Of a DNA stretch of 64,000 bases, positions 1 through 64,000 are shown in pieces; position 1 is the first letter of the stretch; each line of letters begins with the position of its first letter. The stretch comes from Avibacterium avium (GTDB lineage: Bacteria > Pseudomonadota > Gammaproteobacteria > Enterobacterales > Pasteurellaceae). The stretch covers positions 1,113,501 to 1,177,500 of the forward strand of contig NZ_UGSP01000001.1 of NCBI RefSeq assembly GCF_900454535.1, written 5' to 3'. The notes under the pieces are model-generated. The model was not told the origin of the DNA and ran no database searches. It was given only the letters and a program-made list of their open reading frames with translations. Made by a program: the position numbers and the translations under genes.

Positions 1-84
1 TTTAGAAAATGTAATTATTTTTTTACGGGGTGTTTTTATTTCTTTACAAATTAGGTTGATGGTTGTTTTTTGCGTTAAATAGCT

Positions 85-312
85 TTTTTCTTTGGGATAG
101 ATAACGGATTTCGCTCGTTGAGCGACTTCCTTTCTTTTGCGTTCCCAAAAGAAAGTAAGCAAAGAAAAGGGAATCCCGATCAAACCGCTTTTCCTCATTC
201 CGATAAAATTTTCTTCACAAAAAATCAGCCTGATGTTCGCTACGCTCTCGCTCGGCGTGATTTTTCTAAAAATTTTATCTCCATTCGGGCGGTTTGGACG
301 GGGAATACGGTT
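85..312 (-). repeat. Dispersed non-coding repeat, copy 1 (inverted)
   Basis: Read on the minus strand, this is a diverged copy of the repeat seen at 502-735. The outer ~95 bases (85-180) match the reverse complement of 637-735. Within that, 101-140 and 680-719 agree at 36 of 40 positions. Both copies then carry a long hairpin; here its arms meet around 202-279 (GATAAAATTTT and AAAATTTTATC). The short open frames through it (for example 118-354) have no ribosome site and no protein-like composition, so I treat the whole block as non-coding. Confidence 0.6.
202..279. repeat. Long imperfect hairpin inside repeat copy 1
   Basis: The sequence opens with GATAAAATTTT and closes with AAAATTTTATC. 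Inner arms AAAAAATCAGCC and GGCGTGATTTTT pair as well, and the loop is rich in GCTCTCGCTC. The equivalent hairpin in copies 2 and 3 uses CTTCATTTTTAACAAATTTT and its complement. Confidence 0.6.
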
Positions 313-501
313 AGGGTGAATTTTAAAGTGCGGTGGGAATTTTTGGATTTTTAGAAAGTGCAAAGAAAATTCCCTTATCTCAGCCACTGCGTGGCTGTAC
401 TATCTAACCGCCTACGGCTTGTAGGTGGTGAAGTGTCTTCCAAAACAAATCTCCCCTAACCCCTCTTTACTAAAGAGGGGGACTAGTAGGTGTAACCTAT
501 T
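313..501. other. Intergenic stretch between repeat copies 1 and 2
   Basis: I see no gene. There is one uptake sequence core (AAGTGCGGTGGG near 327) and a GC-rich hairpin at 460-480, in which CCCCTCTTT and AAAGAGGGG pair across three bases. That hairpin lacks a clear T-run. It may be part of another dispersed repeat or an old terminator. Confidence 0.4.
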
Positions 502-735
502 GAAAGCGTATTATCATCTCCCGTGTAAATTGCCTTCATTTTTAACAAATTTTTAGAAAAGTAATGCCTGAACGCAGCGCAGCGAGTATGGGCTTACTTT
601 TTGTTAAGAAAATTTGTTAAAAATGAAGATAAGCAATTTAGTCGGGTGCTTTTTTCTTTGCCTACTTTCTTTTGAGCAAGCAAAAGAAAGTAGGTCGCTC
701 AACGAGCGAAACTCGTTATTAACCACAAAGAAAAT
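502..735 (+). repeat. Dispersed non-coding repeat, copy 2
   Basis: About 230 bases closely matched by 5155-5388 in the same orientation. Shared landmarks, in order, are CCCGTGTAAATTGCCTTC, a hairpin with ~20-base arms around a loop reading GAACGCAGCG, then GCAATTTAGTCGGG, GCAAAAGAAAGTA and GTCGCTCAACG. Copy 1 is the same unit inverted, so copies 1 and 2 together look like a composite with ~95-base terminal inverted repeats but no open frame of useful size between them. Confidence 0.7.
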
Positions 736-826
736 CTTCTCTAACCCTAAGAATAAAATATCTCAACCTTAATTTTTTATGATAAAATCCGCCCCTATTT
801 CCATAACATCAAACATAGGACAGATT

Positions 827-1300
827 ATGAAAGTATTAGAAGGCGCGATTGCAGCACCAAACGCTAAAGTTGCGGTGGTGATTGCACGTTTTAACAGCTT
901 TATTAACGAAAGTTTATTAGAAGGCGCATTAGATGCCTTAAAACGTGTTGGGCAAGTGAAAGATGAAAACATCACCTTAGTGCGCGCACCGGGGGCTTAT
1001 GAGTTGCCATTAGTGGCTCGCCGTTTAGCGGAAAGCAAAAAATATGATGCGATTGTGGCATTAGGCACGGTGATCCGTGGCGGTACAGCGCATTTTGAAT
1101 ATGTAGCAGGCGAGGCGAGTAGCGGTTTAGGCCAAGTGGCGATGCAAGCGGAAATCCCCGTGGCATTTGGCGTATTAACCACTGAAAATATTGAACAAGC
1201 CATTGAACGAGCAGGCACAAAAGCGGGAAATAAAGGCGCAGAAGCGGCATTAGTGGCTTTAGAAATGATCAACTTATTAGCACAAATTGATAACGCATAA
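827..1300 (+). CDS. ribH: 6,7-dimethyl-8-ribityllumazine synthase
   Basis: Penultimate enzyme of riboflavin synthesis. It condenses 5-amino-6-ribitylamino-uracil with dihydroxybutanone phosphate and forms icosahedral shells in the cytoplasm. The product is 157 residues, the usual length. ARFNSFIN (20-27) and PGAYELP (55-61) line the substrate pocket, and [14 protein letters not shown] contains the expected catalytic His89. I chose the ATG at 827 because family homology begins there; the open frame runs 48 bases further upstream without similarity. The stop overlaps the nusB start by one base (TAATG), the usual ribH-nusB coupling. I see no FMN riboswitch upstream. Confidence 0.97.
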
Positions 1301-1743
1301 TGGCTGAACTTGCAATGAACGATAAAGTAAAGAAACCAAGCCAGCGCCGCCGTGCCAGAGAATGTGCGGTGCAAGCCCTTTATTCTTGGTATGTGTCGCA
1401 AAATCCTATTGAAGAAGTGGAATTAGCGTTTATTACCGAGCAGGATATGCAAGGCGTGGATATGCCTTATTTCCGCAAATTATTGCGTCAAACCGCAGAA
1501 AATATTGAAGCGGTTGAAGCGACAATGACCCCTTATTTGGATCGTAGCCTTGATGAATTAGATCCTATCGAGCGTGCGATTTTACGTTTAGCGGTGTATG
1601 AACTGAAATTCGAGCTAGACGTGCCTTATAAAGTGGCAATCAATGAAGCCATTGAAGTGGCAAAAGTATTCGGGGCAGATGACAGCCACCGTTATGTGAA
1701 TGGTGTATTGGATAAAGTTGCACCTGCCTTATCGCGTAAATAA
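1300..1743 (+). CDS. nusB: Transcription antitermination factor NusB
   Basis: NusB binds boxA RNA together with S10 (NusE) and supports antitermination on rRNA operons. At 147 residues it is close to family length. The basic N-terminal helix [15 protein letters not shown] (17-31) is the RNA-binding signature, and the C-terminal half carries LRLAVYEL, the [12 protein letters not shown] segment and NGVLDK. The start overlaps the ribH stop. An internal ATG at 1315 is an alternative that would remove five residues. Placement between ribH and thiL is standard in gammaproteobacteria. Confidence 0.96.
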
Positions 1744-1764
1744 TCATTTCAGGGAAGGAAGCCA

Positions 1765-2808
1765 ATGAGTGAAGGCGAATTTGATCTAATTAAACGATAT
1801 TTTAATGCGTCTAAGCGCCCTTCCCGTAAAGATGTGATTGTTGCCATTGGTGATGATTGTGCGATTACCGAACATCGGCAAAACCAACGCATTGCCATTA
1901 CAACAGATACTATGGTGGAAAATACCCATTTTCTGCCATCTATTTCTCCCGCCGATCTGGCTTATAAAGCCGCTGCGACCAATTTAAGCGATCTGGCCGC
2001 AATGGGCGCAGAACCTGCGTGGTTCTCCCTTGCTTTAACCTTACCCCATATAGATCATCAATGGCTGCAATCCTTTAGCCAAAGTTTTTTTGACGTGTTG
2101 GATCACTATAATGTGGATCTGATTGGCGGCGATACGACCAAAGGTGCCTTACACGTCATTAGCATCACCGCACAAGGTATTATCCCCAAAGGCAAGGCGT
2201 TATGTCGCCACAGTGCTAATGTGGGCGATTGGGTTTATGTGTCTGGCACCCTTGGCGATAGCGCAGGAGGCTTGGCATTATTGCTGAATTCCGTAAAGAA
2301 AACGGCTACGCAAATTCCTGCGCAAGCGCAAAGTGCGGTGCAAAATGGGACAGATCTTGAGCGCGATTATTTAATTCAGCGCCACCTTCGTCCTACACCC
2401 CGAGTGTTGCTTGGCTTGGAGTTAGCAGTATCCGCCCTTGCCAGTTCTGCCATTGATATTTCAGATGGACTGATTGCCGATTTGGGGCATATTTTAGAAC
2501 GTAGCCAATGTAGTGCGGTGATAAATTTAGATAAATTGCCGTTGTCCAATGCTTTGATTAACACCTTCGGGCGCGCTCAAGCAGAGCAGTTTGCTTTAAC
2601 TGGCGGTGAAGATTATGAGCTATGTTTTACCGTACCAGATCGTCAGCGTGAAAAACTCGATCAGCATTTAAAACACATTGGCGTAAATTATACCTGTATC
2701 GGCCAGCTCCGCGCGTTACGCCCAAATGGCAAAAAACGCCTTGTTTTTCAACGTAATGGGCAAGAAGTGGACGTAGCACATACTGGCGGTTTCGATCATT
2801 TTAAATAG
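1765..2808 (+). CDS. thiL: Thiamine-monophosphate kinase
   Basis: ThiL phosphorylates thiamine monophosphate to the active cofactor thiamine pyrophosphate. The AIR synthase-like fold is visible from AIGDDCAI (27-34, metal-binding acidic pair), TTDTMVENTHF, NLSDLAAMGA, GGDTTKG and ISDGLIADLG. At 347 residues it is about 20 longer than the Escherichia coli enzyme; the excess is a polar insert around residues 175-200 with Lys, Gln and Ala. A purine-rich AGGGAAGGA lies just before the ATG. It sits between nusB and pgpA, 21 bases after nusB and 7 before pgpA, and is probably co-transcribed. Confidence 0.96.
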   Translation: MSEGEFDLIKRYFNASKRPSRKDVIVAIGDDCAITEHRQNQRIAITTDTMVENTHFLPSISPADLAYKAAATNLSDLAAMGAEPAWFSLALTLPHIDHQWLQSFSQSFFDVLDHYNVDLIGGDTTKGALHVISITAQGIIPKGKALCRHSANVGDWVYVSGTLGDSAGGLALLLNSVKKTATQIPAQAQSAVQNGTDLERDYLIQRHLRPTPRVLLGLELAVSALASSAIDISDGLIADLGHILERSQCSAVINLDKLPLSNALINTFGRAQAEQFALTGGEDYELCFTVPDRQREKLDQHLKHIGVNYTCIGQLRALRPNGKKRLVFQRNGQEVDVAHTGGFDHFK

Positions 2809-2815
2809 AAAAATT

Positions 2816-3328
2816 ATGCAAAATACAGCCCAACAAGATCCCCGTAACCGACTTTCTTTAACCAATCCCGTGCATTTACTGGCAGTTGGGTTTGGCTCAG
2901 GCTTGCTTCGCCCCGCCCCCGGCACTTGGGGAAGTTTAGCTGCCACGTTAATTGGCGCGGCGCTCTTGCAGATTATGCCACTAAAAATTTTCCTTTTTTT
3001 CACCGCACTTTGTTTTGTGGCTGGTTGCTTTATTTGCCAGAAAACCGCTGATGATATGGGCGTTCACGATCACGGCGCGATTGTGTGGGACGAATTTGTG
3101 GGCATTTTTATGGTGCTTGCGGTGTTGCCTGAAATCAATCTACTATGGTGTGCGGTCGGTTTTGCGGTATTCCGTCTTTTCGATATTTTGAAGCCTTATC
3201 CGATCCGCTATTTCGATCGTAAATTGAAAAGTGGCTTTGGCATTATGATAGATGATGTGTTGGCAGCAATTTATAGCATAATTACGATTTATTTGTTGTT
3301 GTATGTTCTGTTAGAGGTTTTTTTGTAA
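2816..3328 (+). CDS. pgpA: Phosphatidylglycerophosphatase A
   Basis: Membrane enzyme that removes the terminal phosphate of phosphatidylglycerophosphate to give phosphatidylglycerol. The protein is 170 residues. It has the family motifs RPAPGTWGS (32-40) and the acidic metal-binding run DDMGVHDHGAIVWDE (79-93), with several hydrophobic helices. The stop overlaps the next start by one base (TAATG), implying translational coupling to the exporter gene that follows. Confidence 0.95.
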   Translation: MQNTAQQDPRNRLSLTNPVHLLAVGFGSGLLRPAPGTWGSLAATLIGAALLQIMPLKIFLFFTALCFVAGCFICQKTADDMGVHDHGAIVWDEFVGIFMVLAVLPEINLLWCAVGFAVFRLFDILKPYPIRYFDRKLKSGFGIMIDDVLAAIYSIITIYLLLYVLLEVFL

Positions 3329-3963
3329 TGTGGACAGTATTATTTGTTAATTTTGCTGGTTTACTTAGCCCCGGACCAGATTTTTTCTACGTAAGCCGCA
3401 AAGCCGCAAGTGAAAGCCATCGCAATGCCGTAGGTGGCGCATTAGGCATTGCATTAGGAATCCTATTTTGGTCAGCAGCGGTGATTTTTGGCTTAGCGCT
3501 GATTAATCGCACCAATAATTTAGTGCAATATATCATTATGTGCTTAGGCGGCAGCTATCTCGCTTACTGCGGAATCAAAATGCTACGCGTTACCCAAAAC
3601 GCACAATTAACCGATTCTAGCCAACAAAAAATAAAGCAAACGTCCTTTTTTAGCGAAGTGATGAAAGGCTTATTCATCAACATCAGCAATGCTAAAGTGA
3701 TCGTATTTTTCAGCAGTGTGCTGTCAGGGTTTATGACGAGCTTTTCTGGCACGACAGAAATTGTACTTATCATCGTGCTTCTGGCCTTGGAAAGTTTTCT
3801 CTATTTTGTGCTGATTGGTTTTTTCTTTTCGCGCAAAATCGTGCGCGATTTTTACAATCGCTACAATCGTTATATCGATAATTTTGCTGGTTTAGTTTTC
3901 CTATTTTTCGGTGGTGAACTGATTTATTCAGGCTTAACCACCATTATTGAACTCACCTCGTAA
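3328..3963 (+). CDS. LysE/RhtB family amino-acid exporter
   Basis: Inner-membrane protein of 211 residues with about six hydrophobic helices. The N-terminal SPGPDFFYVSRKAA (15-28) is the LysE/RhtB signature. Members export amino acids such as lysine, threonine or homoserine. The substrate here cannot be read from sequence, although the neighbour dapB belongs to lysine synthesis. It overlaps the pgpA stop by one base and ends 12 bases before dapB. Confidence 0.85.
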   Translation: MWTVLFVNFAGLLSPGPDFFYVSRKAASESHRNAVGGALGIALGILFWSAAVIFGLALINRTNNLVQYIIMCLGGSYLAYCGIKMLRVTQNAQLTDSSQQKIKQTSFFSEVMKGLFINISNAKVIVFFSSVLSGFMTSFSGTTEIVLIIVLLALESFLYFVLIGFFFSRKIVRDFYNRYNRYIDNFAGLVFLFFGGELIYSGLTTIIELTS

Positions 3964-3972
3964 CAGGAGTAG

Positions 3973-4788
<816 letters not shown>

Positions 4789-4802
4789 AGTTTGTTGAAT
4801 TA

Positions 4803-4859
4803 AAAGTGCGGTGGGAATTTTTGGATTTTTTAAAATTCCGTGGAAAATGACCGCACTTT
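4803..4859. terminator. Inverted uptake-sequence pair after dapB
   Basis: AAAGTGCGGT at 4803-4812 and ACCGCACTTT at 4850-4859 can pair, with GGGAATTTT and AAAATTCC pairing further in. Such inverted uptake sequences act as terminators in this family. There is no strong T-run, so termination here is an inference. Confidence 0.5.
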
Positions 4860-4994
4860 GTTGTTTTTTGTGATCTGCACCACAATAAGTTTGTTCATTC
4901 ATCATTAACCTGCCTTGCATTCGGGTTTAAGTCTGGCAACTGTTCGGTTTTTTGGTGAAATGTTATCTGCTCTCATTGCTACAACTCGGTTTGT

Positions 4995-5145
4995 TGCCTA
5001 GGGTGGGCGCGAGATGCAGATAACGGGGTTTTGTTGCTATTTTATATTAATTTTAATATACAAGGGTGGGCTTCAGCCCACCTAAAACAAAAACATAGGC
5101 AACTCACGGAGTGAAAACAGCAAAATGGTGGGCTGCAGCCCACCC
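4995..5145. repeat. GGTGGGC palindrome cluster
   Basis: Three related GC-rich segments stand out in AT-rich surroundings: GGGTGGGCGCGAGATGCAG near 5002, GGTGGGCTTCAGCCCACC at 5065-5082 and the perfect 18-base palindrome GGTGGGCTGCAGCCCACC at 5127-5144. No gene runs through them. They lie directly upstream of repeat copy 3. Confidence 0.55.
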
Positions 5146-5154
5146 TACGAGATA

Positions 5155-5388
5155 TGAAGGCGTATCATAATTTCCCGTGTAAATTGCCTTCATTTTTAAC
5201 AAATTTTTAGAAAAGTAACGCCTGAACGCAGCGTAGCGAGTATGGGCTTACTTTTCGTTAAGAAAATTTGCTAAAAATGAAGAACAGCAATTTAGTCGGG
5301 GGCTTTTTTCTTTGTCTACTTTTTTTGAGCAAGCAAAAGAAAGTAAGTCGCTCAACGGCGAAACCCGTTATTAATTACAAAGAAAAAA
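5155..5388 (+). repeat. Dispersed non-coding repeat, copy 3
   Basis: Nearly the same sequence and orientation as 502-735, including the hairpin with arms CTTCATTTTTAACAAATTTT and AAAATTTGCTAAAAATGAAG. It differs by scattered substitutions and short deletions, such as loss of one C in the TTTCTTTTGAGC stretch. There is no inverted partner nearby. An open frame starting at 5268 inside it has no coding character. Confidence 0.7.
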
Positions 5389-5454
5389 AGAAATTTATCT
5401 CACGAAAAAGAAATTTTACTCAAATACGATTATTTCAATATCCCACTTTAAAAA

Positions 5455-5703
5455 ATGAAAATCACCCTATTAAAACAAAAAATCACCCTTGAACATCATA
5501 ACGAAATGCCGTTACTTCAAAAATTAGAAATCAACGGCATTTATCCTGAATATCAGTGCCGTTCGGGGTATTGCGGCGCTTGTCGCACAAAAATAAAAAA
5601 GGGTAACGTTCGTTATAATGAACCACCACTTGCTTTTGTAAATGAAAACGAAGTGCTACTTTGCTGCTGCCAAGTGGAAAGTGATTTAGAGTTAGAGTTA
5701 TAA
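5455..5703 (+). CDS. yfaE: YfaE-type 2Fe-2S ferredoxin
   Basis: Small plant-type ferredoxin of 82 residues. Cys35, Cys40 and Cys43 (in CRSGYCGAC) plus a cysteine in LLCCCQV (70-72) give the 2Fe-2S pattern. The E. coli relative YfaE maintains the diferric-tyrosyl cofactor of class Ia ribonucleotide reductase (NrdB), beside which it is encoded. Here no nrd genes are near, so the role rests on similarity alone. The gene begins shortly after repeat copy 3 and has no strong ribosome site. Confidence 0.8.
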   Translation: MKITLLKQKITLEHHNEMPLLQKLEINGIYPEYQCRSGYCGACRTKIKKGNVRYNEPPLAFVNENEVLLCCCQVESDLELEL

Positions 5704-5882
5704 AGTGTGGTGCTTTCATATAAAAGCAAGATTATAATCGACATATTTAACTTTAACGCTTTTTCAAGGGAAAATAATATAGCTTTACGGAATTAAGGAG
5801 ATTGCAATAATAATGAACGAAATAGTGTGACTACTGACGGGTATTTGCTCGATTGAAGATATATAAATTTTGGAGATAAACG

Positions 5883-6161
5883 ATGAATGAATTTAGTATA
5901 GGCTTTATATTAGCAATGATAGGTTTTAAGCGAATATTTGCATTTATTATGCTTGCCGTTGTTGGTTTCGTTTATATCCATTATGGTGTGAAATTGATCG
6001 ACTTAATCCCATTAAGTGATGAATACTATCGTGGTTTGCTATATGCGCTAATTTTACCTGGCATTCCCCTAATATTAAGTGTTATTTGGATTATTAAAAT
6101 TTTACGAGACCCAACGCTAACGAAAGAAGAAAAAATAAATCGATTATTTGGTCAATATTAA
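5883..6161 (+). CDS. Small two-helix membrane protein of unknown function
   Basis: I do not recognise this 92-residue protein. It has two hydrophobic segments, roughly residues 14-36 and 50-70, then a charged tail with RDPTLTKEEKINRLFGQY. TTTTGGAGAT gives a good ribosome site and a terminator follows at 6182, so it looks like a genuine single-gene unit. The pattern, a short membrane protein with a polar C-terminus, resembles immunity or accessory proteins, but nothing nearby supports a specific role. Confidence 0.65.
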   Translation: MNEFSIGFILAMIGFKRIFAFIMLAVVGFVYIHYGVKLIDLIPLSDEYYRGLLYALILPGIPLILSVIWIIKILRDPTLTKEEKINRLFGQY

Positions 6162-6181
6162 ATAATCAGTTAATGGACACA

Positions 6182-6207
6182 AGCTCGCTATTTAGCGGGC
6201 TTTTTTA
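6182..6207 (+). terminator. Rho-independent terminator after 5883-6161
   Basis: AGCTCGCTA and TAGCGGGCT form a short stem around a TT loop, followed by six Ts. Confidence 0.8.
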
Positions 6208-6527
6208 TTGGAGGGAAGAATGTCCCATATTAGGCGAAATCCCAAATCTTAGCGCATAGGTTTTAGATTTTGAACGGTAGTATTGGTTAAAGGTTTAACA
6301 ATTTTGCTCATATCTCATAACCTTATGAAAAATAAAGGATAATTAACCTTTTAGAACCCTCGTAAAAATCCCTTTAAGGTGAGGGAGCTAAACAGGGATC
6401 TAAAAAGTGTGGATATAAGCAAACAAAGAAAAACAAAAATGAACAAAGACGAACAGTAACATATTGTTTCTGTTGTATTTTTTTTTTGAAATTTTGAACG
6501 TAGGCGAACTGTAGAAAAACAGTATAA
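6208..6527. other. Intergenic stretch before tRNA-Ser
   Basis: I see no convincing gene. An ATG at 6220 has a strong ribosome-like GGAGGG four bases upstream but opens only ten codons. The rest is AT-rich and without clear hairpins. Confidence 0.4.
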
Positions 6528-6617
6528 TGGCGGTGAGAGGGGGATTCGAACCCCCGATGCACTTTCGCACATACACGCTTTCCAGGCGTGCTCCTTCAAC
6601 CACTCGGACATCTCACC
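6528..6617 (-). tRNA. tRNA-Ser(GGA)
   Basis: Read on the minus strand from 6617, the acceptor stem GGTGAGA pairs with TCTCACC. The anticodon stem CACGC/GCGTG encloses the loop CTGGAAA, with anticodon GGA at 6583-6581. A long class II variable arm follows, then GGTTCGAATCC for the T arm, and CCA is encoded at 6530-6528. All features fit a serine tRNA reading UCC and UCU. Confidence 0.97.
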
Positions 6618-6848
6618 ATCGGGAAGTATTGGCTGAATATAAAGATTTCATTGGCTTTCGTCAAGCGTTTTTCCGCCTTCGGTGCTTAACTGGTTAAAAT
6701 AGGGGCAGTCAAAGTGAGCGGTGGATTATTTGAGTTTTGATACTGTGTAAAACAACAGTGTTTTTCTTTGCAATCAAGGGGATTTCCGCTAAACTAAGCA
6801 TAATTTTAATCCGTAAAAATAGATGAAAAAAGCACCGCACTTAGCCTT

Positions 6849-9800
6849 ATGATGTATTTTGATTTGAATATTCCAACGCAAGCCAATGATCACAAAATTT
6901 TAGCCAATGTTATTGCAGGTAGCGATACCTTAGCCCTTGCAGAAATTGCCCAGAGCCACCAAGGGCTTACCGTAGTTGTAACGCCAGATACGCGAAGTGC
7001 GGTGCGCTTATCGAAAGTTTTGGCGGAATTCGTTTCGCAGCCTGTTACCTTTTTTCCTGATTGGGAAACCTTGCCTTATGACAGCTTTTCGCCGCATCAA
7101 GATATTATTTCTTCACGGCTCAGTGCGTTATTCCATTTGCAAAATGCAAAAAACGGCATTTTCATTTTGCCGATCAGCACCTTAATGCAAAAAATTTGCC
7201 CGCCTGAGTATTTGCAACACAATGTGTTGTTGATTAAAAAAGGCGATCGCATTGTGATTAATGATTTCCGTCTGAAGTTAGAAAATGCGGGTTATCGTGC
7301 GGTGGAACAGGTGCTGGAACACGGCGAATATGCGCTGCGTGGGGCGTTGCTCGATCTGTTTCCAATGGGAAGTGCGGTGCCTTTTCGTTTAGATTTTTTT
7401 GATGATGAGATTGATAGCATTCGCACCTTTGATGTAGATACGCAGCGTACGTTAGAAGAAATTCCTTCAATTCGTTTATTGCCAGCGCAAGAGTTCCCTA
7501 CCGATAGCAAAGGCATTGAGTTTTTCCGCGCGAAATTTCGTGATACCTTTGGTGAGATTCGCCGTGATCCTGAGCATATTTATCAACAGGTTAGCAAAGG
7601 CACGTTGGCAGCAGGGATTGAGTATTGGCAGCCGCTGTTTTTTGAACAAATGGCCACCTTATTTGATTATTTGCCTGAACAGACGTTATTTGTGGATTTT
7701 GAGAGTAACCAGCAACAAGGTGAGCGTTTTTACCAAGATTGTGAACAGCGTTATGAAAGCCGCCGTGTTGATCCAATGCGCCCTTTATTACCGCCAGATC
7801 AGCTTTGGTTGCCCATTGACCAAATTAATCATCAGCTCAAACATTTTCCTAAAATCACCTTGAAAGCGGTGAAAGTGGCGCGTGCTTCTGTGCGTCAGCA
7901 AAACTTGCCCGTACAAGCCTTGCCAGATTTAAGCCTAAAATTGCAACAAAAAGAACCGCTCTTACCTTTGCAACAATTTATGACGCAGTTTAATGGTGAT
8001 ATTGTCTTTTGTGTGGAAACAGAAGGACGGCGCGAAACCTTGCTTGATTTGCTCAGTCCGCTGAAATTAAGACCAAAACAAATTGCGCATCTTTCAGATT
8101 TGCAAGAAAAGCAAAGTTTGCTTATTTGTAGCCAAGATCGTGGTTTTATTGTGGATAAAGGCAAGGCTTCTCTTGCGTTGATTACGGAAACAGAATTGCT
8201 CGGCGAACGAGTGCAACAGCGCAGCCGAGATCGACAAAAATCGGTTAATCCTGATACCTTAATTCGTCATTTAGCGGAGCTTAAAATTGGTCAGCCAGTG
8301 GTGCATTTAGATCACGGTGTAGGGCGTTATGCTGGCTTGGTGACACTAGAAAATGCGGGAATAAAATCGGAATTTTTGCTACTGCAATATGCTAATGATT
8401 CCAAACTTTATGTGCCGGTAACCTCACTGCATTTGATTAGCCGTTATGTAGGCGGCTCGGAAGAAACCGCGCCGTTGCATAAATTAGGCAGTGATGCTTG
8501 GGCGAAGAGCCGCCAGAAAGCAGCGGAGAAAATTCGTGATGTAGCCGCTGAATTGCTTGATGTGTACGCGCGCCGCGAAGCGCAAAAAGGCTTTGCATTT
8601 CATTATGATCGTGATGAGTTTATGCAGTTTTCAGCTACTTTCCCTTTTGAAGAAACCTTGGATCAAATGACGGCAATCAATGCGGTAATTTCTGATATGA
8701 CGCAGCCGAAAGCGATGGATCGTCTAGTTTGCGGTGATGTGGGATTTGGTAAAACAGAAGTGGCAATGCGTGCCGCATTTTTAGCGGTGATGAACCATAA
8801 ACAAGTGGCAGTGCTTGTGCCGACCACGCTTCTTGCTCAGCAACATTACGAGAACTTTAAAGATCGCTTTGCCAACTTGCCGGTGAATGTGGAAGTGCTT
8901 TCACGCTTTAAAACGGCGAAAGAGCAAAAAGCCCTGCTTGCTGATTTAGCGGAAGGCAAGATTGATATTCTAATCGGCACGCACAAACTCATTCAGCCAG
9001 AAGTGAAATTTAAGGATCTCGGCCTGCTGATTATTGATGAAGAGCATCGTTTTGGCGTGCGTCAAAAAGAAAAAATCAAGCAACTGCGTGCCAATGTGGA
9101 TATTCTCACCCTTACGGCAACGCCAATTCCACGCACCTTAAATATGGCGATGAATGGCATTCGTGATCTTTCTATTATCTCCACGCCACCTGCGCGCCGT
9201 TTAACCATTAAAACCTTTGTGCGACAGGCTGATGATTTAATTATTCGTGAAGCAATTTTGCGTGAAATTCTGCGTGGTGGACAAGTTTATTATTTGCATA
9301 ATGATGTGGCGAGCATTGAAAATTGTGCGGAAAATCTTGCCGCATTTGTACCAGAAGCACGCATTGTGATCGGCCACGGGCAAATGCGAGAGCGTGAGTT
9401 AGAACGTGTGATGTCTGATTTTTATCATCAGCGCTATAACGTGCTAGTTTGCTCCACTATTATTGAAACAGGGATTGATGTTCCAACAGCGAACACCATC
9501 ATCATTGAACGCGCGGATCGCTTTGGCTTAGCACAATTACACCAACTGCGTGGGCGAGTGGGGCGTTCGCATCATCAAGCCTATGCCTATTTGCTCACGC
9601 CACCGCCAAAAGCAATGACAAAAGATGCCTTGAAACGCCTTGAAGCCTTGGAAAGTCTGGATAACCTTGGCGCAGGTTTTATGTTGGCAACGCAAGATTT
9701 AGAAATTCGTGGCGCAGGGGAGTTGCTTGGTGATGAGCAAAGTGGACAAATTGAAAGCATTGGTTTTTCTTTATATATGGATCTGCTAGAAAGTGCGGTG

Positions 9801-10286
9801 AATGCGTTGAAAGAGGGGCGTGAACCTTCTCTTGATGAACTCACCCAGCGCCAAGTTGAAATTGATTTGCGTATTCCAGCCTTATTGCCAGATGACTACC
9901 TAGGCGATGTGAATATGCGTCTTGGTTTTTATAAACGCATTGCAGGGGCAGAAAATACGCACGAGCTTGATGAATTAAAAGTGGAGCTTATCGACCGCTT
10001 CGGACTATTGCCGCAGCCTGCCAAGAATTTATTACAAATTGCCCAACTGCGTTTGCAAGCCAAGCCATTGCAGATCATTCGCATTGAAGCGACAGCACAA
10101 GGAGGCTTTATTGAGTTTTCCCCTCAAGCGAGCCTTGATCCAACAAAATTTTTGCAACTGATTCAGCAATTCCCTGCGGTGTATCGCTTTGACGGCCCAA
10201 CGAAATTTAGATTTCAGCGTGATTTAACCGATAACAAAGTGCGGTTGGATTTTGTTACAGAATTGCTTCAAGCGTTACAACCCTAG
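6849..10286 (+). CDS. mfd: Transcription-repair coupling factor
   Basis: Mfd removes RNA polymerase stalled at lesions and recruits UvrA. The 1145-residue protein is full length (E. coli 1148). An N-terminal UvrB-like module begins with repeated hydrophobic strands. The RNA-polymerase interaction region is around residues 475-545. The RecG-like motor has GDVGFGKTEVAMRAAF (about 628), IIDEEHRFG (about 727) and TATPIPRTLNMAM, and a C-terminal TRCF domain follows. The start is either the ATG at 6849 or the one at 6852; no clear ribosome site distinguishes them. An uptake sequence lies just upstream. Confidence 0.97.
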   Translation: MMYFDLNIPTQANDHKILANVIAGSDTLALAEIAQSHQGLTVVVTPDTRSAVRLSKVLAEFVSQPVTFFPDWETLPYDSFSPHQDIISSRLSALFHLQNAKNGIFILPISTLMQKICPPEYLQHNVLLIKKGDRIVINDFRLKLENAGYRAVEQVLEHGEYALRGALLDLFPMGSAVPFRLDFFDDEIDSIRTFDVDTQRTLEEIPSIRLLPAQEFPTDSKGIEFFRAKFRDTFGEIRRDPEHIYQQVSKGTLAAGIEYWQPLFFEQMATLFDYLPEQTLFVDFESNQQQGERFYQDCEQRYESRRVDPMRPLLPPDQLWLPIDQINHQLKHFPKITLKAVKVARASVRQQNLPVQALPDLSLKLQQKEPLLPLQQFMTQFNGDIVFCVETEGRRETLLDLLSPLKLRPKQIAHLSDLQEKQSLLICSQDRGFIVDKGKASLALITETELLGERVQQRSRDRQKSVNPDTLIRHLAELKIGQPVVHLDHGVGRYAGLVTLENAGIKSEFLLLQYANDSKLYVPVTSLHLISRYVGGSEETAPLHKLGSDAWAKSRQKAAEKIRDVAAELLDVYARREAQKGFAFHYDRDEFMQFSATFPFEETLDQMTAINAVISDMTQPKAMDRLVCGDVGFGKTEVAMRAAFLAVMNHKQVAVLVPTTLLAQQHYENFKDRFANLPVNVEVLSRFKTAKEQKALLADLAEGKIDILIGTHKLIQPEVKFKDLGLLIIDEEHRFGVRQKEKIKQLRANVDILTLTATPIPRTLNMAMNGIRDLSIISTPPARRLTIKTFVRQADDLIIREAILREILRGGQVYYLHNDVASIENCAENLAAFVPEARIVIGHGQMRERELERVMSDFYHQRYNVLVCSTIIETGIDVPTANTIIIERADRFGLAQLHQLRGRVGRSHHQAYAYLLTPPPKAMTKDALKRLEALESLDNLGAGFMLATQDLEIRGAGELLGDEQSGQIESIGFSLYMDLLESAVNALKEGREPSLDELTQRQVEIDLRIPALLPDDYLGDVNMRLGFYKRIAGAENTHELDELKVELIDRFGLLPQPAKNLLQIAQLRLQAKPLQIIRIEATAQGGFIEFSPQASLDPTKFLQLIQQFPAVYRFDGPTKFRFQRDLTDNKVRLDFVTELLQALQP

Positions 10287-10330
10287 GCACGGAAATATAA
10301 TGAATTAATGGCAAAATCGTGATAGATTAA

Positions 10331-10957
<627 letters not shown>

Positions 10958-10969
10958 AAAACACAAAAA

Positions 10970-10998
10970 AAGCCCCGCACTTTATTTTGCGGGGCTAT
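10970..10998. terminator. Bidirectional terminator between gmhA and ffh
   Basis: AGCCCCGCA and TGCGGGGCT form a strong stem, with an A-run on the left and a T-rich run on the right. It can therefore serve both converging genes. Confidence 0.85.
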
Positions 10999-11019
10999 AT
11001 TTTTTATCATTTTTATTGA

Positions 11020-12405
11020 TTAGCGTTTGAACATATTGCCAAGACCACCTAGGCCGCCCATTCCGCCCATCATTCCTTTCATTCCACGCATCATTTTTGC
11101 CATACCGCCTTTGCGCATTTTTTTCATCATACGCTGCATTTCGTCAAATTGCTTGAGCAATTTATTCACGTCTTGCACCTGTGTGCCTGAGCCAAGCGCT
11201 ATGCGGCGGCGGCGTGAACCTTTGATGATCTCAGGTTTGGCGCGCTCTTTTAGGGTCATTGAATTGATGATGGCTTCCATTTTGATGAACATTTTGTCGT
11301 CAACTTGATTTTTAATGTGCTCAGGCAGATTTTTCGCACCTGGTAATTTTTCAAGCATTGTCATCATTCCGCCCATTTTTTTCATTTCAATGAGCTGATC
11401 GCGGAAATCTTCCAAAGTGAAGTCATCGCCTTTTTGGAATTTTTTCGCCATTTTTTCCGCTTTTTCTTGATCCACAGAACGTTGTAGATCTTCGATTAGC
11501 GAAAGCACGTCCCCCATTCCTAAAATGCGTGAAGCCACACGATCAGGGTGGAAAGGCTCAAGGGCATCTGTTTTTTCCCCAACCCCTAAGAATTTAATCG
11601 GTTTGCCGGTGATTTGGCGAATAGAAAGTGCCGCACCGCCGCGCGCATCACCGTCCACTTTGGTAAGAATCACCCCAGTAAGCGGTAGCGCTTCATTAAA
11701 GGCTTTTGCGGTGTTGGCAGCATCTTGACCCGTCATTGCGTCCACGGTGAAAAGGGTTTCCACAGGATTAAGTGCGGTGTGAATTTTTTGGATTTCTTCC
11801 ATCATTTCGCCATCAACGTGCAAGCGACCAGCAGTATCCACAATCAACACATCATAGAATTTGAGCTTAGCTTCTGCTAGGGCAGCTTGCACAATCTCTA
11901 CTGGATTTTGCTGGCTGTTAGACGGGAAAAAATCCACGCCAACGGCTTGCGCGAGGGTTTCAAGCTGTTTGATCGCCGCAGGGCGATACACGTCCGCCGA
12001 CACCACCATTACTTTTTTCTTCTGACGTTCACGCAAGAACTTGGCTAATTTCCCCACACTGGTGGTTTTACCCGCCCCTTGCAAACCCGCCATTAGGATC
12101 ACCGCTGGTGGCTGAGTGGCAAGATTTAGGCTTTCATTCGCTTCACCCATCGCTTTTTCAAGCTCGGATTGCACAATTTTGAGAAATTCTTGCCCCGGCG
12201 TTAAGCTGCGATTTACTTCTTCGCCGATAGCACGTTCTTTCACTTTATTGATAAATTCACGAACCACAGGCAGCGCAACGTCTGCTTCAAGCAATGCCAT
12301 ACGCACTTCGCGCAGGGTATCTTTAATATTATCTTCGGTTAAACGCCCTTTCCCTGTTATGTTACGCAGGGTTTTCGAGAGCCGATCAGAAAGGTTTTCA
12401 AACAT
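11020..12405 (-). CDS. ffh: Signal recognition particle protein Ffh
   Basis: GTPase that binds 4.5S RNA and signal sequences of nascent membrane proteins and delivers them to FtsY. The protein is 461 residues. An N helical bundle is followed by the G domain, with GLQGAGKTT (107-115) and DTAGRLHVDGEM (about 190). The methionine-rich M domain ends in repeated Met/Gly clusters. It is divergent from ypjD, the same arrangement as in E. coli. Confidence 0.97.
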   Translation of the reverse strand: MFENLSDRLSKTLRNITGKGRLTEDNIKDTLREVRMALLEADVALPVVREFINKVKERAIGEEVNRSLTPGQEFLKIVQSELEKAMGEANESLNLATQPPAVILMAGLQGAGKTTSVGKLAKFLRERQKKKVMVVSADVYRPAAIKQLETLAQAVGVDFFPSNSQQNPVEIVQAALAEAKLKFYDVLIVDTAGRLHVDGEMMEEIQKIHTALNPVETLFTVDAMTGQDAANTAKAFNEALPLTGVILTKVDGDARGGAALSIRQITGKPIKFLGVGEKTDALEPFHPDRVASRILGMGDVLSLIEDLQRSVDQEKAEKMAKKFQKGDDFTLEDFRDQLIEMKKMGGMMTMLEKLPGAKNLPEHIKNQVDDKMFIKMEAIINSMTLKERAKPEIIKGSRRRRIALGSGTQVQDVNKLLKQFDEMQRMMKKMRKGGMAKMMRGMKGMMGGMGGLGGLGNMFKR

Positions 12406-12575
12406 CGTTTTTCCTAAATTTGAGTGGAATGAAATGAAATAAATTGTGCCAATTATACTGAAATCCCACAGATTTTCATCATTTGAAAGAAATTTATAGC
12501 GATTTTAGTGCGGCAAGGCTAGAATAAGAATAGTTCTTAATTTGGCATTAAAGCGAATAAATAAGGTGAATAAAA

Positions 12576-13385
12576 ATGTGGTTTGCCGTTGTTTCAATTT
12601 TTTTATATTTAATTAGCATTCTTCTCATTACCCCGATGTTGTTGAAAGCCCATTCGGGCGAACAAACCAAAAAACCGAATAAAACATTGTTTTTTTGCAC
12701 CGCACTTTTGGCGATTATTACCCACGGCATCAGCCTTGCGCCGTTGTTTTCCCATTGGGCGAATGAGCAAACTTTCACCTTAATGGACATCAGTTCCTTG
12801 CTAAGTGTGATCGTGGCGGCTTTAGCAACTTTTGCCATTGGTTTTCGGGTGAATACGCTATGGTTTTTGTTGCCGATTGTCTATTGCCTTGCCATTATCA
12901 ATTTGATTTTACAAACATTTTTACCTTTTTCTATCGTGCAGCATTTGATCCACAATGTGGGCTTATTCTTGCATATCGGCTTGGCGCTGTTGGCTTATGC
13001 TGTTTGTTTTATTGCCACTTTATATGCTGTGCAGTTGTGGTGGATTGACCGCAATCTAAAAAGCAAAAAACTGGCTTTATCGCCAATTATTCCGCCATTA
13101 ATGACGGTGGAACGCCATTTTTTCCGCTTAATGCTAAGTGGTGAAGTGTTGCTGACCCTAACGCTAATTTCTGGGGCGATTTATTTGCCAGATTTCTTCG
13201 GTATGCAAAATGTACAAAAAGCCATCTTTTCGTTCCTTGCGTGGTTGGTGCTAGGTGTCGCGTTACTCGGGCATTGGAAATGGCATTGGCGTGGAAAAAA
13301 GGTGATTATTTATAGCATTTCAGGTATGATTTTGCTTTCGATTGCCTATTTTGGCAGCCGAGTTGCGTTTGGGTTAGGGCTTTAA
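12576..13385 (+). CDS. ypjD: YpjD, CcsA-like inner-membrane protein
   Basis: A 269-residue membrane protein with about eight hydrophobic helices, of the cytochrome c assembly (CcsA/CcmC-like) superfamily. A periplasmic loop near HLIHNVGLFLHIGLALLAYA and a later segment carry the conserved histidines. The family is usually linked to haem handling, but YpjD's own substrate is not established. Position between ffh and the corB homologue is conserved, which supports the assignment. AAGGTGAA precedes the ATG. Confidence 0.85.
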   Translation: MWFAVVSIFLYLISILLITPMLLKAHSGEQTKKPNKTLFFCTALLAIITHGISLAPLFSHWANEQTFTLMDISSLLSVIVAALATFAIGFRVNTLWFLLPIVYCLAIINLILQTFLPFSIVQHLIHNVGLFLHIGLALLAYAVCFIATLYAVQLWWIDRNLKSKKLALSPIIPPLMTVERHFFRLMLSGEVLLTLTLISGAIYLPDFFGMQNVQKAIFSFLAWLVLGVALLGHWKWHWRGKKVIIYSISGMILLSIAYFGSRVAFGLGL

Positions 13386-13428
13386 TTTCGGCCACCCAAG
13401 AACGATGGTTTTATAAAAGGACTTGATT

Positions 13429-14709
13429 TTGGATAGTATTCCCCTTAGTACGTTATTTATCACTTTAATTATTTTACTCATTTTATCCGCCTATTTTTCC
13501 AGTTCAGAAACAGGCTTGCTTTCCGCCAACCGCTATCGTATGCGCTTTTTAGCCGAAAAAGGGCATAAAGGGGCGAAAAAAGCAGAAAAACTTTTGAAAA
13601 AAACAGATATTTTACTTAGCCTGATTCTTATCTGTAATAACCTTGTGAATATTTCTGCCTCTGCCATTGCAACCATTATTGGTATGCGTTTATATGGCGA
13701 TATGGGCGTGGCGATTGCCACAGGGGCATTAACCTTCGCAATGTTGATCTTTGCGGAAATTTTTCCGAAAACTATTGCCGCACTTTATCCTGAAAAAGTG
13801 GCGTTTTTATCAAGCCATATTCTCACCCCATTGCTGAAAATTTTTAGCCCCATTGTGTTCTTGATGAACCTGATTATTCGTGGCTTGATGAAATTATTCC
13901 GCGTGAAAAACGAGCAAAAAACCAGTTCTTTAAGCACAGAAGAATTACGCGCCATTGTGAATCAATCGGGGCATTTCATTCCTTCCGCTCACCAAGAAAT
14001 GTTGCTTTCTATTTTAGATTTAGAAAAAGTTACCGTGGACGACATTATGGTGCCGCGCAACGACATTGGCGGGATCGATATTGACGATGATTGGAAAGCC
14101 ATTATGCGTCAGCTCAACCATTCGGCGCACAGTAAAGTGGTGCTGTACAAAGAGAGTATGGACGAAAATGTGCTAGGTATTTTGCGTGTGCGCGAAGCCT
14201 ATCGCTTAATGCTAGATAAAAATGAATTCAGCAAAGAAACCTTGATCCGCGCGGTGGACGAAGCCTATTTTATCCCCGAAGGCACGCCGCTTAATGCGCA
14301 ATTATTGAATTTCCGCAGTAAAAAAGAGCGGATTGGCTTGGTGGTGGACGAATATGGCGACATCAAAGGCTTGGTCACCTTGGAAGATATTTTGGAAGAA
14401 ATCGTGGGCGAATTTACCACTTCAACTGCTCCGTCCATTGATGAAGAAGTTACTCAGCAATCTGACGGCTCAATGATCATTGAAGGCTCTGCCAATATTC
14501 GTGATCTGAACAAATTGTTTGACTGGCATTTAGACACAGACGAAGCGCGCACTTTCAACGGATTGATTTTAGAGCATTTGGAAGAAATTCCCGAAGAAGG
14601 CACGGAATGTGAAATCAACGGCTTAAAAATCACCATTTTAGAAGTGGCGGATAATATGGTGAAACAAGCAAAAGTAGAAAAAATTTCACCAACAAAACAG
14701 CCAGAATAA
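13429..14709 (+). CDS. corB: CNNM/CorB family transporter with CBS pair
   Basis: Matches the E. coli CorB (YfjD) family: an N-terminal DUF21 membrane domain (about residues 1-190 with SSSETGLLSANRYR and the conserved CNNLVNI), two CBS domains (ending in VVDEYGDIKGLVTLEDILEEIVG) and a C-terminal transporter-associated domain. These proteins are implicated in magnesium or cobalt efflux. There is no ATG. Two in-frame TTG codons occur, at 13423 and 13429. AAAAGGAC ends immediately before the first, so the second has the correct spacing and gives 426 residues starting MDSIPLST. Confidence 0.88.
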   Translation: MDSIPLSTLFITLIILLILSAYFSSSETGLLSANRYRMRFLAEKGHKGAKKAEKLLKKTDILLSLILICNNLVNISASAIATIIGMRLYGDMGVAIATGALTFAMLIFAEIFPKTIAALYPEKVAFLSSHILTPLLKIFSPIVFLMNLIIRGLMKLFRVKNEQKTSSLSTEELRAIVNQSGHFIPSAHQEMLLSILDLEKVTVDDIMVPRNDIGGIDIDDDWKAIMRQLNHSAHSKVVLYKESMDENVLGILRVREAYRLMLDKNEFSKETLIRAVDEAYFIPEGTPLNAQLLNFRSKKERIGLVVDEYGDIKGLVTLEDILEEIVGEFTTSTAPSIDEEVTQQSDGSMIIEGSANIRDLNKLFDWHLDTDEARTFNGLILEHLEEIPEEGTECEINGLKITILEVADNMVKQAKVEKISPTKQPE

Positions 14710-14734
14710 ACGGTTTTTCCTATCATAAAATGGC

Positions 14735-14767
14735 AAAGACGAAAGGTGGCTTGCCTTTCGTCTTTTT
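14735..14767 (+). terminator. Terminator after corB
   Basis: AAAGACGAAAGG and CCTTTCGTCTTT form a 12-base stem around TGGCTTG, ending in a T-run. Confidence 0.85.
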
Positions 14768-14820
14768 CCTTTGCCTTTCATTTACTTTTCATCTTTAAAC
14801 GTTATCTAATTTATTTCACG

Positions 14821-14862
14821 AAGTGCGGTGAAAAATTAAAAAAATTTCACCGCACTTTTTTT
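14821..14862. terminator. Inverted uptake-sequence hairpin
   Basis: AAGTGCGGTGAAA and TTTCACCGCACTT are perfectly complementary 13-base arms followed by seven Ts. This is a second hairpin downstream of corB and uses two uptake sequences. Confidence 0.75.
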
Positions 14863-14947
14863 ATCTTTTTGGAATGATTTTCTTCTTTGTTTCTGGTTAA
14901 ATTTTCCGCTAGAATGCAATGCAGTTTTATTAGAATATCGAGGTAAT

Positions 14948-15787
14948 ATGCGATCTGTTGCAATCGTTGGATTAGGTTGGTTGGGGTTGCCCCTTGCGCG
15001 CCATTTAAAACATTTAGGTTGGACGGTAAAAGGCACGAAACGCACGCACGATGAAGTGGAACAAATGCGTTTAATGCGATTTGAAACCTATCATTTGTTG
15101 CTTGAGCCTGAAATTAACGCTGATCCTGATGATTTATCGGCGCTGTTGGCGGTGGACAGCCTTGTCATCAACATTCCGCCAAGTCAATATTTCTTCAATG
15201 TGCAGGATTATGTGCAGGGCATTAAAAATCTGGTGAATGAAGCCTTAAATCACGGCGTTCAGCATTTTATTTTTATCAGCTCTAGTTCTGTTTTTCCAAT
15301 GCAAAATGGACATTTTGATGAAGCCCAGATCCCGCATCCGGACAGTGAAATAGGACAAGGCTTGCTAGAAATTGAACAATGGTTGACAGCGTTAAGCAAT
15401 GTGGATTGTGATATTATCCGCTTTGCTGGACTGGTTGGAGCAGATCGTCACCCTGTCTATTCATTGGCAAATAAACAAGCAGTGCAGCAGGGCAACACGC
15501 CAGTGAATTTAGTGCATATTGATGATTGCGCGCGCGCCATTCAGCTTTTGCTTGAAACGCCAAGCGGACAGCGGTTGTATCATCTTTCTGCGCCCCATCA
15601 CCCACCGAAAGCACAATATTACGGGCAAATGGCGGAAAAACTTGGGTTAATTGCACCGCACTTTATTTGCTCGCCAGATGATCCTGTGCGTATTGTGGAG
15701 GGGAATAAAATTTGCCAAGAGTTGGATTTTGTTTATCAATATCCCGATCCAGATTTGATGATCCCAACGCAAGAAAAATCTCTTTAA
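14948..15787 (+). CDS. YeeZ-like NAD(P)-binding protein
   Basis: A 279-residue extended short-chain dehydrogenase-like protein resembling E. coli YeeZ. The N-terminal Rossmann motif is VGLGWLGLPLARHL (7-20). FIFISSSSVF follows around residue 115 and VHIDDCARAIQLLL near 195. The canonical catalytic Tyr-x3-Lys is not evident, so it may bind nucleotide without classic SDR catalysis. The substrate is unknown. AGGTAAT precedes the ATG. It appears to be a single-gene unit upstream of argG. Confidence 0.75.
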   Translation: MRSVAIVGLGWLGLPLARHLKHLGWTVKGTKRTHDEVEQMRLMRFETYHLLLEPEINADPDDLSALLAVDSLVINIPPSQYFFNVQDYVQGIKNLVNEALNHGVQHFIFISSSSVFPMQNGHFDEAQIPHPDSEIGQGLLEIEQWLTALSNVDCDIIRFAGLVGADRHPVYSLANKQAVQQGNTPVNLVHIDDCARAIQLLLETPSGQRLYHLSAPHHPPKAQYYGQMAEKLGLIAPHFICSPDDPVRIVEGNKICQELDFVYQYPDPDLMIPTQEKSL

Positions 15788-15869
15788 TATCGCATAGACT
15801 TTAAAGGCAATTTCATTGATAATAAGCCGATTTAAAATCACGCAAACGATAACTTAAATAAAACCATAA

Positions 15870-17219
<1,350 letters not shown>

Positions 17220-17240
17220 TTAAAACCTTGTGAAAATTTG

Positions 17241-17287
17241 ACCGCACTTTTGCCATCATTTGACGGCATTAAAAGTGCGGTTGTTTT
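17241..17287. terminator. Inverted uptake-sequence terminator after argG
   Basis: ACCGCACTTTTGCC and GGCATTAAAAGTGCGGT pair with one bulge, followed by a T-rich stretch. Confidence 0.7.
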
Positions 17288-17389
17288 TTGGAACGTTTTT
17301 CACTTTTAGATTTTCCTTGTACAATCCACAAAATCTCAATAGACTACGCCAACTAATCCCTGTTTACTCTTATTTTAATTAAAAGAATT

Positions 17390-18481
17390 ATGCGTGTTTC
17401 AGATTTTTATTTTGATTTACCCGATGCGTTGATCGCGCGCTATCCCAAAGCGGATCGCACCGCCAGCCGGTTATTACAGCTTAATGGTGAAAATGGTGAA
17501 CTTTTTCACCGCACTTTTGCCGATGTGGTGGATCTCATCAATGAGGGGGATTTACTAATTTTTAACAACATCCGCGTAATCCCAGCGAGAATGTACGGTC
17601 GCAAAGCTAGCGGCGGTAAGATTGAAGTGTTGGTGGAACGAATTTTGTCGGAAGATCGTTTTCTCGCGCATATTCGTTCTTCCAAAGCCCCGAAAGAAGG
17701 AGCAGAGTTGTTTCTCGGCGAAGATAAATTGGGCGAAGGCAAGGGCATTAAAATGATTATGAAAGCCCGCCACGATACTTTATTTGAGCTAGAAATGGCA
17801 GAAAAAAGCACCGCACTTTTAGACGTGCTGCAACAAATCGGCCATATGCCACTGCCACCTTATATTGATCGCCCCGATGAAGATGCTGATAAAGAACGCT
17901 ATCAAACGGTCTATAACAAAGTACCGGGCGCGGTGGCGGCACCCACTGCGGGCTTGCATTTTGATAATGAATTATTGGAAAAGCTGAAAGCAAAAGGCGT
18001 GAATTTTGCCTTTGTTACTTTGCACGTTGGCGCGGGTACATTCCAGCCTGTGCGGGTAGAAAATATTGAAGATCACAAAATGCACGCGGAATATGTGGAA
18101 GTGCCGCAGGAAACGGTGGACGCCATTTTGCGCACCAAAGCCAACGGCAAGCGTGTGATTGCCGTGGGAACAACCTCCGTGCGCTCCATTGAAAGTGCGG
18201 CGTTATTTAGCCAAGAAAACCAGAGTGGGCAACTACTTGCGCCGTATTTTTCTGATACGTCCATCTTTCTTTACCCAGGTAAAAAATTCCTTGTGGTGGA
18301 CGCCTTAATCACCAATTTCCATTTACCAGAAAGTACGCTGATTATGCTAGTTTCTGCCTTTGCAGGATACAAGCACACGATGCAAGCCTATGAAAGTGCG
18401 GTGCAAAATGGCTACCGTTTTTTCAGTTATGGCGATGCGATGTTTATTACGAAAAATCCTAATGTAACGGGCTTAGATTAA
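17390..18481 (+). CDS. queA: S-adenosylmethionine:tRNA ribosyltransferase-isomerase
   Basis: QueA transfers the ribosyl part of S-adenosylmethionine to preQ1 in tRNA to make epoxyqueuosine. The 363-residue protein has the family start [26 protein letters not shown], the block [13 protein letters not shown] near 180 and [11 protein letters not shown]. It is followed 53 bases later by tgt, the enzyme acting just before it in queuosine synthesis. Confidence 0.96.
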
Positions 18482-18498
18482 TCGCTAATGCCTATTAA

Positions 18499-20248
<1,750 letters not shown>

Positions 20249-20261
20249 ATTAACGCATAAA

Positions 20262-20292
20262 ATAAAACCTGCATTTTGGCAGGTTTTATCTT
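20262..20292 (+). terminator. Terminator after the hemerythrin-like gene
   Basis: AAAACCTGC and GCAGGTTTT pair around ATTTTG, followed by a T-rich run. It separates queA-tgt-HHE from yajC. Confidence 0.8.
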
Positions 20293-20305
20293 TTCTAAGA
20301 AAGAG

Positions 20306-20369
20306 AAAGTGCGGTGCTTTTTGCTCAAGTTTTTGTTGTGAAAACCTTGACATAAATCACCGCACTTTT
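20306..20369. repeat. Inverted uptake-sequence pair upstream of yajC
   Basis: AAAGTGCGGTG at 20306 and CACCGCACTTT near 20359 face each other across about 40 bases. They lie just before the yajC promoter, and could be a second terminator or only paired uptake sites. Confidence 0.5.
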
Positions 20370-20380
20370 GCAAAAGCGCT

Positions 20381-20409
20381 TTGTCAATAAAGGGTTTTTG
20401 TGCTATTTT
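20381..20409 (+). promoter_or_regulatory. Sigma-70 promoter of yajC-secDF
   Basis: TTGTCA at 20381-20386 and TATTTT at 20404-20409 are separated by 17 bases, with TGC preceding the -10. This gives yajC-secD-secF a promoter independent of tgt. Confidence 0.65.
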
Positions 20410-20449
20410 AACGTCCTACATTTTCATTAACTAACAAAAAGGATTAAAG

Positions 20450-20749
20450 ATGGAAGCTCAACAAGGTAGCCCAATGTCAATGTTATTTATTTTCGTTCTG
20501 TTCGGATTGATTTTCTATTTTATGATTTATCGTCCACAAGCAAAACGCAATAAAGCACATAAGCAATTAATGGCTGAGTTAGCGAAAGGCACGGAAGTTC
20601 TTACTTCAGGTGGTATTATTGGTAAAATCACCAAAATTGGGGCAGAAAGCGATTATGTTGTTCTTGCCTTAAATGACAGCACAGAAATTACCATTAAACG
20701 TGATTTCATTGTTTCTGTGTTACCAAAAGGTTCATTAAAAAGCCTTTAA
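20450..20749 (+). CDS. yajC: Sec translocon accessory subunit YajC
   Basis: Single-pass inner-membrane protein of 99 residues that associates with SecD and SecF. A hydrophobic helix spans about 11-29. MIYRPQAKRNKAHKQLM follows, then the YajC core with LTSGGIIGKI. AAAGGATT precedes the ATG. It lies 34 bases before secD. Confidence 0.95.
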   Translation: MEAQQGSPMSMLFIFVLFGLIFYFMIYRPQAKRNKAHKQLMAELAKGTEVLTSGGIIGKITKIGAESDYVVLALNDSTEITIKRDFIVSVLPKGSLKSL

Positions 20750-20783
20750 TTATTAACTATTTCCGCAAGGGAACTGGAAAGTT

Positions 20784-22634
20784 ATGTTAAATCGTTACCC
20801 TTTATGGAAGAATATAATGGTGACCCTTGTGGTCGCCATTGGTGTTTTATATTCTCTCCCAAATCTTTACGGTGAAGATCCTGCCGTTCAAATTTCAGGA
20901 ACTCGTGGACAAGAAGCCAACACAACAACCCTTAGCAATGTGCAAACGCTTCTTAACGAAAATCATCTCACTATAAAATCCATTAAATTAGAAAACGGTT
21001 CAATTCTTGCTCGTTTTAATAACACTGATGATCAGCTGCTTGCCAAAGATAAAATCAGCGAAAAATTAGGCAATGACTATTCGGTCGCGCTTAACCTTGC
21101 GCCAGCTACGCCAAAATGGCTTTCTGATATTGGTGGTTCACCAATGAAATGGGGCTTGGACTTGCGTGGTGGTGTACGCTTTTTAATGGAAGTGGATATG
21201 AATACTGCGCTGGCTAAACGTCAAGAGCAGTTGCAAGACGGTTTATTGGGCGAATTGCGTAAAGCGAAATATCAATATACCAATATTCGCGCAGGGGAAA
21301 ATCATAGCACTGTGGTTACCCTAAAAAATCCTGATCAGCTTTCAGCTGTTCAGCGCTTATTGCGTCAAGCGCACCCCAATTTAGATATTCGTGAAATTTC
21401 TAATAACACGCTTTCTTTAACCTTATCTGATGCTGCGTTAAATGAAGCGCGCGATCACGCCATTGAGCAAAACTTGAGTATTTTACGCCGCCGTGTGGAA
21501 GAATTGGGCGTTTCTGAACCCGTGATTCAACGCCAAGGCGCAGAGCGTATTGTGGTGGAATTACCGGGCGTTCAAGATACTGCACGCGCAAAAGAAATTT
21601 TAGGCGCAACAGCCACCCTTGAGTTTCGTTTAGTGAACCAAAACGCCAATGTTGATGCGGCAATGCGTGGAATGGTGCCTTCAGATTCTGAAGTGAAATT
21701 TGATCGTAATGGTCGCCCTGTGGTGCTGTACAAACGTGCGGTATTAGGGGGGGAGCATATTGTCAATGCGTCATCAGGGGTTGATCAAAATTCAGGTACG
21801 CCGCAAGTAAGTGTAACCTTGGATAGCGAAGGCGGCGATATGATGTCGCAAACCACCAAAATGAATCTGAAAAAGCCGATGGCAACCTTATATGTTGAAT
21901 ATAAAGACAGCGGCAAAAAAGATGAAAATGGCAAAACAGTTCTAGCTAAACACGAAGAAGTGATCAATATTGCAACCATTCAAGGACGTTTTGGTAGCCA
22001 ATTCCAAATCACTGGGATTGATAGCCCAAATGAAGCGCTTAATCTTTCCGTGTTATTGCGTTCTGGTGCGTTAACCGCGCCAATCCAAATTGTGGAAGAA
22101 CGTACAGTTGGGCCATCACTCGGTGCGCAAAATGTGGAACAAGGCTTGCAAGCCGGGCTTTGGGGCTTAGCCATTACTGTGGTGTTTATGCTGATTTACT
22201 ATAAAGTGTTCGGCTTATTTGCAAGTATGGCTCTGCTTGCAAATATGGTTTTGCTCGTTGGTTTAATGTCGTTAATTCCGGGAGCAACACTCACAATGCC
22301 GGGGATTGCAGGGATTATTCTTTCGGTGGGAATGTCTGTGGACGCGAACGTGTTGATTTTTGAGCGGATTAAAGAAGAAATTCGTAACGGACGCTCCATT
22401 CAACAAGCCATTAACGAAGGCTATAACGGGGCATTTAGCAGTATTTTTGATGCTAACTTAACCACAATTTTAACTTCTATCGTGCTTTATGCGGTGGGAA
22501 CAGGGCCAATTAAAGGCTTTGCGATCACCCTTTCATTAGGGGTTGCGATCTCAATGTTTACTGCGATTACAGGAACTCGAATGCTGGTAAATTTACTTTA
22601 CGGCGGCAAACGCGTTGAGAAATTATCTATTTAA
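20784..22634 (+). CDS. secD: Protein translocase subunit SecD
   Basis: SecD pulls exported polypeptides into the periplasm using proton motive force together with SecF. At 616 residues it matches E. coli SecD. It has one N-terminal helix, a large periplasmic P1 region and five C-terminal helices. Recognisable motifs are the DLRGGVRFLMEVD block, LRRRVEELGVSEPVIQRQG and the RND-type signature SVDANVLIFERIKEE. It is followed directly by secF. Confidence 0.97.
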   Translation: MLNRYPLWKNIMVTLVVAIGVLYSLPNLYGEDPAVQISGTRGQEANTTTLSNVQTLLNENHLTIKSIKLENGSILARFNNTDDQLLAKDKISEKLGNDYSVALNLAPATPKWLSDIGGSPMKWGLDLRGGVRFLMEVDMNTALAKRQEQLQDGLLGELRKAKYQYTNIRAGENHSTVVTLKNPDQLSAVQRLLRQAHPNLDIREISNNTLSLTLSDAALNEARDHAIEQNLSILRRRVEELGVSEPVIQRQGAERIVVELPGVQDTARAKEILGATATLEFRLVNQNANVDAAMRGMVPSDSEVKFDRNGRPVVLYKRAVLGGEHIVNASSGVDQNSGTPQVSVTLDSEGGDMMSQTTKMNLKKPMATLYVEYKDSGKKDENGKTVLAKHEEVINIATIQGRFGSQFQITGIDSPNEALNLSVLLRSGALTAPIQIVEERTVGPSLGAQNVEQGLQAGLWGLAITVVFMLIYYKVFGLFASMALLANMVLLVGLMSLIPGATLTMPGIAGIILSVGMSVDANVLIFERIKEEIRNGRSIQQAINEGYNGAFSSIFDANLTTILTSIVLYAVGTGPIKGFAITLSLGVAISMFTAITGTRMLVNLLYGGKRVEKLSI

Positions 22635-22644
22635 GGTGGTTACG

Positions 22645-23613
22645 ATGAGCTTATTTGCAAAAGATAAAAAAGTGAATGAATATAAAGGGGTAATCTTGCC
22701 ATTCAAGCTTATCCCATTTATGCGCTACCGCCTTGTGGGTTATATTTTCTCATTAATTGTTACCGCACTTTGTATTACAAGCATTGTAACCAAAGGCTTT
22801 AACTGGGGCTTGGATTTCACTGGCGGTACGGTGGTGGATACGCATTTTTCCCAACCCGCTGATTTAGAAAAAATCCGAGCCACCTTAAAAGAAAATGGTA
22901 TCGAAAGCCCATTAGTGCAAACCACAGGTGGCGTGCGTGATGTAATGATCCGTCTTTCAGCTTCGGCTGGCGGCGCGGATATTGGCACGCAAATCAAAGG
23001 AATGCTCAGCAAATTGGATAATGATATCCAAATTCGCAGCGTGGAATTTGTTGGTCCAAATGTGGGTGAAGAACTTACCCAAGGCGCGATCTATGCGACA
23101 TTAATCACCTTATTAATGTTGCTTGCCTACATTGCATTCCGCTTTGAATGGCGTTTAGCAGCAGGGGGGATTGTTGCCCTTGCGCACGATGTGATTGTAA
23201 CTCTTGGGATCTTTTCTTATTTCCAAATCGAAATGGATCTCACCTTTGTGGCAGCCATTTTATCGGTGGTGGGATACTCACTGAACGATAGTATCGTGGT
23301 ATTTGACCGTGTGCGTGAAAACTTCCGTAAAATTCGCCGTATTGACACCGTGGATATTATTGATATTTCACTCACCCAAACCCTATCAAGAACCTTGATG
23401 ACATCGATCACAACGCTTTTCGTGGTGATCGCACTGTTTGTGTTTGGTGGGCCTACGATCCATAGTTTCTCATTGGCGCTTTTAATCGGTATCGGCTTTG
23501 GTACTTATTCCACCATTTATATTGCTATTAGTATCGCCTATGATCTGGGCTTAAGACGTGAACATATGGTGATTCAAAAAGTGAATAAAGACGATATTGA
23601 CGAACTGCCGTAA
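22645..23613 (+). CDS. secF: Protein translocase subunit SecF
   Basis: Partner of SecD, 322 residues with six predicted helices. GLDFTGGTVVD and GYSLNDSIVVFDRVREN are the family signatures. I place the start at the ATG 22645 after AAGGTGGT. The frame continues upstream inside secD but family homology begins with MSLFAKDKK. It closes the yajC-secD-secF operon. Confidence 0.97.
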   Translation: MSLFAKDKKVNEYKGVILPFKLIPFMRYRLVGYIFSLIVTALCITSIVTKGFNWGLDFTGGTVVDTHFSQPADLEKIRATLKENGIESPLVQTTGGVRDVMIRLSASAGGADIGTQIKGMLSKLDNDIQIRSVEFVGPNVGEELTQGAIYATLITLLMLLAYIAFRFEWRLAAGGIVALAHDVIVTLGIFSYFQIEMDLTFVAAILSVVGYSLNDSIVVFDRVRENFRKIRRIDTVDIIDISLTQTLSRTLMTSITTLFVVIALFVFGGPTIHSFSLALLIGIGFGTYSTIYIAISIAYDLGLRREHMVIQKVNKDDIDELP

Positions 23614-23628
23614 AAACTTCTAAAAATT

Positions 23629-23700
23629 TCACCGCACTTTTTTAGCCAAGTGCGGTCTAATAATCAGTTAGATTTTAAGCCCGATTTATTCGGGCTTTTG
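23629..23700 (+). terminator. Tandem hairpins after secF
   Basis: An inverted uptake pair (ACCGCACTTT at 23631, AAGTGCGGT at 23648) is followed by AAGCCCG/CGGGCTT at 23677-23697, with a run of Ts. The second is a standard terminator. Confidence 0.8.
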
Positions 23701-23802
23701 TTTATAAATGTAGTTATGAAATAGCCATTACAACAGCACAAAAGTGCGGTGGTTTTTACCTAATTTTTATCCTATCTAAAAAGTGCCATAAAAAGGAATG
23801 TT

Positions 23803-26004
23803 ATGAAATTTACCCAAACCTTGCTTGCCTTAAGCTTATCTTCGCTTTCCCTTTTCGTATGGGGAAATTCGGCGCCGCCAGCTCGTGCAGTGAATTCAAC
23901 CGCACAAAATACAGAAATAAAAGCGGCAGAAAATGTAAAGCAAGCGCAAAATGTAACGGAAAAGCAAAATATCACAGAGGGGCAAAATGTAAATAAAGCT
24001 AATGCTAGCCCTGAAAATAATGATGCTGCAAAAGCATTGTTAGTAAGCCAACAAAAACTGGCGCGCGAACGCGAAATTTATCGCAAGCTGCAACAGTATT
24101 TAGCCCTTTCCCAAAGTGAAACCACACTAGATATAGCCAAAGGATTATTGGTTCAGCTGCAAGATTATCCGCTCTTACCTTATGCAGAATATCAATTGTT
24201 AATAGCAAAAAAAGCGAACTTGTCTTTTGATGAAGTTATTGATTTTGCAAAGAAATATCCTGATTTTCCGCTCAAGAATTTGCCTAATTATTGGTTACAG
24301 CAACAATACGATACACAAAATTGGCAGGCGATTTTAGCCAATGTGAACGATTTACCCAAAGATAACAGCGCCTCTTGCATTGTGATGACAGCACAACAGC
24401 AAGAAAAGCAACCTTCATCGCAAACAGAACCTGAAGCGACAGCAGACAAAATTATAGAAAAAAACACCGCACTTGCGATAAAAATCAAAGACTTATGGCT
24501 CACAGGAAATAGCTCACCTACGCAATGCCAAGCTATTTTCCAGCAAGCCTACGATCAGGGTGTGATTACGGAAGAGCTAATTAAACAGCGCGCCCTGCTT
24601 GCCATAGAAAAAAATAATCGTGCCTTAATTAGCGAATTGGCAGCGCTTACGCGAGATGCCAAATTAAAAACTTGGCTGACCAATCTGGCTAATTTATTGA
24701 AATCACCGCGTTTATTGCTTTCTCCAAGCAACGCTTTTTATATAGAAAATTTGCCTGCCAATGATGAAAATAAACAGATTTTGCTTGCCGTAATGCCTCG
24801 TTTTATTAAAACTATTACGGAAAATCAGCTCAATGTCAGCGCCCCTTTTGCCCAATTACAACAATGGGCGGCTCGCTTTAATTTATCGCCCGCGCAAACT
24901 CAAGGCTGGCAATCTGCCTTGGTGAGCCAGCTTTTTGATAGCGAAAATCCGTCTATTCAGCAATGGCGCGATGCAACCCTGCAAACCTTAAAAGAAGATA
25001 AACAAACTGAACGCCGTATTCGTGTGGCATTGCGTGAAAAAGCGGATATTCAACCTTGGTTAAATTTGCTTTCAGAACAAGGTAAACAGAAAGATGAATG
25101 GCGATATTGGCAAGGTGAAGTGTTATTTCAGCAAGGCAAAACTGCGCAAGCCACTCAGATTTGGCAGCAAATGCAGCAAAATGCACGGGGATTTTACCCA
25201 ATGCTTGCAGCACAGCGTTTGGGCGTGGATTATCAACCTACGATGAAAACTTTCTCGTCCAATGAAAAACCTTTACAGCGTTATGCTAAGCAATTTGCGC
25301 GCATTAATGAGTTACAGGCACTCAATGATCGTGCCAATATTCAGCGTGAATGGCGGGCATTGTTAGATAGCTCGGATTTTACAAGCAAACTTGCCTTAGC
25401 CCAATATGCCGAGCAAAATCAGTGGGCTGATTTACAAGTGGAAGCCACGATTCAAGCGAAAGCGTGGGATTATATTGCCTTACGTTTACCTAACACTTAT
25501 CAAATGTGGTTTGATTTGTTCATTAATAATAAAAATAACGCAAAAATCCACCGCACTTTTGCTATGGCAATCGCCCGTCAAGAAAGTGCGTGGCGTGCAA
25601 ATGTAACCTCTTCTGCCAATGCGCGCGGATTGATGCAACTGTTGCCAAGCACGGCGAAGCTCACCGCAGAGCAAGATCAACTCCCTTATAAAAAAGAGAG
25701 CCAACTGTTTGATCCTATTGATAATATTATGCTTGGTACAACTCATCTTAATCAGCTTGCGGAAAAATATGGCAATAATCGCATTTTAATTGCTGCGGCT
25801 TACAACGCAGGCGCACGGCGTGTTGATAGCTGGCTGGCAAAATCCAATGGCAAGCTCACAATGGCAGAATTTATCGCCACCATTCCGTTTTATGAAACCC
25901 GTGGATATGTGCAAAATGTGCTAGCTTACGATTATTATTACCAGCTGTTGCAAGGAGAAAAGGCAGAAAAATTTACCCAAGCCGAACAGAATAGATTATA
26001 CTAG
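23803..26004 (+). CDS. slt: Soluble lytic murein transglycosylase
   Basis: Periplasmic exo-lytic transglycosylase releasing anhydro-muropeptides. The 733-residue protein has an N-terminal signal peptide ([20 protein letters not shown]), a long alpha-helical superhelix, then the lysozyme-like domain. Catalytic Glu594 lies in ARQESAW, followed by GLMQLLPSTA and AAAYNAGARRV. It is about 90 residues longer than the E. coli protein, explained by a low-complexity stretch after the signal peptide (residues 27-75) and a Gln/Glu-rich insert around 200-225. It is followed by trpR, as in E. coli. Confidence 0.94.
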   Translation: MKFTQTLLALSLSSLSLFVWGNSAPPARAVNSTAQNTEIKAAENVKQAQNVTEKQNITEGQNVNKANASPENNDAAKALLVSQQKLAREREIYRKLQQYLALSQSETTLDIAKGLLVQLQDYPLLPYAEYQLLIAKKANLSFDEVIDFAKKYPDFPLKNLPNYWLQQQYDTQNWQAILANVNDLPKDNSASCIVMTAQQQEKQPSSQTEPEATADKIIEKNTALAIKIKDLWLTGNSSPTQCQAIFQQAYDQGVITEELIKQRALLAIEKNNRALISELAALTRDAKLKTWLTNLANLLKSPRLLLSPSNAFYIENLPANDENKQILLAVMPRFIKTITENQLNVSAPFAQLQQWAARFNLSPAQTQGWQSALVSQLFDSENPSIQQWRDATLQTLKEDKQTERRIRVALREKADIQPWLNLLSEQGKQKDEWRYWQGEVLFQQGKTAQATQIWQQMQQNARGFYPMLAAQRLGVDYQPTMKTFSSNEKPLQRYAKQFARINELQALNDRANIQREWRALLDSSDFTSKLALAQYAEQNQWADLQVEATIQAKAWDYIALRLPNTYQMWFDLFINNKNNAKIHRTFAMAIARQESAWRANVTSSANARGLMQLLPSTAKLTAEQDQLPYKKESQLFDPIDNIMLGTTHLNQLAEKYGNNRILIAAAYNAGARRVDSWLAKSNGKLTMAEFIATIPFYETRGYVQNVLAYDYYYQLLQGEKAEKFTQAEQNRLY
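23935..24000 (+). repeat. Short imperfect tandem repeat in slt
   Basis: Three decayed 18-base units around CAAAATGTAACGGAAAAG encode repeats of the form QNVTEK/QNITEG/QNVNKA in the linker behind the signal peptide. Confidence 0.5.
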
Positions 26005-26015
26005 TGAAGTAGTTT
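25998..26015 (+). promoter_or_regulatory. TrpR operator upstream of trpR
   Basis: ATACTAGTGAAGTAGTTT matches the TrpR consensus GTACTAGTTAACTAGTAC at 13 of 18 positions, including both CTAG/TAG half-site cores. It covers the slt stop codon and lies about 40 bases before trpR. This fits autoregulation as in E. coli. A candidate -10, TATACT, overlaps it at 25997-26002. Confidence 0.6.
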
Positions 26016-26053
26016 AATAGCACAGTGAAACGTTTTAATCCTAGGAGAAAGCT

Positions 26054-26356
26054 ATGTATGTGAGCAAAAATATGGATCAATGGCAGGCATTTATCGAGAT
26101 TTTACGTACTGCGTTTGCACAAAATAAAGAACAAGAATTACTCACGCTGCTACTCACCGCAGATGAACGAGATGCGGTGGGCTTGCGTTTACAAATTGTA
26201 GCGCAGTTATTAGATAAGCGTTGCTCACAACGCGAAATTCAACAAAATCTGAACACCAGCGCGGCAACCATTACAAGGGGATCAAATATGATCAAAACAA
26301 TGCCACCTGAGTTTATGCAATGGGTAAAAGAACAGCTTGATGGGCAGAAAGAATAA
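26054..26356 (+). CDS. trpR: Trp operon repressor
   Basis: Tryptophan-dependent repressor of trp genes, 100 residues. [22 protein letters not shown] forms the dimer core. [20 protein letters not shown] (about 59-78) is the helix-turn-helix, with the conserved [18 protein letters not shown] precedes the ATG. A TrpR operator lies just upstream. The end overlaps mtgA by 17 bases. Confidence 0.96.
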
Positions 26357-27059
26357 AAAGCCAAAATGGTTGCAGCGCATCAAACAAAGAATCTTGCGTT
26401 ATTCTTTCTATGCGTTTGCGGCTTTTTTAGGCATAACTTTGCTATTTCGTGTTGTGCCTGTGCCATTTTCTTCCTATATGGCACAGCAGAAAGTGAGTCA
26501 TCTTTTAAACGGTGAAAGTTACCCCATTAAATATCAATGGGTGAGCTTGGATAAAATTTCGTGGCAAATGCAATTAGCCGTTATCGCCGCCGAAGATCAA
26601 AAATTTGCTCAGCATCACGGGATTGATTGGGACGCTATCGATAAGGCATTGAAATACAATAAAAAATCAACAAAAGTGCGGGGTGGCTCGACTATCTCAC
26701 AGCAAACTGTAAAAAATTTATACCTATGGCACGGACAAAGCTGGCTACGCAAGGGCATTGAATTACCGACCACCTTAATGGTAGAACTGCTTTGGTCAAA
26801 AAAACGGATTTTAGAAGTCTATTTAAACATTGCTGAATTTGGTAATGGCATTTTTGGCGTTGAAGCCGCTAGCCAAGCCTATTTTAAAAAATCGGCGAAA
26901 CAGCTTAATCAGCAAGAAGCGGCGTTATTAGCTGCGGTGCTGCCTAATCCAATCATATTTAAAGCAAATAAACCCAGCGCGTTTGTGCAGAAAAAACAAC
27001 GTTGGATTATGCGACAAATGAATGCCTTAGGTAAGGGATATTTAACTCAACTAAACTAA
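26340..27059 (+). CDS. mtgA: Monofunctional peptidoglycan glycosyltransferase
   Basis: GT51 enzyme polymerising lipid II into glycan strands at the inner membrane. The protein is 239 residues with one N-terminal membrane helix (about 17-40). [14 protein letters not shown] carries the catalytic glutamate, and [14 protein letters not shown] and [16 protein letters not shown] are the other GT51 motifs. I use the ATG at 26340; a TTG one codon earlier is possible. It overlaps trpR, so the two are probably co-translated, joining cell-wall genes slt and mtgA around trpR. Confidence 0.95.
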
Positions 27060-27071
27060 ATAGGGGGAATT

Positions 27072-27818
27072 ATGGCGATTTTAATTACAGGCGCATCGGC
27101 AGGCTTTGGTAAAGCAATGTGCGAAGTGTTTATTAAAGCAGGATACAAAGTGATTGGCGTGGCTCGCCGTTTAGAAAAACTGGAAAAGTTGCAAGCAGAG
27201 TTAGGCGAAAATTTCTTTCCATTACAAATGGATATGAATAATTTAAGCGAAATTGATCGCGCACTTTCCAGACTTCCTGAAGCATTCCAACAAATTGATT
27301 TGCTCGTGAATAACGCAGGTTTAGCACTAGGTTTAGAGCCAGCACATCAAGCCAATTTTGACGATTGGCTAACAATGATCAACACCAACATTGTGGGCTT
27401 AACCTATCTCACTCGCAAAGTGTTACCGCAAATGGTAGAACGCCAACAAGGGCATATCATCAATTTAGGCTCAATCGCAGGCACATATCCTTACCCAGGT
27501 GGCAACGTTTACGGCGCAACCAAGGCGTTTGTGGAACAATTTAGCTTGAACTTGCGCGCCGATTTAGCTGGTACTAAGGTGCGCGTAACCAATGTAGAAC
27601 CGGGGTTATGCGGCGGCACTGAATTTTCTAATGTACGTTTTAAAGGCGATGACAGCAAAGCGGCCAGCGTCTATGCCAACGTACAACCCATTGAGCCAAT
27701 AGATATCGCTAACACCGTGCTATGGATCTACCAACAACCCGCCCACGTTAATATCAACCGCATTGAAATAATGCCCGTAGCACAAAGTTTCTCGGCGTTG
27801 AATGTGGTGAGAGAGTAA
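27072..27818 (+). CDS. ydfG: YdfG-type short-chain dehydrogenase
   Basis: A 248-residue SDR very close to E. coli YdfG, an NADP-dependent 3-hydroxy acid (serine, allo-threonine) dehydrogenase that also reduces malonic semialdehyde. TGASAGFGKA (6-15) binds nucleotide and NNAG follows. The catalytic Tyr147 and Lys151 are in YGATKAF, and PGLCGGTEFSNVRFKGD is a YdfG hallmark. AGGGGGAAT lies before the ATG, 12 bases after mtgA, so it probably belongs to the same transcript. Confidence 0.92.
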   Translation: MAILITGASAGFGKAMCEVFIKAGYKVIGVARRLEKLEKLQAELGENFFPLQMDMNNLSEIDRALSRLPEAFQQIDLLVNNAGLALGLEPAHQANFDDWLTMINTNIVGLTYLTRKVLPQMVERQQGHIINLGSIAGTYPYPGGNVYGATKAFVEQFSLNLRADLAGTKVRVTNVEPGLCGGTEFSNVRFKGDDSKAASVYANVQPIEPIDIANTVLWIYQQPAHVNINRIEIMPVAQSFSALNVVRE

Positions 27819-27961
27819 TTGGTTTAAAAGTGCGGTGAAAATTTTGAGCTTTTTTTGGGGAATTGAGATTCTCTAAGCTAAAAATTAATAGATTTTTATA
27901 AATTTTGCGTGGATTGGCTCACTGAATGTTATATTGTCAGACTTTTTATGGCAAAACCACT

Positions 27962-27990
27962 TTGAATTTCACCGCACTTCTTGCTAGAAT
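27962..27990 (+). promoter_or_regulatory. Promoter of ssrA
   Basis: TTGAAT (27962-27967), a 17-base spacer and TAGAAT (27985-27990) precede the mature tmRNA start by 11 bases. The spacer contains an uptake sequence core, ACCGCACTT. Confidence 0.75.
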
Positions 27991-28001
27991 ATGCGAGTTT
28001 T

Positions 28002-28368
28002 GGGGCTGATTCTGGATTCGACGGGATTAGCGAAGCCCAAGGTGCACGTCGAGGTGCGGTTGGCCTCGTAAATAAACCGCAAAAAAATAGTCGCAAACGA
28101 CGAACAATACGCTTTAGCAGCTTAATAACCTGCTCATAGCCTTCTCTCCCCAGCTTCCGCTCGTAAGACGGGGATCAAGAGGAGTCAAACCCAAACGAGA
28201 TCGCGTGGACGCCTCCGCTTGAGGATCGAAACGTTAAATTGAATCAAGCTAGCTTAGCTATCGCGTGTCTGTCCGCAGTGGTTAAGTGAAATTAAAGACT
28301 AGACTAAACGTGTAGTGCTGAAGGTAGAGTAATTTCGGACGGGGGTTCAACTCCCCCCAGCTCCACCA
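28002..28368 (+). ncRNA. ssrA: tmRNA (SsrA)
   Basis: Transfer-messenger RNA that frees stalled ribosomes and tags the product for proteolysis. The 5' end GGGGCTGATTCTGGATTCGA and 3' end CCCCAGCTCCACCA form the tRNA-like domain, with CCA encoded. The tag frame at 28093-28125 reads ANDEQYALAA then TAA. GGGGTTCAACTCC forms the T arm. The ~367-base length is normal. Confidence 0.98.
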
Positions 28369-28472
28369 AATCCTTATTTTTTATACTTTTCACATTTTTC
28401 CTGTTTTAACAATCCAATAAAATCAATTACTTAGATTTTTTCTTATTTTTGTTTTCACCTTAGTTTTTAGCA

Positions 28473-28524
28473 ATTGTTTCCTCATTGTTCCCTCACCTGC
28501 TTTTGGACGAAAACGAGGGAACAA
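28473..28524. repeat. TTGTTCCCTC repeat set behind ssrA
   Basis: ATTGTTTCCTCA (28473) and ATTGTTCCCTCA (28484) lie head to tail 11 bases apart. The inverted copy GAGGGAACAAT follows at 28515. The last two form a 10-base perfect inverted repeat. Direct and inverted short sites beside a tmRNA 3' end resemble integrase arm-type sites. Confidence 0.45.
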
Positions 28525-28563
28525 TTAGAGATAAATTTATTGTATTTCAAAGGCTTAAAAACT

Positions 28564-28653
28564 ATGGCTAGCATTAAACTTACCGACAAAATTATCCGTT
28601 CTTTATTGGTTTATTTAACGGAAGATAGTGCAAGTGCAAATTGGCACTTTTAG
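28564..28653 (+). pseudogene. Possible remnant of an integrase N-terminus
   Basis: A 29-codon frame starts MASIKLTDKIIRSLL, which faintly resembles the first residues of tyrosine recombinases that integrate at ssrA, then stops. It lies 195 bases after tmRNA, where such integrase genes are usually found. The similarity is short and could be chance. Confidence 0.25.
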
Positions 28654-28672
28654 ATAGGAAAATATCACGTTA

Positions 28673-28698
28673 AAAAAGCGGAAATTTTTCCGCTTTTT
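28673..28698. terminator. Bidirectional terminator beside the usp gene
   Basis: AAAAAGCGGAAA and TTTCCGCTTTTT are 12-base complementary arms around two Ts. It ends the minus-strand usp transcript 17 bases after its stop. Confidence 0.85.
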
Positions 28699-28714
28699 GT
28701 TGATTTATTTACAA

Positions 28715-29140
28715 TTATCGTAAAATTAAAATCGGTTTTTTGCCGTGGCGGGCAACTTTTACTGTGTTGCTGCTTAAGCCTTTGGCGTTTGGTTTGCTGC
28801 TGGCAAGCATAATGATGAGATCTACTTCTTTTTCATCGGCAATGCGGTTGATTTCTTCATAAATTGTGCCGTGGGCGACAATATGTTGTACTTTTGAGCC
28901 TTCTGGGAAGTGGGCTTTGGTGAAATCGTGTAGGGTTTTGTTGGCTTCTTCAATGACAGATTTGTCAAAGTTTTTCGGTAAGAATGCGGAGATAAAGCTG
29001 TCATCAATGGGTTCGATAATGGTCGCGACACGGTAAATCGCGTTAGGATTGTGGTTGGTGAGTTTGAGGGCAGTATCCACCACATATTTAGCGCTTTTCA
29101 GATTGCTGAGATCAATGGCGATAAGTAGTTTGTTATACAT
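28715..29140 (-). CDS. Universal stress protein (UspA family)
   Basis: A 141-residue UspA-fold protein. The N-terminal strand LLIAIDLSN holds the conserved Asp. The C-terminal part has LIIMLASSKPNAKGLSSNTVKVARHGKKPILIL, close to the ATP-binding G-2x-G-9x-G(S/T) pattern although the first glycines are replaced. It is the last gene of the TRAP transporter cluster. Usp proteins such as TeaD of Halomonas are known to bind and regulate TRAP transporters, so a similar role is likely here. Confidence 0.85.
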   Translation of the reverse strand: MYNKLLIAIDLSNLKSAKYVVDTALKLTNHNPNAIYRVATIIEPIDDSFISAFLPKNFDKSVIEEANKTLHDFTKAHFPEGSKVQHIVAHGTIYEEINRIADEKEVDLIIMLASSKPNAKGLSSNTVKVARHGKKPILILR

Positions 29141-29182
29141 AATATTATCCTTTATGGTTAAGCATAAAATTTGCTAAAATTT

Positions 29183-29209
29183 AACCGCACTTTAAAAACA
29201 AAGTGCGGT
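29183..29209 (-). terminator. Uptake-sequence hairpin between TRAP permease and usp
   Basis: AACCGCACTTT and AAAGTGCGGT pair perfectly across a five-base loop. On the minus strand only a weak T-rich tail follows, so it may reduce rather than stop readthrough into usp. Confidence 0.5.
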
Positions 29210-29217
29210 CAATTTTT

Positions 29218-31854
29218 TTATTGTTTTTTCGCTCTACGGCGTTGATTAAATCCAACAAGGAGAATAATCAACAAGCCCGGAATGAACATCCATTCTTTGG
29301 CAGTAGCCACTTTTGGTAAAGAAATATAGAGTAGGGTTTGATCCCAATTTAAGCCTGCTTTGGTGGCAGGGGAATCAATTTCAACCATATCAATAATGAC
29401 TTTTGGTGTCGCTTTGCCATCAATTTCAATGCTTTCGCCTGTATTGAGCAAGGTTAAGCCGAGTTTATTTAGGCGCTCTTCACCGGTTTTTCCTTCTGGT
29501 ACGCTGAGTTCAGAATAGAACTCAATTTGTTTTCCATAAGGATTGGTGCCGGCCACTTTGACGGTAATTTTTTCATCAACTGGCACTTTTTCCAACTCTT
29601 GTGCCAAATTCACTGGCTCAATGTGATAAGAGGTTGGCGAAATATATTCCATAAAGAAACCAGGGCGGAAAATAATAAATGCTGCAAAAATAAGGGCAAC
29701 AGTTTCCCACACTTTGTTCTTCGTGATGAAGTAATTCATTGTGGCGGAAGTAAAGGCGAGTATGGCAATGGTGGATACCACCGCAACCAGTATGCCTTTT
29801 GCCCAGCCCACATCAATTAATAACAGATCCGTATTAAAGATGAACAAGAATGGCAAGATCGCTGTTCTTAGGCTGTAAAAGAATGCCACTAAACCTGTTT
29901 TGATTGGGCTACCACCAGATACTGCCGCAGCAGCGAAAGAGGCCAGACCCACAGGCGGCGTTACGTCAGCCATAATCCCGAAATAGAACACGAATAAATG
30001 CACGGCAATCAGCGGTACGATTAAGCCATTTTGTTTACCCACTTCTACAATCACTAATGCCATTAAAGATGACACCACGATATAGTTAGCTGTGGTTGGC
30101 AAGCCCATTCCTAGAATTAAGCTGAATATTGCCACAAGGATAAGCATAAGCAAAATGTTACCCATTGAGAGCATTTCAATAATGCCAGAGAGCTGTACAC
30201 CAAAACCAGTGAGTGAAACAACGCCGACAATAATTCCCGCGGTTGCGGTGGCGATACCAATCCCGATCATATTACGTGCACCCGTTTCTAAACCATCAAC
30301 AAGGGCATCAATGCCTTGTTTAAACAGATCTTTTGTGATCGGTTTGTTACGGAAGAAGTTTAGTAACGGATGCTGAGTGACTAAAATGATCATCAAGGTT
30401 ACCGTTCCCCAGAAAGCAGATAGCCCTGGTGAAAGCATTTCGACCATTAAGCACCAAATTAGCACCACAACAGGAATTAAATAATGTAAGCCTGCATTTA
30501 CTGTTGGTTTGGCGGACGGCAGTTTTACCACTGGGGAATTAGGATCATCAATTTCTAAATCAGGGAATTGTGCCACACGGCGAATTAAGGCGAGATAAAT
30601 CAGCGCCAATAACACCGCAACGATTAAGAAACTATGATCAGGTGCAACGGTTTTCAACCAGCCTAAACCAAATTCCACGCCAATCACTAAGCCAATCACC
30701 ACTAAAATAGTGCTGACCAATTTTAGCAAGGTCACTAAAAATGGATTTGGCGGATCGGTTCTTGGCAAGCCGTGCAAGTTCATTTTTAATGCTTCTAAAT
30801 GCACGATATAAACCAATGCAATATAAGAAATCAATGCAGGCAGTGCCGCATAGGTGATGAGTTGGCTATATGGCATATTGACATATTCGATCATCAAGAA
30901 AGCCGCAGCACCCATTACCGGTGGCATAATTTGTCCATTTACCGATGAAGCTACTTCTACCGCGCCTGCTTTTTCTGCCGAAAAGCCCACGCGTTTCATC
31001 ATTGGAATGGTGAATGTTCCAGTGGTTACTACGTTAGCGATAGATGAGCCTGAAATTAGCCCCGTTAAGCCAGATGACACCACAGCCGCTTTCGCTGGCC
31101 CACCACGCAGATGTCCAAGATAAGCAAAAGCGGTTTTAATGAAATAGTTACCCGCGCCCGCTTTATCGAGCAATGCACCAAATAACACAAACAGGAAAAC
31201 ATATTTGGTAGAAACCCCTAATGCCACACCAAATACGCCTTCCGTGGTTACCCATTGTTGGTTCACCATTTGTGAAAGTGAGCCTGAACGGTGGCTGATG
31301 ATCCAATCTGTTGGCAGGAATTGCCCGAAGTAGTTATAAGCTAAAAATACACTGGCGATAATCACCAAAGGCAAACCAAGGCTACGGCGACAGGCTTCTA
31401 ACAGCAATAACACGCCTAGACAGCCAGCAATAATATCTTGCGTATTGGGTGCGCCAAAACGTGTGACTAAACCTTCATAAAAGAAAATGTAATAAGCGCC
31501 TAAAAATGCTCCAAGGGTGGCAAAAAACCAATCTAACAACGGAATGCGATGTTTTGGCGAGGTCGCAAAAGCAGGGAACGATAAATAGGCCAAGAACAAT
31601 GCAAAGGCAAGGTGGATCGAGCGCGCCTTGGTGTCATCGATCACCACATTAATATCTAGCCCCCAATTGCGAACGACTTCTTGTAGCCAAAATGGCACAG
31701 GGGAGGTGTAATAAAGTTGAAAAACCGACCATAAAATTGCGATAATTACGATCAGCTTTCTGCTTGCACCAGTAGGATTTCGTCCGCCTGAATCATTGGA
31801 GGCGACCATATCTTGCAGATCATCGTAATCCATTTTTTTTGTGGATTCGGACAT
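29218..31854 (-). CDS. TRAP transporter fused permease (4TM/12TM)
   Basis: Large inner-membrane protein of 878 residues that fuses the small DctQ-like and large DctM-like TRAP subunits, the architecture used with TAXI binding proteins. Many hydrophobic helices are visible. GLISGSSIANVVTTGTFTIPMM and PPVMGAAAFLMIEY are DctM signatures, with GLPTTANYIVV and VTPPVGLASFAAAA later. A soluble C-terminal part (about 740-850) includes a PDZ-like stretch near GLNWDQTLLYI. TAXI systems use a sodium gradient; substrates reported for others include glutamate and 2-oxoglutarate, but this one is not predictable. Confidence 0.92.
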   Translation of the reverse strand: MSESTKKMDYDDLQDMVASNDSGGRNPTGASRKLIVIIAILWSVFQLYYTSPVPFWLQEVVRNWGLDINVVIDDTKARSIHLAFALFLAYLSFPAFATSPKHRIPLLDWFFATLGAFLGAYYIFFYEGLVTRFGAPNTQDIIAGCLGVLLLLEACRRSLGLPLVIIASVFLAYNYFGQFLPTDWIISHRSGSLSQMVNQQWVTTEGVFGVALGVSTKYVFLFVLFGALLDKAGAGNYFIKTAFAYLGHLRGGPAKAAVVSSGLTGLISGSSIANVVTTGTFTIPMMKRVGFSAEKAGAVEVASSVNGQIMPPVMGAAAFLMIEYVNMPYSQLITYAALPALISYIALVYIVHLEALKMNLHGLPRTDPPNPFLVTLLKLVSTILVVIGLVIGVEFGLGWLKTVAPDHSFLIVAVLLALIYLALIRRVAQFPDLEIDDPNSPVVKLPSAKPTVNAGLHYLIPVVVLIWCLMVEMLSPGLSAFWGTVTLMIILVTQHPLLNFFRNKPITKDLFKQGIDALVDGLETGARNMIGIGIATATAGIIVGVVSLTGFGVQLSGIIEMLSMGNILLMLILVAIFSLILGMGLPTTANYIVVSSLMALVIVEVGKQNGLIVPLIAVHLFVFYFGIMADVTPPVGLASFAAAAVSGGSPIKTGLVAFFYSLRTAILPFLFIFNTDLLLIDVGWAKGILVAVVSTIAILAFTSATMNYFITKNKVWETVALIFAAFIIFRPGFFMEYISPTSYHIEPVNLAQELEKVPVDEKITVKVAGTNPYGKQIEFYSELSVPEGKTGEERLNKLGLTLLNTGESIEIDGKATPKVIIDMVEIDSPATKAGLNWDQTLLYISLPKVATAKEWMFIPGLLIILLVGFNQRRRAKKQ

Positions 31855-31894
31855 AAAATCTCCCGAAAATTTTTAAATGAATGAAAACGGAAAA

Positions 31895-31914
31895 AGGCAG
31901 GGCTAAGCCTGCCT
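31895..31914 (-). terminator. Intercistronic hairpin between TAXI gene and permease
   Basis: AGGCAGG and CCTGCCT pair around six bases. On the minus strand five Ts follow. Located between the binding-protein stop and permease start, it would favour binding protein over permease. Confidence 0.6.
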
Positions 31915-31931
31915 AAATAATAAAGATGAGA

Positions 31932-32894
31932 TTATTGTAACCAACCGCGTTCTTTATAGTAACGCACCGCACCTTCGTGTAATGGCGCAGAAAGTGCGTT
32001 TTTAATCATATCTTCTTCTTTAAGATTGGCGAACGCAGGGTGTAAACGTTTGAAACGATCAAAGTTATCAAACACCGCTTTAACTGCGGCATAAACTTTA
32101 TCTTCTGGCACATCAGCAGAAGTGACTAGGGTTGCATACACACCGAAACTTTCTACTGGATTATCTGTACCACGATATAGTCCACCCGGAATCGTTGCTT
32201 TCGCATAGTAAGGGTTTGCTGCCACTAAACGATCAATGGCTTCACCTGTTACAGGAACAAGATGGGCATTACAAGACGCTGCCGCTTCTTTCAACGCACC
32301 ATTTGGGTGACCTACGTTATAGGTAATCGCATCAAGATTGTTATCACACATTACCGATGCCATTTCTGCAGGTTTTAATTCAGACGCCACTTTAAATTCT
32401 TTGTCTGTCCAGCCTTTCGCAGCCAAGATCACATTCATTGTTGCACGCGTACCAGAACCCGGATCGCCCACATTCACACGTTTACCTTTCAAATCATCAA
32501 AAGAATTGATATTTGAATCATCACGCGCCATTAAAGTGAACGGCTCAGGGTGAATTGAAAACACTGCACGCAATTTATCATTTTTCTTACCCGCAAAGGA
32601 GCTTGTACCGTGGTAAGCGTGATATTGCCAGTCTGATTGTGCAATACCCATTTCCATTTGATCTGCGGCAATCGCATTTAAGTTTGCCACAGAACCACCT
32701 GTTGAAGGCGCGTTACATTTAATATGAGTTTTTGCAGTATCGCGGTTCACTAATTGACAGATTGATTGACCAACCACATAGTAAACCCCAGTTTGACCAC
32801 CAGTCCCGATGGTTACAAACTTATCTTCTGCTTGCACAGAAAAAGAGGTGGCTGCCACACCCGCGATAAGAGAGAGTTTTAATAATTTCTTCAT
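31932..32894 (-). CDS. TAXI family TRAP solute-binding protein
   Basis: Periplasmic substrate-binding protein of 320 residues. The signal peptide KKLLKLSLIAGVAATSFSVQA is followed by VTIGTGGQTGVYYVVGQSIC, the hallmark TAXI segment. GKRVNVGDPGSGTRATMN lies near the middle, and EEDMIKNALSAPLHEGAVRYYKE closes the protein. It is the first gene of the cluster with the fused permease and usp. Two cysteines remain in the mature protein beyond the N-terminal one and could form a disulfide. Confidence 0.93.
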   Translation of the reverse strand: MKKLLKLSLIAGVAATSFSVQAEDKFVTIGTGGQTGVYYVVGQSICQLVNRDTAKTHIKCNAPSTGGSVANLNAIAADQMEMGIAQSDWQYHAYHGTSSFAGKKNDKLRAVFSIHPEPFTLMARDDSNINSFDDLKGKRVNVGDPGSGTRATMNVILAAKGWTDKEFKVASELKPAEMASVMCDNNLDAITYNVGHPNGALKEAAASCNAHLVPVTGEAIDRLVAANPYYAKATIPGGLYRGTDNPVESFGVYATLVTSADVPEDKVYAAVKAVFDNFDRFKRLHPAFANLKEEDMIKNALSAPLHEGAVRYYKERGWLQ

Positions 32895-33246
32895 TTTTAC
32901 TCCTTTGCATATTTAGTTTCTATTAAAGGCGAACTTGCGAACGCAAAGTTCGTCTTAAAGATGTTGTGAGTCCAAAAATTAACAAAAATTTTACAGACGG
33001 GATAAAGATATACCCTAGATTACCTTTCGTTGCAATCATTTTTTTCGATAAATCGCCTTAAAGTGCGGAAGAATTTTTGCGAATTTTTATGATTTCAAAC
33101 GAGAATAAATGAACTTTTGCACGAATTAACACACTAAGAAAGGCATCTATAAAATATCATTAGAGCAATTTGTTATCCGCTACTTATACGTTTCATTTAT
33201 AAGTATGGCTATTTTTATAAAAAATCATTCTACTTAAGGAGTTAAG
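32895..33246. other. Divergent control region, TAXI operon and comEA-like gene
   Basis: No gene is seen. The region is AT-rich, with one degenerate uptake sequence at 33060. TTTTGCGA at 33075-33082 equals the left half of a CRP-S (Sxy-dependent) competence site, but the right half is poor. TATAAA near 33148 could be a -10 for the comEA-like gene. I would not call the CRP-S site without testing. Confidence 0.3.
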
Positions 33247-33936
33247 ATGAAATTATTAAAATCTGTATTAGCACTAAGTTTTGCCGTTGCGACTTCAGGC
33301 GTTGCATTGGCAGAAAATCCATTGGCAAATGCAAAAGACGCCGTAAAAACAACTGCGCAATCAATGAAACAAGATAGCGCATCAAAAGCAAAAGATTTAG
33401 TCAAAGAACAAGCTACTAAAAAAGCAAATGCAGTGAAAGATGCGGCGAAAGAAAAAGCGAATGCTGCAAAATCATCGGCAAGTGAAAAAGTAGCAAAAGC
33501 TAAAGAGAAAGCGGCTGATACCAAAAGTGCGGTAGAAAATAAAGCAAAATCTGCCAAAGAATCTTTAACAGATAAAGCGTCAAAAGATAAATCGCTCACC
33601 GATAAAGTGAAAGAAAAAGCATCTGAAAAAGCGAAAGAGGCTAAAGAAAAAGCAAAAGATGCAAAAGAAAAAGTAAAATCAAGCGCAGATAACGCAAAAG
33701 ACAAAGCGAAATCATTAACGGAAAAAGCGAAGTCTTATGCAGGTGAAAAAATCAACATTAACAAAGCAGATGCGAAAACCTTACAAAACCTTTCAGGTAT
33801 TGGTGAAGCAAAAGCAAAAGCCATTGTTGAATACCGCGAAAAAGTAGGCAAAATTAAATCAGTAGAAGATTTGTCAAACATTTCAGGCATCGGTGCTGCA
33901 ACAATTGAAAAAATTGCTCCTTATTTAACATTCTAA
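33247..33936 (+). CDS. ComEA/ComE1-like DNA-binding protein with Lys/Ala-rich spacer
   Basis: Exported protein of 229 residues. A signal peptide (KLLKSVLALSFAVATSGVALA) is followed by about 145 residues made mostly of Ala, Lys, Glu, Asp and Ser in LEA-like repeats such as EKAKEAKEKAKDAKEKVK. The C-terminal ~60 residues hold a double helix-hairpin-helix of the ComEA type: INKADAKTLQNLSGIG and DLSNISGIGAATIEKI. ComEA proteins bind incoming DNA in the periplasm during transformation. Pasteurella ComE1 has also been reported to bind fibronectin. Other Pasteurellaceae ComE1 proteins are about half this length. AAGGAG precedes the ATG. Confidence 0.85.
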   Translation: MKLLKSVLALSFAVATSGVALAENPLANAKDAVKTTAQSMKQDSASKAKDLVKEQATKKANAVKDAAKEKANAAKSSASEKVAKAKEKAADTKSAVENKAKSAKESLTDKASKDKSLTDKVKEKASEKAKEAKEKAKDAKEKVKSSADNAKDKAKSLTEKAKSYAGEKININKADAKTLQNLSGIGEAKAKAIVEYREKVGKIKSVEDLSNISGIGAATIEKIAPYLTF

Positions 33937-33954
33937 GTTTATTTTGAACAAAAC

Positions 33955-33984
33955 AAAGGCTAATCAAGTGATTAGCCTTTTTTC
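33955..33984 (+). terminator. Terminator after the comEA-like gene
   Basis: AGGCTAATC and GATTAGCCT pair around AAGT, followed by Ts. An A-run on the left may let it serve putP on the other strand as well. Confidence 0.85.
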
Positions 33985-33998
33985 GTTTCACAAAGCAA

Positions 33999-35495
33999 TT
34001 ATTGCTGATTAAACGTTTCCACCGCAGAATCAAATTTCTCAGCGATTTGTTTATCTACAGGTGAGAAAATTGATGAGGTTAGGGTAACGAAAGAACAAGC
34101 TAGGAAGCCTGGGATAATTTCGTATAAGTTGGCGATGTCTTTCCAGTTTAGCGCGGTCATTAGCGGTTTCCACGCTACAACCGTTACCGCACCGGCTAAC
34201 ATTCCCCATAATGCGGCGTTGGAGGTGATGTTGCGGTTAAATAGGGAAAGGATCACCAATGGCCCAAATGATGCGCCAAAGCCAGCCCAAGCGTAGGATA
34301 CTAAGCCCATTACTTTAGAATTCGGATCTTGTGCGATGGCAATGGCTACAATGGCGATGAGCAATACCATTACGCGTCCAACCCAAACTAATTCCGTGCT
34401 TGAGGCATTTTTGCGTAAGAAACCGTGGTAGAAATCTTCGGTAATGGCAGCAGAACACATTAAGAATTGTGCTGATAAGGTACTCATAATCGCCGCTAAA
34501 ATGGCGGATAGCACAATACCCACGATCCAAGGATTAAAAATGGCTTTGGAAATTTCAATGAACACCGATTCGGCAGAATCTAAGGCGATACCTTTTACTT
34601 CAAAATAAGCTAAGCCGAAATAGCCCACTGCACAAGCGCCACCTAAGCAGAGGATCATCCAAGTGATCCCGATTGTGCGCGCTTTATCGAGAGCTTGTAC
34701 TGAACTGGCTGCCATAAAACGGGCTAAGATATGCGGTTGTCCGAAATAGCCTAATCCCCAAGAAAGGGCCGAAATCACGCCAATACCTGATACATTATAA
34801 AGCCAGTTGGAATAAGGAATTCCCGTTTGTTGTGATTTAGCTTCTAGGGCAAGGGTGATTTCTTCCCAACTAATGTTGAGCAGCACGATGACAGGGGCGA
34901 GCAATAAAGCGAAAATCATCAATGAGGCTTGAATAGTATCGCTCCAAGAAATCGCTAAATAGCCACCAATAAAGGTGTAGGCAATGGTTGCCACCGCACC
35001 AAAAATCAAGGCGGTGGTGTAATCAATGCCTAATAAGCTTTGGAACAATTTTGCCCCAGCTACCACACCAGATGCACAATAAATAGTGAAGAAAAACAAG
35101 ATCACTGAAGAAGAAAGAATTTTCAGCCATTTTGCTCGTTTCGGAAATCGCATTGCAAAATATTCAGGCAAGGTGAGTGCATTGCCATAGTGTTCCGTGA
35201 AAACCCGTAAACGCCCTGCCACAATGCGGTAATTTAGATATGCCCCAACCGTTAGCCCCACGGCAATCCAGGCTTCTGATAAGCCAGTAAGGAAAATTGC
35301 ACCGGGCAAGCCAAGCAATAACCAACCAGACATATCTGATGCGCCCGCCGACATTGCGGTAACAAAGCTACCCATTTTGCGGCCGCCTAAAATGTAATCG
35401 TTAAAATTTTTGGTGGAAATATAGGCGTAAATCCCAATCCCTAAAATGATAACAAGATACAGTCCAAAAGCTGTGTAGATTTGATAATTCTGCAT
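33999..35495 (-). CDS. putP: Sodium/proline symporter
   Basis: Sodium:solute symporter family protein, 498 residues and about 13 helices, importing proline with sodium. GGRKMGSFVTAMSAGASDMSGWLLLGLPG near the N-terminus and the later GYFGQPHILARFMA are PutP signatures. It lies 17 bases after putA on the same strand, so uptake and breakdown of proline are probably co-transcribed. This differs from E. coli, where the two genes are divergent. Confidence 0.94.
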   Translation of the reverse strand: MQNYQIYTAFGLYLVIILGIGIYAYISTKNFNDYILGGRKMGSFVTAMSAGASDMSGWLLLGLPGAIFLTGLSEAWIAVGLTVGAYLNYRIVAGRLRVFTEHYGNALTLPEYFAMRFPKRAKWLKILSSSVILFFFTIYCASGVVAGAKLFQSLLGIDYTTALIFGAVATIAYTFIGGYLAISWSDTIQASLMIFALLLAPVIVLLNISWEEITLALEAKSQQTGIPYSNWLYNVSGIGVISALSWGLGYFGQPHILARFMAASSVQALDKARTIGITWMILCLGGACAVGYFGLAYFEVKGIALDSAESVFIEISKAIFNPWIVGIVLSAILAAIMSTLSAQFLMCSAAITEDFYHGFLRKNASSTELVWVGRVMVLLIAIVAIAIAQDPNSKVMGLVSYAWAGFGASFGPLVILSLFNRNITSNAALWGMLAGAVTVVAWKPLMTALNWKDIANLYEIIPGFLACSFVTLTSSIFSPVDKQIAEKFDSAVETFNQQ

Positions 35496-35512
35496 ACTTT
35501 ATCCCTATAAAA

Positions 35513-38500
35513 TTATTGTTCTTCAATGGCCATTAGGGTGGCGTTGCCCCCTGCGGCAGAAATATTCTCACTGCGTGAAAATTCGTTATATAGCAAGGTC
35601 AAATCCTGATTGACTGTCCAATCATATAAACAGAAAATCGCAGGATTATTCTGCGCAAAGCGCTGACGTGTTTGGGTATCGATAGGCGATACAAACACCG
35701 CTTTTTGCAAATGCTGTCCTTCTTTTAGGATTTGTAGATGTGGTAATTGATAGCTCAACAGCGGATTATCTTTTTCTACAACAACATTAAATCCTGCTTG
35801 TTGTAACCGCTGATAAGCCGCAGTTAAACGAGCGTGGTCTTGACCGAGTAATAAAACAGAAGTGGTTTTATAATCAATGCTATTTAATTCCCCTGTAATA
35901 CTAGGCAATACTTTGTTTTTTGCAAGTATAGATGAATAATATTGTGATGTTTTGGTTAAACGTTGAACATAAAGCTCGCCGCCTGCTTTCGGCCCTGTGC
36001 CTGATAAGCCGTGTCCGCCGAACGGTTGCACGCCAACCACGGCTCCCACAATATTACGGTTAATGTAGAAATTGCCACATTCTAAATGCTGTTGCACAAA
36101 GGCAACATTTTTGCTGATGCGGCTATGGCAGCCCCCTGTTAAGGCATAGCCTTTGGCATTAATTTTTTGCAGATAATCGCCCAATTCTGCTTTTTTATAG
36201 CGAACAAAGTGTAGAATTGGCCCGAATACTTCACGATTAATTTGATCCAACGAATCCACTTCATAAATGGCTGGCGCGACGAAATGCCCTGAAGTTGGGG
36301 AATCCAATTCAAAATATCGGCGAGAAAACGACCGCACTTGTGTTTGGTAATTGATTAAATTAGCTTGTGCTTCTTCATCGATCACTGGTCCAATATCAGT
36401 ATTGAGTAGCTCTGGATTGCCAATTACTAATTCTTTCATTGCTTCGGTGATCATTTGGTATAAGCGATCCGCAATGTCTTCTTGCACTAATAAAATACGC
36501 AAGGCAGAACAGCGTTGGCCTGCGGAATCAAAGGCGGAACTGAGTACATCGGTAATCACTTGCTCTAATAAGGCGGAAGAATCTACCACCATAGTGTTTA
36601 AACCGCCGGTTTCAGCAATGAGCACGGGTTGATCTTCTCGTTTCACAAGCTGTTTATTGATTAAATGGGCTACTTCCGTTGAGCCAGTAAACATTACTGC
36701 ATTAAAGGGTTGAGCCACTAACGCTGCACCTAAATCCCCAGCCCCTAAGGTGAGTTGCAAGGCTTCTTGTGGCACGCCTGCTTGATGTAATAATTTTACG
36801 GCATAATAAGCAATGAGCGAAGTTTGCTCGGCAGGTTTTGCAATCACATTATTGCCCGCTGCCAAGGCTGCAGCGATTTGCCCAGTGAAAATTGCCAGAG
36901 GGAAATTCCAAGGAGAAATACACAGCACGTTGCCTAGTGGTGGTGCGAGGGCTTTTTTGCTGTCTAATAAGCGGATTTGTTCCGCGTAATAACGCAAGAA
37001 ATCCACCGCTTCACGCAGTTCCCCAATGGCATTGGGTAAGGTTTTTCCTGCTTCTTCAATGGCAAGACGTAGCAACAAGCCAGTATTTTCTTGATAAAAA
37101 TCCGCCGCTTTTTCTAAAATTGTCGCACGTTCTTCCACGATTTTTTCTTGCCAAACACGAGATTGCAGCACATCAAACACCGCAGGCACATCATCTGGCG
37201 ACATAAAAGTGGAAGTTGGTAAATGCTGTGCTGTATCAGCCGGTTTGCGACCTTGATAACGTTGTGCTGCTTTCACTGGCACAGCACAAAGGGATTGCAC
37301 GTCCGAATATTCTGCTTGATTTAATTGCTGTTGCAATTCCGCCAATTGGATTTCATCACTTAAATTAAAGCCTTGAGAATTACAACGATGTGGGAAAAGA
37401 TCCGCCGGTAATTTAATCGCTTTATTTGGCACACCGTTAAAGCGAGCAAATTTTTTCCACGGTGCTTCAATCAGTTCATTGACAGAAATATTGTTATCCA
37501 CTAATTGATGCACGAAAGAGGAATTTGCACCGTTTTCCAGCAATCGGCGTACAAGATAGGCGAGTAGGGTTTCATAGGTTCCCACAGGTGCATACACCCG
37601 CACGCGACAATTAAATTGATGTTCACCAACCACGTTATCGTAAAGGGTTTCCCCCATTCCGTGCAGACATTGAAACTCAAACTCTTTGCCTTTACCCAGT
37701 TCCACAATGGTGGCTAGGGTTTGCACATTATGCGTCGCAAATTGTGGATAAATGGCATCTTGCGCGTCTAATAATTTCTTCGCACAGCTAATATAAGAAA
37801 TATCCGTATGCACTTTACGTGTATAAACGGGGAAGCCTTGCACGCCCTCGGTTTGCGCCCATTTAATTTCGCTATCCCAATACGCCCCTTTCACCAAGCG
37901 CACCATCATTCTGCGTTGATAACGGCGATTTAACGCAATAATGTAATCCAACACATAAGGACAGCGTTTTGAATAGGCCTGCACCACAAAGCCGATGCCG
38001 TTAAAGTCGGCAAGATCAGGATCTTGTAATAATTTTTCGAGCAGATCTAAAGAAATTTCAAGGCGTGCCATTTCTTCTGCATCAATGTTTAGACCGATAT
38101 TGTATTGTTTTGCTAGCACAAAAAGCTGTTTTAAACGCGGATAAATTTCGCTCATTAAACGATCTTGTTGCGAACGAGAATAACGCGGGTGGATAGCCGA
38201 TAATTTCACCGATACGCCATTTGCATCATATAAGGCTCTCCCTGCGGATTGTTTACCCACGGCGTGAATGGCGTCCACATAATCCTGTAAATATCTGTCC
38301 GCATCTTCCATTGTCATTGCGGCTTCGCCGAGCATATCAAAGGAGAAACAGTAGCCCATTTTTTCTCTTGTCGTAATATTTTTTAGAGCTTTTTCCATTG
38401 TTTCGCCAGTAACAAATTGCTCACCTAAAATCCCCATTGCTTTTTCAATGGCTTTTTTCATCACTGGTGCGGAAAGGCGAGAGAAACTTTTCATCAACGC

Positions 38501-38953
38501 AGAAGAAAGGGCTTCTTCATCTAAACTAGCACTGATTTTATTACCGAGCATTAAGCCTAGGCTTGCGGCGTTGGTAAACAGAGAGCCTGATTTTTTCAAA
38601 TGGGCTTGCCAATTACCTAGCTGAAGTTTATCGTTAATTAAATCATAACGGGTTTGCGCATCGGGAATACGCAACAAGGCTTCCGCCAAGCACATCAAGG
38701 CAATGCCTTCATCACAACCTAAAGAAAACTCGTGCATCAAGGCATCAACGCCATAATGTTTCTGTTTTTTACTGCGGATTTTGCCGATTAATTCTCGGGC
38801 GACTTGTTCAATGGAAGATTCTTGTTGTGGTGTGAAATCTAAGGTTTGGACTAATTGACTTACTGCGGGTTGTTCAGAGCAATCATAATGCTCACTGATA
38901 ATTTTACGAAGTTCAGGTTCTACACTGGGTAGCGGAGGAAATTGAAAACGCAT
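35513..38953 (-). CDS. putA: Bifunctional proline dehydrogenase / P5C dehydrogenase
   Basis: Oxidises proline to glutamate in two linked steps. The 1146-residue protein starts at a point matching about residue 87 of E. coli PutA, so the N-terminal ribbon-helix-helix operator-binding domain is missing and the enzyme should not repress put genes. The FAD barrel carries LVKGAYWDSEIK (about 350) and CLHGMGE. The aldehyde dehydrogenase has ISPWNFPLAIFTGQ, ETGGLNTMVV and catalytic Cys815 in GQRCSA. A shortened C-terminal domain ends with AAGGNATLMAIEEQ. A CRP site lies upstream. Confidence 0.95.
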   Translation of the reverse strand: MRFQFPPLPSVEPELRKIISEHYDCSEQPAVSQLVQTLDFTPQQESSIEQVARELIGKIRSKKQKHYGVDALMHEFSLGCDEGIALMCLAEALLRIPDAQTRYDLINDKLQLGNWQAHLKKSGSLFTNAASLGLMLGNKISASLDEEALSSALMKSFSRLSAPVMKKAIEKAMGILGEQFVTGETMEKALKNITTREKMGYCFSFDMLGEAAMTMEDADRYLQDYVDAIHAVGKQSAGRALYDANGVSVKLSAIHPRYSRSQQDRLMSEIYPRLKQLFVLAKQYNIGLNIDAEEMARLEISLDLLEKLLQDPDLADFNGIGFVVQAYSKRCPYVLDYIIALNRRYQRRMMVRLVKGAYWDSEIKWAQTEGVQGFPVYTRKVHTDISYISCAKKLLDAQDAIYPQFATHNVQTLATIVELGKGKEFEFQCLHGMGETLYDNVVGEHQFNCRVRVYAPVGTYETLLAYLVRRLLENGANSSFVHQLVDNNISVNELIEAPWKKFARFNGVPNKAIKLPADLFPHRCNSQGFNLSDEIQLAELQQQLNQAEYSDVQSLCAVPVKAAQRYQGRKPADTAQHLPTSTFMSPDDVPAVFDVLQSRVWQEKIVEERATILEKAADFYQENTGLLLRLAIEEAGKTLPNAIGELREAVDFLRYYAEQIRLLDSKKALAPPLGNVLCISPWNFPLAIFTGQIAAALAAGNNVIAKPAEQTSLIAYYAVKLLHQAGVPQEALQLTLGAGDLGAALVAQPFNAVMFTGSTEVAHLINKQLVKREDQPVLIAETGGLNTMVVDSSALLEQVITDVLSSAFDSAGQRCSALRILLVQEDIADRLYQMITEAMKELVIGNPELLNTDIGPVIDEEAQANLINYQTQVRSFSRRYFELDSPTSGHFVAPAIYEVDSLDQINREVFGPILHFVRYKKAELGDYLQKINAKGYALTGGCHSRISKNVAFVQQHLECGNFYINRNIVGAVVGVQPFGGHGLSGTGPKAGGELYVQRLTKTSQYYSSILAKNKVLPSITGELNSIDYKTTSVLLLGQDHARLTAAYQRLQQAGFNVVVEKDNPLLSYQLPHLQILKEGQHLQKAVFVSPIDTQTRQRFAQNNPAIFCLYDWTVNQDLTLLYNEFSRSENISAAGGNATLMAIEEQ

Positions 38954-38989
38954 TTTATTTACCTACTTATTTTCAAATGTTTTTTAATT

Positions 38990-39013
38990 GTTAAAAAGAC
39001 GTTAAGGATTGTA
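38990..39013 (-). promoter_or_regulatory. Candidate putA promoter (-10)
   Basis: On the minus strand GCTACAATCC supplies a -10 (TACAAT, 39013-39008), with start of transcription expected near 39001-38999. The -35 region (TTTATT or TTGATT) is poor, as is usual for activator-dependent promoters. Confidence 0.5.
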
Positions 39014-39049
39014 GCTAATTTTTTTAAGAATAAATCAAAAAATTATCAG

Positions 39050-39071
39050 AACTGTGATGTAGTTCAAAAAA
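39050..39071 (-). promoter_or_regulatory. CRP binding site upstream of putA
   Basis: AACTGTGATGTAGTTCAAAAAA matches the CRP consensus AAATGTGATCTAGATCACATTT at 15 of 22 positions, with a perfect left half TGTGAT. Its centre is about 60-61.5 bases upstream of the start inferred from the TACAAT box, the classic class I distance. Cyclic-AMP control of proline catabolism is known in enterobacteria. Confidence 0.6.
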
Positions 39072-39200
39072 CGGGTTGTTTCTCAGGAGATTGGATTCAA
39101 ACAGGGCAGGGAGAATCATAGCAAAAAGAATGAAAAAATTTACCGCACTTTTCTCTTTTATTATTAACTAATTTGAAAAAGTGATTTTCATTATTGTGAA

Positions 39201-39229
39201 TTGTATAGGTAATGCAATTCCGTTATGAT
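39201..39229 (+). promoter_or_regulatory. Promoter of the DoxX gene
   Basis: TTGTAT (39201-39206), a 17-base spacer and TATGAT (39224-39229) lie about 50 bases before the ATG. Confidence 0.6.
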
Positions 39230-39279
39230 ACGCGCTCTTTCGCTCCTACTGGAGTAAGATTATTTTTAAAGGAAACATT

Positions 39280-39687
39280 ATGAATTCATTAAATAAAATT
39301 AGCCCTTATGCACTCGGATTATTACGCATTATTGCAGGCTATATGTTTTTATTACACGGCACGTCAAAATTCTTTGAATACCCAGTTTCAATGACAGGTG
39401 GCAACGGTGCTGTGGAACTCTTTTCAATGATGGGCATTGGCGGTGTGTTAGAAATCGTTGGTGGCGCATTATTGATTTTAGGGCTATTTACCCGCCCAGT
39501 GGCATTCATTCTTTCTGGTATGATGGCGGTGGCATATTTCCAAATTCACGCTTCTTTGGATAACGTGTTATTGCCAATCGTCAATAAAGGTGAGCTTGCT
39601 GCATTATATTCTTTAGTTTTCTTAAACTTTGTTTTCTTAGGCGCAGGTGCTTTCGCATTAGATAACAAAGTCTGCAAGAAAAGCTAA
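39280..39687 (+). CDS. DoxX family membrane protein
   Basis: A 135-residue, four-helix membrane protein of the DoxX/DoxD family. The N-terminal LGLLRIIAGYMFLLHGTSKFFEYP and the central GVLEIVGGALLILGLFTRPVAF are family features. Members have been linked to thiol/redox homeostasis and quinone-dependent oxidation, but the role of this one is unknown. TAAAGGAAAC precedes the ATG and a terminator follows, so it is a single-gene unit. Confidence 0.85.
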   Translation: MNSLNKISPYALGLLRIIAGYMFLLHGTSKFFEYPVSMTGGNGAVELFSMMGIGGVLEIVGGALLILGLFTRPVAFILSGMMAVAYFQIHASLDNVLLPIVNKGELAALYSLVFLNFVFLGAGAFALDNKVCKKS

Positions 39688-39723
39688 TAAAACTAATTTG
39701 TCTTTTTTAGAGTTGTTGATTTT

Positions 39724-39746
39724 AACCCGCATTAGCGGGTTTTTTG
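39724..39746 (+). terminator. Terminator after the DoxX gene
   Basis: AACCCGC and GCGGGTT pair around ATTA, followed by five or more Ts. Confidence 0.85.
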
Positions 39747-39855
39747 TCTTTTGAGAAAAATAATTCAAAAATGCACCGCACTTTTGGTACGCCTTGCCTA
39801 TGGAAATCTTGAATTGTTGGTTTTTTGTTAAGAAATTTGATTTCGTGCTACATAA

Positions 39856-39877
39856 AAGCAAACGATTGCGTTATAAT
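39856..39877 (+). promoter_or_regulatory. PurR operator and -10 of purHD
   Basis: AAGCAAACGATTGCGT (39856-39871) matches the PurR box ACGCAAACGTTTGCGT at all but two or three positions and is nearly palindromic. TATAAT follows immediately at 39872-39877. A repressor bound here would cover the promoter, as at E. coli purHD. Confidence 0.8.
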
Positions 39878-39917
39878 GCGGGCGTTTTTTCATTTCATTA
39901 AATTAAAGGAAATATCA

Positions 39918-41522
39918 ATGCAACCAAATCGCCCAATTCGTCAGGCTTTACTTAGTGTTTCAGACAAAACTGGTATTGTGGAATTTGCTCAAGGCTTAGT
40001 GCAACGTGGAGTGAAACTGCTTTCCACCGGCGGCACGGCAAAATTATTAATGGAAAAAGGTTTGCCCGTTATCGAAGTATCCGATTACACGGGCTTCCCT
40101 GAGATGATGGACGGGCGAGTGAAAACCCTGCACCCAAAAGTTCACGGCGGTATTTTAGGACGCCGTGGGGTTGATGATGAAATAATGGCGCAGCACCAGA
40201 TTGATCCCATTGATATGGTGGTAGTGAACCTTTATCCTTTCGCCCAAACTGTGGCAAAACCAGATTGTACCCTTGAAGATGCTGTAGAAAATATTGATAT
40301 TGGCGGCCCAACAATGGTGCGATCTGCAGCGAAAAATCATAAAGATGTGGCGATTGTGGTGAATAATCAGGATTTTTCTGCGATTTTGGCTGAAATGGAT
40401 CAAAATCAAAATGGCTTAACCTTGGAAACACGTTTTGATTTAGCCATCAAAGCCTTTGAGCATACCGCACAATATGATGCGATGATCGCCAACTATTTTG
40501 GTAAATTGGTGAAACCTTATTTTGCTGCAGATGAAGAAGAGCAAAATGCCTTGTGCGGCCAATTCCCACGCACCTTGAATTTGAATTTTATCCGCAAACA
40601 AACAATGCGTTATGGGGAAAATGGTCATCAAAATGCCGCATTTTATGTGGAAAAAGAACAAAAAGAAGCCAGTGTGTCCACCGCAAAACAGCTACAAGGC
40701 AAAGCCCTTTCTTATAACAATATTACTGATACGGACGCCGCACTGGAATGCGTGAAAAGTTTTAATGAACCTGCTTGTGTGATCGTGAAACACGCGAACC
40801 CTTGTGGTGTTGCCTTAGGCGAAGATATTTTAGATGCCTACAACCGTGCCTATCAAACTGATCCAACTTCTGCTTTCGGCGGCATTATTGCCTTTAACCG
40901 CCCTTTAGACGAAGCTACCGCACAGGCTATTGTTGATCGTCAATTTGTTGAAGTGATTATTGCCCCAGTGGTGCAAGAAGGGGCGAAAGCCGTATTGAAA
41001 GCGAAGAAAAATGTGCGTGTTTTAGAATGTGGCGAATGGCATAGCGAGCCACAGCAACGCTTAGATTTTAAACGAGTTAATGGCGGATTATTAGTGCAAG
41101 ATAGCGATTTAGGAATGGTGGATCTTGCTGATTTACAAGTGGTGAGCAAACGTAAGCCAACAGAAAAAGAACTGCAAGATTTACTATTTTGCTGGAAAGT
41201 GGCGAAATTTGTGAAATCGAATGCCATTGTGTATGCCAAAGATAATCAAACCATCGGCATTGGCGCAGGACAAATGAGCCGTGTTTATTCAGCCAAAATT
41301 GCGGGCATTAAAGCACAAGATGAAGGCTTGGAGGTGAAAGGTTGCGTAATGGCGTCCGATGCGTTCTTCCCATTCCGTGATGGCATTGATGCCGCAGCCA
41401 AAGTCGGCATTGAATGTGTGATCCACCCAGGCGGTTCAATGCGAGATCAAGAAGTGATCGATGCCGCTGATGAACATAATATGGTAATGGTGCTAACGGG
41501 AATGCGTCATTTCCGTCATTAA
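39918..41522 (+). CDS. purH: Bifunctional AICAR transformylase / IMP cyclohydrolase
   Basis: Performs the last two steps of IMP synthesis. The 534-residue product begins [19 protein letters not shown], the family start. The frame extends 93 bases upstream across the promoter, which I exclude. STGGTAKLL and [13 protein letters not shown] lie in the cyclohydrolase domain. [10 protein letters not shown] carries the transformylase Lys-His pair, and the protein ends with [18 protein letters not shown] precedes the ATG at 39918. It is followed 20 bases later by purD. Confidence 0.97.
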
Positions 41523-41542
41523 TTAAAAGTGGGGTAGAAAAA

Positions 41543-42850
41543 ATGAATATTTTAATTATCGGAAATGGTGGGCGTGAACACGCCCTTGCGTGGAAAGCAG
41601 CGCAATCCCCTTTAGCCAGTAAAGTGTTTGTTGCCCCAGGCAATGCAGGCACGGCGAGAGAAAAGGGCTTCGGCAAAAGTGCGGTGGAAAATGTGGCAAT
41701 TTCTGCGACAGATATTCCTGCATTAGTGAAATTTGCCCAAGAAAATCAAGTGGGCTTAACCATTGTTGGGCCAGAAGCCCCGTTGGTAGCTGGCGTTGTC
41801 GATGCTTTTGAACAAGCGGGTTTAACCATTTTTGGCCCAAGCCAAGCTGCCGCACAGCTGGAAGGCTCAAAAGCATTTACCAAAGATTTCTTAGCGCGTC
41901 ATCAAATTCCAACGGCAGAATATCAAAACTTCACAGACGTGGAACAAGCCCTTGCTTATGTTCGCCAAAAAGGCGCACCAATTGTGATTAAAGCAGACGG
42001 CTTAGCGGCGGGGAAAGGCGTGATTGTAGCAATGACGTTAGCGGAAGCAGAAGAAGCCATTAAAGATATGCTTTCAGGCAACGCCTTTGGTGATGCAGGC
42101 TCACGCGTGGTAATTGAAGAATTTTTAGATGGCGAAGAAGCCAGTTTTATCGTGATGGTGGACGGCAAAAATGTTGAGCCAATGGCAACCAGCCAAGATC
42201 ACAAGCGTGTGGGTGAGGGCGACAAAGGCTTAAATACGGGCGGAATGGGCGCTTATTCGCCAGCCCCTGTGGTTACCCCTGAAATTCATCAGCGTGTGAT
42301 GGAGCAAATTATTTATCCAACCGTGCAAGGAATGGCGGCCGAAGGCAATGTATATAAAGGTTTTTTATATGCTGGCCTGATGATCGATAAAAATGGTCAG
42401 CCAAAAGTGATTGAATTTAACTGCCGTTTTGGTGATCCTGAAACGCAGCCTATTATGATGCGAATGGATTCTGATTTGGTGGAACTTTGCTTAAAAGCCA
42501 GCGAAGGGAAGTTGGATCAAGTTAAATCGCGATGGAAAAAACAAGCCGCGCTAGGCATCGTGCTTGCGGCAGAAGGCTATCCAGCGGATTATCGCAAAGG
42601 TGATGAAATCCAAGGCTTACCAACTACTGAGCAGGCAGATGAGAAAGTTTTCCTTGCTGGCGTGAGTGAAGAAAACGACAAATTAGTGACCAACGGTGGC
42701 CGTGTTCTTTGTGCCACCGCATTAGGTGATTCCGTGCTTGATGCTCAGCAGAAAGCCTTAAAACTCGCTGAACAAATTCAATGGCAAGGACGTTTCTTCC
42801 GCCGTGATATTGGCTGGAGAGCTATTGCGCGCGAGAAGTCATCGTCATAG
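41543..42850 (+). CDS. purD: Phosphoribosylamine-glycine ligase
   Basis: ATP-grasp enzyme joining glycine to phosphoribosylamine, an early purine step. The protein is 435 residues. IGNGGREHALAWK is at the N-terminus, APLVAGVVDAF follows, and the ATP-grasp core shows VIKADGLAAGKGV, EEFLDGEEASF and NCRFGDPETQP. Co-transcribed with purH; glyA lies 112 bases further on. Confidence 0.97.
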   Translation: MNILIIGNGGREHALAWKAAQSPLASKVFVAPGNAGTAREKGFGKSAVENVAISATDIPALVKFAQENQVGLTIVGPEAPLVAGVVDAFEQAGLTIFGPSQAAAQLEGSKAFTKDFLARHQIPTAEYQNFTDVEQALAYVRQKGAPIVIKADGLAAGKGVIVAMTLAEAEEAIKDMLSGNAFGDAGSRVVIEEFLDGEEASFIVMVDGKNVEPMATSQDHKRVGEGDKGLNTGGMGAYSPAPVVTPEIHQRVMEQIIYPTVQGMAAEGNVYKGFLYAGLMIDKNGQPKVIEFNCRFGDPETQPIMMRMDSDLVELCLKASEGKLDQVKSRWKKQAALGIVLAAEGYPADYRKGDEIQGLPTTEQADEKVFLAGVSEENDKLVTNGGRVLCATALGDSVLDAQQKALKLAEQIQWQGRFFRRDIGWRAIAREKSSS

Positions 42851-42962
42851 ATGAAAAAAATTCATCAAGATGATGAGAAATTAACAATTAAATTTTCATT
42901 AAAAAGTGTAACAGAACAGGGTAAACTATCCCCCATATTTTGAAACAAAGAGGACAAACACA

Positions 42963-44225
42963 ATGTTAAAAAGAAGTATGAACATCGCTGATTACGATCC
43001 CGTATTATGGCAAGCGATTCAAGATGAAAATCGCCGTCAAGAAGAACATATTGAATTAATCGCATCAGAAAACTATGCCAGCCCACGCGTAATGGAAGCG
43101 CAAGGTTCTCAATTTACCAACAAATATGCGGAAGGTTACCCGGGCAAACGCTATTACGGCGGTTGTGAATATGCAGACATTGTTGAACAACTTGCCATTG
43201 ACCGTGCGAAAGAATTATTTGGCGCAGATTATGCCAATGTGCAACCGCATTCTGGTTCACAAGCAAATGCGGCAGTGTATATGGCATTGTTAAATCCGGG
43301 TGATACCATTTTAGGAATGAGCTTGGCACATGGCGGGCATTTAACGCACGGTGCGTCAGTGAGCTTCTCAGGTAAAATTTATCACGCTGAGCAATATGGC
43401 ATTACCGATGAGGGCGTAATCGATTACGATGCCTTGCGTGAACAAGCCTTGCGCGTGAAACCAAAAATGATCGTGGGTGGTTTCTCAGCTTATTCTCAAG
43501 TGGTTGATTGGGCAAAAATGCGTGAAATCGCTGATGAAGTGGGCGCTTATTTATTCGTGGATATGGCGCACGTTGCAGGCTTAATCGCTGCAGGTGTTTA
43601 TCCGAACCCATTACCGCACGCGCACGTTGTAACAACCACAACGCATAAAACCTTGGGCGGCCCGCGTGGTGGCTTGATTTTAGCGAAAGGTGGCGATGAA
43701 GATCTTTATAAAAAATTAAATAGTGCGGTATTCCCTGCTGGCCAAGGTGGTCCATTGGTTCACGTTATTGCAGCTAAAGCGGTATGTTTTAAAGAAGCTC
43801 TCGAGCCAGCATTTAAAGCTTATCAACAACAAGTGGTGAAAAACGCAAAAGCGATGGTGGAAGTGTTTAAACAGCGTGGTTATAACGTGGTGTCTAACGG
43901 CACAGAAAACCATTTATTCCTTGTGGATTTAGTCAGCCACGGTTTAACAGGGAAAGCAGCCGATGCCGCATTAGGCAAAGCGAACATTACGGTAAACAAA
44001 AATGCCGTACCAAATGATCCACAAAAACCGTTTATCACTTCAGGGATTCGTGTAGGTACACCTTCAGTAACTCGCCGTGGTTTTAAAGAAGCGGAAGTGA
44101 AAGAGTTAGCAGGTTGGATGTGCGATGTGCTTGATGCCGTGGGTAAAGAAAACGAAGCAGAAGTTATCGCAGCAACAAAAGCGAAAGTGCTAGATATTTG
44201 TAAGCGCTTGCCGGTTTATCCATAA
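42963..44225 (+). CDS. glyA: Serine hydroxymethyltransferase
   Basis: PLP enzyme interconverting serine and glycine with tetrahydrofolate, giving both glycine for PurD and one-carbon units for PurH. It is 420 residues and starts [13 protein letters not shown] as in E. coli. HSGSQAN and the PLP lysine Lys229 in [14 protein letters not shown] are conserved. AGAGGACAA precedes the ATG. No PurR box is visible in the purD-glyA gap, so it either shares the purHD transcript or has its own promoter. Confidence 0.98.
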
Positions 44226-44250
44226 TGCTTTTTTAGTTAAGAAAAAATAA

Positions 44251-44280
44251 AAACCTTTCCCAAATGGGAAAGGTTTTTTT
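44251..44280 (+). terminator. Terminator after glyA
   Basis: AAACCTTTCCC and GGGAAAGGTTT form an 11-base stem around AAAT, followed by Ts. Confidence 0.9.
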
Positions 44281-44294
44281 ATGGCAAATTTTTA

Positions 44295-44642
44295 TTAATG
44301 AGAATAGCCCAATAACATTGCACCAGCAAATGAAATTAATGCGAATAAAAATGGCATTAGGCTAGCTTGTTTTGCTTTGAAAAAGCGAGTGGCGAAAATA
44401 ATGTAGCTAATTAATAAAGCAATTTTAGCGCCAATCCACCAAGGGAAGCCAATTTCAAAATTAACTAAAATTATGATACCACTGACTAATAATAAGGTAT
44501 CAGATAAGTGCGGTAGAATTTTCAGCAATTTTATTGCGCGCCAGTCTTTTTGTGCAAATTGCATTAGCGCGCGTAATACAAATAGCCCTAAGCTTACAAA
44601 GGCTGAAAAAGCGTGGAGATAAATTAAATATAAAATCATCAT
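44295..44642 (-). CDS. SirB2-like membrane protein
   Basis: A 115-residue membrane protein with four hydrophobic helices. YLIYLHAFSAFVSLGLFVLRALMQF and LLKILPHLSDTLLLVSGI resemble the SirB2 family (E. coli YchQ), whose function is not settled. The ATG at 44642 or 44639 may be used. It sits 56 bases downstream of ilvE on the same strand and may share its transcript. Confidence 0.7.
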   Translation of the reverse strand: MMILYLIYLHAFSAFVSLGLFVLRALMQFAQKDWRAIKLLKILPHLSDTLLLVSGIIILVNFEIGFPWWIGAKIALLISYIIFATRFFKAKQASLMPFLFALISFAGAMLLGYSH

Positions 44643-44698
44643 CGTTAGGTTTTTTGAGTAAGAGAAAAGGCTACTTCATTGAAGTAGCCTGATTAAGA

Positions 44699-45721
44699 TT
44701 ATTCGACTTTCACAATCCAACCTGCAGGTGCTTCAACATCACCAAATTGGATTCCTGTCAATTCCTCATAAAGTTTGCGCGTGATTTCGCCTACTTCTGT
44801 TTCAGAATAGAAAACGTGGAAATCATCACCATACTGGATACCCCCAATTGGGGTGATCACAGCGGCAGTACCACAAGCGCCCGCTTCTTTGAATTGATCC
44901 AGTTGGTTAATGTAAACATCGCCTTCAATAGCTTCTAAACCAAGACGTTCTTTGGCCAAATAAAGTAGGGAATATTTTGTAATACTTGGCAGAATTGACG
45001 GTGAAAGTGGGGTAACAAATTTGTTATCTTTTGTGATACCAAAAAAGTTTGCCGCCCCCACTTCTTCAATTTTGGTGTGAGTGGCTGGATCAAGGTAAAT
45101 ACAATCACTGAAATTACGCTGTTTAGCTAGTTTTCCTGGATAAAGGCTAGCCGCGTAGTTTCCACCGACTTTAGCCGCACCAGTACCGTGTGGCGCAGCT
45201 CGGTCATATTCCGACACAATAAAGTTAGTTGGTTTTAGACCACCTTTAAAGTAGGCACCAACAGGACAACAGAAAATTGAGAAAATATATTCTGTTGCAG
45301 GGGTTACGCCCACGTTATCACCCACACCGATCATAAATGGGCGTAAGTAAAGTGTTGCACCAGTGCCATAAGGAGCAAGCCATTCTTGGTTTGCTTTCAC
45401 CACTTGTTTACAAGCATCAATAAACATTTCCGTTGGAATTTCTGGCATTAATAAACGTTGGCAGCTTTTTTGCAAGCGTTCCGCATTTTGATCTGGACGG
45501 AATAAATTAATTGAGCCGTCTTTACAACGATAGGCTTTTAAGCCTTCGAAGCATTGCTGACCATAATGCAATGCGGTAGAGCCTTCGCTAATATGTAAAA
45601 CGTTGTCTTGGGTGAGTTCACCTTTTGACCATTTTCCATCTTTCCAATATGCGATGTAGCGATAATCGGTTTTGATATAACCAAAACCAAGATTTTGCCA
45701 GTCAAGATCTTTGATTGCCAT
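44699..45721 (-). CDS. ilvE: Branched-chain amino acid aminotransferase
   Basis: PLP transaminase for the last step of leucine, isoleucine and valine synthesis. At 340 residues it belongs to the longer, eukaryotic-like class II branch of fold-type IV enzymes, unlike the ~309-residue E. coli Ilv[15 protein letters not shown] (51-64), [10 protein letters not shown] and the PLP Lys184 in [11 protein letters not shown] are visible, and [15 protein letters not shown] closes the cofactor site. TAAGGAAAC precedes the ATG. No other ilv genes are near. Confidence 0.93.
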
Positions 45722-45927
45722 TTTGTTTCCTTAATTATGATATTGTTACAACTGAATGGGATTAATTTACACCATTCTTAAAAACTTGCAATGAGAAAAG
45801 TGCGGTAATTTTTGTGTGAATTTTTTTGAGAAATGTTGGAATAGCGGATTTGAGTAAATCTATTTCGGGCAAATCGTAAATTATGCTAAGATCTTATGTA
45901 AATAAATGATCAACAGACCCTAGACAT
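45722..45927. other. Intergenic stretch between ilvE and gcvB
   Basis: No gene is seen. It holds the ilvE upstream region and one uptake sequence (AAAAGTGCGGT near 45797). Confidence 0.4.
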
Positions 45928-46098
45928 AAAAAAACACCGCCCAATTGAGCGGTGCTTAACCAAAATGGTTTAATAAATATACAGGAAGTGAAATGAGTAA
46001 CTAAGTTACTCCGTTCGGTTTCCCGAACTATGCAAACACAACATCATACTTAAGTCGAAACTCTTAACCAATAAGGAATTACCAATCATTAAGTATGT
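45928..46098 (-). ncRNA. gcvB: GcvB small RNA
   Basis: Hfq-dependent sRNA that represses many amino-acid and peptide transporter mRNAs. On the minus strand, divergent from gcvA as in E. coli, it contains GATGTTGTGTTTGCA (the GU-rich R1 seed) and CACTTCCTGTATATTTA (the conserved region before the terminator). The terminator stem AGCACCGCTCA / GAGCGGTGTT-like region is followed by seven Us. CATACTTAA and TTAAGTATG form the 5' stem-loop. The length is about 170 nt. The R1 region is shorter than in E. coli. Confidence 0.9.
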
Positions 46099-46103
46099 GT
46101 AGC

Positions 46104-46132
46104 ATTGTAGAGAGATGCACTTTACTGGACAA
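46104..46132 (-). promoter_or_regulatory. gcvB promoter
   Basis: On the minus strand TTGTCC (46132-46127), 17 bases, then TACAAT (46109-46104) places the start near 46098. GcvA, encoded divergently, is the expected activator and repressor. Confidence 0.75.
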
Positions 46133-46221
46133 AGGATATTTTTTTATCCTTAGCATTAAAAAAACTAATAGGAAAGTTAGGGCATTATTGTTACTGACGA
46201 TTTTATCTTTGAGAATAAATT

Positions 46222-47112
46222 ATGAATAAACGTTTGCCTCCCTTAAATTCATTGAAAGCCTTTGAATGTGCGGCACGTCATTTAAGTTTTACCAAAGCTG
46301 CCGATGAACTCTTTGTTACCCAAGCAGCGGTGAGCCATCAAATTAAATTATTAGAAGATTTTTTAGGCATTACTTTATTTAAACGCAAACACAGAGCGTT
46401 AGTTTTAACCGAATTGGGACAAGTTTATTTCAAAGAAATTAGCGAAATTTTGTCTCATTTATCTGAAGTAACACAAAAGTTAATGAGTCAAAAAAATGAA
46501 AAACGTCTTGCGATTAGTGTACCACAAACCTTTGGTATTCAATGGCTTGTGCCACGTTTAAGCGGATTTAATGATCTTTACCCTGATATTGAAGTGCGTT
46601 TAACGGGTGTAGATCAAGATGAAGGCTTATTAAATCGAGAAATTGATATTGCTATTTACTATGGACGTGGTGCGTGGGAAAATCTGCAAGTGGAAAAGTT
46701 AGCCGAAGAGAATTTGCTTTTACTGGCTTCACCAAAACTTTTGGCTAAACAACCTGTACATTCTGCAGAAGATCTTAAAAAACATACGCTGATTCATATT
46801 CATACCCGTGATAACTGGCAGAATATGGCGAATTATTTGCACCTCAAAGGGTTAGAGATTCAGCACGGGCCAATTTTTAGCCATACTTTTATGGCATTAC
46901 AAGCGGCTGTACACGGACAAGGTATTGTGCTTGCTAATCGATTGCTGGCTCAACAGGAAATTGATAAAGGAAATTTACAAGTGGTACTCCCAACCCAGCT
47001 AAAAGATCCAAAATCTTTTTATGTGGTAAATCAATTAGATAAAGCCAATGATGAACAAATTTTGGCATTCCGCCAATGGATAATTAAAGAAATAAGAAAT
47101 AATAATGAATAA
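46222..47112 (+). CDS. gcvA: LysR-type regulator GcvA
   Basis: Controls the glycine cleavage operon and gcvB in response to glycine. The 296-residue protein starts NKRLPPLNSLKAFECAARHLSFTKAADELFVTQAAVSHQIKLLE-type sequence, the GcvA helix-turn-helix. Later SVPQTFGIQWLVPRL and IAIYYGRG lie in the effector domain, and GPIFSHTFMALQAAVHGQG is very close to E. coli GcvA. It overlaps rlmM by eight bases. The gcvB promoter lies 90-120 bases upstream on the other strand. Confidence 0.93.
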   Translation: MNKRLPPLNSLKAFECAARHLSFTKAADELFVTQAAVSHQIKLLEDFLGITLFKRKHRALVLTELGQVYFKEISEILSHLSEVTQKLMSQKNEKRLAISVPQTFGIQWLVPRLSGFNDLYPDIEVRLTGVDQDEGLLNREIDIAIYYGRGAWENLQVEKLAEENLLLLASPKLLAKQPVHSAEDLKKHTLIHIHTRDNWQNMANYLHLKGLEIQHGPIFSHTFMALQAAVHGQGIVLANRLLAQQEIDKGNLQVVLPTQLKDPKSFYVVNQLDKANDEQILAFRQWIIKEIRNNNE

Positions 47113-48196
47113 ACTTGCCTTATATTGCCGTATTGGTTTTGAAAAAGAATTAGCCGCGGAAATCACCGATAAAGCCAGTGAGCGCGGTGTGTTTGGTTTT
47201 GCACGTGTTGAGCCGAATTCAGGCTATGTAATTTTTGAATGTTATCAAGCAGGCGAGGCCGATCGTCTTGCGCAAGAATTGCCTTTCGACCAACTGATTT
47301 TTGCTCGCCAAATGATCGTGGTGTCAGATTTATTGCAAGATCTTTCCCCTGAAGATCGCATCAGCCCTATTTTATCGCAATATCGCCAAAGTGAATTGGC
47401 GAAAAAGCTCAAAAATAGCACTGAATTATTTGTGGAAACTGCCGATACTAACGAAGCAAAAGAGCTTTCGGGATTTTGCCGCAAATTTACTGTGCCGCTG
47501 CGTAACGCGTTGAAAAAAGACGGCTTTTTACAGGGTAAAGATAGCCACAAAAGTGCGGTAACTTTACACGTTTTTTTCTTGCAATCCACCGCGTGCTATG
47601 TTGGCTATTCCTATAACCACAATCATTCCCCTTATTTTATGGGCATTCAACGGCTTAAATTCCCCGCAGACGCGCCAAGCCGTTCTACCCTGAAATTAGA
47701 AGAAGCCATCTTAACCTTTATTCCGAAACAAAAAGAAAGCCAATATCTGAACGAAAACCAATATGCGGTCGATCTTGGTGCTTGCCCTGGGGGTTGGACA
47801 TATCAACTGGTTAAGCGTGGTTTATTTGTTTATGCCGTGGATCACGGAAAAATGGCAGCCAGCCTGCACGAAACAGGGCGGATCGAACATTGCGCGGAAG
47901 ACGGCTTCAAATTTCAACCCCCGAAACGCCGCCGCATTGATTGGCTAGTGTGTGATATGGTGGAACAGCCTAGCCGTATTGCACAACTCATCACAAAATG
48001 GTTGATCAATGGCTGGTGTCACGCCAGTATTTTCAACTTAAAATTGCCAATGAAAAAGCGTTATGCGGAAGTCAAAGAATGTTTAGCAACGATCGAGCAA
48101 GCCTTCGATAAACAAGGACTTAAATACAAACTCAAAGCAAAACATTTGTATCACGATAGGGAAGAGATCACCGTTTATCTCTATTTACTGCCTTAA
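47105..48196 (+). CDS. rlmM: 23S rRNA C2498 2'-O-ribose methyltransferase
   Basis: SAM-dependent methyltransferase acting on 23S rRNA before subunit assembly. The 363-residue protein has an N-terminal THUMP-like region and a Rossmann-fold domain with AVDLGACPGGWTYQLVKRG near 220, then AVDHGKMA and WLVCDMVEQP. FNLKLPMKKRY supplies the catalytic Lys of the K-D-K-E set. It begins inside the gcvA 3' end. The gcvA-rlmM neighbourhood is also seen in E. coli, with ygdD between. Confidence 0.94.
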   Translation: MNKLALYCRIGFEKELAAEITDKASERGVFGFARVEPNSGYVIFECYQAGEADRLAQELPFDQLIFARQMIVVSDLLQDLSPEDRISPILSQYRQSELAKKLKNSTELFVETADTNEAKELSGFCRKFTVPLRNALKKDGFLQGKDSHKSAVTLHVFFLQSTACYVGYSYNHNHSPYFMGIQRLKFPADAPSRSTLKLEEAILTFIPKQKESQYLNENQYAVDLGACPGGWTYQLVKRGLFVYAVDHGKMAASLHETGRIEHCAEDGFKFQPPKRRRIDWLVCDMVEQPSRIAQLITKWLINGWCHASIFNLKLPMKKRYAEVKECLATIEQAFDKQGLKYKLKAKHLYHDREEITVYLYLLP

Positions 48197-48198
48197 TT

Positions 48199-48238
48199 AA
48201 AGTGCGGTGAAAAAATCATAAAAATTTCACCGCACTTC
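48199..48238. terminator. Inverted uptake-sequence hairpin after rlmM
   Basis: AAGTGCGGTGAAA and TTTCACCGCACTT are perfect 13-base arms three bases after the rlmM stop. The tail is CTTGCCTTTT rather than a clean T-run. Confidence 0.65.
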
Positions 48239-48297
48239 TTGCCTTTTAACAAAATCTCCCTATAATTTAACCTGTATAAAAAAACAGTGGTGATGTA

Positions 48298-50484
48298 ATG
48301 GATATTTCTGAATTACTTGATGGTTTAAACGATAAACAACGTGAAGCGGTGGCTGCGCCCTTAGGCAATTATTTAGTGTTAGCAGGTGCAGGTAGCGGTA
48401 AAACGCGAGTGCTGACTTTTCGCATTGCTTGGCTGATTGCTGTGGAGCAAATTTCTGAAGGAAGCATAATGGCGGTAACTTTTACCAATAAAGCCGCAGC
48501 AGAAATGCGCCATCGAATTGAAGAAACTCTGGCGAAATATTCATCACAACGTGTAATGGGAATGTGGATCGGCACATTTCACAGCATTGCTCACCGCTTG
48601 CTACGCGCCCATTATGCCGATGCAGGGCTACCACAGGATTTTCAAATTTTAGACAGTGATGATCAACAACGCTTAGTTAAACGTTTGGTTAAACTGCACA
48701 ATATTGATGAAAAAGCCTATCCACCAAAGCAAGCCTGCTGGTATATCAACCACCAAAAAGAAGAAGGTTTGCGTCCACATCAAATCGATGATCAAGGGGA
48801 TATGCAAGAACGCACTTGGATTAAAATTTATCAAATTTATCAAGATGCTTGCGATCGCGCAGGCTTGTTGGATTTTTCCGAATTATTGCTTCGTTCCTAT
48901 GAATTATGGTTGAAAAAACCGTTGATTTTGCAACGTTATCAGCAGCGTTTTTCGCAAATTTTAGTCGATGAGTTTCAGGACACCAACAAAATTCAATATG
49001 CTTGGATCAAATTATTGGTGGGGGAAACAGGCAAAATAATGATCGTGGGTGATGACGATCAGTCTATTTACGGCTGGCGTGGCGCGCAAGTAGAAAACAT
49101 TCACCGTTTCTTAGAAGATTTTCACAATGCACAAACCATTCGCCTTGAGCAAAATTATCGCTCTACGGCCAATATTCTCAACAGTGCAAACCATTTGATC
49201 GCCAATAACAGCAACCGTCTTGGCAAAGATTTATGGACAGATGGTGAGCAGGGCGATCTTGTGGGAATTTATGCCGCATTTAATGAAATTGACGAAGCGC
49301 AGTTTGTGGCAAACCAAATCAAAATCTGGCTTGATGATGGTGGAAAACTAGATGATTGTGCCATTTTATACCGTAGCAATAGCCAATCGCGCGTGATAGA
49401 AGAAGCCTTGATTCGCGCGCAAATTCCTTATCGCATTTATGGGGGATTACGCTTCTTTGAACGGCAAGAAATTAAAGATGCCTTAGCCTATTTGCGTTTA
49501 ATTGCCAATCGTTTTGATGATGCCGCCTTTGAACGTGTTATTAACACACCTGCGCGTGGTATTGGTGATCGCACCTTAGATGTTCTGCGCCAATTAACGC
49601 GTGAGCGACAAATCACCTTATGGCAAGCCATTCAAGTTGCCATTCAGGAAAATATGCTGGCAGGACGTGCCGCCACCGCCTTATTGCGTTTTACCGAATT
49701 AATTAATTCCTTACAGCAAGAAACGGCGGAAATGCCTTTGTTCGCGCAGACGGATTTTGTCATCAAACATTCAGGTTTATATGGAATGTATAAGCAAGAA
49801 AAAGGCGAGAAAGGCGAAGTGCGGATCGAAAACTTGGAAGAATTAGTTAGCGCTACCCGAGAATTTATCAAGCCTGAAGACGCCGAAGAAATGACAGACT
49901 TAATGGCATTTCTTACCCACGCGTCTTTAGAAGCAGGGGAAGAGCAGGCATCACCACATCAATCTAGCGTGCAGATGATGACCTTGCATTCTGCCAAAGG
50001 GCTAGAGTTTGCCCGTGTTTTTATGGTGGGCGTGGAAGAGGGATTATTCCCGAGTTTCCGTTCCTTTGAAGAGCCGGGACGCTTAGAAGAAGAACGCCGT
50101 CTGGCTTATGTTGGGATCACCCGAGCCAAACAAAAACTCACCATTAGCTATGCAGAAAGCCGCCGTTTATATGGCAAAGAAGAGCGTCATATCCCTTCGC
50201 GTTTTATTGAAGAATTGCCGAAAGATTGCATTCAAGAGGTGCGTTTACGCGGCACTGTTACCCGCGCTTATAACCGCGCAGCTGTGGGGTCGCTCAATAC
50301 GCATAAATCGGGCAACGCTAGCGAATGGCGAATGGGACAAAAAGTTAAACACGGCAAATTTGGAAATGGCACAATTATTAATGTGGAAGGCGAAGGCAAC
50401 AACACTCGCCTACAAATTGCTTTCCAAGGCGAGGGCATCAAATGGCTCATTGCCGCGTTAGCAAAGTTAGAAAAACTCTCCTAA
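48298..50484 (+). CDS. uvrD: DNA helicase II UvrD
   Basis: 3'-5' superfamily 1 helicase of nucleotide-excision and mismatch repair, 728 residues. LAGAGSGKTRVLTFR (28-42) is the Walker A loop. TNKAAAEMRHRIE, VDEFQDTN, GDDDQSIYGWRGA, LEQNYRSTANIL and MTLHSAKGLEFARVF are the other helicase motifs. The C-terminal RNA-polymerase-binding Tudor-like part is present (GQKVKHGKFGNGTIINVEG). No clear ribosome site precedes the ATG beyond GTGGTGA. Confidence 0.97.
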   Translation: MDISELLDGLNDKQREAVAAPLGNYLVLAGAGSGKTRVLTFRIAWLIAVEQISEGSIMAVTFTNKAAAEMRHRIEETLAKYSSQRVMGMWIGTFHSIAHRLLRAHYADAGLPQDFQILDSDDQQRLVKRLVKLHNIDEKAYPPKQACWYINHQKEEGLRPHQIDDQGDMQERTWIKIYQIYQDACDRAGLLDFSELLLRSYELWLKKPLILQRYQQRFSQILVDEFQDTNKIQYAWIKLLVGETGKIMIVGDDDQSIYGWRGAQVENIHRFLEDFHNAQTIRLEQNYRSTANILNSANHLIANNSNRLGKDLWTDGEQGDLVGIYAAFNEIDEAQFVANQIKIWLDDGGKLDDCAILYRSNSQSRVIEEALIRAQIPYRIYGGLRFFERQEIKDALAYLRLIANRFDDAAFERVINTPARGIGDRTLDVLRQLTRERQITLWQAIQVAIQENMLAGRAATALLRFTELINSLQQETAEMPLFAQTDFVIKHSGLYGMYKQEKGEKGEVRIENLEELVSATREFIKPEDAEEMTDLMAFLTHASLEAGEEQASPHQSSVQMMTLHSAKGLEFARVFMVGVEEGLFPSFRSFEEPGRLEEERRLAYVGITRAKQKLTISYAESRRLYGKEERHIPSRFIEELPKDCIQEVRLRGTVTRAYNRAAVGSLNTHKSGNASEWRMGQKVKHGKFGNGTIINVEGEGNNTRLQIAFQGEGIKWLIAALAKLEKLS

Positions 50485-50506
50485 ACCTAAATAAAAAAAT
50501 TAAGCG

Positions 50507-50588
50507 AAAAAGCACCGCACTTTGGTTTTATAGGAACTCTGTTTTATGGGGATTCTTATGCGTAAAAACAAAAGTGCGGTGCTTTTTT
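50507..50588. terminator. Long inverted uptake-sequence hairpin after uvrD
   Basis: AAAAGCACCGCACTTT and AAAGTGCGGTGCTTTT are 16-base perfect complements separated by about 50 bases, with Ts following. One 10-base arm extension on each side is shared with no gene. Confidence 0.6.
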
Positions 50589-50793
50589 ATGTAATTTTGA
50601 TCTTAAATATAATTATTAAATGATTGATGGATTGTTATCTTTTTGTTAAAAAATAGATGCAGTCAAAAAATAGAGTGAAATTTTTCTATGTGATGAGAAT
50701 TTGCTTGTTTTTTTGATTGGGATTGTTGAGCAGAAAGTTGTTCAGCAATCTAACTATCTTTATAAATTATAACTATCAGGAAGGTAACACATT

Positions 50794-52554
50794 ATGCATT
50801 TTCGTAAATCACTTATCGCTGCATTGTTAGCGATTCCTTTTTCTTTATCTGTGGTTTCTTTACCAGCATATTCCGCAGAGGCAACGCAACAATCTATCTT
50901 AGCGGCTCAACGTTATGATCAGAGCAAGGATATTTTTCACCCTGTATATGCCAAAAATGGAATGGTAGCAACAGAGCAACATTTAGCAACGCAAGTTGGC
51001 TTGGATATTTTACGTCAGGGGGGGAATGCCATTGATGCGGCGGTTGCAGTAGGATTTGCTTTAGCTGTAGTACTACCAAATGCCGGTAATATAGGTGGCG
51101 GAGGTTTTATGGTGTTGCACGATGCCAAAAGCGGTGAAAATATAACCATCGATTTCAGAGAAATGGCACCACAAAAAGCACACCGAGATATGTATTTAGA
51201 TGAAAAAGGTGATCTGGTTGATGGGAAATCTTTATTTACTCACTCTGCTGTGGGTGTACCGGGTACGGTGGCGGGCTTACTTTTGGCATTAGAAAAATGG
51301 GGAACCTTATCTCGTGAGCAAGTGATCGCGCCAGCAATTAAATTAGCCGAGCAAGGTTTTGCGATTAGTCCAACACTCGCTGCAACGTTAGAAGTTGAGA
51401 AAGACAATTTAGCTAAATGGAAAAGTACCAAAGCGATCTTTTTCAAGCAAGATCAGCCACTTACCTTTGGTGATAATTTAGTTCAGCAGGATTTAGCACA
51501 TTCTTTGCGTCTTATTGCACAACAAGGAAAGTCAGCGTTTTATGAAGGTGAGATCGCACAAAAAATTGTGCAAGAAATGGAAAAACACGGCGGTTTAATT
51601 AGCCTTGATGATCTGAAAAATTATAAGGCAGTAATTCGTAAGCCAATCGTGGGAGAATATCGTGGTTATAAAGTGGTAACAATGCCACCACCAAGTTCTG
51701 GCGGTGTTCATTTAGTTCAATTGCTAAATATTTTATCCCATTATCCAATGAAAGAATTTGGTGTTAATAGTGCCAAAGCGATTCATCACTATGCTGAGGC
51801 AATGAAATTAGCTTATGCTGATCGTGCAACCTATTTAGGTGATCCTGATTTTGTTAAAGTACCGGTGGCAGGCATTACATCAAAGGCTTATGCAGATGAA
51901 TTAGTGAAAAAAATTAATCCAGAAAAATCAACGCCAGCGAGAGAGATTAAAGAAGGCAATCCAATCCCTTATGAAAGTGATCAAACCACGCATTATTCGA
52001 TTATGGATAAAGACGGAAATGCGGTAGCGGTAACTTATACACTTAATCTCAATTTTGGATCTGGAATTGTGGCTGAAGGCACGGGGATCTTATTAAATAA
52101 TGAAATGGATGACTTTTCGGCAAAACCTGGCGTACCTAATGCGTTTGGTTTGATTGGTGGCGATGCAAATGCTATCCAAGCAGGAAAACGCCCATTATCT
52201 TCAATGACACCAACTATTCTATTAAAAGATGGTAAGCCTTGGTTGGTAACTGGTACACCAGGCGGAGCGAGAATTATTACAACCGTATTACAAAGTATTA
52301 CGAATGTGATTGATTATGGAATGAATCCTGCGGAAGCCATCAACGTTCCACGTATTCACCATCAATGGCAGCCAGATCAATTACGCATTGAAGAAGGCAT
52401 TAGCCCAGACACCATCGAGCTGCTTAAACAAAAAGGTTACGATATCGTGACAAAAGCGACAATGGGGCGTGAACAAGTTGTTCAAGTAACCGAAGGTGGG
52501 TTTTACGGCGCTTCAGATCCGCGTAATCCAGATGGCGCAGCGATGGGATATTAA
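50794..52554 (+). CDS. ggt: Gamma-glutamyltransferase
   Basis: Periplasmic enzyme that cleaves gamma-glutamyl bonds, mainly glutathione. The 586-residue precursor has a signal peptide (FRKSLIAALLAIPFSLSVVSLPAYSA). The large subunit holds DVLRQGGNAIDAAVA-like sequence (ILRQGGNAIDAAVAVGFAL) and GNIGGGGFM. The self-cleaving nucleophile is Thr399 in DQTTHYS, and the small subunit has PLSSMTPTILL and GTPGGARII. AGGAAGGTAAC precedes the ATG. It may work with the downstream opp system to recover cysteinyl-glycine; this is inferred from location only. Confidence 0.95.
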   Translation: MHFRKSLIAALLAIPFSLSVVSLPAYSAEATQQSILAAQRYDQSKDIFHPVYAKNGMVATEQHLATQVGLDILRQGGNAIDAAVAVGFALAVVLPNAGNIGGGGFMVLHDAKSGENITIDFREMAPQKAHRDMYLDEKGDLVDGKSLFTHSAVGVPGTVAGLLLALEKWGTLSREQVIAPAIKLAEQGFAISPTLAATLEVEKDNLAKWKSTKAIFFKQDQPLTFGDNLVQQDLAHSLRLIAQQGKSAFYEGEIAQKIVQEMEKHGGLISLDDLKNYKAVIRKPIVGEYRGYKVVTMPPPSSGGVHLVQLLNILSHYPMKEFGVNSAKAIHHYAEAMKLAYADRATYLGDPDFVKVPVAGITSKAYADELVKKINPEKSTPAREIKEGNPIPYESDQTTHYSIMDKDGNAVAVTYTLNLNFGSGIVAEGTGILLNNEMDDFSAKPGVPNAFGLIGGDANAIQAGKRPLSSMTPTILLKDGKPWLVTGTPGGARIITTVLQSITNVIDYGMNPAEAINVPRIHHQWQPDQLRIEEGISPDTIELLKQKGYDIVTKATMGREQVVQVTEGGFYGASDPRNPDGAAMGY

Positions 52555-52575
52555 TCCTTTTGTAATTTAACCGAT

Positions 52576-52608
52576 AAAGCTGATTTCAGCATGAAGTCAG
52601 CTTTTTTT
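52576..52608 (+). terminator. Terminator after ggt
   Basis: AAGCTGA and TCAGCTT pair around the TTTCAGCATGAAG loop, with seven Ts following. Confidence 0.8.
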
Positions 52609-52804
52609 ATGCACTATTAGTGACATTATTCAGCCCAATTAAAACAAAAGTGCGGTGCTTTTTTGTCTATTTTTTGTAAATCAAATGCTGTGATTAGAAA
52701 AGAGAGAAAAAATTCCTGATGATTTCGCAATTTCTTATTTACAACCTTGGAAAATTCCTTTATTAATGAAAGCCATTTTATAAAAAACAATCTAGGAGGA
52801 AAAG

Positions 52805-54445
52805 ATGCACACGTCATTCAAAAAAACACTTTTATCTGCCATTTTAGGGCTATCCCTTTCTGTGGGGTCGGCAATGGCGGCTGAGGTACCCGCTGGGACA
52901 CAGTTGGCTGACAAGCAAGAATTAACTTGGAATATTAGTTCTAACCCTGCCACCCTTGATCCACAAAAAATGGAAGGCGATGTAGAAAGTTATTATGCGC
53001 GTCAGTTGTTTGAAACCTTAGTGACTTCTGATGCGAAAGGGCATATTATTCCCGGGGCGGCGACGTCTTGGGAACATAGCCCAGATTCCAAAACCTGGAC
53101 ATTCCACCTTCGCCCTGATGCTAAATGGTCAAATGGTGATCCTGTTGTGGCAGGTGATTTCGTTTATGCGTGGCAGCGTTTAGCCGATCCGAAAACGGCA
53201 GCACCTTATGCAAGCTTCTTAGAATTTGTGAAATTGAAAAATGCGGATCAAGTTACCGCAGGCAAACTTCCTGTTACAGATCTCGGCATTGAAGCCAAAG
53301 ATGATCATACCCTAGTGTTACATTTAACTGAATCTGTACCTTATGTAGATAAATTGGTTGAGCATTATGTGTTAGCGCCAGTAAATAAAAAAGTGGTAGA
53401 GCAATTTGGTGATAACTGGACGAAACCGGGTAATCTCGTGGGTAACGGGGCATTTGTGCTGAAATCTGCGGTGGTAAACGAAAAAGCCGTGTTAGAGCGC
53501 AATCCGAATTATTGGGACAACGCGCGCACCGTGTTGGATAAAGTGGTGTTATTGCCGATTGAATCTTCATCAACAGATGTGGCGCGTTATCGTGCAGGCG
53601 ATGAAGATATTACCGGGAAAGAAATTCCAATTGAATTATATGGCAAAGTGAAAAAAGAATTAGGCGATGAGCTTTATCACGCGCCGCAACTTTGTACTTA
53701 TCTTTACGAAATCAATACAGCCAAAGCACCGTTTGATAATCCAAAAGTGCGTAGAGCCTTATCTTTAGCCTTAGAACGTGAAATTTTAACTGATAAAGTG
53801 TTACAACAAGGGCAAAAACCAGCTTACATTTTCACCCCGCCATTTATCAATGGGGCTGAGAAAATGACTAATCCTGAGTGGGCAAATTGGACGCAAGATC
53901 AGCGTAATCAAGAAGCGCTTAAGTTGTTGAAAGAAGCGGGCTTTGATAAATCTCACCCGTTAAATTTCAAATTGTTATATAACACCTCTGATAACCACAA
54001 AAAACTGGCGAGTGCCGCGCAATCCATTTGGAAGAAAAATTTACAAGGCGTGGTCAATATCACCTTGGAAAATCAAGAGTGGAAAACCTACTTAGATACT
54101 CGTCATCAAGGCAACTTTGATGTGGCGCGTGCAGGTTGGTGTGCGGATTATAATGAAGCCAGCACATTCTTGAACTATTATTTATCCAATAGTGCGAACA
54201 ACACTGCATTCTATAAAAATCCAGCTTATGATGCCTTGATTGATTCTTCATTCAAAGCGAAAAGCGATGATGAGCGTGCAGAAGTGTATGCCAAAGCAGA
54301 AGGATTGTTAGATGAGGATACCGCAATGGTGCCAGTTTATCACTATGTTCAACCTCGTTTAATTAAACCTTGGGTGAAAGGCTTTGCTTATGCGCACCCA
54401 GCACAAAACTATTATTTAAAAGACGTTTATATCATTAAACATTAA
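52805..54445 (+). CDS. oppA: Oligopeptide ABC transporter binding protein
   Basis: Periplasmic peptide-binding protein of 546 residues with signal peptide SFKKTLLSAILGLSLSVGSAMA. NISSNPATLDPQKMEGDVESYYARQLFETL is the OppA lobe I start. Later come TWTFHLRPDAKWSNGDP, the SBP family 5 signature, and GWCADYNEASTFLNYY near the C-terminus. TAGGAGGAAA is a strong ribosome site. First gene of oppABCDF. GcvB, encoded in this window, is known to repress oppA in enterobacteria by pairing near the ribosome site. Confidence 0.94.
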   Translation: MHTSFKKTLLSAILGLSLSVGSAMAAEVPAGTQLADKQELTWNISSNPATLDPQKMEGDVESYYARQLFETLVTSDAKGHIIPGAATSWEHSPDSKTWTFHLRPDAKWSNGDPVVAGDFVYAWQRLADPKTAAPYASFLEFVKLKNADQVTAGKLPVTDLGIEAKDDHTLVLHLTESVPYVDKLVEHYVLAPVNKKVVEQFGDNWTKPGNLVGNGAFVLKSAVVNEKAVLERNPNYWDNARTVLDKVVLLPIESSSTDVARYRAGDEDITGKEIPIELYGKVKKELGDELYHAPQLCTYLYEINTAKAPFDNPKVRRALSLALEREILTDKVLQQGQKPAYIFTPPFINGAEKMTNPEWANWTQDQRNQEALKLLKEAGFDKSHPLNFKLLYNTSDNHKKLASAAQSIWKKNLQGVVNITLENQEWKTYLDTRHQGNFDVARAGWCADYNEASTFLNYYLSNSANNTAFYKNPAYDALIDSSFKAKSDDERAEVYAKAEGLLDEDTAMVPVYHYVQPRLIKPWVKGFAYAHPAQNYYLKDVYIIKH

Positions 54446-54453
54446 TCTTTTTT

Positions 54454-54495
54454 ACCCGCACTTTTGGCATTTTAAGAAAAGTGCGGGTGTTTTTT
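54454..54495 (+). terminator. Intercistronic hairpin between oppA and oppB
   Basis: ACCCGCACTTTT and AAAAGTGCGGGT pair perfectly around 11 bases, followed by seven Ts. It is a one-base variant of the uptake-sequence pair (GGGT for GGT). It probably gives partial termination so that oppA exceeds oppBCDF. Confidence 0.75.
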
Positions 54496-54522
54496 TCTAA
54501 ATTTTTTTGTGGGAATAATTTT

Positions 54523-55443
54523 ATGCTTAAATTAATTTTTCGCCGTATTTTAGAGGCGATCCCAACCTTATTTATTTTAATCACCGTTTCTTTTTTTATG
54601 ATGCGACTTGCCCCGGGCAGTCCATTTTCCAGTGAAAAAAATTACCCACCAGAAGTCATTGCTAATATTGAAGCAAAATACCATTTGAATGAGCCATTAA
54701 TGGTGCAATATGGCATTTACTTGAAAGATTTGGCACACGGTGATTTCGGGCCTTCATTCAAATATAAAGATTACAGCGTAAACCAGCTTGTCGCGCAATC
54801 TTTCCCAGTATCGTTAAAATTAGGGTTTTCAGCCTTTTTAATTGCCTTAGTATGTGGGATTTCCGCAGGTGTTATCGCCGCATTGAAACAAAATAAGTGG
54901 CTAGATTATTTGATAATGACCTTTGCGATGACGGGAATTGTTGTCCCCAGTTTTGTGGTCGCCCCGTTATTGGTGCTGATTTTTTCTATTACCTTAAAAT
55001 GGCTGCCTTCAGGCGGTTGGGAAGGCGGGCAGCTAACCAATATGATTTTACCAATGATTGCCCTTTCCCTTTCTTATATTGCTAGCATTGCGCGGATTAT
55101 GCGTAGCTCAATGATCGAAGTCTTACATTCTAATTTTATTCGCACGGCGAAAGCAAAAGGGTTACCAATGTCGCGAATTATTTTGAAACACGCGTTACGC
55201 CCAGCACTGTTGCCTGTCATTTCTTATATGGGGCCTGCTTTTGTGGGAATTATTACTGGTTCAATGGTGATTGAAAGTATTTTCGTGTTACCGGGAATCG
55301 GGCAGCTTTTCGTGAATGGTGCGTTAAATCGCGATTATTCCTTAGTGCTAAGTTTAACTATTTTGGTTGGCACATTAACCATTGTGTTCAATGCCATTGT
55401 AGATATTCTTTATGCCGTGATTGACCCGAAAATTCGTTATTAA
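54523..55443 (+). CDS. oppB: Oligopeptide ABC transporter permease OppB
   Basis: Inner-membrane permease of 306 residues, as in E. coli. It begins MLKLIFRRILEAIPTLFILI, with about six helices and the EAA loop IRTAKAKGLPMSRIILKHALRPALLP. I use the ATG at 54523, where family homology starts; the frame extends 42 bases further upstream over the hairpin. Followed 13 bases later by oppC. Confidence 0.95.
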   Translation: MLKLIFRRILEAIPTLFILITVSFFMMRLAPGSPFSSEKNYPPEVIANIEAKYHLNEPLMVQYGIYLKDLAHGDFGPSFKYKDYSVNQLVAQSFPVSLKLGFSAFLIALVCGISAGVIAALKQNKWLDYLIMTFAMTGIVVPSFVVAPLLVLIFSITLKWLPSGGWEGGQLTNMILPMIALSLSYIASIARIMRSSMIEVLHSNFIRTAKAKGLPMSRIILKHALRPALLPVISYMGPAFVGIITGSMVIESIFVLPGIGQLFVNGALNRDYSLVLSLTILVGTLTIVFNAIVDILYAVIDPKIRY

Positions 55444-55456
55444 TGGAGTGCAGACA

Positions 55457-56368
55457 ATGATAAAAACAAAAGAAAATCAAGCACTAATGGAAAAATTGGG
55501 GGAACAATTAGACAAAGTCGAAGGGCGCAGTTTATGGCAAGATGCCAGACGCCGTTTTTTCCGCAATAAAGCGGCGGTGGTGAGCCTTTTCGTGTTGTTT
55601 CTCATTTTGCTTTTTGTAACCTTTGCACCAATGTTGATGCCCTTTAGCTATGATGATACCGATTGGGCAATGATGTCTTCACCGCCAGATTTTGAATCAA
55701 TGCACTATTTAGGCACAGACGGCTTAGGGCGAGATCTTCTGGTTCGTCTTGCCATTGGTGGACGTATTTCCTTATTAGTTGGGATCGCAGGGGCGTTTAT
55801 CGCCGTTTTAGTTGGTACGCTTTATGGGGCAACCGCAGGCTATGTGGGCGGTAAAACCGATGCGATTTTAATGCGTATCTTAGAGATCTTATATTCTTTC
55901 CCGTTTATGTTCTTTGTGATCCTATTGGTCACGTTCTTTGGGCAAAACATTTTGCTGATTTTCGTAGCAATTGGAATGGTGTCTTGGTTGGATATGGCGC
56001 GTATCGTGCGTGGTCAAACCCTAAGCCTTAAACGGAAAGAATTTATTGAAGCGGCGATTGTATGTGGGGTTTCGCCACGTCAAATTGTGTGGCGACACAT
56101 TGTGCCAAACGTGCTAGGTGTTGTGGTGGTTTATGCTTCTTTGCTCGTGCCGGGAATGATCTTGTTTGAGTCTTTTTTAAGTTTCTTAGGATTAGGTACA
56201 CAAGAGCCACTCAGTAGCTGGGGAGCTTTATTAAATGATGGCGCAAAATCAATGGAAGCCACACCGTGGTTACTTATTTTCCCCGCATTGTTCCTTGTGG
56301 TAACCCTATTTTGTTTTAATTTTATTGGTGATGGCTTGCGTGATGCGCTTGATCCGAAAGATCGATAA
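55457..56368 (+). CDS. oppC: Oligopeptide ABC transporter permease OppC
   Basis: Second permease, 303 residues. RSLWQDARRRFFRNKAAVVSLFVL is the OppC N-terminal segment. The lipid-exposed loop GTDGLGRDLLVRLAIGGRISL and the EAA motif FIEAAIVCGVSPRQIVWRHIVPN follow. Start chosen at the ATG 55457 after GGAGTG; the frame overlaps oppB further upstream. Ends nine bases before oppD. Confidence 0.95.
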   Translation: MIKTKENQALMEKLGEQLDKVEGRSLWQDARRRFFRNKAAVVSLFVLFLILLFVTFAPMLMPFSYDDTDWAMMSSPPDFESMHYLGTDGLGRDLLVRLAIGGRISLLVGIAGAFIAVLVGTLYGATAGYVGGKTDAILMRILEILYSFPFMFFVILLVTFFGQNILLIFVAIGMVSWLDMARIVRGQTLSLKRKEFIEAAIVCGVSPRQIVWRHIVPNVLGVVVVYASLLVPGMILFESFLSFLGLGTQEPLSSWGALLNDGAKSMEATPWLLIFPALFLVVTLFCFNFIGDGLRDALDPKDR

Positions 56369-56377
56369 GGTGAGAAA

Positions 56378-57367
56378 ATGAAAAACGAAAAACACCCTCT
56401 CCTTGATGTTCAAGATTTAAGAGTAACCTTTAAAACGCCAGACGGCGAGGTTACTGCGGTGAATAATTTAACTTTTACCCTCAACGCAGGGGAAACCCTA
56501 GGCATTGTAGGGGAGTCAGGCTCAGGCAAATCGCAAACCGCGTTTGCCTTAATGGGATTATTGGCAGATAACGGCAGAACTTCAGGTTCAGCCCGTTTTA
56601 ATGGCGAAGAGATTTTAGGTTTATCGCCATCACAATTAAACCGCTTAAGAGCGGAGCAAATTGCGATGATTTTCCAAGATCCAATGACCTCGCTTAATCC
56701 TTATATGAAAATTGGTGAACAGCTCACGGAAGTGCTGGTGCTACATAAAGGTTATGATTACAAACAAGCCTTTGAAGAATCCGTGAAAATGTTAGACGCG
56801 GTGAAAATGCCCGAAGCGCGTAAGCGAATGGCAATGTATCCGCACGAATTTTCTGGCGGTATGCGTCAGCGTGTGATGATTGCAATGGCATTATTATGTC
56901 GTCCAAAACTATTGATTGCTGATGAACCAACCACAGCCTTAGATGTAACCGTACAAGCGCAGATTATGACCCTATTAAATGAGTTAAAACACGAATTTAA
57001 TACAGCAATTATTATGATTACGCACGATCTTGGCGTGGTGGCAGGGAGCTGCGATCAGGTGCTGGTGATGTATGCGGGAAGAACGATGGAATATGGCTCA
57101 GCGAAAGATATTTTCTATCAGCCAACTCACCCTTATTCCATTGGTTTGATCAACGCCGTGCCACGTTTGGATTCTGAAGAAGATAAACTCTTAACTATTC
57201 CCGGCAATCCACCTAATTTATTGCATTTGCCAACGGGCTGTCCGTTTAGTCCACGTTGCCAATTTGCAACGGAACAATGCCAAAACAGCCCACCATTGGA
57301 ACAATTTGCACCAAACCGCTTGCGTGCTTGTTTTATTGAGCCAAGCCAGCTGGTAAGGGGGAATTAA
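56378..57367 (+). CDS. oppD: Oligopeptide ABC transporter ATPase OppD
   Basis: ATP-binding subunit of 329 residues. [16 protein letters not shown] is Walker [13 protein letters not shown] the Q-loop, [16 protein letters not shown] the ABC signature and [16 protein letters not shown] Walker B. The C-terminal oligopeptide-type extension has CPFSPRC with a conserved cysteine pattern typical of iron-sulfur-like C-tails in this family. One base separates it from oppF. Confidence 0.95.
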
Positions 57368-57368
57368 G

Positions 57369-58346
57369 ATGAAAAAATTATTATTAGAAGTTGAAGATCT
57401 GAGCGTACACTTCAAAGTGCAAAGCAACGAAGGCTTTTTATTTAAGAAAAAACAAACTTTGCACGCAGTAAACCACGTTTCCTTTAAATTGTATGAAGGG
57501 GAAACCTTAGGCGTGGTAGGGGAGTCTGGCTGCGGAAAATCTACCCTTGCTCGTTCCATTATCGGCTTAGTGAAATCCGCAGGCGGTAATATTTTATGGC
57601 TAGGTAAAGATCTCAGCCAGCAATCTGAAAAGCAGTGGCACGACACGCGTAAAGATATTCAAATGATTTTCCAAGATCCCTTGGCATCACTCAATCCGCG
57701 AATGACCATTGGAAATATTATTGCTGAACCACTGAAAATTTATTTTCCCCATTTATCGGCACAAGAAGTCAAAGATCGTGTGCAAGCAATGATGCTAAAA
57801 GTGGGCTTATTGCCAAATTTGATCAACCGCTATCCGCATGAATTTTCAGGCGGACAATGCCAACGTATCGGCATTGCGCGTGCGTTGATCATTGAACCCA
57901 AATTGATTATTTGTGATGAACCTGTTTCAGCCCTTGATGTTTCCATTCAAGCGCAGGTGGTAAACTTGCTTAAATCATTGCAGAAAGAAATGGGGTTATC
58001 GTTGATTTTCATCGCGCACGATTTGGCGGTGGTGAAACATATTTCTGATCGCGTTTTGGTGATGTATTTGGGCAATGGGGTAGAGCTTGGCACTTATGAT
58101 AAGGTGTACCATGAAACCAAACACCCTTACACCAAAGCCCTGATGTCGGCCGTGCCAATTCCTGATCCTGATTTGGAACGAGGTAAAAAAATTCAGCTGC
58201 TGGAAGGGGATCTTCCATCGCCAATCAATCCGCCTTCAGGCTGCGTGTTCCGTACTCGTTGTCCCATTGCCGACACTGAATGTACACTCAGCAAACCACG
58301 CTTGGAAGGAAATGAACAGCATTTAGTTGCGTGTTTTAAAGTTTAA
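57369..58346 (+). CDS. oppF: Oligopeptide ABC transporter ATPase OppF
   Basis: Partner ATPase of 325 residues. GESGCGKSTLARSIIGL, MIFQDPLASLNPRMTIG, EFSGGQCQRIGIARAL and LIICDEPVSALDVSIQ are the nucleotide-binding motifs. The tail has SGCVFRTRCPIADTEC. It completes the opp operon, and no terminator of high quality follows before the next gene. Confidence 0.95.
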   Translation: MKKLLLEVEDLSVHFKVQSNEGFLFKKKQTLHAVNHVSFKLYEGETLGVVGESGCGKSTLARSIIGLVKSAGGNILWLGKDLSQQSEKQWHDTRKDIQMIFQDPLASLNPRMTIGNIIAEPLKIYFPHLSAQEVKDRVQAMMLKVGLLPNLINRYPHEFSGGQCQRIGIARALIIEPKLIICDEPVSALDVSIQAQVVNLLKSLQKEMGLSLIFIAHDLAVVKHISDRVLVMYLGNGVELGTYDKVYHETKHPYTKALMSAVPIPDPDLERGKKIQLLEGDLPSPINPPSGCVFRTRCPIADTECTLSKPRLEGNEQHLVACFKV

Positions 58347-58481
58347 TTTATTACGGGATATGTGGCATCATATCCCCTTATTTTATGGCTAACAGGAATT
58401 TGTTAGTTTTTTGTTTGGCTCTGAAGCCAAAAAGTGGGGTAAAAAATACCGCACTTTTTATGTTTTAAAGGAAAGTAGAAG

Positions 58482-59597
58482 TTGGAAATGCGTCATTATT
58501 TCATTTTCGCAATTTGTTTTATCTTATTGCAGCTCTTTATTTTTATTTTTAACCGCACCCTATCTTGGTTGTATTTTTCACCTAAAAACACGGCATTGCC
58601 ACGTTTTATTCGTTTGTTAAATTACCTTGTGGCAAATGCGATTGTGTTACTTACCATTTCTCGCATTTACCCAATGTTTCGCCTCAGTGCATTTATTTTG
58701 GCATTTTTGTTATTTGCGAGCTTTGTCAGTTTGGCTTGTGCGACAATTTATTTTGTGTTTAGAAAACAAAAATTTCAGTCAAAATTACACCGCACTTTAT
58801 CTTGGTGTTATCCATTGGGTTTAGCAGGCTTGCTTGGATTGAGCGTTTATAATGCTTATGTTCCTCAGGTTGTTCATTATGAAATTAAGCTGGATAAGCC
58901 ATTCAAACCATTACGCATTGGAATGGCGAGTGATTTTCACCTTGGGCGTTTATTTGGAGGGAAACAGTTAGATCAACTGGCTGAAATAATGAATGAACAA
59001 AAGGTGGATATTATTTTACTTCCCGGTGATATTATGGACGATAATATTCAAGCTTATGTGGCGGAAAAAATGCAACCACACCTTGCTAAACTGCGTGCGC
59101 CCCTTGGAGTTTATGCCACTTTAGGCAATCACGATTTCTTTGGTCAGCAACAAGCCATTGCGAAAGAAATCCGCAAGGCGGGCATTACGGTTCTGATGGA
59201 TCAAGCACTAGAAGTGGATAACCGTTTTGTACTGATTGGACGCAATGATGATTTATTCAAAGCGCGGCCAAAAACTAAACAAATTTTAGCCTCTCTTGAT
59301 AAAACCCGTGATAAAACAAAAAGGGATTTACCGATTTTTCTGTTAGATCATCGTCCAACAGAAATTATGGAACATTCCACCTTACCGATCGATATTCAAG
59401 TTTCAGGCCACGCGCACAAAGGGCAAGTGTTTCCCGCAAGTTTGATCACAAAAGTGTTATATCGTTTAGATTATGGTTATGAGAAAATTGGCAATGGACA
59501 TTTTTTCGTAACTTCAGGTTATGGGTTTTGGGGAATCCCAATGCGATTGGGATCGCAATCGGAAGTGTTTATCATAGATGTGAAAGGAAAAGAGTAG
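58482..59597 (+). CDS. Membrane-anchored metallophosphoesterase
   Basis: A 371-residue protein with three or four N-terminal hydrophobic helices (to about residue 125), then a calcineurin-like phosphoesterase domain. Metal ligands are in MASDFHLGRLFGG, LLPGDIMDD, LGNHDFFG and SGHAHKGQ. Relatives such as YkuE/YaeI act on membrane lipids including UDP-diacylglucosamine or related phosphoesters, so the substrate is uncertain. AAAGGA spaces best with the TTG at 58482; the ATG at 58488 is the alternative. It is followed directly by a solute-binding protein. Confidence 0.8.
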   Translation: MEMRHYFIFAICFILLQLFIFIFNRTLSWLYFSPKNTALPRFIRLLNYLVANAIVLLTISRIYPMFRLSAFILAFLLFASFVSLACATIYFVFRKQKFQSKLHRTLSWCYPLGLAGLLGLSVYNAYVPQVVHYEIKLDKPFKPLRIGMASDFHLGRLFGGKQLDQLAEIMNEQKVDIILLPGDIMDDNIQAYVAEKMQPHLAKLRAPLGVYATLGNHDFFGQQQAIAKEIRKAGITVLMDQALEVDNRFVLIGRNDDLFKARPKTKQILASLDKTRDKTKRDLPIFLLDHRPTEIMEHSTLPIDIQVSGHAHKGQVFPASLITKVLYRLDYGYEKIGNGHFFVTSGYGFWGIPMRLGSQSEVFIIDVKGKE

Positions 59598-59605
59598 GAA
59601 TGATG

Positions 59606-60655
59606 ATGAACGTTCTAAATAAAAATTTTAGCAAAATTTTTACCGCACTTTGCTTAGGGGTGAGTGCATTGTTTGCCAATCCTGCGCAGGCGGAAGGCAG
59701 GCTGACGGTATATTGTAGTGTGCAAAGCTCAACTTGTGAAAAAATCACGCAAGCCTTTAGTAAAAAATACAATGTGCAAACCCAGTTTGTGCGTAACAGC
59801 ACTGGCTCAACCTTATCCAAGTTAAAAGCGGAACAAAATAATCCGCAAGCAGACGTGTGGTATGGCGGCACAATCGAATTGCATCATCAGGCGGCAGATC
59901 TCGGCTTGCTTAGCCCCTATCGCTCACCAAAACAAGCGGAAACAATGCCACAATTTAAAGCCTTGTTAGATAAAAAAGGCGAATTTACGTCTATTTTATA
60001 TATGCTTGTTCTCGGCTTTGGTGTGAATACGGAAAAATTTGCTGAACTCGGTATTAAAGAGTATCCAAAATGTTGGAAAGATTTGCTCGATCCACGCTTA
60101 AAAGGGCAAATTCAAATCCCTGATCCACAGCTTTCAGGTACAACTTATACGGCCATTGTTACGCTCATTGAGCTTTTAGGGGAAGAAAAAGCCTTTGAAT
60201 ATTTAAAACAGCTTGATGCGAATGTATCGCAATATATGAAAAGTGCGCAAGTAACCAGCAATCTATCTCGCGGTGAAAGTGCGGTAAGCGTGGGCTTTGT
60301 GCATAGTTATGCTACGGAGAAAGAAAATGGTGCACCAGTGGAAGCCATTTTGCCTTGCGAGGGAGATAGTTATTCCCTTGGTGGATTAAGCATTATCAAA
60401 GGCGCAAGAAATTTAGATAATGCGAAATTATTTGTGGATTGGGCGCTCTCCAAAGAAGCACAAGAAATTCCGTGGCGTGAAACGGGAGTATATCAAATTC
60501 CAACCAATGTGAATGCCGAAGCTTCACCGAAATCCGTTGATCCAAAAACCTTAAAGCCGATTAATATTGACTTTGAGCGTTTTGGCTCAGCAGAAGAAGG
60601 GAAACGTTTAGTGAATAAATGGGTGCAAGAAATCAAATTGAAAAAAGAAAATTAA
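59606..60655 (+). CDS. Family 1 solute-binding protein, iron/phosphonate type
   Basis: Periplasmic binding protein of about 349 residues. A signal peptide (FTALCLGVSALFANPAQA) is followed by LTVYCSVQSSTCEKITQAF and STGSTLSKLKAE, then PQADVWYGGT. This is the pattern of the FbpA/AfuA and aminoethylphosphonate group of ABC binding proteins. Three ATGs occur in a row at 59600, 59603 and 59606; AGGA spaces best with the last. No permease or ATPase gene is adjacent, so its partners must lie elsewhere or be shared. The ligand is not predictable. Confidence 0.8.
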   Translation: MNVLNKNFSKIFTALCLGVSALFANPAQAEGRLTVYCSVQSSTCEKITQAFSKKYNVQTQFVRNSTGSTLSKLKAEQNNPQADVWYGGTIELHHQAADLGLLSPYRSPKQAETMPQFKALLDKKGEFTSILYMLVLGFGVNTEKFAELGIKEYPKCWKDLLDPRLKGQIQIPDPQLSGTTYTAIVTLIELLGEEKAFEYLKQLDANVSQYMKSAQVTSNLSRGESAVSVGFVHSYATEKENGAPVEAILPCEGDSYSLGGLSIIKGARNLDNAKLFVDWALSKEAQEIPWRETGVYQIPTNVNAEASPKSVDPKTLKPINIDFERFGSAEEGKRLVNKWVQEIKLKKEN

Positions 60656-60671
60656 TTTTTAGCCAAAAAAC

Positions 60672-60694
60672 GACCCCACTTTTTAGCTGGGGTC
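60672..60694 (+). terminator. Hairpin after the solute-binding protein gene
   Basis: GACCCCA and TGGGGTC pair around a TTTTTAGC-rich loop. Only a short T-run follows. The left arm is a one-base variant of the uptake sequence. Confidence 0.55.
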
Positions 60695-60722
60695 TGTGCT
60701 TTTAGCCCTTAGCCTTTCCAGT

Positions 60723-61916
60723 TTAGCCTTTCAAGCGTTCAAAGCCAGCTTTCAGATCAGCGATTAAATCTTCAACTTCTTCAAAACCAATATGTACACG
60801 AATTAATGTGCCAGTGAGCGTGCGTGCAATATTTGGACGAATTTTGGCAATTTCTTCAGGTTGGTTATACAGAATTAAAGATTCAAATCCACCCCAAGAA
60901 TAGGCCATTGAGAAGAGCTCAAAATGATCCATAAAACGTTCTAATTGTTCTTGGGTTAATTTTTCGTTTAACTCAAAAGAAAACAGCCCACTTGCGCCAG
61001 TGAAATCTCGCTTAAAGTTTTCGTGTCCTGGGCAGCTTGGCAAAGCAGGGTGATACACGGTTTTGACTTCAGGCTGCTGAGTCAACCATTGCGCCACTTT
61101 TAAGCTATTTTCTTGATGCTGTTTAAGGCGAACTGCTAAGGTACGAATACCACGCGCAGTCATATAAGCGGTATCCGCATCCACCATTTGCCCCATTAAA
61201 TAAGAATGTTCACGCAATTTATCCCAACAACGGGCATTGGAAACCGCCGTGCCAATCATTGCATCGGAATGGCCCACTAAATATTTTGTGCCAGCTTGGA
61301 TCGAAATATCAATACCGTGTTCCAATGCCTTGAACAATACGCCAGCCGCCCAAGTATTATCAATCATTATTACCACGTCAGGATTCACCGCACGCACCGC
61401 TTTTACAATGGCAGGAATATCAGGCACTTCCATTGTGAGTGAACTTGGTGATTCTAAAAACACTACTTTGGTATTAGGCTGCATTAAAGTGGCGATCTCC
61501 GCGCCCATAAGCGGATCATAATAAGTGGTACTCACGCCTATTTTTTGCAAAATCACATTGCAGAATACTTGAGTTGGCTCATAAGCCGCCCCCGTCATCA
61601 AAATATGATCCCCTGTGGCAACAAAAGATAGAATGGCATTGGTTACGGCAGCTGCGCCACAAGGGTAAAGATAACAACCCGCGCCGCCTTCTAATTCACA
61701 CATTAAATCTTGCAAAGCAAAATGAGTGAGCGTGCCGCGGCGGCCATAATATAACGCCCCTTTGGTGAGATTTTTGCCCGCTTCTTTTTTGTCTGCAAGG
61801 CAATCAAAAACCAGCGAAGAAGCTCGCTGAATCACTGGATTGACGCTACCTTGCGTCATTCTCTTTTTACGTCCAGCGTGGACAAAAGTGGTGTTTGATG
61901 TAGTATTTGCTTTCAT
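60723..61916 (-). CDS. metC: Cystathionine beta-lyase
   Basis: PLP enzyme cleaving cystathionine to homocysteine, pyruvate and ammonia. The protein is 397 residues. [15 protein letters not shown] and [14 protein letters not shown] open the family sequence. [11 protein letters not shown] follows, and PLP Lys211 is in [24 protein letters not shown] near the C-terminus is a beta-lyase marker. It is divergent from the peroxiredoxin gene. No MetJ box repeats are evident in the shared upstream region. Confidence 0.94.
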
Positions 61917-62074
61917 AAATTTTCCTTACTTTTATTAAATTTAGGTAAAAATAATCAATTTAATAGATAAAAACAGCTATTCAAGTGCGGTGCTTTTCTT
62001 TAGAATATTTGCCGATTTACGCTTATTGTTATTTAAGCATATCTATCATCAATTTTTTATAGGAGATTTGTACT
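61917..62074. other. Divergent region between metC and the peroxiredoxin gene
   Basis: It is AT-rich with one uptake sequence at 61984. I see neither MetJ boxes nor a convincing OxyR site. Confidence 0.35.
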
Positions 62075-62677
62075 ATGGTATTAGTAACTCGTCAAGCACC
62101 AGATTTTACTGCATCAGCAGTATTAGGCAACGGTGAAATCGTTGATAACTTTAACTTAAAAGAACACATCAAAGGTAAACCAGCTGTTATCTTCTTCTGG
62201 CCTTTAGACTTTACTTTCGTATGTCCATCTGAAATCATCGCATTCGATCACCGTTATCAAGAATTCAAAAACCGTGGTGTTGAAGTAGTTGGTGTGTCTA
62301 TCGACTCTCAATTCACTCACAATGCGTGGCGTAAAACTTCTGTTGATGCCGGTGGTATCGGTGAAGTTCAATTCGCAATGGTAGCAGACGTTAAACACGA
62401 CATCGCACAAGCTTACGGTATCGAACACCCAGAAGCTGGTGTTGCACTTCGTGCTTCGTTCTTAATCGACAAAGATGGCGTGGTTCGTCACCAAGTTGTA
62501 AACGATCTTCCACTTGGTCGTAACATTGACGAAATGATCCGTATGGTAGATGCGTTACAATTCCACGAAGAGCACGGTGAAGTTTGCCCAGCTCAATGGG
62601 AAAAAGGTAAAGAAGGGATGAAAGATAGCCCAGAAGGTGTAGCAAAATACCTTAAACAAAACGCAGATAAACTCTAA
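62075..62677 (+). CDS. 2-Cys peroxiredoxin (AhpC/TSA family)
   Basis: Cytoplasmic thiol peroxidase of 200 residues. The peroxidatic Cys50 is in FTFVCPSE, the resolving Cys171 in HGEVCPAQW, and the C-terminal YLKQNADKL tail resembles the regulatory tail of typical 2-Cys enzymes. No ahpF flavoprotein gene follows, so reduction by thioredoxin or another partner is likely. Codon use looks optimised (repeated GGT, GTT, CGT, AAA), suggesting high expression. TAGGAGATT precedes the ATG. Confidence 0.93.
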   Translation: MVLVTRQAPDFTASAVLGNGEIVDNFNLKEHIKGKPAVIFFWPLDFTFVCPSEIIAFDHRYQEFKNRGVEVVGVSIDSQFTHNAWRKTSVDAGGIGEVQFAMVADVKHDIAQAYGIEHPEAGVALRASFLIDKDGVVRHQVVNDLPLGRNIDEMIRMVDALQFHEEHGEVCPAQWEKGKEGMKDSPEGVAKYLKQNADKL

Positions 62678-62716
62678 TTTTCTATTTGTTTAGTATTATT
62701 TTAATTTAGGAACTAA

Positions 62717-62745
62717 ATAAACCCTACTTGAGTAGGGTTTATTTT
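62717..62745 (+). terminator. Terminator after the peroxiredoxin gene
   Basis: AATAAACCCTACT and AGTAGGGTTTATT pair around TG, followed by a T-rich run. Confidence 0.85.
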
Positions 62746-62777
62746 TATTTTATAACCATCATCAAAATAATGGATAT

Positions 62778-62806
62778 AAAAAAGCTAAGTCTCAATAAAC
62801 TTAGCT
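62778..62806 (-). terminator. Terminator of the 26-codon gene
   Basis: AGCTAAGT and ACTTAGCT pair around an eight-base loop. On the minus strand a run of Ts follows at 62782-62776, 40 bases after the small gene's stop. Confidence 0.75.
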
Positions 62807-62846
62807 TCTTTTGGCGAGATTTTAATTTTAAATCGCTATTTTTTTG

Positions 62847-62927
62847 TTAAAAAATTGATGAGGCGAGGGTAAGAATAACGCCTAAAGAAAGAATAACCAT
62901 CATCATTGCATAGCCAAATGTACCCAT
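62847..62927 (-). CDS. 26-residue hydrophobic membrane protein
   Basis: The frame encodes MGTFGYAMMMVILSL then GVILTLASSIF, a single membrane helix with almost no soluble part. It is too short for automatic gene finders, but has every expected signal: TAGGAG five bases before the ATG, an extended -10 (TGCTATAAT) about 40 bases upstream and a strong terminator behind. It is divergent from purR. E. coli has a 29-residue membrane protein, YnhF, near purR. The position suggests an equivalent; sequence similarity is only in hydrophobic character. Confidence 0.7.
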   Translation of the reverse strand: MGTFGYAMMMVILSLGVILTLASSIF

Positions 62928-62962
62928 AATTTACTCCTAAAAGTTGATAAAACTTGTCAGGA

Positions 62963-62971
62963 TTATAGCAA
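62963..62971 (-). promoter_or_regulatory. Extended -10 promoter of the 26-codon gene
   Basis: On the minus strand TTTTGCTATAATCC gives an exact TATAAT preceded by TG one base apart. The -35 region is only T-rich. Confidence 0.6.
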
Positions 62972-63047
62972 AATTACGAAAAAAAGAAAATTTCTTAACT
63001 AACGCTGAAAAAGCTGTGATACAGCGCAAATTTTTTCACAATAAGCC

Positions 63048-63075
63048 TTAACAATTCGATTTCGCCCTTTATAAT
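63048..63075 (+). promoter_or_regulatory. purR promoter
   Basis: TTAACA (63048-63053), 16 bases, then TATAAT (63070-63075), with the ribosome site GGAGG at 63090-63094. I see no convincing PurR box overlapping it. Confidence 0.6.
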
Positions 63076-63098
63076 AGCCAAAATTTTTTGGAGGATTT

Positions 63099-64000
63099 AT
63101 GGCAACAATTAAAGATGTGGCAAAAATGGCGGGCGTATCCACCACGACCGTATCTCATGTAATCAATAAAACCCGTTTTGTTGCGCCAGAAACAGAAAAG
63201 CAAGTACGTGACGCCATTCAAGCGCTCAATTATTCACCAAGTGCAGTAGCGAGAAGTTTGAAAGTTAATACCACAAAATCCATTGGAATGATCGTTACCA
63301 CCAGTGAAGCCCCTTATTTTGGGAAATTATTCACGCAGTAGAAGAGCATTGTTATCGCCAAGGCTATTCTTTATTTTTATGTAACACACAAAATGAGCCT
63401 GAAAAAATAAAAAATCACTTAGAAATGCTCGCCAAAAAACGCGTGGACGGCGTATTGGTGATGTGTGCAGAATATACGCAAGATTCTCTTGATCTATTGG
63501 CGAATTTCACGGATATTCCAATGGTGGTAATGGATTGGGGACCGAATAATCAAAACACTGATATTATTCAAGATAACAGCTTTGAGGGCGGTTATATGGC
63601 AACCAAATATTTGATTGATAACGGACATAAAGCCATTGGTATTATCGCGGGAGAATTAATTAAAACCACCGCCAAAACACGCTATGAAGGCTTTGTTAAA
63701 GGAATGGAAGAGGCAAACTTGCCCATTAACCCTAATTGGGTGATGGAGGGCTTTTTTGAGCCAGAAGACGGCTATGAATGTATGAATAAAATCTTAAAGC
63801 AAGATGAACTGCCAACGGCCGTGTTTTGCTGTAATGACGTAATGGCGCTAGGCGCAATTTCTGCCATTGGTGAAAAAGGGCTGAAAGTGCCTGATGATAT
63901 TTCCATCATTGGTTATGACAATATTCACGCTTCACGCTTTTATTCGCCGCCACTCACTACGATACACCAGTCTAAATCTCGTTTAGGTGCACAAGCGGTG
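63099..64000 (+). pseudogene. purR: Purine repressor PurR, frameshifted and cut by window end
   Basis: LacI-family repressor of purine genes. The intact part starts [24 protein letters not shown] (HTH) and continues through [14 protein letters not shown] to EAPYF at 63320. There the run of four Ts at 63317-63320 should hold five: with one more T the frame reads [13 protein letters not shown] and stays open to the window end, covering [29 protein letters not shown] and IIGYDNI. As given, translation stops at 63341 after 80 residues. The downstream frame has no other lesion, so the mutation is recent or a homopolymer sequencing error. Confidence 0.85.

Follow-up and report, generated by a model that had tools for sequence, protein, structure and literature searches.

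The window analysed here is a stretch of 64,000 nucleotides from Avibacterium avium, in which a comEA-like gene encodes a protein with a long spacer (Table 1). The gene stands alone: its upstream neighbour is a divergent gene for a TRAP-type binding protein and its downstream neighbour a convergent putP-like gene (both named by eye). Since the former diverges, the latter converges past a terminator-like hairpin and the neighbourhoods vary between genera, an operon with the neighbours was ruled out. A 156-residue open reading frame on the reverse strand (33234–33704) was taken as a by-product of the lysine-rich codons of the comEA-like gene. The whole window harbours 51 exact copies of the uptake sequence AAGTGCGGT (0.46 expected), one of them at 33525–33533 within the spacer-coding region; given the 51 copies, this one is nothing special, and an uptake-sequence role for it was set aside.

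Table 1. Features of the comEA-like gene and its surroundings (positions in the window)
Feature	Position	Strand	Basis and remarks
Second sigmaE-type match, GAACTT-N16-TCTTA	32931..32957	+	316 nt before ATG, in inverted repeat
Predicted sigmaE-type promoter, GAACTT-N16-ACTAA	33111..33137	+	9/10 positions; 136 nt before ATG; also in 4/4 Avibacterium relatives
Ribosome binding site, AAGGAG	33236..33241	+	just 5' of ATG
comEA-like paralogue with long spacer, 229 aa	33247..33936	+	open reading frame from ATG; orthologues in relatives
Probable signal peptide, residues 1–22	33247..33312	+	translation, by eye; relatives start similarly
Lys/Ala-rich spacer, residues 23–167	33313..33747	+	composition, predicted helices 25–107 and 115–164, 11-residue period
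(HhH)2 ComEA-type domain, residues ~166–229	33742..33933	+	profile, structure-database and fold matches
Terminator-like hairpin, bidirectional	33955..33980	.	separates comEA-like gene from convergent putP-like gene

Architecture of the encoded protein

The protein comprises (i) a probable signal peptide, recognised by eye from a lysine-rich n-region, a hydrophobic stretch and a terminal Ala-Leu-Ala (residues 20–22), (ii) a lysine/alanine-rich spacer and (iii) a C-terminal (HhH)2 domain. The ComEA-like nature of this domain, claimed in an earlier note on this DNA, is borne out by matches to HHH_3 of Pfam (residues 166–228, E=1.6e-22) and TIGR00426 of NCBIfam (73.9 bits, cut-off 53.1). The 'comE' model TIGR01259 does not discriminate, because the canonical ComE1 of the same genome (74.5 bits) fails the cut-off of 152.35 bits just as the window protein does (74.3 bits). 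Among solved structures, the nearest in sequence are those of an endonuclease/exonuclease/phosphatase family domain protein (9yi2, E=1.9e-17) and of ComEA ('ComE operon protein 1'; 8dss, E=2.7e-14), and a fold comparison ranks Geobacillus ComEA first (E=1.8e-3). The ComEA of Geobacillus/Bacillus (8dss) shares the (HhH)2 fold of the window protein's head; it is a receptor anchored in the membrane, its N-terminal region is folded, and it has no Lys/Ala rod.

The 145-residue spacer consists of 27 % lysine and 23 % alanine, carries a net charge of +14 and contains one glycine, one proline and neither cysteine nor tryptophan. Its hydrophobicity is periodic with a maximum at 99 degrees per residue, a peak reached by none of 300 shuffles, and its sequence identity at a lag of 11 residues is 0.29. 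An AlphaFold2 model (single sequence, one protein; mean pLDDT 71) predicts two long helices in addition to the HhH bundle. Composition, periodicity and model agree with the positively charged, helical Lys/Ala spacer that the earlier note had read from the translation.

Among 75 relatives the spacer ranges from 62 to 227 residues (median 119), and its net charge is positive in every one (+4 to +44). Identity at lag 11 averages 0.25 over these relatives versus ~0.09–0.11 at lags 9, 10, 12 and 13, echoes at lags 18, 22 and 29, and is in excess in 66 of the 75 spacers. Amphipathicity near 100 degrees (p<0.05) is likewise found in 66/75, the median peak of 98 degrees being the value of an 11/3 helix. 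Nine spacers are exceptions; that of Mannheimia haemolytica, among six inspected singly, is not amphipathic at 100 degrees. Across the family the spacer sequence drifts while charge and 11-residue period persist. A frame artefact was rejected as the origin of the spacer, which is kept open and charged in the 75 relatives. Three loci of one genus (L108, L109 and L112; g36) encode extremely lysine-rich spacers resembling histone H1 tails.

LEA group 3 proteins, apolipoproteins and alpha-synuclein contain Lys/Ala-rich amphipathic helices with an 11-residue period. The window spacer resembles LEA group 3 proteins in being an amphipathic helical repeat of 11 residues, but the window protein differs from all three in being an exported protein whose helix is joined to an HhH domain. 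Pfam LEA_4 is absent from the 12 families that the window protein matches at E<=0.1; the match to Pfam Apolipoprotein (E=0.037) stays below that family's cut-off.

Relation to canonical ComE1

In the genome of A. avium, four places are matched by TIGR00426; with 108.2 bits, a short comE1 (G000:C1:2027800-2027991) ranks highest. Its product has 114 residues from an ATG or 124 from an upstream TTG, and TTTTGCGATCTCGATCGTAAGA in front of the gene agrees with the CRP-S site in 18 of 20 positions. A canonical comE1 elsewhere in the genome, which the earlier note had named, together with irrelevance of the window gene for DNA uptake, as speaking against its own reading, is thus present. Canonical ComE1 proteins have a median length of 115 residues (45 loci, including L108, L109 and L112, which belong to the long group, as the tree agrees), and the short proteins of Mullen 2008 have 109–115; both values accord with the estimate that ComE1 is usually about half as long as the window protein.

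Searching 140 Pasteurellaceae genomes with the window HhH domain yielded two separate score groups, while TIGR00426 itself matches all 140. The long gene is present in 80 of these genomes and 22 of 43 genera, a tally of the upper score group, with the boundary set between E=1.5e-16 and 1.2e-15, which could miss more divergent members. It occurs in 6/7 genomes of Avibacterium and 7/7 of Mannheimia (g28) as well as in contigs of H. parainfluenzae, Rodentibacter, Aggregatibacter, Necropsobacter, Muribacter and Actinobacillus, and is absent from all ten genomes of the H. influenzae group (genus g18), two of which agree with the H. influenzae comE1 primers in 32/32 bases. At the search threshold it was also not found in G004, a genome in which the A. 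pleuropneumoniae primers fit the canonical locus almost completely. The same holds for one Avibacterium genome (G025, genus g1; 2.9 Mb), which has a canonical comE1 with a CRP-S site of 19/20. Two long-family members included in the tally (G017:C1:260157-260348 and G023:C112:13575-13763) contain one in-frame stop each and are possibly decaying, and one genome carries two copies with equal scores ~56 kb apart (G091:C1:4076 and 59904). Among the matches listed for 394 genomes of the order, scores of at least 110 bits are confined to Pasteurellaceae, the best match outside the family reaching 91.9 bits.

In a tree of the HhH domain (129 rows; its 62 columns are few for that number), 76 long rows lie on one side of a branch (support 99/94) and 42 canonical rows form a branch of their own (support 100/95). 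Six loci were left out of one or other count owing to truncation, duplication or a wrong start (L002, which is the L035 locus, L040, L111, L074, L060 and L071). As judged from these comparisons, the window gene is almost certainly a distinct Pasteurellaceae paralogue and not the canonical ComE1. Both families, the latter represented by HI1008 of H. influenzae and PM1665 of P. multocida, are exported and end in an (HhH)2 domain. However, ComE1 combines a median length of 115 residues with a CRP-S site and the first hairpin GIG-A-K-K, whereas the window family, a clade apart, has a sigmaE-type promoter, GIG-E-x-K and a spacer of 62–227 residues. The idea of an A. avium ComE1 that differs by its unusual spacer was not supported, the canonical gene with its CRP-S site lying elsewhere; domain, spacer and relative length stand.

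The two families also differ in the lysines of the first hairpin. In V. cholerae ComEA, K62 and K63 form the DNA-binding pair, K63 being the more important, according to the available part of PMC3879209, from the text of which alone the numbering was transferred by placing G60 on the last glycine of the first GIG. The window protein (GIG-E-A-K) has the equivalent of K63 and lacks that of K62. In the long family, whose HhH domains are 51–93 % identical to that of the window protein, K63 is present in 78/78 members, K62 in 25/78 and an acidic residue 61 in 75/78 (E-A-K, E-K-K, E-V-K and others). By comparison, all 38 readable rows of the 42 canonical proteins have K-K, 36 of them A-K-K (unreadable: L028, L029, L030 and L117). 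This lysine pattern suggests that DNA binding by the long-family head is weaker, not absent.

One long-family protein appears in the literature under the name ComE1. Mullen et al. 2008 assayed ComE1 homologues of five further species for binding; as far as the accessible part of PMC2601033 reports, these included MhORF35 ('M. haemolytica ComE1'), a protein of 211 residues with 41 % identity to PM1665. The published MhORF35 primers match two loci of M. haemolytica (L085 and L130; DSM 10531) in 36/36 bases with an amplicon of 600 bp, and the frame at these loci gives 211 residues from a GTG. Because primers and size agree, MhORF35 is, on this evidence, a member of the long family, although its authors named it a homologue of ComE1. 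A canonical ComE1 of 112 residues (L223) is likewise encoded by the M. haemolytica genome, with TTTTTCGATCTGTGTCGAAAAA 101 nt upstream, a CRP-S site close to that of H. parasuis comE1 as given in the part of PMC5809987 at hand. Primers for H. influenzae and A. actinomycetemcomitans match canonical loci, as does the A. pleuropneumoniae pair (L225 in G004, 17/18 and 15/16); no good match was obtained for the M. succiniproducens pair among the genomes compared.

To our knowledge, MhORF35 is the only long-family member tested in vitro, and since the M. haemolytica spacer lacks amphipathicity at 100 degrees, other members may behave differently. The binding of DNA and fibronectin, which the earlier note had proposed to examine for spacer and HhH part separately, is on record for this orthologue as a whole protein with a divided outcome: the GST fusion bound fibronectin and DNA in ELISA, at levels below those of the P. 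multocida, H. influenzae, A. pleuropneumoniae and A. actinomycetemcomitans proteins, but after removal of GST no DNA binding was seen by SPR, as stated in the available text of PMC2601033. Since the M. succiniproducens protein also bound DNA poorly (46 uM; same part of PMC2601033), weak DNA binding is no peculiarity of the paralogue.

Upstream regions and predicted regulation

Upstream regions of 42 canonical comE1 loci (selected or returned by searches, a subset of the 140 genomes) agree with the CRP-S site in 17.8 of 20 positions on average, 40 of them in at least 16. In contrast, those of 76 long genes average 11.2, versus 11.1–11.2 in shuffles, and a single locus (L041) reaches 16. Upstream of the window gene no CRP-S site was found (12/20, shuffle maximum 12).

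The long genes share a sigmaE-type pattern instead, scored as GAACTT-N15..17-TCTNA over 10 positions. At least nine positions agree in 70 of 75 long upstream regions and all ten in 31, versus 4.8 % and 0.1 %, respectively, of shuffled regions; the counts for the long genes are inflated by kinship and come from the same upstream regions on which the motif was first noticed. None of the 42 canonical regions reaches nine. The five failing loci are L074, with its start wrong or cut, and L081, L082, L083 and L105, each at eight. When 300 permuted motifs were applied to 74 long upstream regions, they scored 2.7 on average (95th percentile 8, maximum 40) versus 70 for the real motif. The site occurs in at least one member of 20/21 testable genera; gene neighbourhoods differ by genus while the promoter stays, the largest shared neighbour comprising 22 loci.

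In front of the window gene the -10 element is ACTAA rather than TCTNA, as in all four other Avibacterium loci, and a single match of 9/10 such as this one is found in ~5 % of shuffled upstream regions. A second match further upstream, between the divergent genes, is overlapped by the inverted repeat GAACTTGCGAACGCAAAGTTCGTCTTA. Match and repeat were not found in the other Avibacterium loci compared, and the second match was for this reason rejected as main promoter.

An independent check on the pattern is provided by a search of the own genome with GAACTT-N16-WCTNA, which returned 12 exact matches (four for the reversed pattern). Two of them precede the window gene, and others lie upstream of rpoE (86 nt), rpoH (129 nt) and skp (99 nt), the product of the last scoring below the cut-off of 237 bits of the Skp model and above that of the Pfam OmpH-like model. 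Not all 12 are promoters, since one (L216) apparently lies inside a gene (by eye) and four (L209, L212, L213 and L217) have no nearby start (by script). A further match is situated 64 nt upstream of L208:1086-1463 (-), which encodes a probably exported protein of 126 residues without a Pfam or NCBIfam match and may be an unnamed sigmaE target. The genes rpoE, rpoH and skp are classical sigmaE targets, so that the window gene shares its promoter pattern with the sigmaE regulon of the same genome, which encodes RpoE (one match to the RpoE model) and RseA. The pattern GAACTT-16bp-TCTTA moreover matches the consensus of A. pleuropneumoniae RpoE (sigmaE) as given in the accessible part of PMC9577009. 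Taken together, these promoter comparisons make control of the window gene by sigmaE a very likely prediction. We know of no ComEA-type protein among the members of a sigmaE regulon. Nothing on the expression of the long family was found in the open literature, and the portions available of PMC13157587, PMC3405016, PMC3328466, PMC4446954, PMC5013584, PMC2752462, PMC3671958, PMC4644294, PMC12616744 and PMC1626085 contain nothing on a long family distinct from ComE1.

Possible functions

The best overall explanation, held with moderate confidence, is that the gene encodes an envelope-stress protein with an affinity for anionic surfaces and a weak one for DNA. Under the control of sigmaE (RpoE), the envelope-stress factor, rather than of the competence regulators CRP/Sxy, it would be expressed and its product exported upon envelope damage. 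In a manner comparable to LEA-type helices, the cationic amphipathic rod could then settle on anionic surfaces of the envelope, i.e., lipopolysaccharide, phospholipid or peptidoglycan, while the HhH head may weakly hold double-stranded DNA leaking or sticking there. The stressed envelope would thereby be protected or patched, and DNA be held rather than pulled in. This role in the envelope and in holding DNA is put forward tentatively; that the gene is not needed for ordinary transformation appears probable. One may further speculate, though this is rather unlikely, that the protein acts as a stress-induced quarantine for DNA, its cationic hendecad helix coating the outer membrane inside or outside and its ComEA head capturing DNA at damaged surfaces or tethering matrix DNA. 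If true, a sigmaE response would be coupled to DNA handling independently of competence in about half of the Pasteurellaceae genera.

Retention of charge and 11-residue period despite drift in sequence and length (62–227 residues), together with the sigmaE-type promoter, would also suit a pure LEA-like envelope protectant, in which the helix would be the working part and the HhH head a remnant that binds protein or wall but has no function with DNA, as the SPR result for MhORF35 in the part of PMC2601033 at hand might suggest. The invariant K63 (78/78) and the conserved HhH domain argue against such a remnant, as does the missing LEA_4 match, and we consider this explanation unlikely. Improbable, too, is a surface adhesin whose rod lets the HhH head pass the outer layers and reach fibronectin or matrix DNA, with envelope stress caused by the host as the switch. 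The ELISA binding of MhORF35 is in line with it, but was weak, and DNA binding was absent by SPR without GST (both from the available text of PMC2601033); furthermore, no anchor or outer-membrane domain is among the Pfam matches, no lipobox was recognised by eye, and localisation data for the long family were not found in the open literature.

An accessory role in DNA uptake, the reading of the earlier note, in which a further ComEA would pull DNA across the periplasm like a ratchet and the rod would extend its reach through peptidoglycan, seems quite unlikely. Members of the H. influenzae genus group transform, yet the long gene is absent from all ten of their genomes; its upstream regions score at shuffle level for CRP-S (one at 16), its promoter is that of another regulon, and K62 is mostly lost. 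In its favour, the (HhH)2 domain is complete with its K63, the spacer is cationic, and ComEA homologues, even bare (HhH)2, can replace V. cholerae ComEA according to the accessible text of PMC3879209.

A final alternative concerns the switch, namely recognition of the GAACTT promoter by a different ECF sigma factor, e.g., RpoE2, and thus a response to oxidative instead of envelope stress: ECF sigma factors do share AAC-type -35 elements. This is highly improbable, since the pattern marks rpoE, rpoH and skp in the own genome, where the RpoE model has a single match, and since the H. influenzae group, in which RpoE2 was described (PMC7907618, as far as available), lacks the long gene.

With an envelope-stress protein as the preferred explanation, the parts of the system are of known kinds, while their combination and regulation appear to be new: among open papers, none was found that tells the two families apart or mentions control of a ComEA-type gene by sigmaE. 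An unidentified comE1 paralogue was suspected in H. influenzae by Sinha et al., as reported in the available part of PMC3879209. The long family is such a paralogue but is absent from the H. influenzae group, and the case of Sinha et al. is therefore not answered by it. The odd result of 2008, a ComE1 without measurable DNA binding by SPR, may possibly find its reason in the protein being the other paralogue. 'Pasteurellaceae ComE1' splits into two families with different predicted switches, and a related protein on a charged rod, whose predicted switch is of the envelope-damage type, should therefore not be treated as one protein with ComE1. If sigmaE control holds, a DNA-binding fold would have been recruited to envelope defence.
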